Below are positions 1-64,000 of a stretch of 64,000 nucleotides of DNA, in pieces. The DNA lies in assembly GCF_008520305.1 (NCBI RefSeq), contig NZ_ML703263.1:62001-126000 (forward strand). The letters are read 5' to 3'. Origin of the DNA: Mesorhizobium sp. SARCC-RB16n (GTDB lineage: Bacteria; Pseudomonadota; Alphaproteobacteria; Rhizobiales; Rhizobiaceae). Made by a program: the position numbers and the translations under genes. The number at the start of each line of letters is the position of its first letter. Position 1 is the stretch's first letter. The notes under the pieces are model-generated. The model did no database searches. It was not told the DNA's origin and saw nothing but the letters and a program-made list of their open reading frames with translations.

Positions 1-202
1 GACTGTCGAGGGGCGGTCGGTCGGCACGCTCGGCTCAAGTGCCGGCACATCAGGGCTCGCCATTGCCCGCATCGACAGGGTCAAGGCGGCGTTGGACATC
101 GGCCAACCGATCCTGGCGGCCGATGCGCCAGTGACGCTCACCATCCCCGCCTGGGCCAAATTCCGTTTCCCGCAGGCAGCCGTCAGCGCGGAGGAGGCCT
201 GA
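1..202 (+). CDS. YgfZ/GcvT-like folate-binding protein, 3' end only
   Basis: The gene enters from the left edge, so only the last 66 codons are visible, reading from base 2 to the TGA at 200-202. The tail includes GLAIARIDRV followed by a stretch ending in PAWAKFRFP. This resembles the C-terminal barrel of YgfZ-type proteins, tetrahydrofolate-binding relatives of the glycine-cleavage T protein that help maintain iron-sulfur enzymes. The stop overlaps the next start by one base (TGATG), so the two genes are probably translationally coupled. The family call rests on a short tail and is moderate. Confidence 0.6.
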   Translation, partial: TVEGRSVGTLGSSAGTSGLAIARIDRVKAALDIGQPILAADAPVTLTIPAWAKFRFPQAAVSAEEA

Positions 203-837
203 TGGCGGCGGACCGCGCCGGTGCGCCACCACGAGCCTGGCAGCGCATGCTGTCCGGCCGCCGGCTCGACCTGCTCGACCCCTCGCCACTCGACATCGAG
301 ATTTCGGACATCGCCCATGGGCTCGCCCGCGTCGCCCGCTGGAACGGCCAGACCAGCGGCGAGCACGCCTTTTCGGTCGCCCAGCATTCACTGCTGGTCG
401 AGGCGCTGTTCAACGAGCTGGTGCCGCAGGCTTCGGCCGACGACCAGTTGGCGGCACTGCTGCATGATGCGCCCGAATATGTCATCGGCGACATGATCTC
501 GCCATTCAAGTCGGTGATGGGCGGCAGCTACAAGGATTGCGAATTGCGCCTGCAACGCGCCATCCATCTGCGTTTCTCGCTGCCTCCCGAGCCGGGTCCC
601 GTACTGCGCAAGGAGATCAAACGCGCCGACCAGATCGCCGCCTATTTCGAGGCAACGCTGCTCGCCGGATTTTCGACCGCCGAGGCGACCGAGTTCTTCG
701 GCCGCCCGCGCGGTTTTTCCGCCGAGCGTTTCGACTTCACGCCATGCTCGGTGACCTGGGCACAGAATGCCTTCCTGAAGCGGTTTTCGGCAATCGAGAC
801 GTCAAGACACCACGTTGCGACATCCGCGCTAGGGTAG
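202..837 (+). CDS. HD-domain hydrolase, YfbR-like
   Basis: This 211-residue soluble protein carries HD-superfamily metal ligands: histidines 55 and 62 (EHAFSVAQH), the HD pair at 88-89 (LLHDAPEYVIGD) and an Asp near residue 140 (KRADQIA). The arrangement matches YfbR-type 5'-deoxynucleotidases, which remove phosphate from nucleoside monophosphates, but the substrate cannot be read from sequence. The ATG overlaps the stop of the ygfZ-like gene, which fixes the start. Residues 130-200 are family-variable. No regulatory signal of its own is visible; it is probably co-transcribed with the upstream gene. Confidence 0.8.
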   Translation: MAADRAGAPPRAWQRMLSGRRLDLLDPSPLDIEISDIAHGLARVARWNGQTSGEHAFSVAQHSLLVEALFNELVPQASADDQLAALLHDAPEYVIGDMISPFKSVMGGSYKDCELRLQRAIHLRFSLPPEPGPVLRKEIKRADQIAAYFEATLLAGFSTAEATEFFGRPRGFSAERFDFTPCSVTWAQNAFLKRFSAIETSRHHVATSALG

Positions 838-902
838 AAAACGCTAAATTAACCGGATGCGTCAACAGTGTGGTGTTCGATTTAGCACCGCAGGGGCGCC
901 TC

Positions 903-3044
903 ATGCCCGTCGTGGATGTCAAGGATGGTTCGGTCGTCCCGGAGCGGGTGGCCGGAGGCGTGGCGCGCTCGCGCCGCATGCAAGATGAGCTGCGCGAGCA
1001 GAACGAACGCTTTTCAGCCGCTGTCGAAAACATGTCGCATGGCCTGTGCATGTTCGACGCCGATGAACGCATGATCATCTGCAACCGCAACTACATCGAC
1101 ATCTTCCACCTCGACGCTAAGGTGATGCGGCCAGGCATCCGCTTCATCGACATTCTGCGGCATAGCGTCGACCTCGGCGTCGCCTCGCAAAGCGCCGACG
1201 AGCTCTACGCCATCCGCAAGCCCTATATCGACCAGGCGAAACCTTCGACTTACGAAGAAATCCTGTCGGACGGCCGTATCATCCTTATCTCGCACCGGCC
1301 GCTGGCTTCGGGCGGCTGGGTCTCGATCTACGAGGACATCACTGAACAGCGGCGCGCCGAGCAGGATCTCAAGGAGCAGCATCGCCGCTTCGACGCAGCG
1401 CTCGCCAACATGTCGCAAGGCCTGCTGATGTACGACGCCGACGGCAAGATGATCGTGCGCAACGGGCGCTTTCTGGAATTGTACAACGTCACGGCGGCCG
1501 ACTTCCCGCTTGGAACGACGCATCGCGACGCGCTCGAGCGGCTGCTGGAACTCGGCATCTACACGAAGATCGACGTCGACAGTGAAGTCGCCAAGACCGA
1601 AGCCTGCCGGCGGGCGGGAAAAATGCACTCGACGTATCGCCATCTTGCCGACGGCAGGACGATTCTGGTCGTGCGCCAGCCGATGAGTGGCGGCGGGTGG
1701 GTGGCGACGTTCGACGATGTCACGGAGCGCCGTCTGGCCGAAGAGCGCATGACCCATCTTGCGCATCACGACACGTTGACCGGATTGCCCAACCGATCGA
1801 TGTTTCGCGAGCGGCTCGACCTTGCGCTGGAGGATGTGGCCGCTACGCCGCTCGCGATCTTCTCGCTCGACCTCGACCGTTTCAAGGCTGTCAACGACAC
1901 TTGGGGGCACCCCGCCGGCGACTGGCTGTTGAAGAGCGTGGCCGAAAGACTGCAGCGTTGCCTGCGCCATGACGCAGACATGATTGCCCGTTTCGGCGGC
2001 GATGAGTTCGTCGTCATCCAATCCAACTCCGTGGGCATTGCCGATGCTGAGAAACTGGCAAAGCGCATCGTCGAGGCAATCGCAAAACCATTTCGCGACA
2101 AGAGTCGAGACATGCATGTCGGCATCAGCCTGGGCATCGCCGTTTTCCCCGCCGATGGCCGTGACGCCGACACGCTGCTGAAGAACGCCGATACCGCCCT
2201 CTACCGGGCGAAGAGCGAAGGGCGAAACCTCTATCGCTTCTTCGAACCTGGAATGGACGCCGTCGTGCAGGCCCGCCGGGCGCTTGAAGTCGACCTGGAG
2301 GCGGCGCTGCCGCGCCAGGAGTTCGATCTCGATTTCCAGCCCATCATGAACATCGCCTCGGGCGAGATCATCGGCGCGGAGGCCTTGATGCGCTGGCATT
2401 CACCAGCGCGCGGCAAGGTGGTGCCGGACGACTTCATTCCGGTCGCCGAAGAGACAGGACTGATCGTGCCGCTCGGCGAGTGGGCGCTGAGGAAAGCCTG
2501 CGCGACGGCGGCAAGCTGGCCGGCGGGTTTACGCATTGCGGTCAATGTCTCGGTGGTGCAGCTCAAAAGCAGCGGGTTTGCCCGCGGCGTGATCTCGGCG
2601 CTGGCTTTTTCCGGCGTGCCGGCCGGACAGCTGGAACTGGAAATCACCGAAACCGTGCTGATGGATGAGAGCAAAGCCGTGCTGAAGACGCTGCGCCAGT
2701 TGCGTGAGCTCGGTATCCGCATCGCGCTGGACGATTTCGGCACCGGCTATTCCTCGCTCGGCTACCTCAGGCGTTTTCCGGTCGACAAGATCAAGATCGA
2801 CCGGTCATTCATTCGTGACATGGGCAACCGCGACACGGCGGCGATCGTTCGCTCCATCATCGGTCTCGGCACCGAGCTTGGCATCGTCGTCACCGCCGAG
2901 GGCGTCGAAACCGAAAGGCAACTCGACATGCTGCGCGACAATGGCTGCGTCGAGGCCCAAGGCTATCTGATCGGCGTGCCATCGAAGGCAGCTGACATCC
3001 AGCGTCTGTTGAAATCACGTGCGCTGCACAGCCAATCCGGCTGA
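903..3044 (+). CDS. PAS-PAS-GGDEF-EAL cyclic-di-GMP protein
   Basis: The 713-residue protein has no membrane segment. Two related PAS domains (about 36-155 and 160-285) each open with an RF.AA..NMS.GL motif. They are followed by a GGDEF domain (about 295-450) with intact GGDEF at about 364-368, and an EAL domain (about 465-705) with EAL near 492-494 and the DDFGTGYSSL loop. Both catalytic signatures are present, so it could make and degrade cyclic-di-GMP. The inhibitory RxxD site normally ending six residues before GGDEF reads HDAD, so product inhibition through that site looks lost. I chose ATG 903, preceded by AGGGG; the frame is open upstream to 537 but that would run deep into the HD gene. 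Confidence 0.9.
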   Translation: MPVVDVKDGSVVPERVAGGVARSRRMQDELREQNERFSAAVENMSHGLCMFDADERMIICNRNYIDIFHLDAKVMRPGIRFIDILRHSVDLGVASQSADELYAIRKPYIDQAKPSTYEEILSDGRIILISHRPLASGGWVSIYEDITEQRRAEQDLKEQHRRFDAALANMSQGLLMYDADGKMIVRNGRFLELYNVTAADFPLGTTHRDALERLLELGIYTKIDVDSEVAKTEACRRAGKMHSTYRHLADGRTILVVRQPMSGGGWVATFDDVTERRLAEERMTHLAHHDTLTGLPNRSMFRERLDLALEDVAATPLAIFSLDLDRFKAVNDTWGHPAGDWLLKSVAERLQRCLRHDADMIARFGGDEFVVIQSNSVGIADAEKLAKRIVEAIAKPFRDKSRDMHVGISLGIAVFPADGRDADTLLKNADTALYRAKSEGRNLYRFFEPGMDAVVQARRALEVDLEAALPRQEFDLDFQPIMNIASGEIIGAEALMRWHSPARGKVVPDDFIPVAEETGLIVPLGEWALRKACATAASWPAGLRIAVNVSVVQLKSSGFARGVISALAFSGVPAGQLELEITETVLMDESKAVLKTLRQLRELGIRIALDDFGTGYSSLGYLRRFPVDKIKIDRSFIRDMGNRDTAAIVRSIIGLGTELGIVVTAEGVETERQLDMLRDNGCVEAQGYLIGVPSKAADIQRLLKSRALHSQSG

Positions 3045-3060
3045 CGGCATCGGGGCAAGC

Positions 3061-3951
3061 TCAGCTCAATGTTTCCAGGTATTTCTCGTGGAAGCTGACA
3101 TAGCCGGGCTCGACCACCTTCAGATGCTGTTCGATCAGCGCGTGAAACCGCGGCAGTTGATGAAACGGTACGCCGGGATAGGCATGATGCTCGGCATGGA
3201 ACGGCATGTTCCAGGCCAGCTTGCGTACCGCCCAGTTGGTCAACGTCGTCCTGGTGTTTTCCAGCATGTTGGCGACGAACGGACAGCGGCCGTGCTCGGC
3301 CAGCAGATAGAGGCGAAGGAACGGCTGCCCGAGCAGTGCGGGAATGATCCAGACATAGAGCAGCACGGTGAGCCGGAAATAGACGGCGAGCAGAATGACC
3401 ACAACGTAGAAAGCAATCATGGCGCGCGCCTCGGCCCGCACCTTGGGTCGGCCTTTCGGCGGCACATAGCTCTCCTGACTACCCCCAACTGCATTGGTGT
3501 ACAGTGTCTTGAAATGCCCCCACCACACCGGCAGGCCCGAGACGTGGACAATGTATTGCCGCAAGGTCTCGGGTTTCGGGGAGGCGAGCTCGGGATCGTT
3601 TTCCGGATCCTGCGTGTATCGGTGGTGAGCGAAATGGAAGTAGCGGAACCAATCCGCCGGCAGCGCGATCGCCAGGCTGCACAGCCGTGCCACGCCGTCG
3701 TTCAACCACTGTGTTTCGAAAGCCGTGCGGTGAACCGTCTCGTGCAGCAGCGTGAACAGGAACACGATCAGGATGCCTTGCGGCAGCATCAGCAATGGCC
3801 AGAACGGTACCTTGACCGCGATCAGCGATCCAATGATGACGATCGCACCCAAGTGAGCGCCGAGTTGGAGCAGGCCCGCGACATCGGATTTGGCCGTCAG
3901 GCGATTACGCTCTTCCGGCGTCAGTGACGCGATGATGTCGCGATGATCCAT
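3061..3951 (-). CDS. Membrane fatty-acid desaturase
   Basis: This 296-residue integral membrane protein has the three histidine boxes of the membrane di-iron desaturase/hydroxylase family: HETVH, HFAHH and HAEHH. Hydrophobic segments lie before the first box and between the second and third. Such enzymes use O2 and a reductant to add double bonds or hydroxyls to acyl chains or related lipids at the cytoplasmic membrane; the regiospecificity cannot be read here. The gene is divergent from a LysR regulator across a 111-bp gap that carries a 17-bp imperfect palindrome, so regulation by that LysR protein is likely. It ends 16 bp from the end of the convergent GGDEF-EAL gene. Confidence 0.88.
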   Translation of the reverse strand: MDHRDIIASLTPEERNRLTAKSDVAGLLQLGAHLGAIVIIGSLIAVKVPFWPLLMLPQGILIVFLFTLLHETVHRTAFETQWLNDGVARLCSLAIALPADWFRYFHFAHHRYTQDPENDPELASPKPETLRQYIVHVSGLPVWWGHFKTLYTNAVGGSQESYVPPKGRPKVRAEARAMIAFYVVVILLAVYFRLTVLLYVWIIPALLGQPFLRLYLLAEHGRCPFVANMLENTRTTLTNWAVRKLAWNMPFHAEHHAYPGVPFHQLPRFHALIEQHLKVVEPGYVSFHEKYLETLS

Positions 3952-4033
3952 CAGCTTCGATCCAGCCTGGAGATGACGAAGACCACTCTAGTCCGCGAAA
4001 AAGCTTTCCAAAAACGACGATTCCTGCGATTTG

Positions 4034-4050
4034 GATAAGCTAAGCTTATC
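4034..4050. promoter_or_regulatory. Inverted repeat in the desaturase/LysR intergenic region
   Basis: Two 7-bp arms, GATAAGC and GCTTATC, are separated by TAA, ending 12 bp before the LysR start. A T-rich/A-rich dyad between a LysR gene and its divergent neighbour is the classic place for an autoregulatory operator. The assignment as an operator is inference. Confidence 0.45.
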
Positions 4051-4062
4051 TATCTGGCGACC

Positions 4063-4980
4063 ATGGTCACATCCCCATCCCTGAAAGGGCTTCAGGCTTT
4101 CGAAGCCGCCGCACGTACGGGCAGCTTTGCCGCAGCGGCGGAAGAGCTTTCGGTCTCGGCCGCCGCCGTCAGCCAGCTTATCCGCACCTTGGAGGAGCAG
4201 GTGGGCCGCAAGCTGTTTCAGCGGGTCAATCGGCGCGTTGTCCTCACCGAGGCCGGCGTGGAAATGCTGCCGCGGCTGACCGTGGCCTTCCAAGAGATCG
4301 GCAGCGTCTCGCGCGAGCTGAGCGGCGATGCATTCCGCCCGCGCCTGGTGGTGTCGGTGCCGCCATCCATGGCCATGGGCTGGCTTTCGCAGCGTCTGGC
4401 CGGCTTCGTTGCAAGCCATGGCGCCGCAGACATATCGCTCCGGGGCGATGACGACCCGGTGCCGTTCGACCGTGAACTGATCGATATCAGGCTCTCCTAC
4501 GGCCCGCATTATCGCGAACATCCGACCGAGGACATTGTCAGGGATGCGGTCTACCCCGTCTGCGCGCCTGAGCTTGCCGGCATGATCAAGGCGGGCGGCG
4601 AGCCGCTCGCCGGGCTGCCGCTCATTCACACAGATTGGGGACCGACCGGCGCATCGTTTCCATCCTGGCGCAACTGGTTCGAGGCGGCGGGTGCCCAACC
4701 TGGCCGGGCGGTACGGCGCGGCCTGTCGGCCAATTCGTCGCGCGCGGCCCTCGACCTCGCCATTTCGGGGTTGGGCGTGGCACTGGCGCAAGGGATTTAC
4801 TGTGCCGAGGCGGTGGAGGACGGCCGGCTGGTCCGTCCCGCCGCTGGGGCGATCGCGCTCCGCCAGCCCTATTGCCTGACCATTCCCGAGCGCAGCGCCA
4901 GGCGCGATGTCGTGACCGCATTTCGCGATTGGCTTATCGCCGAATGCCGGCGCGCAGTGGGCTCGTCGGCTCTGCGCTGA
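4063..4980 (+). CDS. LysR-family regulator, GcvA-like
   Basis: The 305-residue protein begins with a winged helix-turn-helix (residues about 5-65, with AFEAAARTGSFAAAAEEL and AAAVSQLIRTLEEQVG) and continues with a periplasmic-binding-type effector domain to about residue 295. The N-terminal motif LKGLQAFEAAARTGSF is typical of the GcvA branch. It is transcribed away from the desaturase and has a palindrome just upstream of its start, so it probably controls that gene and itself. The effector cannot be deduced. It converges with the DUF3303 gene, 16 bp apart. Confidence 0.9.
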   Translation: MVTSPSLKGLQAFEAAARTGSFAAAAEELSVSAAAVSQLIRTLEEQVGRKLFQRVNRRVVLTEAGVEMLPRLTVAFQEIGSVSRELSGDAFRPRLVVSVPPSMAMGWLSQRLAGFVASHGAADISLRGDDDPVPFDRELIDIRLSYGPHYREHPTEDIVRDAVYPVCAPELAGMIKAGGEPLAGLPLIHTDWGPTGASFPSWRNWFEAAGAQPGRAVRRGLSANSSRAALDLAISGLGVALAQGIYCAEAVEDGRLVRPAAGAIALRQPYCLTIPERSARRDVVTAFRDWLIAECRRAVGSSALR

Positions 4981-4996
4981 CCGGGAGGGGCGATGA

Positions 4997-5269
4997 TCAG
5001 AGGTGCCCGCTCAGGGCCGCCACCATGTCCTTGTTGGCCGCGACGGGCACGATCTCGAACTCGACCAGATCAGCCCATTCGATAACCCATCGCTGCAGCA
5101 GCGTCACATCGTCGGTCTCCACCAGCAGGAAGCAGCGGCTCATATCGGCCGCGATCCAGCTATGATGCACGACGAGCTCCTCCGGCTTCAGGCGGCCACG
5201 GTCGCGGAACCGGCGATAGATTTCCTTGCGGTCGCAGCCGGTGAAATCCTCGATGACGATGAACTGCAT
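4997..5269 (-). CDS. DUF3303-family small protein
   Basis: A 90-residue soluble protein beginning MQFIVIEDFTG, with WIAADMSRCFLLVETDD in the middle. It looks like the DUF3303 family, a ferredoxin-like alpha/beta-barrel fold of unknown function. The start is supported by GAGGGG seven bases upstream. It lies 16 bp downstream of the RimK-like ligase gene on the same strand, so it is probably the last gene of that operon. No catalytic residues stand out. A role as an accessory to the ligase/protease pair is inference from position only. Confidence 0.7.
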   Translation of the reverse strand: MQFIVIEDFTGCDRKEIYRRFRDRGRLKPEELVVHHSWIAADMSRCFLLVETDDVTLLQRWVIEWADLVEFEIVPVAANKDMVAALSGHL

Positions 5270-5285
5270 GTTTCCCCTCAGTGGA

Positions 5286-6749
5286 TTATCGCCCCGGCCG
5301 GTCGAGCCGCTCCAGGAACCACTGCGTCAGCCGGACCCAGACCTCGTCCTTCTCCCCGGAATCCTCCCAACCATGGTCGAGGTTGGGGTTGTCGTTGACC
5401 TCGATGACGAAGACGCCGTCCTTGGTCTCCTTGAGGTCGACGCCATAGAGGCCGTCGCCGATACAGCGCGCCGCCTTCACTGCCGTCTCGACGACATGAG
5501 GCGGCGTCTCCTTCAGCGTGAAAGTCTTGATGCCACCCTGGTCGGGCTTGCCATTGGCCTTGTGGTTGACGATCTGCCAGTGCTTCTTGGCCATCAGATA
5601 GTGCACGGCAAACAGCGGCTGGCCACCGAGCACGCCGACACGCCAGTCATATTCGGTCGGGATGAATTTCTGGGCGATCAGAAGATCGGAATCCTCGAGC
5701 CATTCGGTGGCAAGCGTCTTCAGCTCCTCGAAATTGGCGCATTTTTTGACACCGCGCGAGAACGACGAATCCGGGATCTTCAACACCAGGGGAAAACCCA
5801 GCGTCTGCGCCGCGAGTTCGAGATCAGAGGCGCCGGCGATCATCACCGTCGGCGGCACCGGCACCTTGTTGTAGGCCATCAGTTCGTTGAGATAGACCTT
5901 GTTGGTACAGCGGATCATCGACAGCGGGTCGTCGATGACAGGCATGCCTTCCTGCTGGGCACGGCGGGCGAAACGGTAGGTGTGATTGGAGATCGAGGTG
6001 GTCTCGCGGATGAACAGCGCATCGTAATTCGCGAGCTTGGCGAGATCTTTCCTGGTGATGGGCTCGATTTCGACGCCCATCTTCTCGGCGATCTTGGCCC
6101 AGTAGCGCAGCGACGAGATTTCCGACGGCGGCAATTCCTCATGCGGATCGACCAGCGTGGCGAAGGTGTAGCGCGCCGGGGTGCGGCCTTTGGTGTCGCG
6201 CCACTCACGGTTGGTGTAGGTCTCCAGGCACTGGATGAAGTCCTTTTCCTCGTCCTCGGTCATGCGCGCCAGCGGATGGAAGCCGATCTTGCGGATCGAA
6301 GCCCATTCGGCGCTGTCCTTGATGTGGACCTCGAGCGCCGGCGCGCGGAACCAGTCGAACAACAGCTTGGCGAAACGGTCCCAGACCTTGGATGGCCCGA
6401 TGCCGAAGAAGATGGAGACCTTCACCGGGAATACGCCGCCGAGGTCCTTGCGGCATTTGTTGAGCGCCAGTTCCAGTTCCGGCAAGGCGTGCTCGTAGAG
6501 CTTGCGCTCCGACAGGTCTATCATCGTCTCGACGGTCGGGATGACCTTATGGCCGCGCGAACTCGCCAGCAGCGACGCATAATAGCCGCGGCTCTGGTAG
6601 CCGTAATTGTTCGACAGGTTGATGACTTTCGGCCGTTGGCCGCGGAACAGCGAGGGGTGCGCGAGATAGTCGCGATTGGTGATGATCTTGTGCGGTGTCG
6701 CCACCTGGTCGAGATCGCTCTGCCTGCCGGTAAGAATGACCCAGGTCAT
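5286..6749 (-). CDS. RimK-type ATP-grasp ligase with RLAN N-terminal domain
   Basis: The 487-residue protein has an N-terminal alpha+beta region (about 1-240) of the RLAN type, followed by a RimK-like ATP-grasp domain (about 260-480). ATP-grasp signatures visible are VLKIPDSSFSRGV, the hinge LIAQKFIP, and the metal-binding end VIEVNDNPNLDHG. ATP-grasp ligases of this class join a carboxylate to an amine, often adding amino acids to a protein or peptide C-terminus, through an acyl phosphate. RLAN-RimK genes are known to neighbour a GNAT acetyltransferase fused to a papain-like peptidase, exactly the upstream gene here, whose stop shares a base with this start (TAATG). The substrate is unknown. 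This is not ordinary RimK, which is about 300 residues. Confidence 0.85.
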   Translation of the reverse strand: MTWVILTGRQSDLDQVATPHKIITNRDYLAHPSLFRGQRPKVINLSNNYGYQSRGYYASLLASSRGHKVIPTVETMIDLSERKLYEHALPELELALNKCRKDLGGVFPVKVSIFFGIGPSKVWDRFAKLLFDWFRAPALEVHIKDSAEWASIRKIGFHPLARMTEDEEKDFIQCLETYTNREWRDTKGRTPARYTFATLVDPHEELPPSEISSLRYWAKIAEKMGVEIEPITRKDLAKLANYDALFIRETTSISNHTYRFARRAQQEGMPVIDDPLSMIRCTNKVYLNELMAYNKVPVPPTVMIAGASDLELAAQTLGFPLVLKIPDSSFSRGVKKCANFEELKTLATEWLEDSDLLIAQKFIPTEYDWRVGVLGGQPLFAVHYLMAKKHWQIVNHKANGKPDQGGIKTFTLKETPPHVVETAVKAARCIGDGLYGVDLKETKDGVFVIEVNDNPNLDHGWEDSGEKDEVWVRLTQWFLERLDRPGR

Positions 6750-7930
6750 TATCTCTTTCCCAAAGTGATGGCGGCACGCAGTCCGTCGCGGCCGAACTGC
6801 GCCATGTTCATGAAGATGCCGTAAGGCACGGGAATGTTGGCGGCATCAAGGATGGTTTCCTGCCTTTCATCCTCGACCCACGGATCATGGATCAGAATAT
6901 GGTCGCCATCATCGCCGATGGCCAGCACCCAATGCGGCACCTTCTTGCCAAACATCAGAAAGCCGCTGATCAGCACCAGCACCAGTTTGCCCGCGGCGAG
7001 AGCCGCCCTGATGTCGTCGATGGTGAACGGACGGTAATTCACCGGGATGCCGTAAAGTTCCGCGCGGCGGCGAAAGTCGACCTGCGCCAATTCCATGATC
7101 CGGCGCTTGTCCTCGCTACGCACCGATTGCAGGAACAGCGCGCCGTAGAAGGAGACAAAGATTTCCGCCGCGAGCCCGCTTTCGTAGCCCGAAACGGCCA
7201 GACCAAATGGTTCGCAGCCACCCGGCCCAGACATCATGAAGACGGTCGTCGCCTCGCGCCAGAGTCGGATTTCCATCACCGGGTCGGGTACGAAACCACG
7301 ATCGAAATTGGCCATGGCCATCATCAGGCAGCATGGACCGCAGGTGAACTCACAGGTCTGCTGGTAGAATGGCACCCTGGTGGCGACCGGTAGGTCGCCG
7401 CGCAGGGTTTTTTCGTAGCGCAGCGCCGTCGCGCCATCCTCGTAGTACTCCGGCTCGCGGCCAATCTTGCGGTAGCCTGCCTGCTCATAGATACGGATGG
7501 CACGGCCATTGTCCTCGCGCACTTCGAGACGCAGCATCATGCGGTCGTGTTCGAAGGCTGCCTCTTCGGCCGCGGACAGCAGCTGACGGCCCATGCCGAG
7601 CCCGCCGAAAAACGGTCCGACGGCTATGGAATAGAGCCGTGCGACCCCACTGCCCTTGCGAAACAGCACGATCGCATAGCCGCCGACGCGGCCATCGATT
7701 TCGGCGACCAGCGTCTCGGCGGTCTCCCGTTCGATGAACTGTCGGAAGGAGCGGCGGGAAATGCGGTCGCTCGAGAACACAGCTTTCTCGATGGCGGCGA
7801 GATCATCGACGTCGGACGCGCGGGCCGTGCGGATCTCGGCAGGCATGCGGCTTGAGAAAACCTCGATTGCGTTGCGAAAACGGCCCCGGTCAAAAGCGTC
7901 GCGAACACCGGCCGAAGCGCCGGTATTCAT
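6749..7930 (-). CDS. GNAT acetyltransferase fused to C39/papain-like peptidase
   Basis: The 393-residue protein joins a GNAT domain (about 32-175, with VGPFFGGLGMGRQLL as the acetyl-CoA loop and IYEQAGYRKIG) to a papain-fold peptidase (about 185-390). The peptidase shows CEFTCGPC at 193-200 with Cys197 in the usual CGP position, Gln190/191 for the oxyanion hole, VPHWV with His333, and IHDP with Asp349. It could acetylate an amine and cleave a peptide, or trim what the neighbouring ligase builds. I used ATG 7930, with AAGGAG 12 bases upstream; TTG 7933 is nearly equivalent and ATG 7846 is a shorter option. It is probably the first gene of a three-gene operon with the RimK-like and DUF3303 genes. 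Confidence 0.82.
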   Translation of the reverse strand: MNTGASAGVRDAFDRGRFRNAIEVFSSRMPAEIRTARASDVDDLAAIEKAVFSSDRISRRSFRQFIERETAETLVAEIDGRVGGYAIVLFRKGSGVARLYSIAVGPFFGGLGMGRQLLSAAEEAAFEHDRMMLRLEVREDNGRAIRIYEQAGYRKIGREPEYYEDGATALRYEKTLRGDLPVATRVPFYQQTCEFTCGPCCLMMAMANFDRGFVPDPVMEIRLWREATTVFMMSGPGGCEPFGLAVSGYESGLAAEIFVSFYGALFLQSVRSEDKRRIMELAQVDFRRRAELYGIPVNYRPFTIDDIRAALAAGKLVLVLISGFLMFGKKVPHWVLAIGDDGDHILIHDPWVEDERQETILDAANIPVPYGIFMNMAQFGRDGLRAAITLGKR

Positions 7931-8053
7931 CAAGCGCTATCGCTCCTTGATTAGGGCCGAATTGTGACAGTTTCCGCGGCGGCAGGGAAGCCGGCAAGCT
8001 TTGAACGGGATAGCTGTTTTCAAGCCAATCGGCCGTGCAAGATTGGAGCCAGT

Positions 8054-8845
8054 TCAGCTGGCAAGACCGGCCAGAAGCTGGCCATACGCACTCTTCGCCA
8101 CAACCGCCAATCGCTCGCGCGGCAGCGAACCGACGACGGCACAGCCATAGCCCTTGTCCAGCCAGTAGACGGCCTGCGGACCGTCCTGCGCCGAAGCATA
8201 GGTGCCCTTGGCACTCTCGGTCGATTCCGCCGTCACGAAGAGGGATATGCGCTCGCCCTGGTCGTCCTCGTAGAGCAGCATTGCGGCCTTGCTTTCGCCG
8301 GCCGGCAGCAACCGGCCGCCAACCAGTTGGAAGCCGTTTGCGCTCAGGTCCGGCACCACCAGCTTCAGGCCGACCCGGTTGGACAGCCAGGTTTGCAAAT
8401 GATCCTTGTCGCTGGCCGGCACTTCCACTGCATGGCGCTTCTCGGCGGCATAGATGACATGGGCGGCGATCGCCTGTTCGGCGAGCTGATCCTCCGCGGG
8501 ATCCTCCTGCCCGAGGCCGCCGATGCCGGCGAAGTAGCCGCCAAATCCGCCCGTGGCCAGAAGCACGGCCGCGGCGGCGGCAAGCCACCAGCGTGAGCGT
8601 GGCAATGCTGCCCTAACAGGCGCTTCGCCGAGCACCACCTTGCGCAAGCGCGGGGGAACAGGCTCATCCAGCACGCCGGCAAAGGCTGAGCGCAATGCCT
8701 TACGGTCGGCGGTGAAGCGGGCGCTCCTGGCCTTCATCTCGGGATTGGCGTCGAGCCAGGAATCGTAAGCTGCACGCTCATCGGTCGGTAGTTCGCCGTC
8801 GAGCGCCATATGGATGTCACGTTCGGAAAAATCGCGGCGGATCAT
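8054..8845 (-). CDS. Transmembrane anti-sigma factor
   Basis: A 263-residue protein with a cytoplasmic N-terminus (about 1-80, including IHMALDGELPTDERAAYDSWL, the helical zone seen in anti-sigma factors), one membrane helix (about 86-106, WWLAAAAAVLLATGGFGGYF) and an exported C-terminal domain. No HxxxCxxC zinc motif is present. The ATG overlaps the sigma-factor stop by four bases (ATGA), so the pair is co-translated. It should hold the sigma factor inactive at the membrane until an envelope signal arrives; the signal is unknown. Confidence 0.85.
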   Translation of the reverse strand: MIRRDFSERDIHMALDGELPTDERAAYDSWLDANPEMKARSARFTADRKALRSAFAGVLDEPVPPRLRKVVLGEAPVRAALPRSRWWLAAAAAVLLATGGFGGYFAGIGGLGQEDPAEDQLAEQAIAAHVIYAAEKRHAVEVPASDKDHLQTWLSNRVGLKLVVPDLSANGFQLVGGRLLPAGESKAAMLLYEDDQGERISLFVTAESTESAKGTYASAQDGPQAVYWLDKGYGCAVVGSLPRERLAVVAKSAYGQLLAGLAS

Positions 8846-9360
8846 TTCTCGACGATCCTTATGGTGCGGCGCCGCGCCGTGTCGTCCAGCAACCCGCGCA
8901 GTTCCTCACGCCCGCGCGCGATGCGCGACATCAGCGTGCCCGCGGGCACACCCAGAATGTTGGCGGCTTCGGCGTAGGAAAAGCCCTCGATGGCGACCAT
9001 GACCAGCGCCGCGCGGCGATCGGGGCTGATCGCCTGCAATGCGTCGATGATCTCGCGCGAAGCAATGCCCTCCAACTGTTCGGCCGGTTGGGCAACCGCC
9101 TCGCCCGCCTCCAGCGGCAGCATTGCCGCTTCGCCGCGGCGGTTCACCTTGCGCATCTGGTCGATGAACAAATGATGCATGATCGTAAACAACCACCTCC
9201 TGGGGCTTTCTCCTGTCTGCCAGTTGTCGAGCCGCAGCAATGCGCGCTCGAGGCAGTCCTGAACGAGGTCGTCCGCAGCATCGCGGTCGCGCAAAAGCGA
9301 GCGTGCGTAGCGGCGCAGGCGCGGTATTTCGCCAAGGATTGCTGCCTTCTTTTCGTCCAT
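8842..9360 (-). CDS. ECF-type RNA polymerase sigma factor
   Basis: The 172-residue protein has region 2 (about 15-80, with RYARSLLRDRDAADDLVQD and RRWLFTIMHHLFID) and region 4 (about 105-160, with VAIEGFSYAEAANILGVPAG). It lacks regions 1 and 3, as expected for the extracytoplasmic-function class. I chose ATG 9360 (MDEKKAAIL); the frame is open to a GTG at 9459 but the extra residues do not resemble a sigma factor. The next gene encodes its membrane anti-sigma factor. A promoter-like pair of GGGAAT and CGTTAT lies upstream, suggesting self-activation. Confidence 0.9.
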   Translation of the reverse strand: MDEKKAAILGEIPRLRRYARSLLRDRDAADDLVQDCLERALLRLDNWQTGESPRRWLFTIMHHLFIDQMRKVNRRGEAAMLPLEAGEAVAQPAEQLEGIASREIIDALQAISPDRRAALVMVAIEGFSYAEAANILGVPAGTLMSRIARGREELRGLLDDTARRRTIRIVEK

Positions 9361-9471
9361 GACCGCTGGTTCTGAGGTCGCCCTTGTTGATCCCGATTGA
9401 ACGCGCCTTCCCGGCACGGCGCAAGCGGCCAGCGCGAAGCGGTCCACCGCTCCGGTCACCCAAGCAATGAG

Positions 9472-9500
9472 ATAACGCCGGCGGGTGCCGGTTTATTCCC
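9472..9500 (-). promoter_or_regulatory. Candidate ECF-type autoregulatory promoter
   Basis: Read on the minus strand, a GGGAATAAAC -35-like element (9491-9500) is followed by CGTTAT (9472-9477), with 16 bases between GGAATA and CGTTAT. This GGAAT...CGTT architecture is typical of ECF promoters, and it lies about 110 bp before the sigma gene start. The -35 also sits in the loop of an imperfect GCCGGT/ACCGGC hairpin. Assignment is inference from pattern and position. Confidence 0.5.
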
Positions 9501-9532
9501 GACCGGCAAGAAAACCAATGATTCGCAGGCGA

Positions 9533-12277
9533 TTATCCTTTTTCCTTCGCCGCCCGCGTCAAAAGCCGCTGGTAGAACAGGCCAATGCCGATCAGCACCG
9601 CACCCAGACCGATGAAGGACAGCGCCCTGAGCACACCCTCCAGTTCCGACATGTCGAAGAGGAAAACTTTCAGCACTGCAACCGCGATCAGCCCGGCCGA
9701 AGCAATGCGCAGCACCTGCGATTTCAGCCGGACGCCGGCCGTGAGCAGCGCCACGCCGATCACCAGCCAGAGTGCCGAATAGGTATAGGTCTCCAACTGG
9801 CCAAAGCCGCTCCACAAGCCGATGAACTCGCCCTTGAACAGGCGCCTCACCGAGAGCGTGGCATAGGCGAAGGCAAGCAGCGCAGCCACCAGCGCCAGCA
9901 TGGCCGAATACCATTTCGGCCGCTTGCCCCTGCTATAGAGCGCCAGACCACCGGCGGCGATGGCCGGCAGGAGATAGGCCAGGAACAAAAGGTTGAAGAC
10001 CGGAATCCGGCCGGTCGATTCGTCCGTGAACAACGGATTGAGCACCAGGAAATGCTGGGTGACGACGAAGGCGACTGAGACCACGCCCATCGCCATCGAA
10101 CCATAGCGCAGCACCGAGCTTGGCGAGCGCCTGTCGATGGCGATCAGGATGGCGCCGGCGCCGATGGCGATCAGCGTGTAGATCGCTTGTTCGGCGAGCG
10201 TCGGCGCATCGCTGTTGATGACACCACCATGCATGGCGTGGCGTACCAGCATGGCCAGCGTGAGCAGCGCAAACAGTGCCGCCGCCGCCTCCATGGCCAG
10301 GCGCGGGCGGCCATCGGTAGTGCGGGCGAGCTGCCAGGCGGCGAAACCGAAGGCGAGCGCCGGTATGCCGTAGCCCGGCAGCAGCCAGTTGAAGACCGGT
10401 GTCGTCGACAGGAATTCGGCGCCGACGATCGTCGGGTCGAACGCAACGCGGCCAAGCACCGCGATGACAGCGGCGACTGAAATCCAGCCGAGCACGGGAT
10501 AAGAGCGCCAGCGCGTGGCGAACGCCGGCACGATTGCCGCGGCACCGAGCAGGATGGTGGTCCAGCCGGAATCAAAAGCCATGTGCAGCATCAGGAGGCC
10601 GGCGACTGCAGCGCCAACCAGGGCAAACGACACTGCGGCACCGCCCTTGAGCGGCGGTTCCTCAGCCCCCGCGATCCACTCGCCGCCAGCGGCGAAGACC
10701 GCGACCAGCAGGGCCGCGACGGCGGCGTAGGCAAAGTCACGGTCGAGATTGCCGAAGGTGAACCAGAGCGCCAGCACGATGACCAGAGGCGCGATGACGC
10801 CCCATGCAGCCCACGAGGCTGCTCGGATCTGTGTCGTGGCGGCTAACCTTCGCGCGGCCCAGAGACCGGCGGCGATGAACACCACGCCAAGTCCGATGCC
10901 AAGTCGCAAGCTCAGCGCGTTAGCGGTGACCAAAGGCACCCCATCAATACCCAAAGCGCCGCTCGAAAAATCGGAAGCGATGGAGGTGGGCGGGATGATG
11001 CCGAGATAGATCAGCACCGTCGCCAGTCCGGCGGAATAAAGGAGTGGCAGTGCCAGTGGGCGGTAGAGCGCGACCGCTACCATCACGACAAGCAGCACCG
11101 CGCCCGGCAAGGCATCACCGGCAGCGGCGAAGACCGGCGCAACCGAGAGCCCCAGCGCCGAGAGGGCGACGAACAGTCCAGGCACGATCGACGGCCAGTC
11201 AAAGGTTCTGGCTGATCCGGTCTCGTCGCCGCGACTGCTAAGCCAGACAAGGGCAAGCACAGCCAGCGTCACAGTGTCGATGAACAGGATCGCGGAGAGG
11301 CTCGCGCCCGGTGCGTCGGTCATGTAGAGGATGGTCCAGATGCCGCTGCCGAAAAAGCCGGCCGCCATCAGTGCTTTCCAGTCGCGCATGCGGGCGATGA
11401 CGCCGGTGGCGGCGAGCACGACGGCGAGGTAGCCGAACAACGCCCAGGGATTGGGCGCCTGCGAAGCGATCAGCGCCGGCGTCACCATGGCGCCGACGAG
11501 GCCGATACCGGCCAGTGCCTGGCCATGGACGAGAGCGGCGGCAATGGTCGCAATGCCGATGGCACCGAGCAGCATGAAGGCAAGCGCCGGGCCAATGAAG
11601 CCGTAAATGCCGTGGGCGGCATAGACGGTGCCGAACAGGATGAAGGCACCGGCCGCAGTCAGGATCGCCGGAATATAGGCGCCGGCAACACCTTGCACCG
11701 GCACCTTGAAGCCGGTGCGGCGAATGAACTCGCCGCCGGCGACCAGCACCAACCCGAGCACCGCCGCCATGGTGAGCCGTACGCCGGGCCCGAAAATGCC
11801 GGCCTCGATGGTGTAGCGGATCAGGAACAAGCCGCCCAGAGCCAGCGCAATGCCGCCGACCCAGACCGCCCAGCGCGTACCGAGCGCGGTTTCGACGTCG
11901 GTCTGGCGAGCGGCTTTGGCGGCTGTGGCCGGCGCGACGTCCGGCGTTTTCGGTGGCGCCTCGGGTGCGCTCCAAGGACCGGGCACGCTCTCCGCGGCCG
12001 GGATTTCCGCCTCCGTGGCCTGTACCAGCGCGGGTGCCTGCTCGGTGATTGTCGCCGAGACGATATCGGCCTCAGGCCCGGCCACCGGTGCCGTGTCGGC
12101 CTTGCCCGCGTCCGCTTCCTGTTGCGACGGCCTGACCGCGGGCGGCACGGCGCCCGAAAGCACGAGACTGCGCAGCGCGCCAAGTTCGCGCTCGATCAGA
12201 CCGATGCGACTCTGCTGACGCGAAATGATGACGAACAAGGCGATGATGGCAACAAGGTCGATCAGGCTTTCAAACAT
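9533..12277 (-). CDS. DUF2339 polytopic membrane protein
   Basis: A 914-residue protein with a short N-terminal helix and coiled region (LIDLVAIIALFVIISRQQ, then an Ala/Pro-rich linker to about residue 130), followed by some two dozen hydrophobic segments to the C-terminus. The stretch TRWAVWVGGIALALGGLFLIRY marks the DUF2339 family, whose function is unknown. ATG 12277 is preceded by GGGGGAA. It lies upstream of the ECF sigma gene on the same strand with a 172-bp gap that contains the candidate sigma promoter, so the two are probably separate transcription units. Confidence 0.85.
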   Translation of the reverse strand: MFESLIDLVAIIALFVIISRQQSRIGLIERELGALRSLVLSGAVPPAVRPSQQEADAGKADTAPVAGPEADIVSATITEQAPALVQATEAEIPAAESVPGPWSAPEAPPKTPDVAPATAAKAARQTDVETALGTRWAVWVGGIALALGGLFLIRYTIEAGIFGPGVRLTMAAVLGLVLVAGGEFIRRTGFKVPVQGVAGAYIPAILTAAGAFILFGTVYAAHGIYGFIGPALAFMLLGAIGIATIAAALVHGQALAGIGLVGAMVTPALIASQAPNPWALFGYLAVVLAATGVIARMRDWKALMAAGFFGSGIWTILYMTDAPGASLSAILFIDTVTLAVLALVWLSSRGDETGSARTFDWPSIVPGLFVALSALGLSVAPVFAAAGDALPGAVLLVVMVAVALYRPLALPLLYSAGLATVLIYLGIIPPTSIASDFSSGALGIDGVPLVTANALSLRLGIGLGVVFIAAGLWAARRLAATTQIRAASWAAWGVIAPLVIVLALWFTFGNLDRDFAYAAVAALLVAVFAAGGEWIAGAEEPPLKGGAAVSFALVGAAVAGLLMLHMAFDSGWTTILLGAAAIVPAFATRWRSYPVLGWISVAAVIAVLGRVAFDPTIVGAEFLSTTPVFNWLLPGYGIPALAFGFAAWQLARTTDGRPRLAMEAAAALFALLTLAMLVRHAMHGGVINSDAPTLAEQAIYTLIAIGAGAILIAIDRRSPSSVLRYGSMAMGVVSVAFVVTQHFLVLNPLFTDESTGRIPVFNLLFLAYLLPAIAAGGLALYSRGKRPKWYSAMLALVAALLAFAYATLSVRRLFKGEFIGLWSGFGQLETYTYSALWLVIGVALLTAGVRLKSQVLRIASAGLIAVAVLKVFLFDMSELEGVLRALSFIGLGAVLIGIGLFYQRLLTRAAKEKG

Positions 12278-12359
12278 GGCGGTTCCCCCAAACCAGGCCA
12301 GTTTTCACTGACATTTCGCCTCACTGACATTCAAATGCGGCGGTCAAGCGGCTGAAAAC

Positions 12360-12878
12360 TCAACGCGCCGCCAGATTGGCGGCCGGAAATATCGAACATG
12401 TCTCGGTACCGAAAGCCAGCAGCTTGCCTCCGGCATCCTTCAGCGTCGCTTCCGAAACGGCAAGCGTGCGGCCCTTGTGGATCACCTTGCCTTCGCAGAC
12501 CACCTCGCCGGTCCTGGGCGTGATCGGCCGCGTCAGGTTCACCTTGAACTCCGCCGTCGTATAGGCCTCGCCCTTTTCGAGCAGCGTCTGCACGGCGCAG
12601 CCAAGTGCCGAATCGAGCAGCGTCGCCGCCCACCCGCCATGCACGCTGCCCAGCGGGTTGAGGTGGCGCTCGCTCGGCATGCCGCGAAAGACCGCGCGCC
12701 CCTCGGACACTTCGGTAAGGGTGAAATTCAACTGAAAAGAAATCGGCGGCGCCGGATATTTGCCGTCGAGAATGCGCTGCAGCAGTTCAAGCCCGGTGTA
12801 TTTCAGGATGTCGGCGTGCGGAATGGTGCCAAGGCCGAGCGGCGAGACCTGGCCCGGATAGAGTTCGACTTCGCTCAT
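12360..12878 (-). CDS. PaaI-family hotdog thioesterase
   Basis: A 172-residue single hotdog-fold protein. The signature [15 protein letters not shown], which carries the catalytic-region residues, and the following strands ([28 protein letters not shown]) match PaaI/YdiI-type acyl-CoA thioesterases, which hydrolyse acyl-CoA to free acid. Substrate is not deducible. The start ATG 12878 overlaps the recO stop by four bases, which sets the start and implies co-translation with recO. Confidence 0.85.
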
Positions 12879-13636
12879 GCGGCATTGTCTCCGGGAATGG
12901 TCTTGCCGCGCTCCTGGTGCTTGCGCAGGACGGCAAGGAAGCCGGCGCGGGCGTCGGGCTGATCGATGCCGCGCGGCTCGTAGACATGGCGGCTGAAGAA
13001 GAAACCGGTCAAGCGGAAGGCGTCCGCGATCGCGGCCTGATTCGCGCGCAGGCCGGAACCGCGCTGCAGAAACGCAGGCAGCACCAGCATCTTGTCGCGC
13101 CATGGCGCGCCGGCGTCGCGCGATACCGCGCGGCCCGACTTCGGCGAGACATAGGCAAGATCCTGTTTGGTGCCGGTGGCGGCGCATTGGCTGAGATCGA
13201 GGCCAAAGCCGAGTTCATCAAGAATCAGAAGTTCGAAACGTGCGATCAGTTCGCCGGCGGCATCGGCATCGTCCAGGTGGACGATCATCACCGAAAGCGC
13301 CTCGTAGAGGCCGCCATGGGCGTCACGCTCGGGCAGCAGGCGCAGATGCGCCGCCATCGTCTGAAGACCGTAGACGGCGATGGCACTGTCCATCAGCCGG
13401 GCGGCATTCATTTCGATCGCTTCGGCCTGGAAGGTACCCAGATGCTCGTCGAGGCGCGCACGCCACAAGAGATCGACGCGATTGCCGGGCTGGAGAACGG
13501 GCTGCTGCTTGCGGGAGCGGCCGCCGCGCACGAGGCCAAGATGCCGGCCATGGGCACGTGTCATCACCTCGAGAATGGCGCTGGTTTCGCCATGCTTGCG
13601 GGTGCCGAGAATGATTCCCTCGTCGCGCCATTCCAT
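12875..13636 (-). CDS. recO: DNA repair protein RecO
   Basis: The 253-residue protein begins [17 protein letters not shown], the OB-fold start of RecO, with [16 protein letters not shown] following. The middle has a helical region with [18 protein letters not shown]. RecO binds single-stranded DNA and SSB and helps load RecA in the RecFOR pathway. The zinc-finger cysteines seen in some RecO proteins are mostly absent here. In rhizobia recO usually follows era directly; here about 2.1 kb separates them. Its promoter should lie in the short gap up to the porin A terminator. Confidence 0.92.
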
Positions 13637-13716
13637 ATCAGGAGCTTTTCACCGATCGGGTGGCGAAATCAAGATGAGGCCCAGGTGACTGGCAAAACAG
13701 CGCCTTACCGGCAAAC

Positions 13717-13749
13717 AAAAAACCGCCCGCAGCGATACGCTGCGGGCGG
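13717..13749 (-). terminator. Intrinsic terminator of porin A
   Basis: A perfect 11-bp GC stem (13723-13733 with 13739-13749, loop GATAC) is followed on the minus strand by six T residues. It lies 23 bp past the porin A stop and isolates it from recO. Confidence 0.9.
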
Positions 13750-13771
13750 CCTGGTAAGGTCAGTCTATGCC

Positions 13772-14935
13772 TTAGAAGGAGCGCTGGAAGCGGAGGATGC
13801 CGCCGACGTTGCTCTTCTTGGTCGCACCAGCCCAAATGGAGTTGGCCGGGGTGTCATTGCCGACATTCTGGTAATCGACTTCAGCTGTAACCGTAAAACC
13901 GGGCACAACGGTATAGGCGATGTTAGCGGCGATGCCGAGGTTCTTCCAATCGTCGTAGGAGACCTGGGCGTTGAACGAAGTCTTGGCGTTGAACTTGTAG
14001 GTGCCGCCGCCCCAGACTGCCCAGTTGCCGCCCCACTGCTTGTAGAAGCCGCGACCTTTGGCATTGACGAAGTTGGTCGGATCGGTGAGGTTGTTGTCCG
14101 AACCATAACCGCCCATGACGAACAGCGACAGTTCCTTGGTGACGTTGACGTCCAGGCGAACCTTGCCGGCGACTTCTTCATAGTTGCTGTCATAAGCAAC
14201 GACGCCGGTGACCGCGCCCCAGTCGGCCTTGTACTTCAAGCCGCCGACGACATGGGGGACATAGCTGTCGATGGTGCCGGTTTTGCCAGCGCCTTCTTCG
14301 AGCGAGACCATTCCCGAGAAGCCGCTGCCTGCGTCAAAGTAATATTGAACGACGTTGCTCTCCTGCCCGCCATAGGGCACGATCGTATCCTGAATGACGT
14401 TGCCGGCATAGCCGACGAACGTATCGAAAGCCGTATCGTCCTTGCCGACGCGAAGGCCGCCGAGCTGAATCCAGGCGAAACGCAGCGAGAGAGACTTGTT
14501 ACGGCCCTGCCAGTCGTCCGCATTGGAGGCGCCCTGATTAAGGTAGTCGCCGCTGCTGTTGCCGTAGTTGAAGCGGGTCTCGGTGTAGGTCTTCAATGTA
14601 CCGAGTTCGGTCTCCTGACCGGTCCAGGTCTTCAGCGTGAAGCGGGTGTTCTTGTAGTAGGTCGAATGCGGGCTGCCGTCCTGGCGATCCGGAACGTGGT
14701 TGACACCATCGAACGAGCCGGCATCGCCGACGCCGATGTCGTAACGGACATAGCCACCGATGCGCAGGCAGGTTTCGGTACCCGGGATATAGAAGTAGCC
14801 GGCGCCGTAGACGTCGCAGATCTTGACGTATTCGGCCGGTTCCGGTTCGGCGACGACAACCGCGTCCGCGGCGCGTGCGCCGGACACCGCGATCAGTGCC
14901 GCGGCTGAGCCGAGAAGGAGGCTCTTGATGTTCAT
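13772..14935 (-). CDS. Omp2-type porin (copy A)
   Basis: The 387-residue precursor has a signal peptide cleaved near residue 22 (AVSGARA/ADA), a conserved cysteine pair around GYFYIPGTETC, repeated amphipathic beta strands, and the C-terminal LRFQRSF ending in Phe, as outer-membrane beta-barrels require. It matches the alphaproteobacterial porin family (Brucella Omp2a/Omp2b, rhizobial RopA-like), a trimeric diffusion channel for small hydrophilic solutes. Its first 71 residues are identical to two other porins in this window. GGAGAGG precedes the ATG. It is a single-gene unit with a strong terminator, sitting between era and recO in an otherwise conserved cluster. Confidence 0.92.
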   Translation of the reverse strand: MNIKSLLLGSAAALIAVSGARAADAVVVAEPEPAEYVKICDVYGAGYFYIPGTETCLRIGGYVRYDIGVGDAGSFDGVNHVPDRQDGSPHSTYYKNTRFTLKTWTGQETELGTLKTYTETRFNYGNSSGDYLNQGASNADDWQGRNKSLSLRFAWIQLGGLRVGKDDTAFDTFVGYAGNVIQDTIVPYGGQESNVVQYYFDAGSGFSGMVSLEEGAGKTGTIDSYVPHVVGGLKYKADWGAVTGVVAYDSNYEEVAGKVRLDVNVTKELSLFVMGGYGSDNNLTDPTNFVNAKGRGFYKQWGGNWAVWGGGTYKFNAKTSFNAQVSYDDWKNLGIAANIAYTVVPGFTVTAEVDYQNVGNDTPANSIWAGATKKSNVGGILRFQRSF

Positions 14936-15599
14936 TTTCTGACCTCTCCAGTCAAGTTAAAAAAATGGCTTCTGAATTGTGGTTGGCGGATATGTTTTCC
15001 CGCCTCACCCCCACAACGAAAAAGGCCCGCACCGCGTCCCCTTTTCGCGGCGAACATACCCACCAAACTTCCGCCTTCAATGACAATTCCGCAAATATGC
15101 CGGATTCGTTCCACAGATTAAATCTGTGTTGCACAAATAACACTAACCAGGCCAGGCCAATTTTCAAACTGGCACAAATGGCACATCGTCATTTTTGTGT
15201 AATAATCAAAAATATACACTGCTTTAAGTTCTACTTCTTCAGTTTATTCCTTTAATTTCAAAACAGTTGCGTATGCCGTCTAACTTATTTCGAACAAGGT
15301 GTTTTTTATACGCCAGATTCTTTAGTCAACCTGGTCCATCTCTCAGACATTCAGCGGGCGACAGAGGGCCACGTAAAGGGTTGCCGCGGCAGCGTCTTTC
15401 TGATTCCTTCGAAACTCAACGCGCCTAATTCCGGGCAGACAGGCGTTTCGCCTCACGCCTGGCGCTCGCGATCGATCAGCGATTGTTGATCTCGGTCGGG
15501 GTGACGTCTGTATGGCTGGCAGCGGTGATGAGTGCCCCCCCAGCCATGTCCGCGCACCCAAGTCGCCTCACCTGTCCCGAGGCAAGCGCGAAACGTGTC
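14936..15599. other. AT-rich intergenic region upstream of porin A
   Basis: No convincing gene is visible. Bases about 15110-15330 are clearly more AT-rich than the surrounding sequence, with runs such as TTTTTTATA and TTTAATTTC. The stretch presumably carries the porin A promoter and long leader; I could not place a promoter reliably. The part from about 15340 to 15599 regains high GC and may be further decayed coding sequence. Confidence 0.5.
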
Positions 15600-15769
15600 C
15601 CGGCTTTCGCCTTCGCGACGGCACTCGGCAACCGCATAGTCATCTCGTCGCCGAGATGAATGGTCCTGTTGTCCCAGCCGCCAAATGCGACCGGCCTGAC
15701 AGGAAGATGCCGCCAACGTTGAAACCGCGCGGCAATCAGCCGGCGCACAAGGGCGGCATCGATCGCTAC
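15600..15769 (-). pseudogene. Aminoglycoside-phosphotransferase-like N-terminal remnant
   Basis: Directly after the era stop codon and in the same frame, the minus strand encodes IDAALVRRLIAARF, then LPVRPVAFGGWDNRTIHLGD and EMTMRLPSA. This is the ATP-binding N-terminus of APH-family kinases, where similar GGWDNRT.HLGDEM.VRLPSA sequences are common. After about 50 residues the similarity ends, and none of the catalytic HGD or DxD motifs follow. There is no start codon of its own. I read it as the residue of a deleted phosphotransferase gene. Confidence 0.65.
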
Positions 15770-16690
15770 CTAATGCGGAAACTCCAGCCCCATCTCGCGG
15801 TAGCGCTCGGGGTCGTCGCCCCAGTTCTCGCGCACTTTCACGAACAGGAACAGATGCACCTTCTGCTCCAATATACCTGCTATTTCCATTCGCGCGGCCT
15901 GCCCGATGGCGCGGATGGTCTCGCCCTTGTGGCCGAGCACGATCTTCTTCTGGCTGTCGCGCTCGACATAGATGGTCTGGTCGATGCGCACCGAGCCGTC
16001 CTTCTTCTCTTCCCATTTCTCGGTCTCGATGTGCGAGGAATAGGGTAGCTCTTGATGCAGCCTGAGATAGAGTTTTTCGCGGGTGATCTCGGCCGCGAGC
16101 TGGCGCATCGGCAGGTCGGAAATCTGGTCTTCCGGATAGTACCATGGGCCGGTCGGCAGCGCCTGGGCCAGATAGTCGAGCAGGTCCTTGCAGCCGGAGC
16201 CGGTCAACGCCGAGACCATGAAAGTGCGCTGGAACGGCACTTTCTCATTCGCCGCCGCGGAGAGGGCCAGCAACGCTTCCGGCCTGACGCGGTCGACCTT
16301 GTTGAGGATCAGCGCCATCGGCTGGCGCACATCCTTCAGCCGTTCGAGGATGGCATCGGCGTCGCCCCTGATGCCGCGTTCGGCGTCGATCAGCAGCAGC
16401 ACGATATCGGCGTCCTTGGCGCCGCCCCAGGCGGTGGTCACCATTGCCGTGTCCAGCCGCCGCTTGGGCTTGAAGATGCCCGGTGTGTCGACAAAGACGA
16501 TCTGCGCGTTATCGTGCGTGGCGATGCCGCGCACGATGGCGCGTGTCGTCTGCACCTTGTGGGTGACGATCGAGACCTTGGCACCGACCAGTTGGTTGAC
16601 CAGCGTCGACTTGCCGGCATTGGGCGCGCCGATCAGCGCGACGAAGCCGGAATGCGTGACGGGAGCGGCTGCAGTGTCTTCGGCGGTCAT
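15770..16690 (-). CDS. era: GTPase Era
   Basis: The 306-residue protein has the GTPase motifs GAPNAGKST (G1), DTPG (G3) and NKVD (G4) in the first 170 residues, and a C-terminal KH domain (about 205-295) with VLGHKGETIRAIG. Era binds 16S rRNA and assists 30S subunit maturation. The start overlaps the rnc stop by four bases, so the two are translationally coupled. The C-terminus EFPH ends in TAG, immediately followed by the phosphotransferase remnant. Confidence 0.96.
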   Translation of the reverse strand: MTAEDTAAAPVTHSGFVALIGAPNAGKSTLVNQLVGAKVSIVTHKVQTTRAIVRGIATHDNAQIVFVDTPGIFKPKRRLDTAMVTTAWGGAKDADIVLLLIDAERGIRGDADAILERLKDVRQPMALILNKVDRVRPEALLALSAAANEKVPFQRTFMVSALTGSGCKDLLDYLAQALPTGPWYYPEDQISDLPMRQLAAEITREKLYLRLHQELPYSSHIETEKWEEKKDGSVRIDQTIYVERDSQKKIVLGHKGETIRAIGQAARMEIAGILEQKVHLFLFVKVRENWGDDPERYREMGLEFPH

Positions 16691-17412
16691 GCCGCACTCC
16701 CTTCATGAACCCAGACGCCCTCGCGAACCAGAAGGGCAGCGGCGGCGGCCTGTTCGGCCTCGCGCTTGGAGCGGCCGCTGCCGGTTGCCGGCTGAAACGC
16801 ACCGACCTTGACGCTGACGGTAAACAGCGGATCGTGATCGGGGCCTTCCCGGCCGTCGATCTGATAGGCGGGAACAGCACTCGCCGCCTGATGCGCCCAT
16901 TCCTGCAATTCGGTCTTGGCGTCGCGGCGTGCCGCACCCGAGGCCTGCGAGCGCGGCTGCCAGTATTTGTGAATGAAGGCGCGGGCTGCTTCCAGGCCGC
17001 CGTCGAGATAAAGCACGGCGATCAAGGATTCCAATGCGTCGGCGCGCAGGTTGACGCGCTTGCGTCCCTCAAGCCCGCGCACGTCCGATCCTGCACGGAT
17101 CAGGTCCGGCAGCCCGATATGCTCGGCGATCTCAGAAAGTGCTTCGGCGTTAACGAGCGCATTGAGCCGCAGCGACAACTCCCCTTCCGTCGCATCCGGA
17201 AACGCTGCCAGCAGCATGTCGGCGACAACAAGGCCAAGAACCCGGTCGCCGAGAAATTCGAACCGCTCATAATCGGCGCCCGCATTGGCGCCGCGCGCAC
17301 TGGCATGGGTAAGCGCACGCTGCAGGCGATGGCGGTCGGCAAAGGCATGGCCCGTGCGTTCCGCCAGCGCTTCCGCGAGCGCATCGGCGGTCAACCGTTT
17401 TGGTGCCGCCAT
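16687..17412 (-). CDS. rnc: Ribonuclease III
   Basis: The 241-residue protein has the RNase III signature YERFEFLGDRVLGLVVADML and the second acidic cluster (ALESLIAVLYLDGG) of the catalytic domain (about 10-155), then a double-stranded RNA-binding domain (about 165-235) ending in GRSKREAEQAAAAALL. It cleaves double-stranded RNA in rRNA processing and mRNA turnover. It lies between lepB and era, the standard order in rhizobia, 4 bp from the lepB stop. Confidence 0.96.
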   Translation of the reverse strand: MAAPKRLTADALAEALAERTGHAFADRHRLQRALTHASARGANAGADYERFEFLGDRVLGLVVADMLLAAFPDATEGELSLRLNALVNAEALSEIAEHIGLPDLIRAGSDVRGLEGRKRVNLRADALESLIAVLYLDGGLEAARAFIHKYWQPRSQASGAARRDAKTELQEWAHQAASAVPAYQIDGREGPDHDPLFTVSVKVGAFQPATGSGRSKREAEQAAAAALLVREGVWVHEGSAA

Positions 17413-17416
17413 GACC

Positions 17417-18166
17417 CTAGTTGACGAAATGGAACAGGCGCGAAACGCGCATCAGCGACGGCCATTTCCAGATTTCGAGCGGGCTTGCCTTGCCGGCGAT
17501 AGAGAAGAAGACAAGGTTGGCGCGGCCGACAAGGTTCTCGGCCGGAACATAGCCGACGGTGAAGCGGCTGTCGGCGGAATTGTCCCTGTTGTCGCCCATC
17601 ATGAAATAGTGGCCGGGGGGCACGTCGAATTCGCGGGTGTTGTCGCCGATCGAGTTCGGCGACAGGTCGAGCGTGTCGTAGCTGACGCCATCGGGCAGCG
17701 TCTCGCGATAAACATCGATCGGATAATCCTTTTCCGTGATGTCGGGATTGTCGATCTGGCCGGTCTTGACGCGCGGCACGCCGACGCCGTTGATGAAGAC
17801 TTGGCCATTCTTCATCTGGATCTTGTCGCCGGGCAGGCCAATGACGCGCTTGATGTAGTCGATGGACGGATCCGGCGGGAACTTGAACACCACCACGTCG
17901 CCACGCTTGGGCTCGGAGCCCCAGATGCGGCCCGAGAAAATGTCCGGTCCAAAAGGCAGCGAATAGCGCGAGTAGCCGTAGGACCATTTGGTGACGAACA
18001 GGTAGTCGCCTTCCAGAAGCGTCGGCCGCATCGAGCCCGACGGGATCGAGAAGGGCTGGAACAGCAGCGTGCGAATGACCAGGGCGAGCAAAAGCGCCTG
18101 GACGATGACGCTGACGGTTTCGCCAAGTCCGCCGGATTTCTTCTGGGATTTTTCAGCCACGCTCAT
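17417..18166 (-). CDS. lepB: Signal peptidase I
   Basis: The 249-residue protein has one N-terminal membrane helix (about 20-40) followed by the catalytic Ser in PSGSMRPTLLEGD and the Lys in DYIKRVIGLPGD, then the C-terminal box GDNRDNSADSR. It cleaves signal peptides of exported proteins on the periplasmic side, and would process the porins and other exported proteins in this window. ATG 18166 is preceded by GAGGA at good spacing; the frame is open upstream, but the extra residues are not family-like. Confidence 0.96.
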   Translation of the reverse strand: MSVAEKSQKKSGGLGETVSVIVQALLLALVIRTLLFQPFSIPSGSMRPTLLEGDYLFVTKWSYGYSRYSLPFGPDIFSGRIWGSEPKRGDVVVFKFPPDPSIDYIKRVIGLPGDKIQMKNGQVFINGVGVPRVKTGQIDNPDITEKDYPIDVYRETLPDGVSYDTLDLSPNSIGDNTREFDVPPGHYFMMGDNRDNSADSRFTVGYVPAENLVGRANLVFFSIAGKASPLEIWKWPSLMRVSRLFHFVN

Positions 18167-18244
18167 GTCGTCCTCGATTGTGCGTTGGATGGTATAGAGT
18201 CTCGGCGCGCGCTGGGCAACGTCAATGCCGGTCGTCAGATGCAA

Positions 18245-18658
18245 TCAATGTGGCGCTTCTTCGACCGGTAACCCCTCTATGATCACAAAGGCTTGAGCGA
18301 GCGGAAAATCATCCGTGATCGTGAGGTGGATCACTGCCCGATAATCTTGAGGCAGGATCTTTTCCAGCCGCGCCAGCGCCCCGCCGGTCAGCGCCATCGT
18401 CGGCGCCCCGCTGGGCAGGTTGACGACACCCATGTCACGCCAGAAGACCCCCTGTGCCAGACCGGTGCCCAGTGCCTTGGCGCACGCCTCCTTTGCGGCA
18501 AATCGCTTGGCGTAGGAAGCCGCGCGGGCGCGTCGGTTCTCCGAACGCGCCTGTTCCACCTCGGTGTAGATTCTCTGGATGAAGCGTTGGCCGTGACGCT
18601 CAAGCGATTTCTCGATGCGTCTGATGTCGATCAGGTCGCTGCCAATGCCGATGATCAT
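18245..18658 (-). CDS. acpS: Holo-[acyl-carrier-protein] synthase
   Basis: The 137-residue protein starts [19 protein letters not shown], with the metal-binding Asp, and contains [13 protein letters not shown], the second catalytic motif with its Glu. It transfers 4'-phosphopantetheine from coenzyme A to acyl carrier protein, activating it for fatty-acid synthesis. Its start overlaps the DUF2062 stop by four bases, and lepB follows after 78 bp in the same direction. Confidence 0.95.
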
Positions 18659-19254
18659 TGGGCGGCGGAACCGACGCTTCCGCCGGAATGAGGCGAATGC
18701 TCACGGCGACTCGCGCGCTCGGCCAGCCGCTTGCGCCTCTGTTCGCGGAAGACATTCATGCCCCAGCGCGTGATGCCGTAGAACACCAGGCCGAACACCA
18801 GCCCGAGCGGCACCGCCCCGATCAACATCGGCTCCAGGACAGGATGCCACAGTTTGGCGAAGGAAAGCGTGTGCATCATCTCGCCCAGATGCGCCGGCGG
18901 ACCGTGCGCCGGAAGGCGATCGTGCAGGATGAGCTTGCCGGTTTCCCAGGATGCGCCCCACAAGAGCGGAAAGGTAAGCGGATTGCCGAAAAACACCGCA
19001 CCGAGAGCCGCTGCCACCAGATTGCCGGCGATCACCCAACACAGAACGGCGGCAATGATGAAGTGGAAACCGACGGGGAAGAACGACGCAAAGACACCTG
19101 CGGCGACGCCCGCCGCCACCGCATGCGGGGTGGCCTTCAGCCGCAGAATGCGCTTGGAGAAATATTGAAGCGAGCGCGAAAACGAACGGCGCGGCCACAG
19201 ATAGGTGCGCACCCGTTCGAAAAGGCCATCAGGTTTGCGGCGACGAAAAAGCAC
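18655..19254 (-). CDS. DUF2062 membrane protein
   Basis: The 199-residue protein shows the DUF2062 features [28 protein letters not shown] and [17 protein letters not shown] between hydrophobic helices, with basic termini. The family is of unknown function and is often located beside acpS or pyrE in alphaproteobacteria. The four-base overlap with acpS makes co-translation likely. Three or four membrane helices are predicted by eye (about 50-70, 72-95, 140-165). Confidence 0.85.
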
Positions 19255-19518
19255 TCTCTTCCTATTCCCGACAACTCACAGCTTACACGCCCGCTGTTTC
19301 CAGCCGGGCTTCGACGATCACATCTTGCGCTTTACGGTCGCCAGAAGGCAATCGCGACTTTGATATAGCCATCCGCAACCTCCACAACAACCGAGGTCCA
19401 CCTGCGCAGCGGCCGTACCGCCAATAATTTTTGGTAAGGTTCGTTTCTCCACACCGGACAATCGCGGCGAATTTGAGAAGTAGCCTCGACATATTGTCGC
19501 AACCAAATGCTTGAAGCA

Positions 19519-19899
19519 CTATCGCGGGTAGTGGCTGACCTCGACAAGGTTGTCATCCGGGTCTCGGAAATAAACCGAGATCATCGGCCCTTGCGCGCCA
19601 ATGCGTTCGACCGGCCCGAGCTCCACCACCACATCATTGGCCTCGAGATCGGCAAGGAATTCGCCGAGCGGCCGATCGCTGATCAGGCAGAAGTCGCCGG
19701 ATCCGGGCGTCGGCGACTTCGCCTTCGGCTCGAAGGTGCGGCTGATCTCATGGACATTGATCTTCTGATTGCCGAAGACAAGTGCCGTCGGCCGGCCCGG
19801 CGTGTCGACGCGTTCAAAGCCAAGCACGCGTTGATAAAAAGCGCAGGTCGCCTCGAGCGACGCCACCGTCAGCACGAAATGATCGATGCCGACGATCAA
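19519..19899 (-). CDS. VOC-family (glyoxalase-fold) protein
   Basis: The 126-residue protein begins IVGIDHFVLTVASLEATCAFY and ends DPDDNLVEVSHYP, the paired beta-alpha-beta-beta-beta modules of the vicinal oxygen chelate superfamily. His near residue 7 and Glu near 121 are the likely metal ligands. Its reaction cannot be deduced. I chose a TTG start at 19899 because GAGGAGGT lies four bases upstream and the protein then begins exactly at the fold; upstream ATG choices run through pyrE. It lies 10 bp downstream of pyrE. Confidence 0.8.
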   Translation of the reverse strand: MIVGIDHFVLTVASLEATCAFYQRVLGFERVDTPGRPTALVFGNQKINVHEISRTFEPKAKSPTPGSGDFCLISDRPLGEFLADLEANDVVVELGPVERIGAQGPMISVYFRDPDDNLVEVSHYPR

Positions 19900-19909
19900 T
19901 GCGACCTCC

Positions 19910-20488
19910 TCAGATGTTGCGGCTGCCGGGCTTGATCGCCGGGATGGCGGCAAGCTCCGGCGGCAACCTGTCAGGCGGATAGGCTGGAACCTCATATTCG
20001 GCAAGCGCGATCAGCGGCACGCCGACATGGGTCTTGCCGGCCGAGCGGTCGATGATGCAGGTGGCCGCGACCACTTCTGCGCCAAGTTCACGCAAGCAAT
20101 CTATGGTTTCGCGGATAGACAATCCGGTGGTGACGATGTCCTCGACGATGACGACGCGGGCGCCTCGGTCGATCTCGAAGCGCCGCAGGCGGAACTCGCC
20201 CCCTTCCCGCTCCACCCAGATCGCCGGTACGCCAAGGTGGCGCGAGGTTTCGTAAGCCGGGATCAGCCCGCCGATCGCCGGCCCAACGACATAATCGATC
20301 TTGCCCGGAACCGCGGCGCGGATCTTCTCGGCCAGCGCCTTGCACAGCCGCTCGGTCTTGTCGGCATGCATGAACACCCGTGCCTTCTGCAGGAAGACTG
20401 GGCTGCGCAGGCCCGACGTCAGGATGAAATGACCCTCCAGAACAGCGCCAGCCTCACGGAATATACCCAGCACTTCGTCGGTATTCAT
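19910..20488 (-). CDS. pyrE: Orotate phosphoribosyltransferase
   Basis: The 192-residue protein carries the PRPP-binding loop [14 protein letters not shown] and the flexible-loop zone near residues 75-100. It converts orotate and PRPP to orotidine monophosphate in pyrimidine synthesis. ATG 20488 is preceded by GGGGGA at six bases; an ATG four codons earlier is possible. It lies between rel and the VOC gene, all on the minus strand. Confidence 0.94.
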
Positions 20489-20512
20489 CTCGTCCCCCAT
20501 GATCGGCTATCG

Positions 20513-22741
20513 CTAGCCATTGACGCGCCGCGCATCGCTGACGCTCGAATTGTCCTTGAGCTGCGACAGCAGCCGGTTGAGATGCTTCAGGTCCCAGACT
20601 TCGAGATCGATCAGCATTTCGGTGAAATCGGGCGCGGTGCGCACCATCGAAAGCGTATGGATGTTGGCGTCGTTGGAGGCAACGACCTGGGCGATGTCGG
20701 CAAGCGAGCCCGGCGCGTTGATGGCGGTGACCGAGACCCGCGCGGGAAACCGCTCCTTGGTGCGTTCGTCGATGTCCCAGCGCACGTCGATCCAGCGCTC
20801 CGGCTGGTCGTCGAAAGCTTGCAGCGCCGGCGACTGGATCGGGTATATGGTGATGCCGGTGCCCGGCTGGACGATGCCGACGATACGGTCGCCAGGGACC
20901 GCGCCTTCCGGCGCGAAGCGCACCGGCAGATCGCCGCGTACGCCGCGGATCGGCACAGCGCCGGTGCCTGGCTGGTCCTTGTCCTTGCGCGCGGCCCGGC
21001 CCGGTATCTGGAACAGCATGCCGGCGGCGTTGCGGATCTTCGACCAGCCCTCCTCGCGCTGCTTGGGAGCCGCGGGGGTGACGCGCTCGTCCTTGTAGTC
21101 AGGGAAGACCGCCTTCATGACATCGGTGGAAGCCAGTTCTCCGCGACCGACGGACGCCAGCACATCCTCGATGTCCTTGCGCGCCAACCGGTGCAGGACG
21201 GGCTTCAGGCTTTCCTTGGTGAAGGTCTTGCCGGCTCGTTCGAAGGCACGCTCCAGAATACGCGCGCCAAGGCCGGAATACTGCTTGCGGATCGCATTCT
21301 TGGTGGCGCGGCGGATGGCGGCGCGCGCCTTGCCGGTGACGACGACCGATTCCCACGCGGCTGGCGGCACCTGCGCCTTGGAGCGGATGATCTCGACCTC
21401 GTCGCCATTCTTCAGTTCCGTCATCAGCGGCATGATGCGGCCATTGACCTTGGCGCCGACGCAGGTGTCGCCGACATCGGTGTGGACGGCATAGGCGAAA
21501 TCGATCGGCGTGGCGCCGCGCGGCAAGGCAATCAGCATGCCCTTCGGCGTGAAGCAGAACACCTGGTCCTGGAACAGCTCCAGCTTGGTGTTCTCGAGAA
21601 AATCCTCGGGATTGTCGCCTTCGGCCAACTGTTCGATGGTACGCCGCAGCCAGGCATAGGCATTGGTCTCCTTCGAGATCGCGTGCGCGGCGCCGTTCGT
21701 CTTGCCGCCGGTGTCCTTGTAGATCGAATGGGCGGCGACGCCATATTCGGCAATCTTGTTCATCTCGCGGGTGCGGATCTGCAACTCGACGCGCTGGCGC
21801 GAGGGGCCGACGATGGTCGTGTGGATCGAACGGTAGTCGTTCTGTTTCGGCGTCGAGATGTAGTCCTTGAAGCGGCCAGGCACCATCGACCATGTGGTGT
21901 GGATGGCGCCGAGCGCGCGATAGCAGTCCTCGACGCTGTCGACGACGACGCGGAAGCCGAAGATGTCGGACAATTGCTCGAAGGACAGCGCCTTGGCCTC
22001 CATCTTGCGGAACACCGACCACGGCTTCTTCTGGCGGCTCTTCACGCCGGCCTTGATGGCGTGTTTCTCGAACAGGCCCGAAAGAGCCTTCTCGATCTCG
22101 GACAACACATCCTTGTTGCGCTCGAAGATTTCGGCGAGCCGGGCGGTGACGGCGCGATAGGCTTCGGGATTGATGAAGCGGAAGGCGATCTCCTCCAGTT
22201 CCTCGCGCATGCCCTGCATGCCCATGCGCCCAGCCAAAGGCGCGTAGATGTCCATCGTCTCCTCGGCGATGCGCAGGCGCTTAGCCTCCGGCATATGGTC
22301 GAGGGTGCGCATGTTGTGCAGGCGGTCGGCGAGCTTGACCAGGAGCACGCGGACATCTTCCGAGATCGCCAGCAGAAGCTTGCGCAGGTTTTCCGCCTGT
22401 TCGGCCTTCTTCGACACGAGGTCGAGCTTCTTCAGCTTGGTCAGCCCTTCGACCAGCTTGCCCATTTCGGGACCGAACAACTCATCGATCTCGGCCCTGG
22501 TCGCCGTGGTGTCCTCGATGGTGTCATGCAGCAGGGCGACGGCGATCGTGGCCTCATCCATATGCATTTCAGTGAGGATGGCGGCGACTTCGAGCGGATG
22601 CGAGAAATAGGGATCGCCGGAAGCGCGCTTCTGGTGGCCGTGCTTCTGCATGGCGTAGACATAGGCCTTGTTGAGCAATGCCTCGTTGACGTCAGGCTTG
22701 TAGCGCTGAACGCGCTCGACAAGCTCATACTGACGCATCAT
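20513..22741 (-). CDS. rel: Bifunctional (p)ppGpp synthetase/hydrolase
   Basis: The 742-residue protein has an HD hydrolase domain (about 25-180, with LLHDTIEDT and LVKLADRLHNMRTL intact), a synthetase domain (about 230-350, SDIFGFRVVV and NDYRSIHTTI), a TGS domain (about 390-450) and a C-terminal ACT domain (about 660-735). The synthetase loop reads RFKD, the RxKD form found in bifunctional enzymes rather than the ExDD form of synthesis-only RelA. It therefore probably both makes and degrades the stringent-response alarmone, the single Rel/SpoT type usual in alphaproteobacteria. It follows rpoZ. Confidence 0.95.
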   Translation of the reverse strand: MMRQYELVERVQRYKPDVNEALLNKAYVYAMQKHGHQKRASGDPYFSHPLEVAAILTEMHMDEATIAVALLHDTIEDTTATRAEIDELFGPEMGKLVEGLTKLKKLDLVSKKAEQAENLRKLLLAISEDVRVLLVKLADRLHNMRTLDHMPEAKRLRIAEETMDIYAPLAGRMGMQGMREELEEIAFRFINPEAYRAVTARLAEIFERNKDVLSEIEKALSGLFEKHAIKAGVKSRQKKPWSVFRKMEAKALSFEQLSDIFGFRVVVDSVEDCYRALGAIHTTWSMVPGRFKDYISTPKQNDYRSIHTTIVGPSRQRVELQIRTREMNKIAEYGVAAHSIYKDTGGKTNGAAHAISKETNAYAWLRRTIEQLAEGDNPEDFLENTKLELFQDQVFCFTPKGMLIALPRGATPIDFAYAVHTDVGDTCVGAKVNGRIMPLMTELKNGDEVEIIRSKAQVPPAAWESVVVTGKARAAIRRATKNAIRKQYSGLGARILERAFERAGKTFTKESLKPVLHRLARKDIEDVLASVGRGELASTDVMKAVFPDYKDERVTPAAPKQREEGWSKIRNAAGMLFQIPGRAARKDKDQPGTGAVPIRGVRGDLPVRFAPEGAVPGDRIVGIVQPGTGITIYPIQSPALQAFDDQPERWIDVRWDIDERTKERFPARVSVTAINAPGSLADIAQVVASNDANIHTLSMVRTAPDFTEMLIDLEVWDLKHLNRLLSQLKDNSSVSDARRVNG

Positions 22742-22770
22742 GGGCTAAATCTCTCGGCAATAAAATGAAT

Positions 22771-22798
22771 CATGCGCCGCACTGCTGTGCGGCGCATG
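22771..22798 (-). terminator. Hairpin between rpoZ and rel, possible terminator
   Basis: A perfect 12-bp stem (22771-22782 with 22787-22798, loop TGCT) lies about 70 bp after rpoZ and 30 bp before rel. On the minus strand it is followed by a T-rich but interrupted tract (ATTCATTTTATT), so termination may be partial, letting some rpoZ transcripts read into rel. Confidence 0.55.
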
Positions 22799-22868
22799 CC
22801 ATAGATAGCCACGAAACTGCCGGGACGGAAGTGCCGGAGATTGTTCCAGGCGCTTCCGAAGAGCTCTC

Positions 22869-23270
22869 TTAGTAGTCGTCGCTCTTTTCCGGCGGCACCA
22901 GACCTTCGATGCCGGCCAGCAGGTCTTCCTCGGTCATGCGATCGAAGGTGATGTTGTCCTCGGTGTCATCGGCGTCGGCGGCGGCAACGGCACCGCCAGT
23001 CTGGTCGGCGATCACTTCGCCGTCGGCTTCGGGCTCGTCGACCTCGACATGCTTCTGCAGCGAATGGATCAGATCTTCCTTGAGGTCGTCGGGCGACAGC
23101 GTCTCGTCGGCAATCTCGCGTAGCGCAATGACCGGGTTCTTGTCGTTGTCGCGCGGGACGGTGATCTGCGCGCCCTGGCTGATCTGACGGGCGCGGTGGC
23201 CGGCCAGAAGCACCAGCTCGAAGCGGTTGTCGACCTTGTCGATGCAATCTTCAACGGTTACGCGGGCCAT
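22869..23270 (-). CDS. rpoZ: RNA polymerase omega subunit
   Basis: The 133-residue protein starts [31 protein letters not shown], with the omega-family core and an acidic C-terminal tail typical of alphaproteobacteria. It stabilises the beta' subunit and links RNA polymerase to ppGpp. AAGGGG precedes the ATG. Its position upstream of rel is the standard arrangement. Confidence 0.95.
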
Positions 23271-23554
23271 GGATTGCCCCTTTCATGCCTGGATTTAATG
23301 GAAAACAGGCGCGGTCCATAACCCGAACGGCGCCAAAATACAAGCATCATGGCAATGCGCGCCGCAGGACAGCGCGCGTCCAAGGTTCGGCGCCACGATC
23401 ACAATTGCTTGCAGTGCGCCACATACCCTTGGATTGCCACCAAACTGGCGTTATCTCGGTTGGTCCAAGGTCGGCCGGTTTATTATGAGCCTGACCGATA
23501 GTCACTACCGCATTTCGTTTAGACGGCCGCTTATTTCGAAAAGGAATTTTTCCC

Positions 23555-24136
23555 ATGTTCGACCCTCGTGAGAAAATCGCCCTGTTCATCGACGGCGCCA
23601 ATCTCTACGCCACCTCGCGCGCGCTCGGGTTCGACATCGACTATCGCAAGCTTTTGGCGAGCTTCCACAAGCGTGGTTACCTGTTGCGCGCCTATTATTA
23701 CACCGCGCTGGTCGAGGACCAGGAATACTCCTCGATCCGGCCGCTGATCGACTGGCTCGACTATAACGGCTTCAAGGTGGTGACCAAGCCGGCCAAGGAA
23801 TTCACCGACTCGACCGGCCGCCGCAAGATCAAGGGCAATATGGACATCGAGCTCACCGTCGATGCGCTGGAACTCGCCGACGTCGTCGACCACTATGTCA
23901 TATTCTCCGGAGACGGCGACTTCCGCACACTGGTCGAGGCGCTGCAACGGCGTGGCCGCAAGGTGTCGATCGTTTCGACCATGGCCTCGCAGCCGCCGAT
24001 GATCTCGGATGACCTGCGCCGTCAGGCCGACCATTTCATCGACCTGGCGACGCTGAAGAACGAAGTCGGTCGCGATCCCTCCGAGCGGCCCGTAAGGCGG
24101 CCCGAACCGGCCGAAGTCGACGAGGACGACTATTGA
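23555..24136 (+). CDS. NYN/LabA-like domain protein
   Basis: The 193-residue protein begins IALFIDGANLYATSRALGFDIDY and carries GNMDIELTVDAL and FSGDGDFRTLVEALQRRGRKV. These are the conserved acidic positions of the NYN (PIN-like) nuclease fold in the LabA/DUF88 group, probable RNases. AAGGAA precedes the ATG. It is divergent from rpoZ across a 284-bp gap that holds an imperfect CCTTGGA/TCCAAGG dyad but no clear gene. Its TGA overlaps the start of the next gene. Confidence 0.88.
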   Translation: MFDPREKIALFIDGANLYATSRALGFDIDYRKLLASFHKRGYLLRAYYYTALVEDQEYSSIRPLIDWLDYNGFKVVTKPAKEFTDSTGRRKIKGNMDIELTVDALELADVVDHYVIFSGDGDFRTLVEALQRRGRKVSIVSTMASQPPMISDDLRRQADHFIDLATLKNEVGRDPSERPVRRPEPAEVDEDDY

Positions 24137-24804
24137 GGCCGGTCGATTTGGCCGCCCTCTCACCTTCCGAACCCAGCCGCGATTGCCCACTCTGCCCGCG
24201 GTTGCACGACTTCATCGCCGAATGGCGGCAGCGCGAGCCGTCCTGGTTCAACGCGCCCGTGCCGACCTTCCTGCCACTGGGCGGAGAAGATTCCGTCCGG
24301 CTTCTGATCGTCGGTCTGGCGCCTGGCCTGCGCGGCGCCAACCGCACCGGGCGCCCCTTCACCGGCGACTATGCCGGCGACCTGCTCTATTCGACACTGA
24401 TTGCCCGCGGTTTTGCACGCGGCGAGTTCAAGGCGCGGCCCGATGACGGGCTGGAGCTCGTCGGCACGGCGATCACCAACGCGGTGCGCTGCGTGCCGCC
24501 GGGGAACAAGCCGGTGGGTGCCGAGATCACCACCTGCCGGACATTCCTGGTGCCGACGATCGCTCGCTTTCCCAACCTGCGCGCCGTGCTGGCGCTGGGA
24601 TCGATCGCGCACCAGTCGACCGTGCGCGCACTAGGCGAGCGCGTCGCCGCCTATCCGTTCAAACATGGCGGGCAATTGCCGGCCGGCGGCATTACGCTGT
24701 TTTCGAGCTATCATTGCTCGCGCTACAACACCAATACCGGTGTGTTGACCGAAGACATGTTCGTCAGGGTGTTCGGCGAGATCGCAGCATTCCTGGAGAA
24801 TTGA
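24133..24804 (+). CDS. Family-5 uracil-DNA glycosylase (UDGb)
   Basis: The 223-residue protein has DCPLCPRLH (Cys18 and Cys21) plus two further cysteines in RCVPP and TTCRTF, giving a possible iron-sulfur ligand set. Motif 1 reads LAPGLRGANRTGRPFTGD and motif 2 YHCSRYNTNTG, close to family-5 enzymes, where the second motif is usually YHPS. It would remove uracil and other deaminated bases from DNA. The most plausible start is TTG 24133, which shares the TTGA overlap with the NYN stop. A second, family-4-like glycosylase lies at 56337. Confidence 0.85.
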   Translation: MRPVDLAALSPSEPSRDCPLCPRLHDFIAEWRQREPSWFNAPVPTFLPLGGEDSVRLLIVGLAPGLRGANRTGRPFTGDYAGDLLYSTLIARGFARGEFKARPDDGLELVGTAITNAVRCVPPGNKPVGAEITTCRTFLVPTIARFPNLRAVLALGSIAHQSTVRALGERVAAYPFKHGGQLPAGGITLFSSYHCSRYNTNTGVLTEDMFVRVFGEIAAFLEN

Positions 24805-24824
24805 GCGATCGGACACCGTACGGC

Positions 24825-24950
24825 TCACACTGGTAACAAAGCATCCTGTTTCACGTCGCCGATAGACGCAAAGGTATGGGTTTCCTTCACTCCCGGCAGC
24901 GGCAGGATGACGCGTTCGAGAAAGTCCATGGCAAAGGCATTTGAAGAACC
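24825..24950 (-). pseudogene. Lrp/AsnC-like regulator C-terminal remnant
   Basis: On the minus strand, about 40 codons encode FLERVILPLPGVKET followed by SIGDVKQDALLPV and a TGA. This matches the C-terminal end of Lrp/AsnC effector domains. No helix-turn-helix part or start codon exists upstream, where the lysozyme gene begins instead. It is probably the surviving end of a deleted regulator. Confidence 0.5.
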
Positions 24951-24977
24951 GGACCGATGTCAGATCGGATCTGTTCA

Positions 24978-25694
24978 TCAAGGTGTGGAGGCAAGCAGCG
25001 CCGCCAGCTTTTCCGGCCCGCCCTGCAAAACGTTCAGGTCGACGTCCCCCTCGATGCCGTCCACGCGCCCACGATTGTGGTACTGCCAGTAGATCCAGTC
25101 ACGGCGGTCCGGCTCCATGAGCAGCGAGCGTAGCCAGAGTGAGCGAGCGGCGATTTGCCCGGCATAGGCAGCCTCGGCTTCATCCGTCAGATAGACGATC
25201 GCCGGCTTGCCGAACGCAGCCTCGACAGGTCCAAGGAAAGCCTCGAGTTCGGCGTTCAGTTGCTCGGGTGACGGGCGCTGCGGACAATTGCCGCCGAACT
25301 CGATGTCGACAACCGGCGGCAGCAAGGGCTGGTCGTGCGGCACCGCCGAGATAAAATTCCTGGCCTGGTCGGCGCCCGGCCGGCAGAAGGTGAAGAAATG
25401 ATAGGCTCCGACGGCGAGCCCGGCGGCGCGGGCCTCGCGCAGATTGCCGGCGAAAGCATCGTCGACATGATCGCCGCCTTCGGTCGCCTTGATGATGGCG
25501 AAAGCCACATCATCGGCGGCTACACGCCGCCAGTCGATCTGGCCCTGATGATGGGAGACGTCGATGCCCCTGACCGGATATCTGCCGCGGTCGGGAGAGT
25601 AGGTGTGGAAATAGACCACGGCCCCCGCCGCGACGACACATGCAAAGGCAAGACTGGCCAGGCCCCAGAGAACAATCCGCTTCTTCAAGACCAT
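24978..25694 (-). CDS. Glycoside hydrolase family 25 (lysozyme-like) protein
   Basis: The 238-residue protein has an N-terminal membrane anchor or signal (about 6-29) and a GH25 barrel. RGIDVSHHQGQIDW carries the first catalytic-region Asp, FAIIKATEGG the next strand, GAYHFF the third, and PPVVDIEFGGN the DxE pair. The family cleaves the muramic acid-glucosamine bond of peptidoglycan. Release or remodelling of the cell's own wall from the periplasmic side is plausible. Confidence 0.88.
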   Translation of the reverse strand: MVLKKRIVLWGLASLAFACVVAAGAVVYFHTYSPDRGRYPVRGIDVSHHQGQIDWRRVAADDVAFAIIKATEGGDHVDDAFAGNLREARAAGLAVGAYHFFTFCRPGADQARNFISAVPHDQPLLPPVVDIEFGGNCPQRPSPEQLNAELEAFLGPVEAAFGKPAIVYLTDEAEAAYAGQIAARSLWLRSLLMEPDRRDWIYWQYHNRGRVDGIEGDVDLNVLQGGPEKLAALLASTP

Positions 25695-25763
25695 CCCCTG
25701 TTGGACTTGCCGATTGTTCGACCTTGAAACCCGACTGTTGGCTTTTTTCAGGCTGCCACCTGA

Positions 25764-26243
25764 TCACCCACGCTCCTTGAGCAGCCGGCCCTTTTCGCGC
25801 GACCAGTCGCGTTGCTTCTCGGTCTCGCGCTTGTCGTGCAGTTTCTTGCCGCGGCCAACGGCAAGCAACAGCTTGGCGCGGCCCTGATCGTTGAAGTAGA
25901 TCTTCAGCGGCACCAGCGTCATGCCTTCGCGGTCGACGCTCTGCGACAGTTTTGCCATCTCGCGCTTATTGAGCAGCAGCTTGCGGCGGCGGCGGGGCTC
26001 GTGGTTGAAACGGTTGGCCTGCAGATATTCCGGCAGATAGGAATTGATCAGCCAGATCTCGCCGCCTTCGACTGAGGCATAGCTGTCCTGGATATTGGCC
26101 TGGCCCTGGCGCAGCGATTTCACCTCGGTGCCTGTCAGCACCAGGCCGGTCTCGATCGTGTCGAGCACCTCATAGGAAAACCGCGCCTTGCGGTTTTCCG
26201 CAACGGTCTTGTTGTTGGGATCGGCTTTTCTGACTTGGTTCAT
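25764..26243 (-). CDS. smpB: tmRNA-binding protein SmpB
   Basis: The 159-residue protein has the SmpB core: [30 protein letters not shown] broken here as [12 protein letters not shown] and [14 protein letters not shown], then [19 protein letters not shown] and a basic tail. It delivers tmRNA to stalled ribosomes. I chose ATG 26243 (MNQVRK); the longer reading begins in the repeat element just upstream. It is downstream of dapA on the same strand, a frequent pairing in rhizobia, but separated from it by a 240-bp inverted-end element. Confidence 0.95.
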
Positions 26244-26251
26244 AACGTCTA

Positions 26252-26490
26252 GAGTCCGTTTCGAAACTCGCTCCTGCGAGTCAGATGATGGTGACACTTA
26301 GAGCGCCGCGCGTTTTTTAACGCGCAAAGGACGCTCTAGAAATCCGACTTTGCGCATGGTCCTTTCCGAAAGCAAAGTGCTCTCGGGGCCATGCGCGGAA
26401 CCGGAGCGGAGCGTACATATAGTACGTAAGCACCGGAAGCGCAGGTGGCGCCTTCAGATGGCCGCAGGAGTAGAGTTTCCAAACGGGCTC
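26252..26490. repeat. 240-bp element with imperfect inverted ends
   Basis: The left end (26252-26292) and the reverse complement of the right end (26451-26490) align over about 40 bp at roughly three quarters identity, sharing CCGTTT.GAAACTC, CTCCTGCG and GATG or CTGA.GG blocks. The interior contains AGAGCG/CGCTCT arms and CGCGCGTTTTTTAACGCGC-like dyads. It fills the whole gap between dapA and smpB and has no reading frame. It resembles a non-autonomous, MITE-like or rhizobial intergenic mosaic element. Confidence 0.55.
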
Positions 26491-26491
26491 G

Positions 26492-27373
26492 TTAATTAAT
26501 CAAGCCGGCGTGCTTCATGGCCGCATCGATCTTTTCGGCCGTCGACTGCTCGATGGTGACCAGCGGCGAACGCAGGACGTTCTCGACCTTGCCGAGCTTG
26601 GAGAGCGCGTATTTGGCGCCGGATACGCCGGGCTCGATGAAGATTGCCTTGTGCAGCGGCAGCAAGCGGTCCTGCAACTCCAGCGCCTTGGCGCTGTCGC
26701 CGGACAACGTTGCCTCCTGGAATTCGGCGCACAGCCGCGGCGCGACGTTCGAGGTCACCGAAATGCAGCCGACGCCGCCATGCGCGTTGAAGCCGAGCGC
26801 CGAGGCATCCTCGCCGGAAAGCTGGATGAAATCCTTGCCGCAGGTCATGCGCTGCTCCGACACCCGCTCGACCTTGCCTGTCGCGTCCTTGACGCCGACG
26901 ATGTTCTTGAAGTCGTGCACCAGGCGGCCCATCGTTTCCGGCGTCATGTCGATCACCGAGCGCGGCGGGATGTTGTAGATGATGATCGGCAGCTTGGTCG
27001 CCCTGGCGACGGCGGCGAAATGCTCGTAGAGGCCGCGCTGCGTCGGCTTGTTGTAGTAGGGCGTAACGACCAAGGCCGCATCGGCACCGGCCTTTTCCGC
27101 ATACTGCACAAGCCCAACAGCTTCCTCGGTATTGTTGGAACCCGCGCCAGCGACGACCGGGGCGCGCCCCTTGGCCACCTCGATGCAGACCTTGACGACA
27201 TGGCGGTGCTCGTCATGCGACAGCGTCGGCGACTCGCCGGTGGTGCCAACCGGGACGAGGCCCGTGGTGCCTTCGCCAAGCTGCCATTCGACGAACGCGC
27301 GAAAGGCTTTCTCGTCGAAACGCCCGCTCTTTTCGAACGGTGTCACGAGCGCAGTAAGCGAGCCTCTCAGCAT
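26492..27373 (-). CDS. dapA: 4-hydroxy-tetrahydrodipicolinate synthase
   Basis: The 293-residue protein has the DapA signature GTTGESPTL, the catalytic-region Tyr in IIIYNIPPR and the Schiff-base Lys in VGVKDATG. It condenses pyruvate with aspartate semialdehyde, the first committed step to lysine and diaminopimelate. I chose ATG 27373, preceded by AAGGAG; the frame is open to 27448, but those codons lie inside a palindromic repeat. smpB follows. Confidence 0.95.
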
Positions 27374-27404
27374 GTCGTCCAACTCCTTGGGACTTCTCGG
27401 TTTG

Positions 27405-27451
27405 TGCATGTCGGCGCCCCAAAACCGGTATTCACTTTTGGGCGACATGCA
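27405..27451. repeat. Palindromic intergenic repeat, copy 1
   Basis: A 47-bp unit with arms TGCATGTCG and CGACATGCA and an inner CCCCAAAA/TTTTGGG pair, upstream of dapA. It differs from copy 2 only near its arm (TCGGCG instead of TCGTTG). Confidence 0.85.
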
Positions 27452-27463
27452 CTTCTTGGTTCA

Positions 27464-27510
27464 TGCATGTCGTTGCCCCAAAACCGGTATTCACTTTTGG
27501 GCGACATGCA
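27464..27510. repeat. Palindromic intergenic repeat, copy 2
   Basis: Same unit as copy 1, in the same orientation, 12 bp away: TGCATGTCG...CGACATGCA with the identical ACCGGTATTCACTTTTGGG core. Tandem pairs of such units are typical of rhizobial interspersed palindromes. Confidence 0.85.
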
Positions 27511-27723
27511 TTGGTGTTTTGTCGTGCGCGCCTTCTAACCGAAAGCGAAGCCGCGCACCATAGTCTCGACATTGTTGCGCGGCAAGCATTGCCATGGTGC
27601 CAGCAAACGCAATTCGAACGGCCTCGATAACCCTTTGTTTACGAGCCCTTCACGACCTAAGTTTAGGCTTCCAGGCTTCTTCGCCTGCTGGTAAAATGCT
27701 GGATTAAGGAAAGACACGAGATC

Positions 27724-29754
27724 ATGCCGAGGGGTCGGCCCCATTTGTTCGCGCTTCTTGGCGCAATCGCGGCGCTGATGCCCGGCGTGGCGATCAGCGG
27801 CAGCGTCGATGTGCGGGTCACCTCTGCCATCCCGATTCCTGATGTACAGGACAAGGCGGAACCGACCTCCTCACCCAGCGTCACGCTCTTGAAAAGCGGA
27901 CTGGATGCGCTGGCGGCTGGCGATATTCCCGGCGCGCGCGGTGTGCGTGATGCACTGCCCGCACAATCGCTCGACCAGCACATATTGGCTTGGGCGATCG
28001 CGCTCTACGGGGGCGACAAGGTTCCGAGCGGCGACATCGCAGCAGCCGCGAAGATGCTGCCCAACTGGCCGGCCACCGTTGCGTTGCGCAGGAATAGCGA
28101 GCGCGCGCTCTATCGCGAGAACCCGGCGGCGGACGTCGTCGTCAAGGCGTTCGACGGCAGCCAGCCGCAGACATTCGAAGGCGTGATGGTTCTCGCGCGC
28201 GCCTATGTGTCGTCCGGCAACGCCAAGGCGGCGCGATCGGTGCTGTCGCCGTTCTGGCGTACCGCGATCCTGGAGGCCAAGGACGAGACGGCTCTGATCA
28301 AGGAATTCGGCAGCCTTGTTCCTGCTGCCGACCACCGTTTTCGCATGGAGCGCATGTTCTATGCCGACCGGGTGAATTCCGCCTTGCGTGTCTCCGGCCT
28401 CGCCGGCGCCCAGCAGCTTGCCGATGCCTGGGTGGCAGCCGACAAGGGCGACAAGAATGCTGCCAAACTGTTGAAGGCTGTGCCGCTCGCGCAACGCTCG
28501 GCCGGTTATTTCTTCGCGCAGGCCGAATATCTGCGCAAGCAGAAGGATTTTGCGGGCGCGGCGGCAATTGTCATGAAAGCGCCGGCAGACCGGGAATCCC
28601 TGGTCGATCCGGATGCCTGGTGGGTCGAACGCCGGGTGCTGTCGCGCGAACTGGTCGACCAGGGCGACATGAAGGCCGCATACAAGATAGTCGCCACGCA
28701 TGCCGCCGAAAGCGCGGCCAATGCGGCGGAAGCCGAATTCCATGCCGGCTGGTATGCGCTGCGCGGCCTGAACGATCCCAAGCTCGCGGCGACGCATTTT
28801 GCGCGCATCGCCAACCTTGCCCAGGGGCCGATGACCCTGTCGCGCGCCTATTACTGGCTCGGCCGCGCGGCGGAAGTCGGCGGCCCCGGCAATGCCAAGG
28901 ATTATTTTGGACGTGCGGCGACCTACGGCACGACGTTTTACGGCCAGCTGGCCGCCGAACGCGTCGGCCGGCAGGCGCTCAACATCGTCTATCCCCAGCC
29001 AAGTGCAGCCGACCGGCAGAACTTTGCCGGTCGCGAGGCCGTCTCCGCCATCAAGCGCCTGCAGGAGGCAGGCTACGACCGTTATGCCGAAACGCTCTAT
29101 CGCGACCTTGCCGGGCAGTTGACCAGCCCGGGTGAACTGGCGCTGCTCGCTGTCCTTGCGGAAAAGCAGGACAACCATTTCATGGCGCTGAAAGTCGGCA
29201 AGATCGCCGGGGCGCGCGGTATCGATGTCGGCGCGCTGTCACATCCGCTCGGCGTCATCCCCGATTCGGCCAATATTTCCGGTTCTGGCAAGGCGCTGGC
29301 CTATGCCATCGCCCGCCAGGAAAGCGAATTCAACATCGGCGCCATATCCAGTGCCGGCGCGCGCGGGCTGCTGCAGCTGATGCCGGGAACCGCCAAGCAA
29401 TTGGCGGAGAAGGCCGGATTGCAGTTTTCGCAGACCAGGCTGACAACCGACGCCGGCTACAATGCGACGCTTGGTTCGGCATTCCTCGGCGAACAGCTCG
29501 ATCGCTTCGACGGCTCCTACGTATTGACCTTCGCGGGCTACAATGCCGGCCCGACCCGCGCCAGCCAGTGGGTGGCGAAATACGGCGACCCGCGTGGCAA
29601 GGACATCGATGCGGTGGTGGACTGGGTTGAGCGGATTCCCTACACGGAAACAAGAAGTTACGTCCAGCGCGTGATGGAGAATTACGAGGTCTACAAGATG
29701 CGTATTTCCGGCAAGTATGACATCGTCGGCGATCTCGTGAACGGACGCGGCTGA
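27724..29754 (+). CDS. Soluble lytic murein transglycosylase
   Basis: The 676-residue protein has a signal peptide (about 1-26), a long alpha-helical superhelical region (about 50-500, like the U and L domains of Slt70) and a C-terminal SLT domain (about 515-660). The latter shows the catalytic Glu in AIARQESEFN, then SSAGARGLLQLMPGTAK and FAGYNAGPTRASQW. It cleaves peptidoglycan, forming 1,6-anhydro products, in wall turnover. AAGGAAAG precedes the ATG. A palindrome-rich gap separates it from divergent dapA. Confidence 0.93.
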   Translation: MPRGRPHLFALLGAIAALMPGVAISGSVDVRVTSAIPIPDVQDKAEPTSSPSVTLLKSGLDALAAGDIPGARGVRDALPAQSLDQHILAWAIALYGGDKVPSGDIAAAAKMLPNWPATVALRRNSERALYRENPAADVVVKAFDGSQPQTFEGVMVLARAYVSSGNAKAARSVLSPFWRTAILEAKDETALIKEFGSLVPAADHRFRMERMFYADRVNSALRVSGLAGAQQLADAWVAADKGDKNAAKLLKAVPLAQRSAGYFFAQAEYLRKQKDFAGAAAIVMKAPADRESLVDPDAWWVERRVLSRELVDQGDMKAAYKIVATHAAESAANAAEAEFHAGWYALRGLNDPKLAATHFARIANLAQGPMTLSRAYYWLGRAAEVGGPGNAKDYFGRAATYGTTFYGQLAAERVGRQALNIVYPQPSAADRQNFAGREAVSAIKRLQEAGYDRYAETLYRDLAGQLTSPGELALLAVLAEKQDNHFMALKVGKIAGARGIDVGALSHPLGVIPDSANISGSGKALAYAIARQESEFNIGAISSAGARGLLQLMPGTAKQLAEKAGLQFSQTRLTTDAGYNATLGSAFLGEQLDRFDGSYVLTFAGYNAGPTRASQWVAKYGDPRGKDIDAVVDWVERIPYTETRSYVQRVMENYEVYKMRISGKYDIVGDLVNGRG

Positions 29755-29862
29755 AGCTCATGCTCTCCCCTTGTGAGGAGAAGGAGGAGCCTTTCCCGTT
29801 TGACCCTCCGGCGCTCCGTCTATAGCAGTCGTGGACGATCCTTCGGCTAAGGAGCCCGTCCC

Positions 29863-30753
29863 ATGTCGAGCAATCCAGAATTCTCAGACTTCTTCTATGC
29901 CGCGCCGGATGGGCTGAGACTTCATGCGCGCGTCTATGGCCAGGGGAATTCCGCACATTGGCCGGTCGTCTGTCTGCCTGGCTTGACGCGCAACGCGCGG
30001 GATTTTCACGAGCTTGCGCTCTATCTCTCAACGCGATCCGACCTCGCGCGCAAGGTTATCGCTTTCGACTATCGGGGACGCGGGCAATCGGTCTACGATC
30101 CCGATGTCAGCCACTATAATGTCGGCATCGAAGCCGGCGACGTCCTCACCGGGCTGGCGGCACTCGGTATCGAACAGGCGGCCTTCATCGGCACCTCGCG
30201 CGGCGGGCTGATCATCCATGTGCTTGGCGCGATGCAGCCGGCGGCGCTGAAAGCCATCGTGCTCAACGACATCGGGCCAGTGATCGAACCCGCCGGCCTC
30301 GCCCACATCCAGTCCTATCTCGAACGCGCGCCGAAGCCGAAAACCCTCGCCGAGGCGGTGGATGCCCAGCGCAATGTTCATAGCCAGGATTTTCCAGCGC
30401 TCACTCAGGGCGACTGGGGGCGAATGGTGCGCGCGGTCTATCGCGAGACGAATCAAGGGCTGCTGCCCGATTTCGATTCGAAGCTGGTCGACACCATTGC
30501 CAACCTCGACCTGTCACAGCCGTTGCCGTCTCTCTGGCAGCAGTTCGATGCGTTGGCGGCCATTCCACTGCTCGTCATACGCGGCGCCAATTCGAGGCTA
30601 TTGTCGCCTGAAACGCTGGAGGAGATGGGAAAGCGTCATCTCGGCATCAGGACAATCACCGTTCCCGATCAGGGACACGCGCCCTTCCTGGAAACCGGCA
30701 ATTTGCCGGAAGAGATTGCTTCCTTCCTCGATCGGGCTGAGCACGGCCGTTGA
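29863..30753 (+). CDS. Alpha/beta-fold hydrolase
   Basis: The 296-residue protein has the fold's landmarks: VVCLPGLTRNARDFH for the oxyanion region, FDYRGRGQS, the nucleophile elbow GTSRGG with its Ser, an Asp near residue 245 region (VIRGANSRLLSP) and the catalytic His in DQGHAPFLE. Substrate is unknown. AAGGAG lies eight bases before the ATG. A short CTCTCCCC/GGAGAAGG inverted repeat lies in the gap from the transglycosylase (29763-29785). Confidence 0.85.
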   Translation: MSSNPEFSDFFYAAPDGLRLHARVYGQGNSAHWPVVCLPGLTRNARDFHELALYLSTRSDLARKVIAFDYRGRGQSVYDPDVSHYNVGIEAGDVLTGLAALGIEQAAFIGTSRGGLIIHVLGAMQPAALKAIVLNDIGPVIEPAGLAHIQSYLERAPKPKTLAEAVDAQRNVHSQDFPALTQGDWGRMVRAVYRETNQGLLPDFDSKLVDTIANLDLSQPLPSLWQQFDALAAIPLLVIRGANSRLLSPETLEEMGKRHLGIRTITVPDQGHAPFLETGNLPEEIASFLDRAEHGR

Positions 30754-30811
30754 TCAGCTAATCAAGCCTAAGCAGGTTCCTCGAAAGTGTCCTACGGATT
30801 TGCGATCACAA

Positions 30812-31177
30812 CTACGGAAAGCGCTTTCTTGCCTTCGCTGTCCCGACAGTTTTACCATTGGCGTCGAGTGCCTTGACGGTGAATTGGTAGGTATGCGGCG
30901 ACGGGGGACAGGGTCCTCGGTATGAAAACGCGCCGTAAGGCAGGGAATCTCCGGAATACGCCACTCTACCGCCGCCGTGCGCGAAATCCGGCGCGTCCAG
31001 ATCAGACATGCGAATGTCAAGTTTTACCGTCCCGGCTGGGACTCCAGCAAATTTCATCGGCGGTGAGTTACTGTCGAAGCACTTCTTGGTTGGCCCCCAC
31101 TCCACCGAAACCGACATTTCAGCGTGGGCTGCCGCGACGGAACAGAACAACAAAGCGGCGGAAAGCAATACCTTCAT
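30812..31177 (-). CDS. Small exported PEBP-like (YbhB/YbcL-type) protein
   Basis: The 121-residue protein has a signal peptide (MKVLLSAALLFCSVAAAHA) and a short domain with FAGVPAGTVKLDIRMSDLDAP, then YRGPCPPSPHTYQFTVKALD. Those motifs match the ligand-pocket strands of phosphatidylethanolamine-binding-protein relatives, although the usual DPD and HW motifs are altered and the protein is shorter than the usual 150-180 residues. ATG 31177 is preceded by GGGAG. Function unknown. Confidence 0.65.
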   Translation of the reverse strand: MKVLLSAALLFCSVAAAHAEMSVSVEWGPTKKCFDSNSPPMKFAGVPAGTVKLDIRMSDLDAPDFAHGGGRVAYSGDSLPYGAFSYRGPCPPSPHTYQFTVKALDANGKTVGTAKARKRFP

Positions 31178-31266
31178 GGAATCTCCCAACCCTCCGCGAT
31201 CAGTGCGACATGCATTAGACTACCCGAGAAGTAGAATTTACCGATTCGAACAGCAATCCGGTCTGC

Positions 31267-32334
31267 CTATTTGTTGTTGGACCGCTTGCGCGGCGCCTTC
31301 GCCGCTTCCGACTTGGCCTTGCCCGCAGGCTTGGCGGATGACGGCGCGGTCAACGGGGACGCGAAGACCGAATTCTCCGCCATGCGAGAACCCTCACCGC
31401 CGCGCGGTTTCTCCAACACGACGACGCAGCCATCGAGATCATTGGTGGCCAGATGCGCGTAGCGCATGGTCATCGACAGGGTCTGATGGCCGAGCCACAT
31501 CTGCACGCGCCTGATGTCGATGCCGCCCTGGACAAGACGTGAGGCGCAGGTGTGGCGCAGGATGTGGGGCACGACCTGATCATCGGCGCCGAGGCCGACT
31601 TCCGCCTTGGCATCGTTCCAGATGGCACGGAACTGTGCCTGGCTTAGCTTGGTGAATGGACCCTTCGGCCAGCGCCCTTCGGCCGGAGGCAATTTGATGA
31701 CCTCCTTTACCCGCTCTGTCATCGGAATGGTACGGCTGCGGCCGGATTTCGTGATCCAGAAGGAGACACGATGTTCCTGGATGTCGTTCCAGATCAACCC
31801 CAGCGCTTCGCCGAGGCGGCATCCGGTGTCGACCAGGAAGACGGAAAGCCGATAGGCGTCCTCGCTGCGGCTCTTGATGGCAGCAAACAGCCTGGCCTCT
31901 TCGTCCCTCTCGAGGAAACGAATCCGTCCCGCCCGCTCCTTCTGGCGGCGAAACTCGGGCAGGCTGTGGATATCTCCCATCTTGTAAGCCTTGCGCAGCA
32001 GTTTGCTGAGGGCAGCCATCTTTCGATTGATGGTTGCGTTGCTGTTGCCGCGCTGGCGCAAGGTGCCGATAAGGTTGTCCAGGGTACTCTGGTCGAAGGC
32101 GCTGAAACGTTCTCCGAGGAGAATCTCGTCTATCTCGCCGATGAAGGAGCTGACATTGTATTTATGCCGTCCATCATCCCACAATATGTTTCGATAAACT
32201 GAAAAAAGCTCTCCGACCTTATACGACTTTACTTCTCTTATCTTGTTATAGGTATATTTGAATTTCGAATTCTGAGAAGAAAATACAGCAAAATGATCGG
32301 GAATAATTCCCTCTTGAATCGCTTCGTTTGTCAT
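31267..32334 (-). CDS. Tyrosine recombinase/integrase
   Basis: The 355-residue protein has an N-terminal SAM-like DNA-binding part (about 40-125) and a catalytic domain (about 140-305) with all active residues: Arg173 (DTGCRLGEALGL), Lys196 (TKSGRSR), His257 and Arg260 (HILRH), His283 (LGHQ) and Tyr292 (MRYAH). A basic low-complexity tail ends in KRSNNK. It cuts and rejoins DNA through a phosphotyrosine intermediate. The first 60 or so codons are much more AT-rich than the rest, which suggests transfer or recombination. No excisionase or other phage genes adjoin, so it may be a leftover of an island. Confidence 0.9.
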   Translation of the reverse strand: MTNEAIQEGIIPDHFAVFSSQNSKFKYTYNKIREVKSYKVGELFSVYRNILWDDGRHKYNVSSFIGEIDEILLGERFSAFDQSTLDNLIGTLRQRGNSNATINRKMAALSKLLRKAYKMGDIHSLPEFRRQKERAGRIRFLERDEEARLFAAIKSRSEDAYRLSVFLVDTGCRLGEALGLIWNDIQEHRVSFWITKSGRSRTIPMTERVKEVIKLPPAEGRWPKGPFTKLSQAQFRAIWNDAKAEVGLGADDQVVPHILRHTCASRLVQGGIDIRRVQMWLGHQTLSMTMRYAHLATNDLDGCVVVLEKPRGGEGSRMAENSVFASPLTAPSSAKPAGKAKSEAAKAPRKRSNNK

Positions 32335-32517
32335 TATTGGCCACACCCCCGAGTGGATAGGCCAGACCTATCTGCTTGGAAGTGTCCTTTCAAGAGTTTT
32401 GATCACGCGGTTGTGATTTCATCCGCGAACAGCGGATCCCACGAAACCTTGCCGCGGATTCGATTCAGCTATCGATTCCCCCACTTCCTTCTGTTTGCCC
32501 AAGCCCAGTCACGAAAC

Positions 32518-32550
32518 AAAAACAGCCCGGGCGTTGAAGTGCCCGGGCTG
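32518..32550 (-). terminator. Intrinsic terminator of porin B
   Basis: A perfect 10-bp stem CAGCCCGGGC/GCCCGGGCTG (32523-32532 with 32541-32550) is followed on the minus strand by TTTTTGTTT. It lies 25 bp past the porin B stop. Confidence 0.9.
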
Positions 32551-32575
32551 GATTTCACCTGTAGAGAACCAGCCC

Positions 32576-33679
32576 TTAGAACGAGCGCTGGAAGCGGAGG
32601 ACCGCGCCGAACCCGTCGCTGCTGACAGCGTGGTAGTCGCTGGTGGCCGTGTTGAAGTAATCAACTTCGCCGATGATCGTGAAGCCGGGCACGATGTCGT
32701 AAGCGATGTTCGCCGCCACGCCCAGGCTCTTGCCTTCATCATAGGAGACCTGCGCGTTGAACGAGGTTTTCTCGTTGAACTTGTAAGTGCCGCCACCGAA
32801 GATGGCCCAGTTGCCGTCCCAGTTCTTAAAGGAGTTGTGGATGACGTTGCGCTCCGAGCCGTAGTTGGCCATTACCCACAGCGACAGTTCGTTGGTGGCG
32901 TTCACGTCCAAGCGAACCTTGGCGCCGTATTCTTCCCACACGCTGTCGTAGACACCGGTCGCGCTGATCGCACCCCAGCCCTGCGTGTACTTCACGCCAC
33001 CGACGATATGCGGAACATAGCTGTCGACCGTGTTGGAGCCTTGGCCGTCTTCGAGCGAGATCACAGCCGAGAAGCCGTTGCCGGCATCGAAATAATACTG
33101 GACCACGCCGGTATCGAAGTCGCCGCCGTAACCGACGATCGAATCGTCGATGACGTTGCCGGCGTAGCCGCTGAACGTCACCCAGGCCGACTCGTCCTTA
33201 CCGACACGGAAACCGCCGAGCTGGATCCAGGCGAAGTTCAGCGTGACGCCAGTGTTACCAGCACTGACGAAGCCGCCATTGTAATCTTGAGCTTTAGCGA
33301 GCCAGTCGAAACGGGTCTCGGTATAGGTCTTCAAGGTGCCGAGCTCGGTTTCCTGGCCAGTCCAGGTCTTCAGAGCGAAGCGGGCGTGCTTAGCATAGGT
33401 GTCGTTGACGTCGAAGGTACCGTTCAGATTGTCCAGCCGATCACGGACATTCGTCGCGCCGTTGATGTCGCCCACGCCAATGTCGTAACGGACATAGCCG
33501 CCGATGCGCAGGCAGGTTTCGGTGCCGGGGATGTAGAAATAGCCAGCGCCGTAGACGTCACAGATCTTGACGTATTCAGCGGGTTCCGGCTCGGCGACGA
33601 CGACGGCGTCGGCGGCGCGCGCACCGGAAACTGCGATCAGGGCCGCAGCGGAGCCGAGAAGAAGGCTCTTGATGTTCAT
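32576..33679 (-). CDS. Omp2-type porin (copy B)
   Basis: The 367-residue precursor has the same signal peptide and first 71 residues as porins A and C, the cysteine-flanked GYFYIPGTETC segment, beta-barrel strands and the terminal LRFQRSF. It is the shortest of the three; differences cluster in the variable loops between conserved strands, where pore size and selectivity are set. TGGAGGTCAG precedes the ATG, the same leader as copy C. It is divergent from copy C, with tRNA-Ser between them. Confidence 0.92.
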   Translation of the reverse strand: MNIKSLLLGSAAALIAVSGARAADAVVVAEPEPAEYVKICDVYGAGYFYIPGTETCLRIGGYVRYDIGVGDINGATNVRDRLDNLNGTFDVNDTYAKHARFALKTWTGQETELGTLKTYTETRFDWLAKAQDYNGGFVSAGNTGVTLNFAWIQLGGFRVGKDESAWVTFSGYAGNVIDDSIVGYGGDFDTGVVQYYFDAGNGFSAVISLEDGQGSNTVDSYVPHIVGGVKYTQGWGAISATGVYDSVWEEYGAKVRLDVNATNELSLWVMANYGSERNVIHNSFKNWDGNWAIFGGGTYKFNEKTSFNAQVSYDEGKSLGVAANIAYDIVPGFTIIGEVDYFNTATSDYHAVSSDGFGAVLRFQRSF

Positions 33680-33816
33680 TTTCTGACCTCCAGTCAGAAT
33701 CGAACGAAATGGCAGCCCGTTAAGAGATCGCCGTCGCCGCCAGGATCAGGCGATGTCAAGTTATCGATTTGTTATTGCTAGGAAATCGTGAGCCGGCACA
33801 GCAGCGCGAAGCAGGA

Positions 33817-33907
33817 TGGCGGAGAGGATGGGATTCGAACCCACGAGAAGCTTTTGACCTCTACTCCCTTAGCAGGGGAGCGCCTTCGACCACTCGGCCA
33901 CCTCTCC
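33817..33907 (-). tRNA. tRNA-Ser(GCU)
   Basis: The minus strand folds as a class II tRNA: acceptor GGAGAGG pairs with CCTCTCC, D-loop TGGCCGAGTGGTCGAAGGC, anticodon stem-loop CTCCC CTGCTAA GGGAG with anticodon GCT, a long variable arm, and TTCGAATCC in the T-loop. The 3' CCA is encoded. It reads AGC/AGU serine codons. Confidence 0.97.
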
Positions 33908-34358
33908 GTTGCGCCGCTGGATAAAGAAAAGCGGCGGCACAATCAACAAGCCCGCGTCATTAATATGGAAAAATAAGAGCGTACCGGACCGCGGATTTGC
34001 GCGATGCGGCGTTTCTCAGGCAATTCCCTGGCTGATGACTCGTGGCCTCGCCATGATTCCGTCGGCCGATTGCCGGATTCGGCGGGAAACAAGCGGTTGC
34101 GGCGGGCCTAATGGTTAACGAGAGCTTTCTGAGTGAGGCCAAATCGTGTCATTTGTGCAACAACGCTGGGGGATAGCAGCCGAACAGCCCTTTCGCCGGT
34201 ACGATCGTTGTTGAACGCCGCCGGCTCATGGGTAATGTCGAATTCGAAGGAGCGGCGCGGTGCGCATCTTTTTCGGTAGTGGGGATGGGGCAGGGAACGC
34301 TGTCCTTCAGCAAAGAATACCCAGACCCGTTTTTTAACTTTTGACTGGAGGTCAGAAA

Positions 34359-35576
34359 ATGAACATCAAGAGCCTTCTTCTCGGCTCCGCTGCGGCCCTG
34401 ATCGCAGTTTCCGGTGCGCGCGCCGCCGACGCCGTCGTCGTCGCCGAGCCGGAACCCGCTGAATACGTCAAGATCTGCGACGTCTACGGCGCTGGCTACT
34501 TCTACATCCCCGGCACCGAAACCTGCCTGCGCATCGGCGGCTACGTTCGTTACGACATCGGCGTCGGTGACGTCGGCTCGTTCGACGGCGCCCGCGCCGG
34601 CGACGTCAAGGACGGCAAGGACCAGGGCACATATTACAAGCATGCCCGCTTCGCGCTGAAGACCTGGACCGGGCAGGAAACCGAACTCGGCACGTTGAAG
34701 ACCTACACCGAGACCCGCATCAATTTCGCAAATCACAACGCCGACACTGCACCTTACGTCAACGCAGCTGGCAACAGCGGCATCTCGTTGAACTTCGCCT
34801 GGATCCAACTCGGTGGGCTGCGCGTCGGTAAGGACGAATCGGCCTTTGATACGTTCATCGGCTACGCCGGCAACGTCATCCAGGATACGCTGGTTCCCTA
34901 TGGCGGCTTCGACACCAACGTCGTCCAGTACTACTTCGATGCCGGCAACGGCTTCTCGGCGGTCGTCTCGCTCGAAGAAGGCTCGGGCGGCAGCACCGTC
35001 AAGGATGGCAGCCACTTTAACCCCGTCACCAACAATGGCTCTTATTACGGCGCTGGTACCATCGACTCCTACGTTCCGCACGTCGTCGGCGGCTTGAAGT
35101 GGACGCAAGGCTGGGGCGCCATCACCGGCGTCGTTGCTTACGACAGCAACTATCAGGAAGTTTCCGGCAAGGTCCGCTTGGATGTGAACGTCTCCAGTGC
35201 ATTGTCGCTGTTCATCATGGGCGGCTGGGGCACCAAGAGCCACCTTGAGGATGTGAGCTATGTCAGCTATGCAGGCGGTCGTGGCTTCTACAAGCCGTGG
35301 GGCGGCAGCTGGGCGGTGTGGGGCGGCGGCACCTACAAGTTCAACGAGAAGACCTCGTTCAACCTCCAGGCTTCCGCAGATCAGTGGAAGAATGTCGGCG
35401 TTGCCGCGAACGTCGCCTATGACGTCGTTCCGGGCATGACGATCACCGCAGAAGTCGACTACTCGCATGCGGGCAAATTCGGCGATGCGAACCCGGACCG
35501 CCAGAACTACCTTTGGACCGGTGGTGACAAGAAGAACGCCGTCGGCGGCATGCTCCGCTTCCAGCGCAGCTTCTAA
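34359..35576 (+). CDS. Omp2-type porin (copy C)
   Basis: The 405-residue precursor is the longest of the three porins, again with the shared 71-residue N-terminus, the signal peptide cleaved near residue 22 and LRFQRSF at the end. Loop insertions include a Gly/Asn-rich stretch near residues 210-230. TGGAGGTCAG precedes ATG 34359. Codon choice in the shared part is also nearly the same as in copies A and B, consistent with recent duplication or gene conversion. Confidence 0.93.
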   Translation: MNIKSLLLGSAAALIAVSGARAADAVVVAEPEPAEYVKICDVYGAGYFYIPGTETCLRIGGYVRYDIGVGDVGSFDGARAGDVKDGKDQGTYYKHARFALKTWTGQETELGTLKTYTETRINFANHNADTAPYVNAAGNSGISLNFAWIQLGGLRVGKDESAFDTFIGYAGNVIQDTLVPYGGFDTNVVQYYFDAGNGFSAVVSLEEGSGGSTVKDGSHFNPVTNNGSYYGAGTIDSYVPHVVGGLKWTQGWGAITGVVAYDSNYQEVSGKVRLDVNVSSALSLFIMGGWGTKSHLEDVSYVSYAGGRGFYKPWGGSWAVWGGGTYKFNEKTSFNLQASADQWKNVGVAANVAYDVVPGMTITAEVDYSHAGKFGDANPDRQNYLWTGGDKKNAVGGMLRFQRSF

Positions 35577-35600
35577 GAACCGGATATTTCTGGGACAGGG

Positions 35601-35632
35601 AAACCCGGCGGGCAACCGCCGGGTTTTTCATT
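35601..35632 (+). terminator. Intrinsic terminator of porin C
   Basis: An 11-bp stem AAACCCGGCGG/CCGCCGGGTTT (35601-35611 with 35616-35626) with loop GCAA and a following T-tract, 25 bp after the porin C stop. Confidence 0.92.
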
Positions 35633-36101
35633 TTGTACACGCAAATCTTGCGCGAGCTTGCCGCCGCGACGTTGCGACTTATCGCCTTTCCGCAACCGCT
35701 TGGCGATCCTATCTGATTGTCTTGAAGCAGTTCCGGCCGGAACCCTCGGGAAGCGCAGACTTACCGCACAGCACCGCGCACATGCGGACGCACGCCAACT
35801 GCGGCGCTCGGCTTGAGCGCGATCTTTTTCGAAAATGGGTACCAGTCTACAGCATGTCGCGGCGAATAGGATTCGCCCGACCTGCTGTAAGCTTCTGATT
35901 TTATGCATGTCGTTGTCCCGGAACCGAGGATACTTCCGGGCGACATGCATTAGGTCAGGCGCGGCTGATAACTGTTTGCCGAACCGGCTTCATATGATGG
36001 CGGCATTCAAACCGGTTCACGGAGAACAGAACCACCGACGCGCTTTCAACGCGTTGCCTCCCGGCGCGCCGCCACGCCCTTACAGCGGCTTTACCGGAAG
36101 A
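35633..36101. other. Intergenic region with one palindromic repeat
   Basis: No gene is supported between porin C and the sulfotransferase. The stretch holds the palindromic repeat at 35903-35950 and a few short GC-rich dyads such as GCGCTTTCAACGCG near 36040. Nothing else stands out. Confidence 0.5.
35903..35950. repeat. Palindromic intergenic repeat, copy 3
   Basis: Arms ATGCATGTCG and CGACATGCAT enclose TTGTCCCGGAACCGAGGATACTTCCGGG broken by inner CCCGGAA/TTCCGGG pairing. Same arms as copies 1 and 2, with a diverged but still self-complementary core. Confidence 0.8.
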
Positions 36102-37784
36102 TCAGGTATCGGCAAGGTCACCCAAGGCTTCGATCAGCGGGGCGATCTCGCCTTCGAAATTCTTCCAGCGCTTCACGGAAGATTTGTAGATCGGCTGACG
36201 GACCTGCCAGCGGCTGGGTGTGGTGACCGCCCCTTCCCTATCGAAAAAGCGAAGGCATGCGTCATCCCAAGGCAGACCGAGATATTCTATAAGCCGGCGC
36301 GACTGCCCCTCCTGGTCGTCCACAAGCGTCTCGTAGCGATTTTCAAAAATGCGACCAGGGAAAAGCTCGTCCCAGTGACGCATCAGGCGGTCATATTCTC
36401 GATAGTAGAGACCAAGTGCCCGCAGGTCTGTATTGTAGCTGTGCGCCGAGTTGAAGGGCAGGACAAAACATGAAACACAATTGTCGATGGCATCGCGACG
36501 GCAATGAATGATGCGCGCATTGGGAAAAAGGAGGGTGAGGAGGCCGATCAGTTCGAAATTGTGCGGCATCTTGTCCACGATGCGCTGTGCGGTTGGAGCG
36601 CGCTCCCTCAAATAAGATAGGTGCTCCTCGGCCAACGTCCTGGACAAGCCTTCAGTGACCGTCATGGCCGGCTTTTTCAAATCGGAAGCCGAGAATTGCA
36701 GACCGATCGCGTTCGCTACTCGCCTCAGTTTGCTGAGCTCTCCCGCGCCATGGACCTCCGGATGACTGGCGCATATCTGTTCGGTAAGCGTGGTGCCGGA
36801 ACGCGGCATCCCGACCACGAACACAGGGGCTTCCGAAGGATTGCCGTAGCCGGATCTTTCCGCGAAGAAGTCCGCCGTGAAGGTCTTGATCGACGCGTCG
36901 ATGAAGCGGCGGTACTGGTCTATGTCGAATCTATAGCCTTCGGCCTGCTTCGCCTTCTTGAAATGGTCGAAGGCTTCCGCATATCGCTTGAGGTCGTTTT
37001 CCACCTTACCGGCGGCGTAGTTGAGACTCGCTTTCGTCTCCGGCTTAAGTCCCGGACTTTCCAACTCGCGCAGGATCGGCTGGAGTTCGGCCGGCTCCTC
37101 GATGAATTTTCGGGTCTGCACAAGATCGTAGTACGCCACCCCAACGTCGACGCGGCGATCGATCGCCTCCTTAAGAAAGACGCCGGCCTCGTCCATGCGC
37201 CCAAGACCAGTGAGCGCAGCCGCCATCCCGACCCGCGCCTTGGGGTGATCACGGTTAATCTTCAGCGCCTTCTCATAAAGCGGCACGGCCAGGTCGGGTT
37301 TGTCGTACTGGGTGTATACGCGCCCCAAGGCGCAAAGGGCTTCCACGAGATCAGGCTGCACTTCCAGGGCATATTTGATGTGCTTTATCGCAGCTGAGAA
37401 TTCACTCAGCTTCCCGTAGGCCTCGCCGAGGCTAAGATGGTAGTAGGGATTTCTAGGCTCCTCAGCGATCGCACGTCCGAAATAGCGCAAAGCCGCTTCG
37501 TCGTCGTAGCCCAGATAAACGGTGCCCATGATGTAGAGCGCCAGCGGATGATTAGGCGTGCGCGACAGCACATCGACGCATAAGTCCTGAGCTTCGGCCA
37601 GCCGCTTGGCCTGTTGATGTTCATACGCCTGCATCAGCAATTGGTCATCAGCCCGCGCGCGCGCGTCATTGGCGGCGCGCACGAGTGGTTTTGCCAGTGT
37701 CGGATTTGCTTGAGGCAAGCGCGGCTTCGGCGCGGGACCAGACTTGAGGTGCTTTGCCCAGGCGGGCGGCAGACGATTGTTCAT
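36102..37784 (-). CDS. TPR-sulfotransferase fusion
   Basis: The 560-residue protein has TPR-like helical repeats in its first half (about 45-260; for example ALYIMGTVYLGYDDEAALRYF and LGEAYGKLSEFSAAIKHIKYA) and a sulfotransferase domain (about 310-550). The latter has the PAPS 5'-phosphosulfate loop GMPRSGTTLTEQI, the 3'-phosphate-region sequence IIHCRRDAIDNCVSCF and RYETLVDDQEG. It would transfer sulfate from PAPS to an unknown acceptor, with the TPR part probably choosing the partner. ATG 37784 has no clear ribosome-binding site. Confidence 0.88.
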   Translation of the reverse strand: MNNRLPPAWAKHLKSGPAPKPRLPQANPTLAKPLVRAANDARARADDQLLMQAYEHQQAKRLAEAQDLCVDVLSRTPNHPLALYIMGTVYLGYDDEAALRYFGRAIAEEPRNPYYHLSLGEAYGKLSEFSAAIKHIKYALEVQPDLVEALCALGRVYTQYDKPDLAVPLYEKALKINRDHPKARVGMAAALTGLGRMDEAGVFLKEAIDRRVDVGVAYYDLVQTRKFIEEPAELQPILRELESPGLKPETKASLNYAAGKVENDLKRYAEAFDHFKKAKQAEGYRFDIDQYRRFIDASIKTFTADFFAERSGYGNPSEAPVFVVGMPRSGTTLTEQICASHPEVHGAGELSKLRRVANAIGLQFSASDLKKPAMTVTEGLSRTLAEEHLSYLRERAPTAQRIVDKMPHNFELIGLLTLLFPNARIIHCRRDAIDNCVSCFVLPFNSAHSYNTDLRALGLYYREYDRLMRHWDELFPGRIFENRYETLVDDQEGQSRRLIEYLGLPWDDACLRFFDREGAVTTPSRWQVRQPIYKSSVKRWKNFEGEIAPLIEALGDLADT

Positions 37785-37913
37785 GGCGTTTGCTAGCAAA
37801 AAGCACCGACGGAATCCAGTGCAAGCTCGATGCGCAGCCGCGGCTCTCAGTCAAGCTTGCAGCCATCCTTCGCTCGCGCTAGCAAGAAGGCCCCGTTCCA
37901 AGCGAGCACCAAC

Positions 37914-39026
37914 ATGCGTCAGCGCCCTGCCCTCTCGCCGCTCATCGCCGCGCTTCCGTCGACCGTGCCGTTTGTCGGCCCCGAAGCGCAGGAGCGCGAG
38001 CGCGGGCGCGCTTTCCGTGCCCGCATCGGCGCCAATGAGAGTAGTTTCGGCCCCTCGCCGCGCGTCATTGCCCGCATGGAGAGCGTCGCGCGCGATCAGT
38101 GGATGTATTGTGATCCGGACAATTACGATCTGAAGGTCGCGGCGGCCGCGCATCACAATGTGGCGGTCGAGAACGTCGTTGTCGGCGAAGGCATAGACGG
38201 TCTGCTCAGCCTGGTGGCGCGCATGTATGTGGCGCCTGGCGATGCGGTGGTCACCTCGCTCGGCGCCTATCCGACCTTCAACTTCCACATTGCCGGCGTC
38301 GGCGGCCGACTGGTGACCGTCCCTTACGAGAACGACAGGGAAAGCCTGGACGGTCTGCTCGCGGCGGTCATCAGGGAGAAGGCGCCGCTGGTCTACCTGT
38401 CCAACCCGGACAATCCGATGGGCAGTTGGTGGGAAGCCGACGACGTCATCCGCTTCACGCAAGCCTTGCCGGAAACCACCATGCTGGTGCTCGATGAAGC
38501 CTATGGCGAGTTGGGACCGGCATCGGCCCTGCCGCCGATCGATGTCTCGCGGCCAAACGTCATCCGCATGCGAACCTTTTCGAAGGCCTACGGTCTTGCT
38601 GGCATACGGTGCGGCTATGCGTTGGCCGAGACGCAAGTGATCAGCGACTTCGAGAAAATCCGCAACCACTACGGCGTCAGCCGCATGGCGCAGATCGCCG
38701 GCGTCGAGGCGCTCGCCGACCAGGCCTATCTCGAGACGGTTGTAACCCGGGTGGCCGCCGGGCGCCGGCGCATCGCCGATATCGCCGAACAGAACGGGTT
38801 GAAGCCGCTCGCCTCGGCGACCAATTTCGTCACCATCGACTGCGGCCGTGACGGTGCTTTCGCTCTGAAAGTGCTGCAGGGGCTGTTGTCGCGCGACGTC
38901 TTCATCCGCAAGCCGATGGCGCCAGGGCTCGACCGCTGCGTCCGCGTCAGTGTCGGCCTCGACCACGAACTGGATATCTTCGCCGAGGAATTGCCTGGCG
39001 CCTTGGCAGCGGCGCGCGGAAACTAG
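37914..39026 (+). CDS. PLP-dependent class I/II aminotransferase, HisC-like
   Basis: The 370-residue protein has the fold-type I landmarks: substrate-binding ANESSFGPSPRV, LSNPDNPMGSWW, the Asp of VLDEAYGEL that pairs with the pyridine nitrogen, and the PLP-binding Lys in RTFSKAYGLAGIRCGY. Sequence style resembles histidinol-phosphate aminotransferases, but these rhizobial paralogues often act on other amino acids. It is divergent from the sulfotransferase gene (129-bp gap). Confidence 0.88.
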   Translation: MRQRPALSPLIAALPSTVPFVGPEAQERERGRAFRARIGANESSFGPSPRVIARMESVARDQWMYCDPDNYDLKVAAAAHHNVAVENVVVGEGIDGLLSLVARMYVAPGDAVVTSLGAYPTFNFHIAGVGGRLVTVPYENDRESLDGLLAAVIREKAPLVYLSNPDNPMGSWWEADDVIRFTQALPETTMLVLDEAYGELGPASALPPIDVSRPNVIRMRTFSKAYGLAGIRCGYALAETQVISDFEKIRNHYGVSRMAQIAGVEALADQAYLETVVTRVAAGRRRIADIAEQNGLKPLASATNFVTIDCGRDGAFALKVLQGLLSRDVFIRKPMAPGLDRCVRVSVGLDHELDIFAEELPGALAAARGN

Positions 39027-39211
39027 GGCAGTTCGCGGCGCTCGGGAGCCCTCGCGGCGCCGAGCAGATGCCTGGCGCGCGTCGGCACATCCGACAATTC
39101 CGCGGCTTCCCTGTCATTCAGTCCCGCGGTCAGGCGGGCGAGATGCGATCCGCGGCGGCGTGCGGAGAAATTTGCAAGCCCTCGCGACCGCATGGGCAGC
39201 CGGTTCGACAT
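39023..39211 (-). CDS. Possible small basic protein, unrecognised
   Basis: A 62-codon frame with GC-rich third positions runs between the aminotransferase and acylphosphatase genes, encoding a basic protein with LTAGLNDREAAELSDVP. It has no good ribosome-binding site and I do not recognise it. It may equally be noncoding; the 297-bp gap holds nothing else that I can support. Confidence 0.25.
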   Translation of the reverse strand: MSNRLPMRSRGLANFSARRRGSHLARLTAGLNDREAAELSDVPTRARHLLGAARAPERRELP

Positions 39212-39323
39212 TGGATGAAATCATCCATCTCCGCAGGAATCCCAAGCTTTTCGGACTGGATAGCACCTCAAGCCAGTTGCCTTCGTTCGGCGCTGCGCCA
39301 GACTCTATGCAAAGGAGCGAGCC

Positions 39324-39608
39324 ATGAACGACCGGAAAAGGGCAGTGCAGGCGCGCATATACGGAAAGGTCCAAGGTGTCAGCTACAGGATCTGGGCGCG
39401 AGGCGAAGCGACAAGGTTCGGGCTGCTGGGCTGGGTGCGCAACGAAACAGATGGCTCGGTTACGGCATGGCTTACCGGCGCCGACGCGGCTGTTGCGGCC
39501 ATGATCGAACGGCTTCGGCAGGGCCCGCCGGGTGCGGCTGTTTCGCGGATCGATTTGGAAGAGCTGGAGACCTGGACCACGCCTGGAGATTTCAGGATTA
39601 TCGCATAG
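39324..39608 (+). CDS. acyP: Acylphosphatase
   Basis: The 94-residue protein contains ARIYGKVQGVSYRIWAR, with the active-site Arg, and GLLGWVRNETDGSV, with the Asn that positions water; both are signatures of acylphosphatases, which hydrolyse acyl phosphates such as 1,3-bisphosphoglycerate. Usual family length is 90-100 residues. A ribosome-binding GGAG precedes the ATG. Confidence 0.93.
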   Translation: MNDRKRAVQARIYGKVQGVSYRIWARGEATRFGLLGWVRNETDGSVTAWLTGADAAVAAMIERLRQGPPGAAVSRIDLEELETWTTPGDFRIIA

Positions 39609-39634
39609 GCGGGTTTTCCACGCTTGAATTAATT

Positions 39635-39642
39635 GAACGTTC
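39635..39642. promoter_or_regulatory. Palindrome upstream of the TetR gene
   Basis: GAACGTTC within TTGAACGTTCGTTTTA, preceded by AATTAATT, lies 30 bp before the TetR start. Symmetric sites in this place often bind the TetR protein itself. Assignment is tentative. Confidence 0.35.
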
Positions 39643-39672
39643 GTTTTATTATCTGTCATCGACGAGGCGGTG

Positions 39673-40323
39673 ATGGCACGAACCACAGGATCAGACGGCG
39701 AGCGAACCGAAGCGGCAGCACGCAAAGCCGCGGTCGACCTGATGGCACGTTACGGCTATGAAGCGATGTCGATGCGCCAGTTGGCCGCCGAGGTCGGCGT
39801 GCAGGCAGCCGCGCTCTATCGCTATTTCCCGACCAAGGAAGATCTGCTGTTCACGCTGATGCGCGACCACATGCGGGGCCTTCGCGAGGCCTGGGAGCAC
39901 TCCAGGCCAGCCGGCGCGGATCCGGCGCGGCAGCTTGCCGCCTATGTGCGCAATCACATCGCCTTTCACATCGAGCGCCGCCATGCCACGCATGTGTCGA
40001 ACATGGAATTGCGCAGCCTGTCGCCCGACAAGCTGACAGAGATCCTGCGCATGCGCACGGCTTACGAAAAGGAACTGCGTTCCATCCTGCGCGATGGCGC
40101 CGAGGCGGGTATTTTCAGCATCGAGGACACAGGCCTGACGGCCATGGCGCTGATCCAGATGATGACCGGCGTCATCGTCTGGTTCCGGCCGGGCGAGCGA
40201 TTGTCGATCGCCGAGGTCACGCAGACATACCTTTCGATGACAATGCGCCTGGTCGGCGCGAACATCGGCATTGGTACCGGGGAGGAACGGCATGTACACG
40301 AACACGCTCAGCTTCGGGCATGA
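39673..40323 (+). CDS. TetR-family regulator of the leucine-catabolism operon
   Basis: The 216-residue protein has a TetR helix-turn-helix (about 12-58, with [38 protein letters not shown] read as [16 protein letters not shown]) and a helical ligand domain. Its 3' end overlaps the isovaleryl-CoA dehydrogenase gene by 32 bp, so it is the first gene of that operon and very likely its regulator. In other proteobacteria a TetR protein (LiuQ) controls the same pathway. GTG 39670 is an alternative start. Confidence 0.85.
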
Positions 40324-41455
40324 CGAGGATATCGAGGCGCTGCGCGACCTGGTCCGGCGCTTCGCGCAGGACAGGATCGCGCCGATCGCCGCCGACATCG
40401 ACCGGGAGAACGAATTCCCGGCGCATCTGTGGCGCGAGCTCGGCGCGCTCGGCCTGCTCGGCATCACCGCCGATCCCGATTTCGGCGGCAGCGGCATGGG
40501 CTATCTCGCCCACGTGATCGCCGTCGAGGAAATCTCGCGGGCCTCGGCTTCCGTCGGCCTCTCCTATGGCGCCCACTCCAATCTCTGCGTCAACCAGATC
40601 AACCGGTGGGCGACGCCGGCGCAGAAGGAAAAATACCTGCCGCCGCTGTGTTCGGGCGAGCACGTCGGCGCGCTCGCCATGTCGGAGCCCGGCGCCGGCT
40701 CCGACGTGGTGTCGCTCAAGCTGCGCGCCGAAAAGCGCAACGACCGCTATGTGCTCAACGGCACCAAGATGTGGATCACCAACGGGCCGAACGCCGAAAC
40801 GCTGGTCGTCTATGCCAAGACCGATCCGGAACGGCAATCGCGCGGCATCACCGCCTTCATCGTCGAGAAGGCTTTTGCCGGATTTTCCGTGGCGCAGAAA
40901 CTCGACAAGCTCGGCATGCGGGGATCCAATACCGGAGAACTCGTGTTTGAGAATGTCGAGGTGCCCTTCGACAATGTCCTGCACGAGGAAGGATGTGGCG
41001 TCGAGGTGCTGATGTCTGGCCTCGACTATGAGCGCACCGTGCTTGCCGGCGGCCCGATCGGCCTGATGGCGGCCTGCCTCGACGTGGCGATCCCCTATGT
41101 TCACGAGCGCAAGCAGTTCGGCCAGCCGATCGGGGAATTCCAGCTGGTGCAAGGCAAGCTTGCCGACATGTATACGGCGATGAACGCCGCGCGCGCCTAT
41201 GTCTATGCCGTCGCCGCCGCCTGCGACCGCGGCCAGACCACCCGCAAGGATGCCGCGGGCTGCGTGCTGTTTGCCGCCGAGAAAGCGACACAGATGGCGC
41301 TCGACGCCATCCAGTTGCTTGGCGGCAACGGCTATATCAATGACTACCCGACCGGCCGGCTTTTGCGTGACGCCAAGCTCTACGAGATCGGCGCAGGCAC
41401 CAGCGAAATACGCCGCTGGCTGATCGGCCGCGAAATCATGGCGGAGGGGGTGTAG
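40292..41455 (+). CDS. ivd: Isovaleryl-CoA dehydrogenase
   Basis: The 387-residue acyl-CoA dehydrogenase has the FAD/substrate signature [16 protein letters not shown] and [17 protein letters not shown], the C-terminal [14 protein letters not shown] and, at residue 247, the Glu of [12 protein letters not shown]. That Glu position is characteristic of isovaleryl-CoA dehydrogenases, whereas most relatives carry the base near the C-terminus. It oxidises isovaleryl-CoA to 3-methylcrotonyl-CoA, passing electrons to ETF. GGAGG precedes ATG 40292. The next gene starts 1 bp after its stop. Confidence 0.95.
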
Positions 41456-41456
41456 C

Positions 41457-43064
41457 ATGGCTACTCTGCAAACCCAGATTTCGCCCTCCTCCGAAACCTT
41501 CCGCGCCAATGCCGAACGTATGCGGGCTCTGGTTGCCGACATCGCCGAGAAGGCCGCGGCCGTCGAGCGCGGCGGCTCGGACGAGGCACGCGAACGCCAT
41601 GTCGGTCGTGGCAAGCTGCTGCCGCGCGAACGCCTGGCGCAATTGCTGGACACCGGCTCGCCCTTCCTCGAGATCGGCCAGTTCGCGGCGTGGTCCATGT
41701 ATGGCGAGGAGATTTCGTCGGCCGGCCTGATCGCCGGCATCGGCCGCGTCGAGGGCACCGAAGTGATGGTCGTCGTCAACGACGCCACGGTGAAGGGCGG
41801 CACCTATTATCCGCTGACGGTGAAAAAGCATCTGCGTGCGCAGGAGATCGCGCTGCAGAACAACCTGCCTTGCGTCTATCTGGTCGACAGCGGCGGCGCC
41901 AATCTGCCCAACCAGGACGAGGTCTTTCCCGACCGCGAGCATTTCGGCCGCATCTTCTACAACCAGGCCAACATGTCGGCTGCCGGCATTCCCCAGATCG
42001 CCTGCGTCATGGGTTCCTGCACCGCTGGCGGCGCCTATGTGCCGGCGATGTCGGACGAGACGATCATGGTGCGCAACCAGGCGACCATCTTCCTCGGCGG
42101 ACCGCCGCTGGTGAAGGCGGCCACCGGCGAAGACGTCAGCGCCGAGGAGTTGGGCGGCGCGGATGTACACACCAGGCTTTCCGGTGTCGCCGATCACTAT
42201 GCGCTGGACGACGAGCACGCGCTCGCCATTTGCCGGCGCATCGTCAAGAACCTGAATCGGAACAAGGCTGTAAGCCTGAGCTTACAAAAAGCGATTCCGC
42301 CTCTTCATCCGGCGGATGAGCTTTACGGCATCGTGCCGACCGATCTGCGCCAGCCCTATGACGTGCGCGAAGTGATCGCGCGCGTTGTCGACGGCTCCGA
42401 ATTCGATGAGTTCAAGCAGAACTACGGCACCACGCTGATCACCGGCTTCGCCCATCTCCACGGCATGCCGGTAGGCATCATCGCCAACAATGGCGTGCTG
42501 TTTTCCGAGAGCGCGTTGAAGGGCGCGCACTTCATCGAATTGTGCTGTCAGCGCAAGATCCCGCTGATTTTCCTGCAGAACATCACCGGATTCATGGTCG
42601 GCAGGAAATACGAGGCCGGCGGCATCGCCAAGGATGGCGCCAAGCTGGTGATGGCGGTGGCCACCGCCAGGGTGCCGAAAGTGACCGTGATCATCGGCGG
42701 TTCGTTCGGCGCCGGAAACTACGGCATGTGCGGCCGCGCCTACTCACCCCGCTTCCTGTGGATGTGGCCGAACGCCCGCATCTCGGTGATGGGCGGCGAG
42801 CAGGCGGCAACCGTACTTGCCATGGTCAAACGCGAAGGCATCGAACGCAAGGGCGGGGAATGGAGCGCCGAGGAGGAGGCGAAATTCAAGAAGCCGATCC
42901 TGATGAAATACGAGCATGAAGGCCATCCGCTCTATTCCTCGGCAAGGCTCTGGGATGACGGCATCATCGACCCGGCCAAGACACGCGAGGTGCTGGCGCT
43001 CAGCCTGTCGGCCGCGCTCAACGCCGAGATCGAGGAGACACGCTTCGGTGTGTTCAGGATGTGA
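41457..43064 (+). CDS. mccB: Methylcrotonyl-CoA carboxylase, carboxyltransferase (beta) subunit
   Basis: The 535-residue protein is a two-crotonase-fold carboxyltransferase. Visible landmarks are [15 protein letters not shown] and [13 protein letters not shown] in the N-terminal half, and [11 protein letters not shown] and [16 protein letters not shown] with the oxyanion glycine runs in the C-terminal half. It transfers CO2 from carboxybiotin to 3-methylcrotonyl-CoA. It is coupled to ivd on one side and shares an ATGA overlap with the macro-domain remnant on the other; its partner alpha subunit is 1.9 kb downstream. Confidence 0.95.
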
Positions 43065-43596
43065 TGATGCGCGCCACAGGCGACCGGATCAGCGTTCACA
43101 CCGGCGACATCACCAAGTTGGCGGTCGATGCCATCGTCAACGCCGCCAACTCCTCGCTGCTCGGTGGCGGCGGGGTCGACGGAGCCATTCACCGCGCCGC
43201 TGGGCCGGAGTTCGAATTCGAATGTCGCATGCTCAATGGCTGCAAGACCGGCGATGCAAAGCTGACCAAGGGTTATCGGCTGCCGGCCCGCCATATCATC
43301 CATACGGTCGGGCCGGTTTGGCAGGGCGGCGGCAAGGGTGAGGCAGAACTGCTCGCCTCCTGCTACCGGCGCTCGCTCGAAATCGCTTTTGCCAATGACT
43401 GCCGGACAATGCCTTTCCAGCAATCTCGACTAGTGTCTACCGGTATCCAAAGGCCGAAGCGACTGCGATCGCGGTCCGCACGGTCGACAGCTTCCTCGCA
43501 CGGAACACATCGCCGGAAACCGTTACTTTCTGCTGCTTCGATGACCCGACTTCAGAACTATACCGAAGAGCCATTGCTGCTCTGGGGGAAAGCTGA
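43064..43596 (+). pseudogene. Frameshifted macro-domain (ADP-ribose hydrolase) gene
   Basis: The first 115 or so codons encode a MacroD/YmdB-type macro domain: [30 protein letters not shown] and HTVGPVW, written in blocks here as [20 protein letters not shown]. Such proteins remove ADP-ribose or acetyl-ADP-ribose. Near 43410 the frame breaks: the expected AFPAIST...[10 protein letters not shown] continuation and a good C-terminus ([15 protein letters not shown]) lie in the next frame and end at TGA 43596, consistent with one missing base. The glycine-rich second loop (ISTGVYGYP in the family) reads ISTSVYRYP. Gene decay is likely; a sequencing error would be the alternative. Confidence 0.75.
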
Positions 43597-43716
43597 ACTG
43601 CATGGACCAATCGATTCATCATCATAGCCAAATGAAAATTTCCACCGGCGAACTGGCGGCGGCACCGAATATTCGCTATTGCTCACACCGGGTTGGGCAA
43701 ATGGCGTGGGGTGAAA

Positions 43717-44088
43717 ATGGTTCCGAAACATTGTCGCAAGTCGGCTGCGTCGATACTTGCGGGATTACTAATGCTTTCGTCGACCGGCATGAGCATGGCC
43801 GAATCGCTTGCAGGCAGCAAAGGCCACATTCGTTTCCCGGTCTATTTGGCACCAGGTTCCACCGGCGGCTGCGGCAAGCATTACCGCGAATACGTCGCGG
43901 CACGGGGCCATTCCGCCTATGCAATGACGCCATTCAACTGGGCGACCGAATTCACGATCTGCGGTATCTCTCTCAACGCGCCGTCACAACAGGCGGCCGA
44001 GTCCAAGGCAATGCAGTCCTGCCAGGCGGCCCGCAAACAATGGAAGGTTTCCACAGCCGGTGCCTGCGGCCTCGCCGCGTCAAAATAG
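43717..44088 (+). CDS. Small exported protein, tandem copy 1
   Basis: The 123-residue precursor has a signal peptide (cleaved near MSMAES) and a mature part of about 90 residues. It shares SLAGSKG, C..(H)YREYVAA.GHSAYA, the TICG turn, LNAPSQ.AAE, a Cys in the following helix and the GACG.AASK end with two downstream neighbours. I do not recognise the family. Four conserved cysteines suggest two disulfides in the periplasm. It is the most diverged of the three copies. GGGG precedes ATG 43717. The operon position, between two carboxylase genes, is unexplained. Confidence 0.7.
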   Translation: MVPKHCRKSAASILAGLLMLSSTGMSMAESLAGSKGHIRFPVYLAPGSTGGCGKHYREYVAARGHSAYAMTPFNWATEFTICGISLNAPSQQAAESKAMQSCQAARKQWKVSTAGACGLAASK

Positions 44089-44127
44089 GCCATCGGCCGC
44101 AAACACTTTTTTCCGGGGGGGAGCAGA

Positions 44128-44505
44128 ATGAAATCCATGATCATCAAACGGGCAGCCGCATCGATGCTGACCGGCCTGCTTGTCGTAACGACAGTCGGCA
44201 CCGCGACGGCGGGATCACTGGCGGGAAGCAAGGGAGACGTGCATTTTCCACCGACCATGGGCTCGGATCCGAAGAGCGAATGCAACGTGGCGTACAAAGC
44301 CTATGTCGCGGCGAGCGGTCATTCGGCCTACGCCACGACCTTTTATTCACGCGTTGTCGACCTCTACATCATCTGCGGGACGAAGCTCAACGCGCCGTCC
44401 CAGAAGGCCGCGGAAGAAATGGCGCTGCGCAACTGCCAGGCCGGCTTGACACGGTGGAAGCTCAAGACCGCGAGCGGCGGCTGCGCGATCTCGTCATCGA
44501 AGTAG
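44128..44505 (+). CDS. Small exported protein, tandem copy 2
   Basis: The 125-residue precursor has a signal peptide ending near TATAGS. The mature part carries SLAGSKGDVHFPP, DPKSEC, AYKAYVAASGHSAYATT, YSRVVDLYIICG and LNAPSQKAAEE, and ends GGCAISSSK. It is clearly a paralogue of the genes on both sides. The leader TTTTTTCCGGGGGGG before the ATG is repeated before copy 3, so gene and leader were duplicated together. Function unknown. Confidence 0.75.
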   Translation: MKSMIIKRAAASMLTGLLVVTTVGTATAGSLAGSKGDVHFPPTMGSDPKSECNVAYKAYVAASGHSAYATTFYSRVVDLYIICGTKLNAPSQKAAEEMALRNCQAGLTRWKLKTASGGCAISSSK

Positions 44506-44544
44506 ACAACCAGACGAGATTTTTTTCCGAGGGGGGCGAGCAAC

Positions 44545-44919
44545 ATGAGATCCACGAATTCCGGGCGGGCAGCCATGGCGATACTGGCCGGGTTGTTAAT
44601 GATCACTTCGTCCGGTTTCGGCGTGGCCGGATCGCTGGCGGGAAGCGAGGGAGACAAGCGTTTCCCGCCCTATTTGAATGGCGATCCGAAGTCGCCGTGC
44701 ACCAAGGCCTACAAGGCCTATGTCGCGGCCACTGGCCATTCCGCCTATGCCACCACGCCGTACTCCAGGGTGGTTTCTCTCTACATCCTCTGCGGCGCGC
44801 GGCTGAACGCGCCGTCGCAAAAGATGGCGGAGGAACTGGCCATGAAATCCTGCCTGGCCACGCGCGCTCACTACAAAGTGACAAACGGCGGCGCCTGCGA
44901 GATCGCCGCGTCCAAATAA
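44545..44919 (+). CDS. Small exported protein, tandem copy 3
   Basis: The 124-residue precursor has a signal peptide ending near GVAGS and the same mature architecture as copy 2: SLAGSEGDKRFPPY, DPKSPC, AYKAYVAATGHSAYATT, YSRVVSLYILCG, LNAPSQKMAEEL, ending GACEIAASK. Copies 2 and 3 are closest to each other. GAGGGGGGCGAG precedes the ATG. It ends 49 bp before the carboxylase alpha-subunit gene. Confidence 0.75.
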   Translation: MRSTNSGRAAMAILAGLLMITSSGFGVAGSLAGSEGDKRFPPYLNGDPKSPCTKAYKAYVAATGHSAYATTPYSRVVSLYILCGARLNAPSQKMAEELAMKSCLATRAHYKVTNGGACEIAASK

Positions 44920-44968
44920 GCAGGCGTCTGCCGGAATGGCGCCGCCCGACGCAAATCCGGGAGGCTCC

Positions 44969-46954
44969 ATGTTCACGAAAATCCTGATCGCCAATCGGGG
45001 CGAGATCGCTTGCCGCGTCACCCGCACCGCCCGCAAGCTTGGTGTGCACACCGTCGCCGTCTATTCGGATGCCGACGCGAGATCCCTGCATGTCGAGATG
45101 GCCGACGAGGCGGTCCATATCGGTCCCTCACCCGTCGCCGAGAGTTATCTGCGCGGTGACAGGATTGTTGCCGCGGCCCTTGCGACCGGTGCGCAAGCTA
45201 TTCATCCCGGTTACGGATTCCTGTCGGAAAACCCCGATTTCGTCGACCAGGTAGTGGCGGCGGGCCTCATTTTCATCGGCCCGTCGGCGGCCTCGATCCG
45301 CGCCATGGGGCTGAAGGACGCCGCCAAGCGGCTGATGGAAAAAGCCGGCGTTCCGGTCGTTCCGGGTTACCATGGCGAGGCGCAGGAAATCGTGCTGCTG
45401 GCGTCAAAAGCCCGCGAGATCGGCTATCCCGTGCTGATCAAGGCGCGTGCAGGCGGCGGCGGCAAGGGGATGCGCCGCGTCGAGCATCCCGATGATTTTT
45501 CCGAGGCGCTGTCCAGCGCCAGGCGCGAGGCCAAGGCCGCTTTCGGCGACGACCGCGTGCTGGTCGAGAAATATGTCGACAAGCCACGGCATATCGAGGT
45601 GCAGGTGTTCGGCGACAATTTCGGCAACGCGGTGCATCTCTACGAACGCGACTGCTCGGCGCAACGCCGCCACCAGAAAGTGATCGAGGAAGCCCCCGCC
45701 CCCGGCATGACGCCGGGTTTGCGCAAGGCAATGACGGAGGCGGCGGTGAAGGCCGCCAAGGCAATCAACTATTCCGGCGCCGGCACCATCGAGTTCATCG
45801 TCGACGCCTCGCAAGGCCTCAAGGCCGACCGCTTCTGGTTCATGGAAATGAATACCCGCCTGCAAGTCGAGCATCCGGTCACCGAGATGGTCACCGGCAC
45901 CGATCTCGTCGAGTGGCAGTTACGGGTCGCCAGCGGCGAAAAACTGCCGAAGACACAAAGCGAGATCGCGCTTTCCGGCCATGCTTTCGAAGCGCGCATC
46001 TATGCCGAGGACGCGGCCAAGGGGTTTCTGCCGGCGACGGGCACGCTGCACCACCTGAAATTTCCGGACGTTGCCCCTGAAGGCGCCGCGATGCGCATTG
46101 AGACCGGTGTGCGGGCCGGCGATGCCATTTCGCCCTATTACGACCCCATGATCGCGAAGCTGGTCGTCCATGCCGGAGACAGGCTGGCGGCGCTGGAAGC
46201 GCTCCGCACAGCGCTCGCGCAAACGGAGATTGCCGGCTCCACCGTCAACACCGCTTTTCTTGCCGCTCTTGCCGCCGATCCGGATTTTGCAGCTGGCGAC
46301 GTCGATACCGGCTTGATCGGCAGACACCAGGAAGCGCTGACGGCGGTCGCGCCGCCGACCGGCGAAATCATCTCGGCTGCCGCACTTGCGGCCTCGGGTG
46401 CCGGAGCATTGCCGTCGTCGGACGACCCTTGGTCGTCGCTTGCCGGCTATGCGCATTTCCACGGCGTGGCGCGGCGCATGCGGCTGAAGTTCGGCGACGA
46501 GGCAATTCAGGCAAAGGTTTCAATGCGGCCGGACGGACGCTTTCAGGTGGCGCTCGATGCGCCTTATGACAGCACCAATTCGCATGACCTCCGCGCCGTC
46601 CCCCGCCTCGCCCGCTGGCCTGGCCACATCACGGTGTTCGAAGGCGCTGTCGGCTATACTTTCACCGTGCCGGATCCCCTGGCGAGGAGCGACGAAGCAG
46701 CTGCAGCCTCCGGCAGCCTGCGCGCGCCGATGCCGGGTCTCGTCAAGCTTGTGCGCGTGGCGAAAGGCGACGCTGTGATCAAAGGGCAAATTCTGCTGAT
46801 CCTCGAAGCGATGAAGATGGAGCACACCATCGCCGCCCCGCATGACGGGGTGATCGCCGAGATCGCCGGGGAAGGGTCACAGGTCACTGACGGGACGGTG
46901 CTGGTGCGGTTCGTCGAGGACCAGAACGCATCGACCGCAGCCACCAGCCGATAG
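44969..46954 (+). CDS. mccA: Methylcrotonyl-CoA carboxylase, biotin-carboxylase (alpha) subunit
   Basis: The 661-residue protein starts FTKILIANRGEIACRV, with the biotin-carboxylase ATP-grasp domain (about 1-445; HPGYGFLSEN, GGGGKGMRRV, MNTRLQVEHPVTE), a middle domain, and a biotinyl domain at the C-terminus with LEAMKMEH, where Lys is biotinylated. With MccB it converts 3-methylcrotonyl-CoA to 3-methylglutaconyl-CoA. GGGAGG precedes ATG 44969. A bidirectional terminator follows; no HMG-CoA lyase or methylglutaconyl hydratase gene lies downstream in this window. Confidence 0.95.
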   Translation: MFTKILIANRGEIACRVTRTARKLGVHTVAVYSDADARSLHVEMADEAVHIGPSPVAESYLRGDRIVAAALATGAQAIHPGYGFLSENPDFVDQVVAAGLIFIGPSAASIRAMGLKDAAKRLMEKAGVPVVPGYHGEAQEIVLLASKAREIGYPVLIKARAGGGGKGMRRVEHPDDFSEALSSARREAKAAFGDDRVLVEKYVDKPRHIEVQVFGDNFGNAVHLYERDCSAQRRHQKVIEEAPAPGMTPGLRKAMTEAAVKAAKAINYSGAGTIEFIVDASQGLKADRFWFMEMNTRLQVEHPVTEMVTGTDLVEWQLRVASGEKLPKTQSEIALSGHAFEARIYAEDAAKGFLPATGTLHHLKFPDVAPEGAAMRIETGVRAGDAISPYYDPMIAKLVVHAGDRLAALEALRTALAQTEIAGSTVNTAFLAALAADPDFAAGDVDTGLIGRHQEALTAVAPPTGEIISAAALAASGAGALPSSDDPWSSLAGYAHFHGVARRMRLKFGDEAIQAKVSMRPDGRFQVALDAPYDSTNSHDLRAVPRLARWPGHITVFEGAVGYTFTVPDPLARSDEAAAASGSLRAPMPGLVKLVRVAKGDAVIKGQILLILEAMKMEHTIAAPHDGVIAEIAGEGSQVTDGTVLVRFVEDQNASTAATSR

Positions 46955-46981
46955 CCGGAGCGCACTGCAGACCGCAAACAG

Positions 46982-47008
46982 AAATGGCCGGGACGAACCC
47001 GGCCATTT
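46982..47008. terminator. Bidirectional terminator between mccA and the livK-type gene
   Basis: An 11-bp stem AAATGGCCGGG/CCCGGCCATTT with loop ACGAA lies between the convergent stops of mccA and the binding-protein gene and can serve both strands. Confidence 0.8.
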
Positions 47009-47030
47009 CCTCACCTGAGTGTCAGAGCGA

Positions 47031-48152
47031 TTACTGCGCGATCGGCGCGTACTTGCCGTCGTGCCACTGGTTGATGTCGTAGCTGGCGTTCTTGAGGTCG
47101 CCCTTTTCGTCGAAGGTGACGTCGCCGACGACGGTGCTGATCGGCGTGCCGTTCTTCAGCGCTTCGGCAACCTTGGCCGGATCGTCGCTGCCGGCACGCT
47201 TGATGCCTTCGGCGAAAGCCTGAACCACGGCGTAGGAGAACAGTGTGAAGCCTTCCGGCACGAAGCCGCCGGCCTTGATCTTCTCGACGGCCGCCTTGGC
47301 TTCCGGCTTTGCCTGCGGATCCGACGGGAACACGAACATGGTGCCCTCGCCGGCCGGGCCGGCAACCTGCCAGAATTCCGGCGAGGCGATCGAGTCCGGC
47401 ATGATCAGCTGGAACTTCAGGTTCTGCTCCGCCGACTGGCGCAGGATCAGGCCGGCCTCAGGGTGATAACCGCCGAAATAGACGACATCGGCCTTGAGGT
47501 CCTTCAGCTTGGTGACAAGCGCCGAATAGTCCTTCTCGCCGGGGTTGATGGCGTCATAGTAGACTTCCTTGAGGCCGCCAGCATTCATGGTTGCCCTGAC
47601 GGCGTCCGCCACGCCCTGACCATAGGCGCTCTTGTCGTGCAGGATGACGACTTTCTTGCCGGCATACTTCTTGGCGATCCACGGGCCGATAAAGGCGCCC
47701 TGTGCGTCGTCACGCGTGTAGAGGCGCATGATCGTCGACCAGCCGGCCTTGGCGGCAGCATCGGTCAGCACCGGGTTCGAGGATGCCGGGCTCATCATCA
47801 GCGCACCGGCTTCGGCGTAGACCGCGGAGGCCGGGATGCTCGAACCCGAGCAGGCATGGCCGTCGATGAACTTGACGCCGTTGGCGACGATGCGGTTGGC
47901 GACCGACACGGCCTGCTTGGGGTCGCACTGGTCGTCTTCGATGTCGAGCTTGATCATCGAGCCGTTGACACCGCCCGCGGCGTTGATGGCATCGGCCGCG
48001 GCCTTTGCGCCCTGCTTGAACTGATCGCCGATGGTGGCGAGCTGTCCGGTCATCGGGCCGACCACCGAGACGGTGATGTCGTCGGCGAATGCGACCGGCG
48101 CGCTCAACATCAGGCCGAAAAAGGCCGCGCTCAAAATACTCATTTTTTTCAT
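47031..48152 (-). CDS. Branched-chain amino-acid ABC transporter, substrate-binding protein
   Basis: The 373-residue precursor has a signal peptide (MKKMSILSAAFFGLMLSAPVAFA) and a two-lobe periplasmic-binding fold of the LivJ/LivK type: VVGPMTGQLATIGDQFKQG, INAAGGVNGSMIKLDIEDDQCDPKQAV in short blocks, SIPASAVYAEAGALMMSP. The usual cysteine pair near residue 75-105 (DQC..., HACSGS) is present. It captures leucine, isoleucine, valine or relatives for import. No permease or ATPase genes adjoin. GGAGGAG precedes ATG 48152. Confidence 0.9.
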   Translation of the reverse strand: MKKMSILSAAFFGLMLSAPVAFADDITVSVVGPMTGQLATIGDQFKQGAKAAADAINAAGGVNGSMIKLDIEDDQCDPKQAVSVANRIVANGVKFIDGHACSGSSIPASAVYAEAGALMMSPASSNPVLTDAAAKAGWSTIMRLYTRDDAQGAFIGPWIAKKYAGKKVVILHDKSAYGQGVADAVRATMNAGGLKEVYYDAINPGEKDYSALVTKLKDLKADVVYFGGYHPEAGLILRQSAEQNLKFQLIMPDSIASPEFWQVAGPAGEGTMFVFPSDPQAKPEAKAAVEKIKAGGFVPEGFTLFSYAVVQAFAEGIKRAGSDDPAKVAEALKNGTPISTVVGDVTFDEKGDLKNASYDINQWHDGKYAPIAQ

Positions 48153-48289
48153 GACAATAGAACTCCTCCACTCACGCGCGGCCGCCCCGGCCGCGCTTCT
48201 TCCAGAGAGGCGGGACAATTTCATCCTTCATCGGACGTGTCTAGGCGCATTGGCGTCGCTCGATTGGGCCTACGTGGCTTCATCCACGC

Positions 48290-48335
48290 AAAAAAGCCAC
48301 GCCAGCCTTGTTCCGGCTGGTCGTGGCTTTTTTTT
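48290..48335. terminator. Long bidirectional terminator hairpin
   Basis: AAAAAAGCCACGCCAGCC (48290-48307) pairs, with one bulged base, with GGCTGGTCGTGGCTTTTTTTT broken at 48315-48335. Runs of A and T at the ends give a U-tract on either strand. It lies downstream of the Sel1-like gene and upstream of the binding-protein gene. Confidence 0.8.
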
Positions 48336-48405
48336 GCCCGTGAGGCTGTTTCCCCGGCGCCCCCGCGCTGTGAACCCAGCCCACCTTCCCTGTCTTCCTG
48401 TTGGT

Positions 48406-48447
48406 CATGATCTTGCCGAAGCCCCGATTCCACTTTTCGGGATCATG
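48406..48447. repeat. Palindromic intergenic repeat of the GATC-arm type
   Basis: Arms CATGATC and GATCATG enclose a core with CCGAA and TTTTCGGG, related in layout (CCG..., ATTCCACTTTTCGGG) to the TGCATGTCG-armed repeats elsewhere in the window but with different arms. Confidence 0.7.
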
Positions 48448-48588
48448 GTCCGTCGCGCGGCTTGGACCTGTCGGCCTGCCGCATTCTTTTTGTCGATGGC
48501 CTGTGGCCTGGCTGTCTGCGCAGCCTTATCCCTGTTGGCCCGACCGTCTTTTAGCGGTCTTGGCCAGAGCGTCCCCGTCTGGCGGAAC

Positions 48589-48855
48589 TCAGTGCATGGT
48601 CATCCATTCGCGGGCTTCGCGCAGCGCCTTGGCGATCTCGATCTTCGACATGGCCGCCGACAGTTCCGAGCGCAGCTCCGCGGCGCGGGCCGAGCCCTTG
48701 ATGGCGGCGATGTTGAACCATTTGTGGGCGGCAACGACGTCGGTCTCGCAATCGCGGCCGGTCGCATACATCATGCCCAGTTCGAAAAGAATGTCGGCCT
48801 GGGCAGTTGCCCCCATGGCGCCGAAGCCTGCTTCAAGCATTTCAAAACGTGCCAT
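48589..48855 (-). CDS. Small Sel1-repeat-like protein
   Basis: The 88-residue protein contains FELGMMYATGRDCETDVVAAHKWFNIAAIKGSA in the pattern of a Sel1/TPR-like repeat (A..G...LG.MY..G.....D...A..W...AA..G). It may mediate protein contacts; no partner is evident. It is common as a stand-alone gene in rhizobia. Confidence 0.75.
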   Translation of the reverse strand: MARFEMLEAGFGAMGATAQADILFELGMMYATGRDCETDVVAAHKWFNIAAIKGSARAAELRSELSAAMSKIEIAKALREAREWMTMH

Positions 48856-49294
48856 TTTAGTCCCCTGTCTGGCTCCCGAGAGCTGCCTCCGTTTGTCTTG
48901 TCCGGGCCGCTCTTTCGATGCTTTCGAGAATGCCGCGCAGGCTTGAATCCGTCGTTAAATGGCGTGCTTAATTTGAGGAAAACAAAGCTAAAACAAGAGG
49001 TAAACGCGAAAATTCGTTAAGGATACGAAGCCAGCAATTCGGCTGGTTTTCGCCAAATTTGACGAAAATTTTCGAGGCCGCAATCAACACTCCGCTAACC
49101 ACGGGAACAAACACGACACGCCCGTCGTTTTTCATTTCCGCGCCGACAAGGCGAATTCAGGCACTTTCAAAATGCCAAAGTCTTCCGCTGCGGCACCGCT
49201 TTTGTTTTGACGGAAGCTGGATTAGCTTACGTTTGCGTAAGCGGCAGACCGGCGAGGCGGAGCATCCGGCCGGCTATCCAAAAGGGAGGAAGAC
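48856..49294. other. AT-rich intergenic region before the DUF2147 gene
   Basis: No gene is supported. The stretch from about 48960 to 49080 is AT-rich, with AAATTTGACGAAAATTTTCG and a short CCAGC/GCTGG dyad. A TTGACG hexamer at 49207-49212 and an inverted repeat at 49227-49244 mark the probable promoter zone of the DUF2147 gene. Confidence 0.45.
49227..49244. promoter_or_regulatory. Inverted repeat upstream of the DUF2147 gene
   Basis: GCTTACG and CGTAAGC, separated by TTTG, lie about 50 bp before the start and just downstream of a TTGACG hexamer. A repressor operator overlapping a promoter would look like this; not proven. Confidence 0.35.
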
Positions 49295-49636
49295 ATGTTT
49301 CGAAAAGTGAGCCTGGCCCTGGCGGCCACATTGATCCTGGGCGGCGCGGCGTGTGCCGATCCGATCGAGGGCAACTGGAAAACGCAGGCAGGTGACACCG
49401 CGGCCATTTCAGGCAGCAGCTCGTTCTCCATTACGCTCAAGTCAGGTAAATATGCCGGCAAGACCATCGGCTCGCTCAAGGCGGCCGGCGACAACAAATA
49501 TGCCGGCAACATCACCGATCCGGCAAATGACAAGACCTATTCCGGCAAGGCGACATTGTCGGGCACCTCGCTCAAGATGAGCGGTTGCGTGCTCGGCGGA
49601 CTGATCTGCAAGAGCCAGACCTGGCACAAGCTCTGA
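49295..49636 (+). CDS. Exported DUF2147-family protein
   Basis: The 113-residue precursor has a signal peptide (cleaved near ACADP) and a small beta-rich domain with EGNWKTQAGDT, GKTIGSLKAAGDNKY, DPANDKTYSGKATLSG and LKMSGCVLGGLICKSQTW, the DUF2147 pattern. Two cysteines may pair. GGGAGG precedes the ATG. The function of the family is unknown; it lies alone with a terminator after it. Confidence 0.85.
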   Translation: MFRKVSLALAATLILGGAACADPIEGNWKTQAGDTAAISGSSSFSITLKSGKYAGKTIGSLKAAGDNKYAGNITDPANDKTYSGKATLSGTSLKMSGCVLGGLICKSQTWHKL

Positions 49637-49660
49637 TCGACCATTTCCTTGTGATCTCAC

Positions 49661-49690
49661 GACGGGGCCTGGCAGGCCCCGTTCTCGTTC
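49661..49690 (+). terminator. Terminator after the DUF2147 gene
   Basis: A 9-bp stem ACGGGGCCT/AGGCCCCGT (loop GGC) 25 bp past the stop is followed by a pyrimidine-rich tract, TCTCGTTCT, so efficiency may be moderate. Confidence 0.65.
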
Positions 49691-49850
49691 TATCGACGCG
49701 CTGACAATAGCGCTCGATTGGCATTCGGGTTGCCGGCAACCCAGTCACAATCCCGTCAATCAATTTGAACCGCAGATGAACGCCGGCATCAGAGCCGGTT
49801 CAGAGGCGTCAGGGCATTCTCCTGCGTGTTGAAGGAGACACGGACCCCAA

Positions 49851-50006
49851 ATGCTTGCTCGCCGCTTCACCATCGTCTGCCTGCTGATGAGCCTGTTTGG
49901 GATGTTCTTCGCCATCCTCGTCGCCGAAGCGGGCCATTCCCCCCGCTCCTGGGACGAAGCCACCAGAATGTGCCACCTCGCCTGCCCGACCAACCTTCGC
50001 CACTGA
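49851..50006 (+). CDS. Possible 51-residue membrane protein
   Basis: From ATG 49851 a 51-codon frame encodes one hydrophobic helix (about 7-25, FTIVCLLMSLFGMFFAILVA) and a short tail with MCHLACPT. AGGAG lies 13 bases upstream. I do not recognise it; the two-cysteine tail is reminiscent of small exported peptides. Coding status is uncertain. Confidence 0.35.
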   Translation: MLARRFTIVCLLMSLFGMFFAILVAEAGHSPRSWDEATRMCHLACPTNLRH

Positions 50007-50047
50007 AACAGAGAACCCGGGACCTCGAAAAGAAAAGCACAGACATC

Positions 50048-50242
50048 ATGAACCGCATCGCCGCCAATCTCTCCAAGACCCTCCGGCTCCTGCCGCGCGC
50101 GGCGCTTATTCTGGTGCTCCTGGCCGCTCCGGTGCTGGCGGTGCCGATGATGCGCACCGATGCCGGCTCGACGATCGAGGCGCCGGCGCTCAGAAAATCC
50201 GGCGTCGGCTTCGTGCTGCTGGTCAGCCTGCAGCGCGGATAA
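50048..50242 (+). CDS. Possible 64-residue exported protein
   Basis: From ATG 50048, 64 codons encode a basic start, a hydrophobic signal-like helix (RAALILVLLAAPVLAVP) and a short mature part. The ribosome-binding site is weak. No family is recognised. It lies 74 bp before the AMP nucleosidase gene. Confidence 0.4.
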   Translation: MNRIAANLSKTLRLLPRAALILVLLAAPVLAVPMMRTDAGSTIEAPALRKSGVGFVLLVSLQRG

Positions 50243-50316
50243 AGAAAAATGGCGCTTTGAGCGCCTTCGGCGGCGAGCCCCCTCCCAACCGCCCGTCCAA
50301 GTCTCTATATTGGGCC

Positions 50317-51819
50317 ATGGAAAAGCGAATCTATCCCCAAGCCATCGAATCCGTCGTCATGCCCGAGCCTTTTGGCCGGCAAAGCTTCGACAACGCCGAA
50401 AAGGCCGTTGCCGCACTGCAGGTGCTCTACGACCGCAACACCAAGTTCCTGCGCGACTCCTTTGCGGCACTTGCCGCCGGCGGCGACAGCAGCAAGCGCT
50501 ACCGGGCCTTCTACCCCGAGATCGGCGTCACCACGAGTTCGTTCACCCAGGTCGATTCGCGCCAGGCCTATGGCCACATGCCGACGCCCGGTCATTTCGC
50601 CACCACGGTCACCCAGCCGAACCTGTTCGAGAGCTACCTGATCGAGCAACTTCGGCTGATCATGCGCAATCACGGCGTATCGGTGACCGTTTCCGAATCG
50701 ACCACGCCGATCCCCCTGCATTTCGCTTTCCTGGAAGGCACCTATGTCGACGGCGCTGATGCCGAACGTATCAAGCGGCCGATCCGCGACCTGTTCGACG
50801 TGCCGGATCTCGACGGCACCGACGATCAGATCGCCAACGGTACGTTCGAGGTCGCCTTCGGCGAGCCCCGGCCACTGGCGCCGTTCACCGCGCAGCGCAT
50901 CGATTATTCCCTGCACCGCATGACGCACTACACCGCAACCAGCCCGCAGCATTTCCAGAACTTCGTGCTGTTCACCAACTATCAGTTCTACATCGACGAG
51001 TTCGTGGCGCGCGCCCGCGACCAGATGGAAAAGGGTGGTGACGGCTACACGGAATTCGTCGAACCTGGCAACGTTATCACCCGGTCCGGGCAGAGCGCGC
51101 CCAGCGAAGGCGTAGCGCCACAGCGCCTGCCGCAGATGCCCGCCTACCACCTGAAGAAGCCAAACCATGGCGGCATCACCATGGTCAATATCGGCGTGGG
51201 TCCTTCCAACGCCAAGACCATCACCGACCATATCGCGGTGCTTCGGCCGCACGCCTGGGTAATGCTCGGCCATTGCGCCGGCCTGCGCAACACCCAGGCG
51301 TTGGGCGACTATGTGCTCGCGCATGCCTATGTGCGCGAAGACCACGTGCTGGACGACGATCTTCCGGTCTGGGTGCCGATTCCGCCGCTGGCCGAGATCC
51401 AGGTTGCGCTGCAGGAAGCAGTCGCCGAGGTCACCGGCCTGTCGGGCTATGATTTGAAGCGCATCATGCGCACCGGCACCGTCGCCACCATCGACAACCG
51501 CAACTGGGAACTGCGCGACCAGCGCGGACCGGTGCAGCGCCTGTCGCAGTCGCGCGCGATCGCGCTCGATATGGAATCGGCGACGATCGCCGCCAATGGC
51601 TTCCGCTTCCGCGTCCCCTACGGCACGCTGCTGTGCGTTTCCGACAAGCCGCTGCATGGTGAACTGAAATTGCCCGGGATGGCGACCGAGTTCTACAAAC
51701 GCCAGGTGGCGCAGCACCTGACCATCGGCATCAGGGCGATGGAGAAGCTGGCCGAGATGCCGATGGAGCGGCTGCATTCGCGCAAGCTCCGGAGCTTTTC
51801 AGAGACAGCATTCCAGTAG
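50317..51819 (+). CDS. amn: AMP nucleosidase
   Basis: The 500-residue protein has an N-terminal AMP nucleosidase domain (about 20-190) and a C-terminal nucleoside-phosphorylase fold (about 270-480) with MLGHCAGLRNTQALGDYVLA and the catalytic-region ALDMESATIAANGFRFRVPYGTLLCVSD in short form MESATIAANGF. It splits AMP into adenine and ribose 5-phosphate, controlling adenylate pools. I chose ATG 50317 (MEKRIYPQAIE); the frame is open to 49897 but the extra part is not family-like. Confidence 0.92.
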   Translation: MEKRIYPQAIESVVMPEPFGRQSFDNAEKAVAALQVLYDRNTKFLRDSFAALAAGGDSSKRYRAFYPEIGVTTSSFTQVDSRQAYGHMPTPGHFATTVTQPNLFESYLIEQLRLIMRNHGVSVTVSESTTPIPLHFAFLEGTYVDGADAERIKRPIRDLFDVPDLDGTDDQIANGTFEVAFGEPRPLAPFTAQRIDYSLHRMTHYTATSPQHFQNFVLFTNYQFYIDEFVARARDQMEKGGDGYTEFVEPGNVITRSGQSAPSEGVAPQRLPQMPAYHLKKPNHGGITMVNIGVGPSNAKTITDHIAVLRPHAWVMLGHCAGLRNTQALGDYVLAHAYVREDHVLDDDLPVWVPIPPLAEIQVALQEAVAEVTGLSGYDLKRIMRTGTVATIDNRNWELRDQRGPVQRLSQSRAIALDMESATIAANGFRFRVPYGTLLCVSDKPLHGELKLPGMATEFYKRQVAQHLTIGIRAMEKLAEMPMERLHSRKLRSFSETAFQ

Positions 51820-51928
51820 GCGGTCGCGCGAGGCCTCGGCGAGGCAATTCGTCGTCTTGCTCAGGCCGCAATTTGGCCGATAAGCAAATCGAACGATCGT
51901 CAGGCGGCAATCGGCAGACACGACCTCA

Positions 51929-52963
51929 ATGACAACAGGCGCGCGCTTGAACATGACGGCTGGGCTGGCATTCCTGGCGATGACGGCATTGTCGGCCGCT
52001 TTGTTGGCCGGATTCTTCGGCGCGCTGCACCCCGCTTTCGATTCCTTCTCGCATTTCCGCATTCACCTCAGCGTGCTGATGGCGCTTTTGGCGCTGCCGC
52101 TGCTTGCGAGTTCCTACCGGCTGCAGGCGGCTGCGGCACTGCTCTTCGCCATCGCCTGCCTGGCCACGACGGCAAGCGCATTGCCCAGGCCGTGGCCGCA
52201 GCCGGCGGTTGCCAAGCCCGCCGACCAGATCGTCTACAGCCTGCTGCAGATGAACCTGCGCTTCAACAACCCAACGCCGAAGAAAGTGCTGTCGCTGATC
52301 GGCCGCACCAATCCTGACGTGATCACCCTCGACGAGGTGTCGGAGATGTGGTCGACCGAGCTTGGCTATATCGCCAGCGCCTACCCCTACCGGATCCTCT
52401 GCCCCTACCCGAACGGCATGTTCGGCGTGGCGCTGCTGTCGCGCCGGCCGTTTGCCGCCGACACCGCGCCGCGTTGCGAGCCGCGCGGCGCGATGGCGAC
52501 CGCCACCATCGACTTCGGCGGGAGCAATGTCGATGTCGCCGCGATCCATCTGAGCTGGCCCTGGCCGAAGGAGCAATACTGGCAAATCGGCGAACTGGCG
52601 CAGCCACTGGCGGCGCTCGGCGAGACCGCGATCATGGCCGGCGATTGCAACGGCGTGCCGTGGAGTGCTGCGGTGCGGCGGGTCGCGACTCTTGGCGGGC
52701 TGACACTCATGCCTTCAGCGGGACCGACCTGGATCCACCGGACATTGCCCGACTTCCTGCGCCGCTATGCGGGCCTGCCGATCGACCAGGTGTTCAGCAA
52801 GGGCGGGCTGACGATTCTGTCTTCGATGCGGCTGGAGGACACGGGCTCCGACCATCTGCCGGTGCTGGTCGAGTTCACGCTGCGGCCCCGCGACAAACAA
52901 CCTCATGACGAGCATGAGAGTGCGCTTGCGGCAAGCGACGTTCCAAACAAGCCGCGCGGCTGA
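51929..52963 (+). CDS. Membrane-anchored endonuclease/exonuclease/phosphatase-family protein
   Basis: The 344-residue protein has two or three membrane helices in the first 90 residues and an EEP domain (about 100-325): LLQMNLRFNN with the Asn, PDVITLDEVS with the metal-binding Glu, AGDCNGVPWS with Asp-Asn, and GSDHLPVLVEF with the catalytic Asp-His. Family members cut nucleic acids or phosphoesters; with the active site probably facing the periplasm, a phosphodiester outside the cytoplasm is the likely target. Confidence 0.85.
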   Translation: MTTGARLNMTAGLAFLAMTALSAALLAGFFGALHPAFDSFSHFRIHLSVLMALLALPLLASSYRLQAAAALLFAIACLATTASALPRPWPQPAVAKPADQIVYSLLQMNLRFNNPTPKKVLSLIGRTNPDVITLDEVSEMWSTELGYIASAYPYRILCPYPNGMFGVALLSRRPFAADTAPRCEPRGAMATATIDFGGSNVDVAAIHLSWPWPKEQYWQIGELAQPLAALGETAIMAGDCNGVPWSAAVRRVATLGGLTLMPSAGPTWIHRTLPDFLRRYAGLPIDQVFSKGGLTILSSMRLEDTGSDHLPVLVEFTLRPRDKQPHDEHESALAASDVPNKPRG

Positions 52964-52999
52964 TCCCGAAACGGAGCCAACGCTCACAGTGCGCCCCCG

Positions 53000-53593
53000 T
53001 CAAGGTTTGGTCAGCGCGTCGACAAGGTGCTCGACATGGCCGCCGCGACGATGCTCGCGCGCGTCGAAAGCATTCTGCTTGGCTTCGTATTCGGCATAGA
53101 TGGTGTTGATGCGCCGCCTCGCCTCAAGGTGTGTGCCCGTGCAGAACCAGTTGTCCGGGCGCTCCAGGCCGGCAAGCGCCGTCTCGGTGGCCCGCATCAT
53201 CCCTTTCGCAATCCGGCCATGGGTGTGCTCGTGCTTGCGGACGCCAGCCATGAATCGGTCCCAACGCTTGCGCAGACCTTGGCTTGTCGGCGAAAGCCGC
53301 GGGAAGGTGTAGGTCAGGTCGAGCGTACCGTTGGCCTGCCGCAAATGACAGGTCCCATCCTGATGGCTGATATCGAGATCCCAATGTACGGTGTAGCCAG
53401 TTTCGGCGATAGCGCGCGTCATATAGCCGTGCTTGGGTCCCTGCCGGTCCATGGCCTCGATAAGGTCGGCCCCGGTCTTTCCGGCAACATCATAGCTACG
53501 GACGTGAACGACGAGCTTTGTGCCCGCCGATGCGGCTGACACCCAGGACAGCACACAGGCCGCGGCGAGCATCGTCAGGCTGGTCAGGCGCAT
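53000..53593 (-). CDS. Exported DUF922-family zinc protease-like protein
   Basis: The 197-residue precursor has a signal peptide (about 1-23) and the DUF922 features: HVRSYDVAGKTGADLIEAMDRQGP in the front part, HWDLDIS and, near residue 143, the zinc-binding HEHTHGRIA (HExxH). Two cysteines (GTCHL, WFCTG) may pair. It is a predicted metallopeptidase of the cell envelope. GGAGG lies six bases before ATG 53593. Confidence 0.85.
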   Translation of the reverse strand: MRLTSLTMLAAACVLSWVSAASAGTKLVVHVRSYDVAGKTGADLIEAMDRQGPKHGYMTRAIAETGYTVHWDLDISHQDGTCHLRQANGTLDLTYTFPRLSPTSQGLRKRWDRFMAGVRKHEHTHGRIAKGMMRATETALAGLERPDNWFCTGTHLEARRRINTIYAEYEAKQNAFDAREHRRGGHVEHLVDALTKP

Positions 53594-53700
53594 GTCCGCC
53601 TCCGTTGTCGGTGGGCAAGCAGACCACACTCGGCGCGGCGCTTCAACGGGCTTGAGCGAAGCCGCCAGTCTCGTGATGGCGACAGTGGATCGGCCGCCGC

Positions 53701-55380
53701 TCACATGTTCTGGTAGACCGGTCCTTCACCGCCTTGCGGCGGCACCCAGTTGATGTTCTGGTTCGGGTCCTTGATGTCGCAGGTCTTGCAGTGGACGCAG
53801 TTCTGCGCGTTGATGACGAAGCGCACGTCCTTGGCCTGCGGATCGGCGGCGGCGTTGCCATCCTTGTCAACCCACTCATAGACGCCCGCCGGGCAATAGC
53901 GCGTGGAAGGTCCGGCAAAGACATCGTGCTCGGACCGTTGCTGCAGCGCCATGTCGCCGACGATGAGGTGCACCGGCTCGTTTTCCTCGTGATTGGTGTT
54001 GGACAGGAACACCGAGGAGAGGCGGTCGAAGGTGAGCACGCCATCCGGCTTCGGATAAGCGATCTTCTTGTGCTGGGCGGCAGGCTCGAGCGTGGCATAG
54101 TCGGCTTTGCCATGCTTCAGCGTGCCGAAAGGCGAGACACCGAACAGCGTATTCAGCCACATATCGAGGCCGCCGAGACCGACGCCGACAATGGTGCCGA
54201 AGCGCGACCACAGCGGCTTGACGTTGCGCACCTTCTTCAGGTCCTTGCCGATGTCGGTCGCGCGCCAGGCTTCCTCGTAGGCGGAAAGCTCGTCATTGGC
54301 ACGGCCGGCACCGATCGCCTCTGCGACATGATCGGCCGCCAGCATCCCCGACAGCACCGCATTGTGGGAGCCCTTGATGCGCGGCACGTTGACGAAACCC
54401 GCCGCGCATCCCATCAGCGCGCCGCCCGGGAACGACAATTTCGGCACCGACTGCCAGCCACCCTCGGTTATGGCGCGCGCGCCATAACCCAGGCGCTTGG
54501 CGCCTTCGAACGTGCCTGCGATCGCCGGATGGGTCTTGAAGCGCTGGAATTCCTCGAAGGGCGACAGATAGGGGTTCTTGTAATTGAGGTGCAGGACGAA
54601 GCCGACTGCCACCTGATTGTCCTCCAGATGATAGAGGAACGAACCGCCGCCGGTCTTCATGTCGAGCGGCCAGCCGAAGGAATGCTGCACCAGACCCCGC
54701 CGATGGTTCTCCGGCTTGACCTGCCAGAGTTCCTTGAGGCCGATGCCGTATTTGCCCGGCTCGCGGCCATCGGAGAGCTTGTATCTGGCGATCAACTGCT
54801 TGGCGAGCGAACCGCGCGCGCCCTCGCCGATCAGCACGTATTTGCCCATCAGCGCCATGCCCGGCGCGAAGCCCGGACCGTGCGTGCCGTCCTTCTCGAC
54901 GCCCATGTCGCCGGTGACGACGCCGGTGACGGCGCCTTCTTCATTGTAGAGCAGGCCGGCCGCGGCAAAGCCTGGATAGATCTCGACGCCAAGCGCCTCG
55001 GCCTTGCCAGCCAGCCAGCGGCAGACATTGCCGAGCGAGACGATGTAGTTGCCGTGGTTGTTCATCAGCGGCGGCATCAAGATGTTTGGCAGGCGAAACG
55101 AGCCGGCGGGGCCGAGCACCAGGAAATGGTCGGCCGTAACCGGCGTCTTGAAGGGATGACCATCCTCCTCGCGCCAACCAGGCAGCAGCCGGTCGATGCC
55201 GATCGGATCGACCACGGCACCCGACAGGATATGAGCGCCGACCTCGCCGCCCTTTTCCAGCACGACGACGGAGAGCTCGGGATTGACCTGCTTGAGGCGG
55301 ATGGCCGCGGCAAGGCCGGCCGGTCCGGCACCGACGATGACCACGTCGAATTCCATGCTTTCGCGTTCGATGTCGCTCAT
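53701..55380 (-). CDS. Electron-transfer flavoprotein-ubiquinone oxidoreductase
   Basis: The 559-residue protein starts with an FAD-binding Rossmann motif (VVIVGAGPAGLAAAIRL), has GGWQSVPKLSFPGGALMGCAAGFVN read in short blocks, and ends with a 4Fe-4S ferredoxin-like domain: CPAGVYEW and NAQNCVHCKTCDIKDP. It moves electrons from reduced ETF to ubiquinone in the membrane, the step that accepts electrons from isovaleryl-CoA dehydrogenase encoded at 40292. GGAGGGG precedes ATG 55380. Confidence 0.95.
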   Translation of the reverse strand: MSDIERESMEFDVVIVGAGPAGLAAAIRLKQVNPELSVVVLEKGGEVGAHILSGAVVDPIGIDRLLPGWREEDGHPFKTPVTADHFLVLGPAGSFRLPNILMPPLMNNHGNYIVSLGNVCRWLAGKAEALGVEIYPGFAAAGLLYNEEGAVTGVVTGDMGVEKDGTHGPGFAPGMALMGKYVLIGEGARGSLAKQLIARYKLSDGREPGKYGIGLKELWQVKPENHRRGLVQHSFGWPLDMKTGGGSFLYHLEDNQVAVGFVLHLNYKNPYLSPFEEFQRFKTHPAIAGTFEGAKRLGYGARAITEGGWQSVPKLSFPGGALMGCAAGFVNVPRIKGSHNAVLSGMLAADHVAEAIGAGRANDELSAYEEAWRATDIGKDLKKVRNVKPLWSRFGTIVGVGLGGLDMWLNTLFGVSPFGTLKHGKADYATLEPAAQHKKIAYPKPDGVLTFDRLSSVFLSNTNHEENEPVHLIVGDMALQQRSEHDVFAGPSTRYCPAGVYEWVDKDGNAAADPQAKDVRFVINAQNCVHCKTCDIKDPNQNINWVPPQGGEGPVYQNM

Positions 55381-55601
55381 CAACCCCTCCGCACTGGCTT
55401 GCCGCTGTTGGCGTATCTTGCTGGCTCCTGCGCTGCATAGCGCATCAATTGGCGACAGGAAACCGGCGCATACGTGACAATGCGGATTTGGCCAAAAAGT
55501 CGCGCATTCCGCGGCAGGCAAGCCGTTTCCGCGCGGCGCGACCCGCCCAAGCTTGCGTTTTTCATTGTTCGACGGCTTGCTTATCGGCCATACTTCCCGC
55601 C

Positions 55602-56246
55602 ATGCGCATTCCCGGGCCAGGCGGCTTCTCTTCGACGCGCTTTCCATCAACGCCAGGCCGGGCCTGCCGGGCGGCTATTTTGGCCCTTCTGGCGTTGGCG
55701 CCGGGTCATGCCGTCGCGGATGAAGTGAAGGTCTGGGCAACAGGCGCGTACTCATTCTCCGACGAGCTTGGCGGTTTCCGCATCACCGGAGCCTCCGGCA
55801 TTGGAACCAAGGACGATCCGCTTGTCATCACCGAAGAGCTAAATTCGGCGACACCCGTAACGCTGACCATCCGCACCACAAAGCCGATCCAGGCATTCGG
55901 CAAGGCGGGTGAGTTCGCCAATGGCATCATGTACATGCGCCTTGACGTGCTCAACAACAGCGGCCAGGCCTGGATCGAATTCCAATTCGAGCTTCAGGAA
56001 ATACTGAATCAGCCGAGCGTGTTTGGAGATGGGTTTTCGTTCGACCAGCGCAACAAGACGCCTGACAATATCTGGTCGAGCAATTTCGCCGATTTCGACC
56101 GCGAGTTCGAACCCTATGACCGGCTGCTGTTCAAGAACGGCAAGGTCGATCCTATGAGGACCGCCAGCTTCGAGTTCCTGATGACCGACTACACGCCGCG
56201 ATGGACCTTTTATCTCGTGCAGGATCCACGCATACCCACTGGCTAG
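55602..56246 (+). CDS. Exported protein of unknown function
   Basis: The 214-residue precursor has a long signal peptide (about 1-38, RAAILALLALAPGHAVAD) and a mature beta-rich domain with GGFRITGASGIGTKDDPLVI, LDVLNNSGQAWIEFQFEL and DNIWSSNFADFDREFEPYDRLLF in part. No membrane anchor or catalytic motif is evident. I do not recognise the family. It is divergent from the ETF-QO gene and 90 bp before the uracil-DNA glycosylase gene on the same strand. Confidence 0.75.
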   Translation: MRIPGPGGFSSTRFPSTPGRACRAAILALLALAPGHAVADEVKVWATGAYSFSDELGGFRITGASGIGTKDDPLVITEELNSATPVTLTIRTTKPIQAFGKAGEFANGIMYMRLDVLNNSGQAWIEFQFELQEILNQPSVFGDGFSFDQRNKTPDNIWSSNFADFDREFEPYDRLLFKNGKVDPMRTASFEFLMTDYTPRWTFYLVQDPRIPTG

Positions 56247-56336
56247 ACGATGACCTCGCCTCGGCAAGCGGGAGTGGCTGTCGCCACGGCTTTCGCCGAG
56301 GTTGCAAATTGAAGCCGCCCGGACGATGGTGCGGCC

Positions 56337-57227
56337 ATGACTGCCGCCTCTCCCAACAATCCGGTCGATTTCGCCGATCTGCTCGCCTTCTATGCCAGCG
56401 CGGGTGTTGACGAGGCTTTGGAGGATGCGCCGGTAAACCGGTTCGCGGAGGCCGCGCCGAAGCCGGCGGAGCGCATGCCGACGACGACGCCACGCGAAAG
56501 CAGCGCACCGGAGCCGCCCGCGGCTCCGGCGGGCTTCGATAGGCGCGCCTTGCCGGATGCTCCGGCCCCGCGCCCGTCGACCTCGGCCGTGCCCGATGAG
56601 GCGCAGGCGGCGCTGGCGCGCCAACTGGCGAACGCGGCAGTGTCCCTGGACGAGTTGCGCCAGCACATGGCCGCTTTCGAGGGCTGTAATCTCAAGGCCA
56701 CCGCGAAGAACCTCGTATTCGCCGACGGCAACCCGCAAGCCGCTGTCATGCTGGTCGGTGAAGCTCCCGGCCGTGACGAGGACATTGAAGGACTGCCCTT
56801 CGTCGGCCGCTCGGGCCGGCTGCTCGATCGGATGCTGGCTGCGATCGGCCTCGACCGCGGCTCGGTCTATATAGCCAATGTTATTCCCTGGCGGCCACCC
56901 GGCAACCGCACGCCGACGCCGCACGAGACCGAAATCTGCCGGCCGTTCATCGAGCGTCAGATCGAGTTGGTCAATCCCAAGGTGCTGATCAATCTCGGCG
57001 GCCCGTCGGCGAAGACCTTGCTCAACACCTCGGAAGGAATCCTGCGGCTGCGAGGCAACTGGCGCGTCCATACCACGGCGTCCGGCATTGCCATTCCGGC
57101 CATGCCGACATTGCATCCGGCCTATCTCTTGCGGACACCTGCGCACAAGAAGCTGGCATGGCGCGATTTTCTGGAGGTGAAGGCGAAGCTGCGGGCGCTG
57201 TCCAGCGATGACCTCGCAGGTAATTGA
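56337..57227 (+). CDS. Family-4-like uracil-DNA glycosylase
   Basis: The 296-residue protein has a Pro/Ala-rich N-terminal linker (about 35-85) and a UDG domain (about 95-285) with motif 1 [21 protein letters not shown], given here as GEAPGRDED, and motif 2 HPAYLLR. This is family 4 (UDGa). However, only two cysteines exist in the whole protein (EGCNLK and EICRPF), whereas family-4 enzymes use four to hold a 4Fe-4S cluster. The cluster is therefore probably absent. It removes uracil from DNA. Confidence 0.88.
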
Positions 57228-57258
57228 AATGCTCCCCGTGTCGGCCTAGTCATCCGCC

Positions 57259-58116
57259 ATGACAACGCCTCAAATCTCTGCCGGCAGTCTCATCCGCGAG
57301 TGGCGCACGCGCAGGCGCATGAGCCAGCTCGACCTCGCCATGGAGGCCGAGATCTCGCAGCGGCATCTGAGCTTCGTCGAGAGCGGTCGGGCTGCTCCTT
57401 CGCGCGAGATGGTGCTGCACCTGGCCGAGCAGCTCTCGATCCCGCTCAGGCAACGCAACCAATTACTGCTGGCCGCCAGCTTCGCGCCAAGCTTCAGCGA
57501 ACGGCGGTTGACCGACCAAACACTGGCGCCGGCGATGGCGGCTGTCGAGATCGTGCTCAAGGGACATGAACCCTTCCCGGCACTGGCGGTGGACCGGCAT
57601 TGGAACCTGGTTTCGGCGAATGCCGCGATCGCTCCCTTCCTTGCCGATGTCAGCGAGGCTTCCTTGCTGGCACCGCCGGTCAACGTGCTTCGCCTCAGCC
57701 TGCATCCGGGTGGCATCGCGCCGCGTATCGTCAACCTTGCGGAATGGCGGACGCACCTGCTCGAACGTCTCAAGCACCAGAATGACGCCAGCGGCGATCC
57801 GGTTCTGGTAGAGCTGGAGCATGAGCTTCGCGGCTACCCCTCCGGCCTGAAGAGCAGCCGGCCGGCGCCGGTCGAGCCGAATGCCATCGTGCACCCGCTT
57901 AGGCTTGCCCATGGCGACACGGTGCTTTCCTTCATCAGCACCATTACCGTGTTTGGCACGCCGCTGGATGTCACGCTGTCGGAACTGGCGATCGAGTCAT
58001 TCTTCCCGGCCGACGAACAGACAAGAGCAGTGTTGGTGCGGTTGGCGAAAGAACGGACGAACACAAAACCGAGTCCGGTTCAGCCTGATTCCGGAGCTTT
58101 CGGGCCGCCGATCTGA
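57259..58116 (+). CDS. XRE-family regulator with MmyB-like ligand domain
   Basis: The 285-residue protein has an N-terminal helix-turn-helix (about 8-65: LIREWRTRRRMSQLDLAMEAEISQRHLSFVESGRA in short form RMSQLDLAMEAEIS) and a C-terminal MmyB-like domain (about 100-265), a PAS-related fold that binds small, possibly fatty-acid-like ligands. Its role is transcriptional control of unknown targets. Its 3' end overlaps the convergent gene by 37 bp. Confidence 0.87.
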   Translation: MTTPQISAGSLIREWRTRRRMSQLDLAMEAEISQRHLSFVESGRAAPSREMVLHLAEQLSIPLRQRNQLLLAASFAPSFSERRLTDQTLAPAMAAVEIVLKGHEPFPALAVDRHWNLVSANAAIAPFLADVSEASLLAPPVNVLRLSLHPGGIAPRIVNLAEWRTHLLERLKHQNDASGDPVLVELEHELRGYPSGLKSSRPAPVEPNAIVHPLRLAHGDTVLSFISTITVFGTPLDVTLSELAIESFFPADEQTRAVLVRLAKERTNTKPSPVQPDSGAFGPPI

Positions 58117-58532
58117 GCAACAAACGGGTTCTCTGGGTAGGTCTGGGAAAGGTGATAAAGGTTCTCCTCGTCGGTGTAACCGAGCAACTTTCCCTGCTGC
58201 CATTCCAACTGTGGGCACCAAGCGCCTCGGTGCAGGAGATCGAGAAGCAACGAATACGCCTCGACCCTCCACTCCTCCCCCTTGAGCGCGTAAAACCAAT
58301 AATCGATATCCAGCGTGGCACCCTGGCTCAGGGGGATTTGAAAAGTCCTTACATGTTCCGAGAGCATTCCGTCTCCGATGTGAGGGGCAAAGTCCTGATC
58401 GGCTAGCGCGTCGGATTTTTCAAAACCGTCCACCCTCTCATGGGAAAACACAGCCAATGGCTTGGTCCCTGCGAGCATCATGGCGAGCTCGCGGTTGGTG
58501 TGCAGGGCGTAAGGACGCTTCTTGTCATTCAT
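58080..58532 (-). CDS. Hypothetical soluble protein
   Basis: The 150-residue protein has no signal peptide or membrane segment. It contains NRELAMMLAGTKPLAVF, LDIDYWFYALKGEEWRVEAY and a Trp/Cys-bearing LHRGAWCPQLEW. I do not recognise it. GGAAG precedes the ATG. Its last codons overlap the XRE gene on the opposite strand. Codon use fits the surrounding genes. Confidence 0.65.
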   Translation of the reverse strand: MNDKKRPYALHTNRELAMMLAGTKPLAVFSHERVDGFEKSDALADQDFAPHIGDGMLSEHVRTFQIPLSQGATLDIDYWFYALKGEEWRVEAYSLLLDLLHRGAWCPQLEWQQGKLLGYTDEENLYHLSQTYPENPFVAQIGGPKAPESG

Positions 58533-58590
58533 TTCAAACTTCCATCAACCGAGAGACCCAGTTGTGAACGTGCTTGCAGGCGGTGCTCAA

Positions 58591-59556
58591 TCACCCCTGC
58601 GGCAAGGCCGCCTTTCGGGTCCTCGTGCGTTCCAGACCCAGTTGCCGTTCGCGCCAGATGATGAAGATGCCCGCGGCCACCACGATCACACCGCCGACAA
58701 GCGTGCTCGGTGATGTGACGTCACCGAAGATGAGATAGCCAACGACGACGCCGAGGATCATCGAGGTGTATTCGAAAGGCGCCACGACCGAGGCTTCGGC
58801 ATGGCGATAGGCCGCGGTCATCAGGATCTGGCCGAGCCCACCACAAAAGCCGGCCAGGATAAGCAGCGCGGCTTGCGCCGGCGCCAGCGATTGCCAGCCG
58901 AAAGGCAGTGTCAGCAGCGAGAGCACGCTCGCCGTAGACGAGAACCATAGCACGATCGTGGCCGTCTTCTCCGTCTGCACGAGATTGCGCACGAGCAGCA
59001 TGGCGACAGCCGAGATCGCCGCGGCCACCAGCGCCGCCATGACGCCCAGGACCTCCTGGTCGTCGAGCCCTTCGTCCGAATTGAGCAGCGTCAGTTCCGG
59101 CCAGGAAATGATGAGCACGCCAATGAGGCCGACCGCCACCGCGCTCCAGCGATAGACGCGGATCGTCTCGCCGAGAAAGACCGAGGAGAACACCACGACC
59201 AGCAGCGGCTGTGCATAATTCAAGGTGATCGCCTCCGGCAACGGCAGCCTAGTCAGTGCGAAGAAGCCGAGCCCCATGGCGCCGACGCCGACGACGCCGC
59301 GCGCGACGTGGTTGAAGGGTCGCCTCGTGGCGAATGCCGTGGCCAGTTGTCCCTTCAATGCCAGGAAGGCAATGATCGGGAAGATGGCGAAGAAGGAACG
59401 GAAGAAGACGATCTGGCCGGCAGGCACGTCGCCAGCCGCCTTGATGCAGGTTTGCATGCCGACAAAGACCGCCACGGAGACGATCTTCAGCACGATGCCT
59501 CTCAGCGTACCGTGGCCGCCCGTGGTTTCTGGTTGCGTCTCTGCCCCTGATGTCAC
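58591..59556 (-). CDS. EamA/DMT-family exporter
   Basis: The 321-residue protein has ten hydrophobic helices in two EamA repeats (about 25-150 and 175-300), with LNYAQPLLVVVFSSVFLGE closing the first and EYTSMILGVVVGYLIFGD the second. DMT proteins export metabolites or amino acids across the inner membrane. The most consistent start is GTG 59556, which overlaps by four bases (GTGA) the stop of a 41-codon frame just upstream; translational coupling is likely. Upstream ATG starts in this frame are not family-like. Confidence 0.85.
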   Translation of the reverse strand: MTSGAETQPETTGGHGTLRGIVLKIVSVAVFVGMQTCIKAAGDVPAGQIVFFRSFFAIFPIIAFLALKGQLATAFATRRPFNHVARGVVGVGAMGLGFFALTRLPLPEAITLNYAQPLLVVVFSSVFLGETIRVYRWSAVAVGLIGVLIISWPELTLLNSDEGLDDQEVLGVMAALVAAAISAVAMLLVRNLVQTEKTATIVLWFSSTASVLSLLTLPFGWQSLAPAQAALLILAGFCGGLGQILMTAAYRHAEASVVAPFEYTSMILGVVVGYLIFGDVTSPSTLVGGVIVVAAGIFIIWRERQLGLERTRTRKAALPQG

Positions 59557-59678
59557 TTTGGCAATGCATCTGTGCCCGCGGTCGAGGGCACGTTGCGGGT
59601 CTCGAAATGGCAGAACGGGAAATTGTCGGCGCGCCGAACGAAAGCGCCCATCCCGAATTTCGGTGTGTCGGCGGTCAT
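59553..59678 (-). CDS. 41-residue small protein upstream of the DMT exporter
   Basis: From ATG 59678, with GAGG seven bases upstream, 41 codons encode a soluble peptide including KFGMGAFVRRADNFPFCHF and a Cys-His pair. The stop overlaps the exporter start by four bases. Third codon positions are GC-rich like real genes here. I do not recognise it. It could be a partner of the exporter or a leader peptide that controls its translation. Confidence 0.5.
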   Translation of the reverse strand: MTADTPKFGMGAFVRRADNFPFCHFETRNVPSTAGTDALPK

Positions 59679-59739
59679 GACTGCCTCGCGACGGTGAAAG
59701 GAAGGCCTGAATTAGGCTCTGCTGCAGTTTTGTCGAGGG

Positions 59740-59758
59740 GCTCTTTCGTGTAAAGAGC
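59740..59758. promoter_or_regulatory. Inverted repeat in the exporter/pepN intergenic region
   Basis: Arms GCTCTTT and AAAGAGC, separated by CGTGT, lie in the 149-bp gap between the divergent small-protein/exporter unit and pepN. It could be an operator serving both. Confidence 0.4.
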
Positions 59759-59827
59759 GCGGACTTTGAATTTTTTGGACCAGTCAAAACACGTCCGGTC
59801 CCCGGAAAAGACAGGAAAAGCCAGGGA

Positions 59828-62473
59828 ATGCGCACCGATACAGGCCAGGTCTTCAAACTCGAGGACTATCGCCCCAGCGACTACCTCATTCCGGAAACCA
59901 AGCTTGACTTTCGTCTTTCGCCACAGGCCACGGTCGTCACCGCGATACTGACCGTCGAGCGCCGCGAGGGCATATCCACGTCGGCTCCGCTGGTGCTCGA
60001 CGGCGATGGGTTGACGCTCAAGCGCGTCGAGATCAACGGCAAGACGGTGAGACCGGCCGATCTGCTGGCGAGCCCTGACCAACTGACGCTGCTCAAGCCG
60101 CCGGCCGCACGTCGTTTCCAACTGCTGATCGAAACCGAACTGGCGCCAGCTGGCAATGAGGCCCTGATGGGCCTTTACCGTTCGAACAACGTTTACTGCA
60201 CGCAGTGCGAGGCGGAGGGCTTTCGCCGCATCACCTATTTTCTTGATCGCCCTGATATCCTGTCCGTCTACACGGTGCGCATCGAAGCGCGGCGCGACGA
60301 GGCGCCGCTCCTCCTGTCCAACGGCAATCCGGTCGAGAACGGCGAGCTCGCCGATGGCTGGCACTATGCCAGATGGCACGACCCCTTTCCCAAGCCATCC
60401 TACCTGTTCGCGCTGGTGGCCGGGAATCTTGGCCAGGTCGCCGACAGTTTCGTCACCATGTCCGGCCGCAAGGTCGAGCTCGGCATTTATGTCGAGCCCG
60501 GTAAGGAGAAGCTCGCCGGCTATGCCATGGATGCGCTGAAGCGGTCGATACAATGGGACGAGGAGGCGTTTGGCCGCGAGTACGACCTCGACGTGTTCAA
60601 CATCGTCGCCGTGTCGGACTTCAACATGGGCGCGATGGAGAACAAGGGCCTCAACATCTTCAACGACAAATATGTCCTGGCCGACCGGGAGACTGCGACT
60701 GACGCCGATTTCGCCAATATCGAGGCGATCATCGCGCATGAATATTTTCACAATTGGACAGGCAACAGAATCACTTGCCGCGACTGGTTCCAGCTTTGCC
60801 TGAAGGAAGGGCTGACGGTCTTCCGCGACCATGAATTCTCCGCCGACCAGCGCTCGCGTGCGGTCAAGCGCATCGCCGAAGTGCGCACACTACGCGCCCA
60901 CCAGTTTCCCGAGGACCAGGGCCCGCTGGCGCACCCGGTGCGGCCGCGCCGCTACCGCGAGATCAACAATTTCTACACGGCGACGGTCTACGAAAAGGGC
61001 TCCGAAGTGGTGCGCATGATCCGCACCATTCTCGGGGCTGAGGTCTTCCGCGCCGGCATGGATCTTTATTTCGAACGGCACGACGGCGAAGCCGCGACCA
61101 TCGAGGACTTCATAAAAGTGTTCGAGGACGCGTCCGGCCGCGACCTTTCGCAATTCTCGCTCTGGTATCATCAGGCGGGCACGCCCAACCTGACCGTGAG
61201 TTCAACGCACAATCCGGCCGCGCGGGAATTTACGCTCGAGATCGAGCAGTCGGTGCCGCCGACGCCCTCCGAAAGCCGCAAGCGGCTGATGCATATACCG
61301 CTCGCCTTCGGCCTGATCGGCCTCGGCGGCAGGCCGGTGGAGTATGACGGCGTCGAGGGCGCCAGCGTCGAGGACGGCGTCATCCATGTTCGCAAGCGCC
61401 GTCACATGGTGCGCTTTTCAGGCGTTGCCGAACGACCGGCGGTGTCACTCAACCGCGGCTTTTCAGCGCCGGTGACACTGTCGGTCGAGCAGAAGGCAGC
61501 CGACCAGTTCTTCCTCGCCCGCCATGACAGCGACGCCTTCTCGCGCTGGCAGGCCTTCAACACGCTGCTCACCGATGCACTGATCGCTGCCTTCCGCCAG
61601 ATCCTTGGCGGCAAACAGCCGAACTTCGCCCCAAGGCTGACCGAGCTTGCCGGCAGCATCGCCAGTGATGAGACGCTCGAGCCAGCCTACCGGGCCCTGG
61701 CCCTGGCGCTGTCTGGCGACGCCGACATCGCGCGTGACATCGGCAAGAACATCGATCCGGACGCCATCCACTCGGCCCGACAGGCGCTTGCGCTGGCGAT
61801 CGGAACCGCCAATGGCGACGCATTTTCCGGCCTCTACGACAGTCTTGCCGACCAGACCGCTTTCAGCCCAGACGCGGCAAGCGCGGGACGACGCGCCTTG
61901 CGCAACATTCTGCTGGATTATCTCTCGCTGCTGCCTGGCGGGGCGGCATTGGCGGCCGGGCATTTCCAGTCCGCGACCAACATGACCGACCGCGCGGCCG
62001 CATTGGCCGTGCTCGCGCATCGTCACCACGGATCGCCGGAGGCGAAAAAGGCGCTGGCGGCTTTCGAAAAGACATATGCGTCCGACCCGCTGGTTATGGA
62101 CAAATGGTTCCAGATCCAGGCCAGCGTGCCGGGGCCTCAGGCGGTGGACACCGTCCGCTCCCTGACTGCTCATCCGGGCTTCTCGATGGGCAACCCGAAC
62201 CGAGTGCGTTCGCTGATCGGCACATTCTCCAGCGCCAACCAGACCGGTTTTCACCGCGCCGACGGCGAAGGCTACCGTTTCTTCACGCAGACCGTGCTCG
62301 AGGTGGAAAAGCGCAACCCGCAAGTTGCGGCGAGGCTGGCGACGGCGCTCAGGTCCTGGCGTTCGCTCGAACCGGGCCGACAAGCCAAGGCCAGGGAAGC
62401 GCTGGTTTCGATTGCCAATACGGAAAACCTGTCGGCGGATCTGCGCGATATCGTCGAGCGCACGCTGGCGTAA
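59828..62473 (+). CDS. pepN: Aminopeptidase N
   Basis: The 881-residue protein is an M1-family zinc aminopeptidase. It shows the substrate motif GAMEN, the zinc-binding HEYFHNWTGN plus a Glu 19 residues later (LKEGLTVFRD), the catalytic Tyr in FYTATVYEKGSEVV, and the long helical C-terminal region of bacterial PepN. It removes N-terminal residues from peptides in the cytoplasm. Length matches the family (about 870-880). Confidence 0.95.
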   Translation: MRTDTGQVFKLEDYRPSDYLIPETKLDFRLSPQATVVTAILTVERREGISTSAPLVLDGDGLTLKRVEINGKTVRPADLLASPDQLTLLKPPAARRFQLLIETELAPAGNEALMGLYRSNNVYCTQCEAEGFRRITYFLDRPDILSVYTVRIEARRDEAPLLLSNGNPVENGELADGWHYARWHDPFPKPSYLFALVAGNLGQVADSFVTMSGRKVELGIYVEPGKEKLAGYAMDALKRSIQWDEEAFGREYDLDVFNIVAVSDFNMGAMENKGLNIFNDKYVLADRETATDADFANIEAIIAHEYFHNWTGNRITCRDWFQLCLKEGLTVFRDHEFSADQRSRAVKRIAEVRTLRAHQFPEDQGPLAHPVRPRRYREINNFYTATVYEKGSEVVRMIRTILGAEVFRAGMDLYFERHDGEAATIEDFIKVFEDASGRDLSQFSLWYHQAGTPNLTVSSTHNPAAREFTLEIEQSVPPTPSESRKRLMHIPLAFGLIGLGGRPVEYDGVEGASVEDGVIHVRKRRHMVRFSGVAERPAVSLNRGFSAPVTLSVEQKAADQFFLARHDSDAFSRWQAFNTLLTDALIAAFRQILGGKQPNFAPRLTELAGSIASDETLEPAYRALALALSGDADIARDIGKNIDPDAIHSARQALALAIGTANGDAFSGLYDSLADQTAFSPDAASAGRRALRNILLDYLSLLPGGAALAAGHFQSATNMTDRAAALAVLAHRHHGSPEAKKALAAFEKTYASDPLVMDKWFQIQASVPGPQAVDTVRSLTAHPGFSMGNPNRVRSLIGTFSSANQTGFHRADGEGYRFFTQTVLEVEKRNPQVAARLATALRSWRSLEPGRQAKAREALVSIANTENLSADLRDIVERTLA

Positions 62474-62481
62474 GCGCCCTT

Positions 62482-62504
62482 GCCTTCTCCCGGTGGGAGA
62501 AGGC
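62482..62504. repeat. Hairpin after pepN (CTTCTCCC type)
   Basis: A 10-bp stem GCCTTCTCCC/GGGAGAAGGC with loop GGT starts nine bases after the pepN stop. No T-tract follows, so it may be a small interspersed palindrome or a processing barrier rather than a classic terminator. A related CTCTCCCC...GGAGAAGG sequence lies at 29763-29785. Confidence 0.5.
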
Positions 62505-62679
62505 CGAGCCGCCGGACCTCCAAAAAGCCCATTATTTTATTCGATTTTTAATCTTTTTTCGCCGGACCACTGGACAAGGCGAATCACCTTTGATTCTTTA
62601 ATGGCGATTCGGACGTGCGGTGTTGCCGGATCACCAGCACATAGAAATGCGGCGTACTGGAAATCGGGGAGTGCCATTT

Positions 62680-64000
62680 ATGGCAAAGGCGGACGCGTGG
62701 GGCGCGCCCGGAGGGATGGCTTTTGCGCGTCGTGAGACGCGCAGCGACGGCCTTGCCGGGAATACGCGACTCATCGCCGAACCAGCCTACAAGCGGCTTC
62801 TGGCGGCGGAGCCGCTGCTGCGCCGGTCGATACCGGCCCTCATCGTCATCTTTCTGCTGGTCATCGCGGCGTTGCGTGTGCTCTCGCTTATGAACGAGCG
62901 CGACGATGTCGAGCGCGATGCCAAGGCGATCCTGACGCTGGCCGCCGCGCAGCTCGCCAGTTCGCTCGCCACCACGTCGGACACGCTGCCCGGCGCCACA
63001 CAGGACCTGCTGGAGACCACCAGCCGCCAAGGCGCGATGGGCCGCAGCCACGTGCTTGTCATCACCGACAGCGCCTTCAAGATCACCGCGGTGACACCAC
63101 GTTCGGTGCCCTGGCAAGGCCATTCGCTCGACGGCCTCGTCCAGGGCGGCCAGCCTTTGTTCATGTTCGGCGATCGCGCCGGTGTCATGGAGGTCAACAT
63201 CGGCGGTCAGGACTGGTACGCGGCGGTCAGCCTGTCCAGAGACAGGAAGGGAGCCGCTGCGGCGCTTGTGCCGCAAGAGGCGGTCTTCGACACCTGGCGC
63301 AAGACCGTCTCGCTAAACGTCACCCTGTTCGTGCTGACGGCCGGCGTCCTGATCATCATCCTCTATGCCTATTTCGGACAGGCGGCGCGCGCGCAGGCAG
63401 CCGACCGCATCTATCTCGAAGCACATCAGCGTATCGACATGGCGCTGGTGCGCGGCCGCTGCGGCCTGTGGGACTGGGACATGGTGCGCGGCAAGATGTA
63501 CTGGTCGCGCTCGATGTACGACATGCTCGGCTACGAGCCCTGCGAGACAATGCTGTCCTTCGGCGAGGTTGACGAGATCATCCATCCCGAGGACGGCGAC
63601 CTGTTCGAACTCGCCAACAGAATCGTCGCGCGGGAAATCGACCATATCGACCAAGTGTTCCGGATGCGGCATGCCGACGGCCAATGGGTGTGGATGCGCG
63701 CCCGGGCACAAGTCATGGATCCCGAAGCGCCCGAAATCCAGCTCATCGGCATCGCCGTCGACGTCACCGAGCAGCGCCACCTGGCGCTGCGGTCGGAGGC
63801 CGCCGATCTTCGCCTCAGGACCGCGATCGAGAACATCAATGAATCCTTCGTGCTGTGGGATTCGTCTCAGCGCCTGATCATGTGCAATTCCAAATATCAG
63901 CAGGACAATGGGCTCTCGGATCGCGACGTGATGCCAGGCGTGACGCGCGCTTCCCTGGAAGAACGGATGCTGGCGTTTGCTTCCGAGCGCCGGCTTGCCA
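62680..64000 (+). CDS. PAS-domain membrane sensor kinase, 5' part only
   Basis: The gene runs off the right edge; 440 codons are visible. The protein has a basic start, a membrane helix (about 51-70), an extracytoplasmic loop of about 140 residues, a second helix (about 212-233) and at least two PAS domains: one near 250-380 (GLWDWDMVRGKMYWS, MLGYEP, WMRARAQVMD, DVTEQ) and a second beginning LRTAIENINESFVLWD. The histidine-kinase core expected after this is not in the window. It resembles PleC/DivJ/CbrA-type kinases, which is inference. ATG 62680 is preceded by GGGGAG. Confidence 0.75.
   Translation, partial: MAKADAWGAPGGMAFARRETRSDGLAGNTRLIAEPAYKRLLAAEPLLRRSIPALIVIFLLVIAALRVLSLMNERDDVERDAKAILTLAAAQLASSLATTSDTLPGATQDLLETTSRQGAMGRSHVLVITDSAFKITAVTPRSVPWQGHSLDGLVQGGQPLFMFGDRAGVMEVNIGGQDWYAAVSLSRDRKGAAAALVPQEAVFDTWRKTVSLNVTLFVLTAGVLIIILYAYFGQAARAQAADRIYLEAHQRIDMALVRGRCGLWDWDMVRGKMYWSRSMYDMLGYEPCETMLSFGEVDEIIHPEDGDLFELANRIVAREIDHIDQVFRMRHADGQWVWMRARAQVMDPEAPEIQLIGIAVDVTEQRHLALRSEAADLRLRTAIENINESFVLWDSSQRLIMCNSKYQQDNGLSDRDVMPGVTRASLEERMLAFASERRLA

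Follow-up and report, generated by a model that had tools for sequence, protein, structure and literature searches.

Across the bacterial loci compared here, a GNAT acetyltransferase is the constant partner of the RLAN-RimK ATP-grasp ligase, and what remains as a core is a set of two enzymes. The papain-like protease domain (DUF3335) that is fused to the GNAT in the window (the whole 64,000-nucleotide stretch of Mesorhizobium sp. SARCC-RB16n DNA that was analysed) is optional, and many loci that keep the GNAT lack it; the adjoining DUF3303 gene is best seen as a local addition of one genus in the samples searched.

Gene organization

ORF calling places three ORFs between positions 4997 and 7930 of the window, all on the minus strand. 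The first (6749..7930) encodes a GNAT-DUF3335 (C39/papain-like) fusion protein of 393 amino acids (predicted model with pLDDT 86.5 and pTM 0.77), starting with ATG at 7930 or possibly with an alternative TTG at 7933; it exceeds the Pfam cut-offs of PF00583 and PF11814 (DUF3335, 251.4 bits). Its RimI/Ard1-like N-alpha-acetyltransferase domain (residues 40-167, 7430..7813) is defined by the TIGR01575 profile, PDB matches and conservation, and its DUF3335 domain (residues 186-390, 6761..7375), defined by Pfam and alignment, carries Gln191, Cys197, His333 and Asp349. The TAA stop codon of this gene (6751-6749) and the ATG start codon of the ligase gene (6749-6747) overlap by the single base 6749..6749. 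The RLAN-RimK ligase (5286..6749; 487 amino acids; pLDDT 88.3, pTM 0.62) exceeds the Pfam cut-offs of PF14401 (RLAN, 130.5 bits; residues 26-172, 6234..6674) and PF08443, and its RimK/LysX-type ATP-grasp domain (residues 283-459, 5373..5903), identified by Pfam, structure matches and alignment, contains Asp438, Glu450 and Asn452. After a gap of 16 bp (5270-5285) follows the DUF3303 gene (4997..5269), whose product of 90 amino acids exceeds the cut-off of PF11746 (93.5 bits). The three genes, with their one-base overlap, 16-bp gap and protease triad, are thus arranged as the earlier note had them, although it gave no strand. An RLAN domain and a RimK-type ATP-grasp domain are joined in one protein beside a GNAT-DUF3335 peptidase fusion, and the alignments find catalytic-type residues kept in all three domains, the catalytic roles in the GNAT and ATP-grasp domains being those usually assigned in these families. 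All three proteins score below the cut-off of every NCBIfam model. The other neighbours scanned with Pfam and NCBIfam profiles are LysR, desaturase, sigma and anti-sigma-like proteins; a Mesorhizobial sRNA (Rfam) lies at 55582-55724 of the window. The window ligase is 98-99% identical to those of four Mesorhizobium loci (L231, L232, L233 and L256).

Linkage of the acetyltransferase and the ligase

The comparison comprised 160 loci: 80 regions, mostly one per genus, and 80 contigs, the best 80 among the matches listed, a set weighted towards close kin; two pairs across both sets have identical ligases. In 158 of the 160 loci a GNAT is encoded no more than 2.5 kb from RLAN-RimK, which bears out the claim of the earlier note that this pairing recurs in bacteria. 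The GNAT is fused to DUF3335 in 100 of the 158 loci, stands alone in 54, stands alone with DUF3335 nearby in two (L183 and L220), and is fused to RLAN-RimK as a single chain in another two (L173 and L203), the first of which also carries a GNAT-DUF3335 gene. With these fusions set aside, 126 of 136 same-strand GNAT/RLAN-RimK pairs are less than 100 bp apart. The near-constant pairing and the two fusions argue for one pathway. Only L154 and L307 have no GNAT within 2.5 kb; the genome of L154 encodes a GNAT-DUF3335 fusion elsewhere.

No third gene accompanies the pair with comparable regularity: clusters of ORFs of at least 60 amino acids, counted without family names after the ligase and the GNAT, reach at most nine of the 80 mostly one-per-genus regions. 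This count weighs against a RiPP-like natural-product cluster in which the protease would cut a leader peptide. Clusters of that type are generally known to contain ATP-grasp, GNAT and C39-like domains; however, small ORFs (18-75 amino acids) in the surrounding 1 kb do not recur outside groups of close kin, and the protease is often absent, so that a RiPP-like origin appears very improbable. The 12 largest clusters of small ORFs come from loci whose ligases are at least 78% alike, and ten of these clusters are entirely contained in longer ORFs of another frame. A mobile or phage origin was also rejected: at E values up to 1e-10 none of 50,697 phage records matched, the plasmid search gave 11 matching records out of 72,556 at E values up to 1e-20, PADLOC (anti-phage defence) gave no match for the three proteins, and the PHROG matches were generic only.

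Affinities of the acetyltransferase

In the PDB, the closest sequences to the GNAT are those of Ard1, RimI and Naa10, and the closest folds to its predicted model (pLDDT 86.5) are those of RimI and Ard1; its nearest solved structures are N-alpha-acetyltransferases. Glu136 is kept in all 101 fused and all 58 other GNAT partners, and Tyr148 in 94 of 101 fused and 57 of 58 others; the two residues sit at what we take to be the positions of the RimI catalytic pair. With 78.9 bits, the window GNAT falls under the cut-off of the RimI profile TIGR01575 (86.4 bits), which is passed by the partners in genomes G173, G082 and G184. In a hand-picked set of 18 RLAN-bearing and 12 RLAN-free genomes, and among the matches listed, one of the top two RimI-profile matches is the partner in 18 of 18 RLAN-bearing genomes (61.9-89.5 bits); the second match in the RLAN-free genomes stays at or below 56.9 bits in 12 of 12, where listed (two have no listed second match). 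By these counts the partner GNAT is a RimI-like paralogue, seen in all 18 RLAN-bearing genomes and in none of the 12 RLAN-free ones. Unlike RimI and Ard1 (Naa10), which it resembles in fold, sequence and the presumed catalytic Glu/Tyr pair, it is a second RimI-like GNAT per genome and, in the window, is fused to a protease.

This kinship invites the reading of a second ribosome-modifying pair, in which RimI and RimK paralogues would act on S18 and S6, neighbours in the small ribosomal subunit. The GNAT and the ligase are both kin of the S18 and S6 modifiers, and a RimK-family ligase above cut-off was found in only four of the 18 RLAN-bearing genomes and in none of the four Mesorhizobium genomes among them; yet such ligases are about equally rare without RLAN (two of 12 genomes), and all 18 RLAN-bearing genomes keep another RimI-like GNAT besides the partner. 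Together with the lack of a third gene, ribosomal or otherwise, in more than nine of 80 loci, these counts make a ribosomal role decidedly improbable.

A small-metabolite pathway is rather unlikely as well; its small N-acetyl peptide and the S6/S18 proteins are the chief alternative substrates. Here the GNAT would form an N-acetyl amino acid, RLAN-RimK would add a second residue to give an N-acetyl di- or oligopeptide, and the protease would degrade the product; N-acetyl peptides of this sort are known, as N-acetylglutaminylglutamine amide in bacteria and N-acetylaspartylglutamate in mammals. The pair often occurs without the protease, a precursor gene was not found, and the GNAT/ATP-grasp fusions at L173 and L203 formally resemble the NAGGN synthetase model TIGR03103, to which the GNAT-peptidase protein alone of the three shows a weak match in its GNAT part (18.3 bits). 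The cut-off of this model is 569 bits, however, and the best GNAT matches are acetyltransferases of protein N-termini; a third gene is again lacking beyond nine of 80 loci.

Affinities of the ligase

Among PDB sequences LysX and RimK are the closest to the ligase, and the fold of the predicted model (pLDDT 88.3, pTM 0.62) is closest to ArgX:LysW, LysX/ArgX and RimK; it resembles ArgX, LysX and RimK. It remains far under the cut-offs of the S6:glutamate ligase RimK (NF007764, 26.6 against 331 bits) and of LysX (TIGR02144, 89.1 against 275.6 bits). Asp438, Glu450 and Asn452, presumably the usual metal-site residues of the ATP-grasp fold, are invariant in all 161 ligases. LysX and ArgX attach an amino acid at a C-terminal carboxylate; these enzymes, with the carrier LysW, are among the best structural matches of the window ligase, but at the RLAN loci a small LysW-like gene does not recur outside groups of close kin. 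For the RLAN domain a sequence search of the PDB gave no convincing relative (best E value 0.27), and all 50 Foldseek matches listed for the ligase model are ATP-grasp enzymes, which leave the RLAN part unplaced.

The protease domain

Wherever the protease domain is present its catalytic residues are conserved. Among 101 fused GNAT-DUF3335 proteins, window included, Cys197 is kept in 100 (one Thr), His333 in 100 (one gap) and Gln191 in 100; position 349 is Asp in 95, Glu in five and a gap in one. Triad conservation is far beyond chance. The weight that the note had given to the protease was nonetheless misplaced, as 55 of the 158 GNAT-bearing loci showed no such domain in place or close by. 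Genome-wide searches covered 27 genomes that have an RLAN locus without the fused protease: in 24 the GNAT there stands alone, in G085 it is fused to RLAN, in G606 the locus has no GNAT, and G485 has one RLAN locus of each kind. DUF3335 is absent from 23 of the 27. The remaining four carry it at the other RLAN copy (G485), elsewhere in the genome (G606 and G437) or at the locus (G221); the copies in G606 and G437 are GNAT-DUF3335 fusions, and that in G221 is a stand-alone protein. DUF3335 is also absent in 12 of 14 genomes behind contig-set loci, the two carriers having been picked as positive controls. On the FastTree ligase tree, in which the program flagged long branches, the fused or unfused state changes 24 times, and at least 20 changes are forced by starred branches, in a count that is blind to gain versus loss; we infer protease loss because the same fused architecture is scattered across this tree. 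Among the structural and profile matches listed for the GNAT-peptidase protein all are acetyltransferases, and the protease fold was not placed.

The history of solo and fused GNATs was followed in a tree of 65 partners, hand-picked from 159 with the window included, together with 20 RimI-like and 10 other GNATs; six of its 92 inner branches are starred. In this tree 25 of 29 fused GNATs form one group apart from the solo GNATs (support 88, not starred), a pattern that at first suggested in-place replacement of the GNAT-C39 gene by a solo GNAT gene. Solo GNATs diverge faster against their ligases than fused ones: at ligase identities of 75-95% the median ratio is 3.4 for solo (17 pairs) versus 2.0 for fused GNATs (27 pairs; p 0.0002), and at 60-75% it is 1.55 (11 pairs) versus 1.38 (29 pairs; p 0.003), in pairs that are not strictly independent. 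Long-branch grouping is therefore the likelier cause of the split in the tree. Pairwise identities, too, speak against such an exchange of the GNAT-C39 gene for a solo one, at least among close relatives: the best match of the solo GNAT at L221 is to fused GNATs of its close kin (63% identity). For L186, L196 and L220, which form a starred group, in-place replacement of the GNAT is likely. A topology with all partners in one clade is not rejected (AU p 0.79 on the GNAT tree), a result that does not prove a single clade.

The DUF3303 neighbour

The earlier note had suggested DUF3303 as a third member of the system, and the neighbourhood comparison that it proposed came out against this. Adjacency to RLAN-RimK was scored in order, family and genus samples that overlap in some genomes (the phylum sample covers RLAN only). 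In the order sample RLAN occurs in 32 and DUF3303 in 28 of 160 genomes, and the two adjoin only in four Mesorhizobium genomes and in none of the 28 RLAN-bearing genomes outside this genus; in the family sample the counts are 83 and 14 of 199, with adjacency only in three Mesorhizobium genomes and in none of 80 RLAN-bearing others. Within Mesorhizobium, RLAN is present in 79 and DUF3303 in 68 of 81 genomes, and they adjoin in 64 of the 79 RLAN-bearing genomes. A single-sequence search found DUF3303 in none of the 80 mostly one-per-genus regions, and in the contig set it occurs in 10 of 80 loci, nine of Mesorhizobium and one (L240) of Alphaproteobacteria that is placed among Mesorhizobium loci on the ligase tree. 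Because of this genus-only adjacency, and because the copy in L234 is only 57 amino acids long and that in G413 is split into two pieces, DUF3303 is best regarded as a local addition; it is missing in L236, although LysR and desaturase remain there. Frequent adjacency within the genus and the shared strand in the window are what can be said for DUF3303 as a working member of a three-part system, a view that the counts outside the genus and the damaged or missing copies render hardly credible. The DUF3303 protein has no PDB match up to an E value of 1.

A proposed two-enzyme mechanism

Ligases of the RimK/LysX/ArgX kind couple an amine to a carboxylate that they have phosphorylated, and GNATs of the RimI kind acetylate alpha-amines. 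By analogy, RLAN-RimK would use ATP to activate a free carboxylate at the C-terminus of a peptide or protein and would then attach an amino acid there, in the manner of RimK, LysX and ArgX; the RimI-type GNAT would acetylate the alpha-amine (N-terminus) of this substrate or of the product; the DUF3335 domain, where present, would remove or trim what the ligase has added, in the way that RimB acts after RimK; and DUF3303 would be a bystander retained at the locus in much of one genus. This model of a two-enzyme core with an optional eraser seems to us about evenly balanced between right and wrong. The suggestion of the earlier note that the pair builds and trims a peptide, or adds amino acids to a protein, fits the nearest characterised enzymes, ArgX/LysX/RimK, RimI/Ard1 and RimK-RimB. 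Gene anatomy, kept catalytic residues, the linkage and fusions of GNAT and RLAN-RimK, the optional protease and the kinship of both enzymes are observed; a common substrate of GNAT and ligase, the order of steps and the role of the protease are inferred. As the specificities of ATP-grasp enzymes and GNATs drift, relatedness is a weak guide to the reaction carried out on any particular substrate, and the frequent absence of the protease may point to a role other than erasing.

Further observations count against the model. L307 has no GNAT at the locus, and a whole-genome search found no DUF3335 there; the window proteins score under the RimK, LysX and RimI cut-offs; and no recurrent small precursor gene was found, so that a shared substrate is only putative.

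A bolder form of the two-enzyme model appears quite unlikely: a widespread second RimI/RimK pair might rewrite both ends of one substrate, with an N-terminal cap, a C-terminal extension and reversal by the often absent papain-like domain, and the substrate could be a core protein, for example S6:S18.

Relation to known systems

The RLAN-RimK/GNAT-papain-like peptidase neighbourhood was reportedly described by Iyer and colleagues in 2009, and the text of the Pfam RLAN entry presumably refers to the same neighbourhood. The domains are reportedly the same, and nothing in the window departs from that description; the pairing is thus, by that account, already described and still unexplained. The constant and RimI-like GNAT, the optional protease and the GNAT/RLAN-RimK fusions are additions to it, which the 2009 study may already contain; an extension to a three-part system with DUF3303 is not supported.

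Iyer et al. 2009 is cited in two later papers (PMC10318531; PMC12239564), and the former describes DUF3335 members as often fused to GNAT domains, which in turn might be peptide ligases or acetylases (PMC10318531). In the RimK-RimB system of Pseudomonas, a RimK-type ligase is likewise paired with a protease that removes the residues it has added, and a RimB-RimK hybrid enzyme is described (PMC11957791). RimB is an aspartic retropepsin, whereas the window has a papain-like protease joined to an acetyltransferase, and the protease adjoining the window ligase belongs to PF11814 and not to the retropepsins. The RloABC operon of Pseudomonas aeruginosa also combines an ATP-grasp protein with a protease, but differs in its inactive-transglutaminase membrane protein and signal-peptide protease, and a GNAT is not mentioned in the portion consulted (PMC12239564). 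The literature searched, outside which most subscription journals lie, yielded no paper giving the RLAN product, none on the pair among the matches listed, no mention of DUF3303, PF14401 or PF11746, and no joint occurrence of RLAN with ATP-grasp, RimK and peptidase or of "RimK family protein" and "peptidase C39 family"; DUF3335 appears in a single paper.

RLAN is widespread, being present in 62 of 349 genomes of the phylum sample and in 50 of 109 genera of the family sample, and its setting is here narrowed to a RimI-type acetyltransferase and an ArgX/LysX/RimK-type ligase. With the protease dispensable and DUF3303 out, this narrowing tells which two mutants, and which mass shifts, matter.

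GNAT and Protease Partners of RLAN-RimK

The two partner types, the solo GNAT without a protease domain and the GNAT fused to the papain-like protease DUF3335, can occur in one genome and even at a single locus: genome G485 carries two RLAN-RimK copies (L152 and L153), one accompanied by GNAT-DUF3335 and the other by a solo GNAT, and at L183 (5219-9286) a solo GNAT comes after RLAN-RimK, with a GNAT-DUF3335 gene next in line. Measured against their own ligase, solo GNATs across the compared loci (L151-L310) diverge faster than protease-fused GNATs. At L220, the stretch separating GNAT from RLAN-RimK encodes, in the opposite orientation, a stand-alone DUF3335 protein (9329-9967); the protein's Cys, His, and Asp motifs are all still recognizable, and the adjacent GNAT is a member of another group in the GNAT tree. 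On the Sulfuricurvum contig with RLAN-RimK (L307), GNAT was not found at the locus, and DUF3335 was not found in a search of the whole genome.

Genomic Neighborhood of the Pair

Mesorhizobial RNA 10 (RF02879) was detected at window positions 55582-55724 (125.7 bits). About 2 kb past the DUF3303 gene, on the strand opposite to the pair, lies a gene for a PAS-GGDEF-EAL protein (537-3044), which can be likened to RimA, described in PMC11957791 as a cyclic-di-GMP phosphodiesterase that partners RimK; homologs of this generally common family occur anywhere in the locus at 32 of 160 loci. Upstream of the pair, on its strand, lie genes for an ECF sigma factor and an anti-sigma-like protein (8054-9369). 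Homologs of both are found upstream and on the same strand at 21/160 loci, which are close kin by ligase and include GNAT-only loci; the two genes may regulate the pair, or their position may reflect plain synteny.
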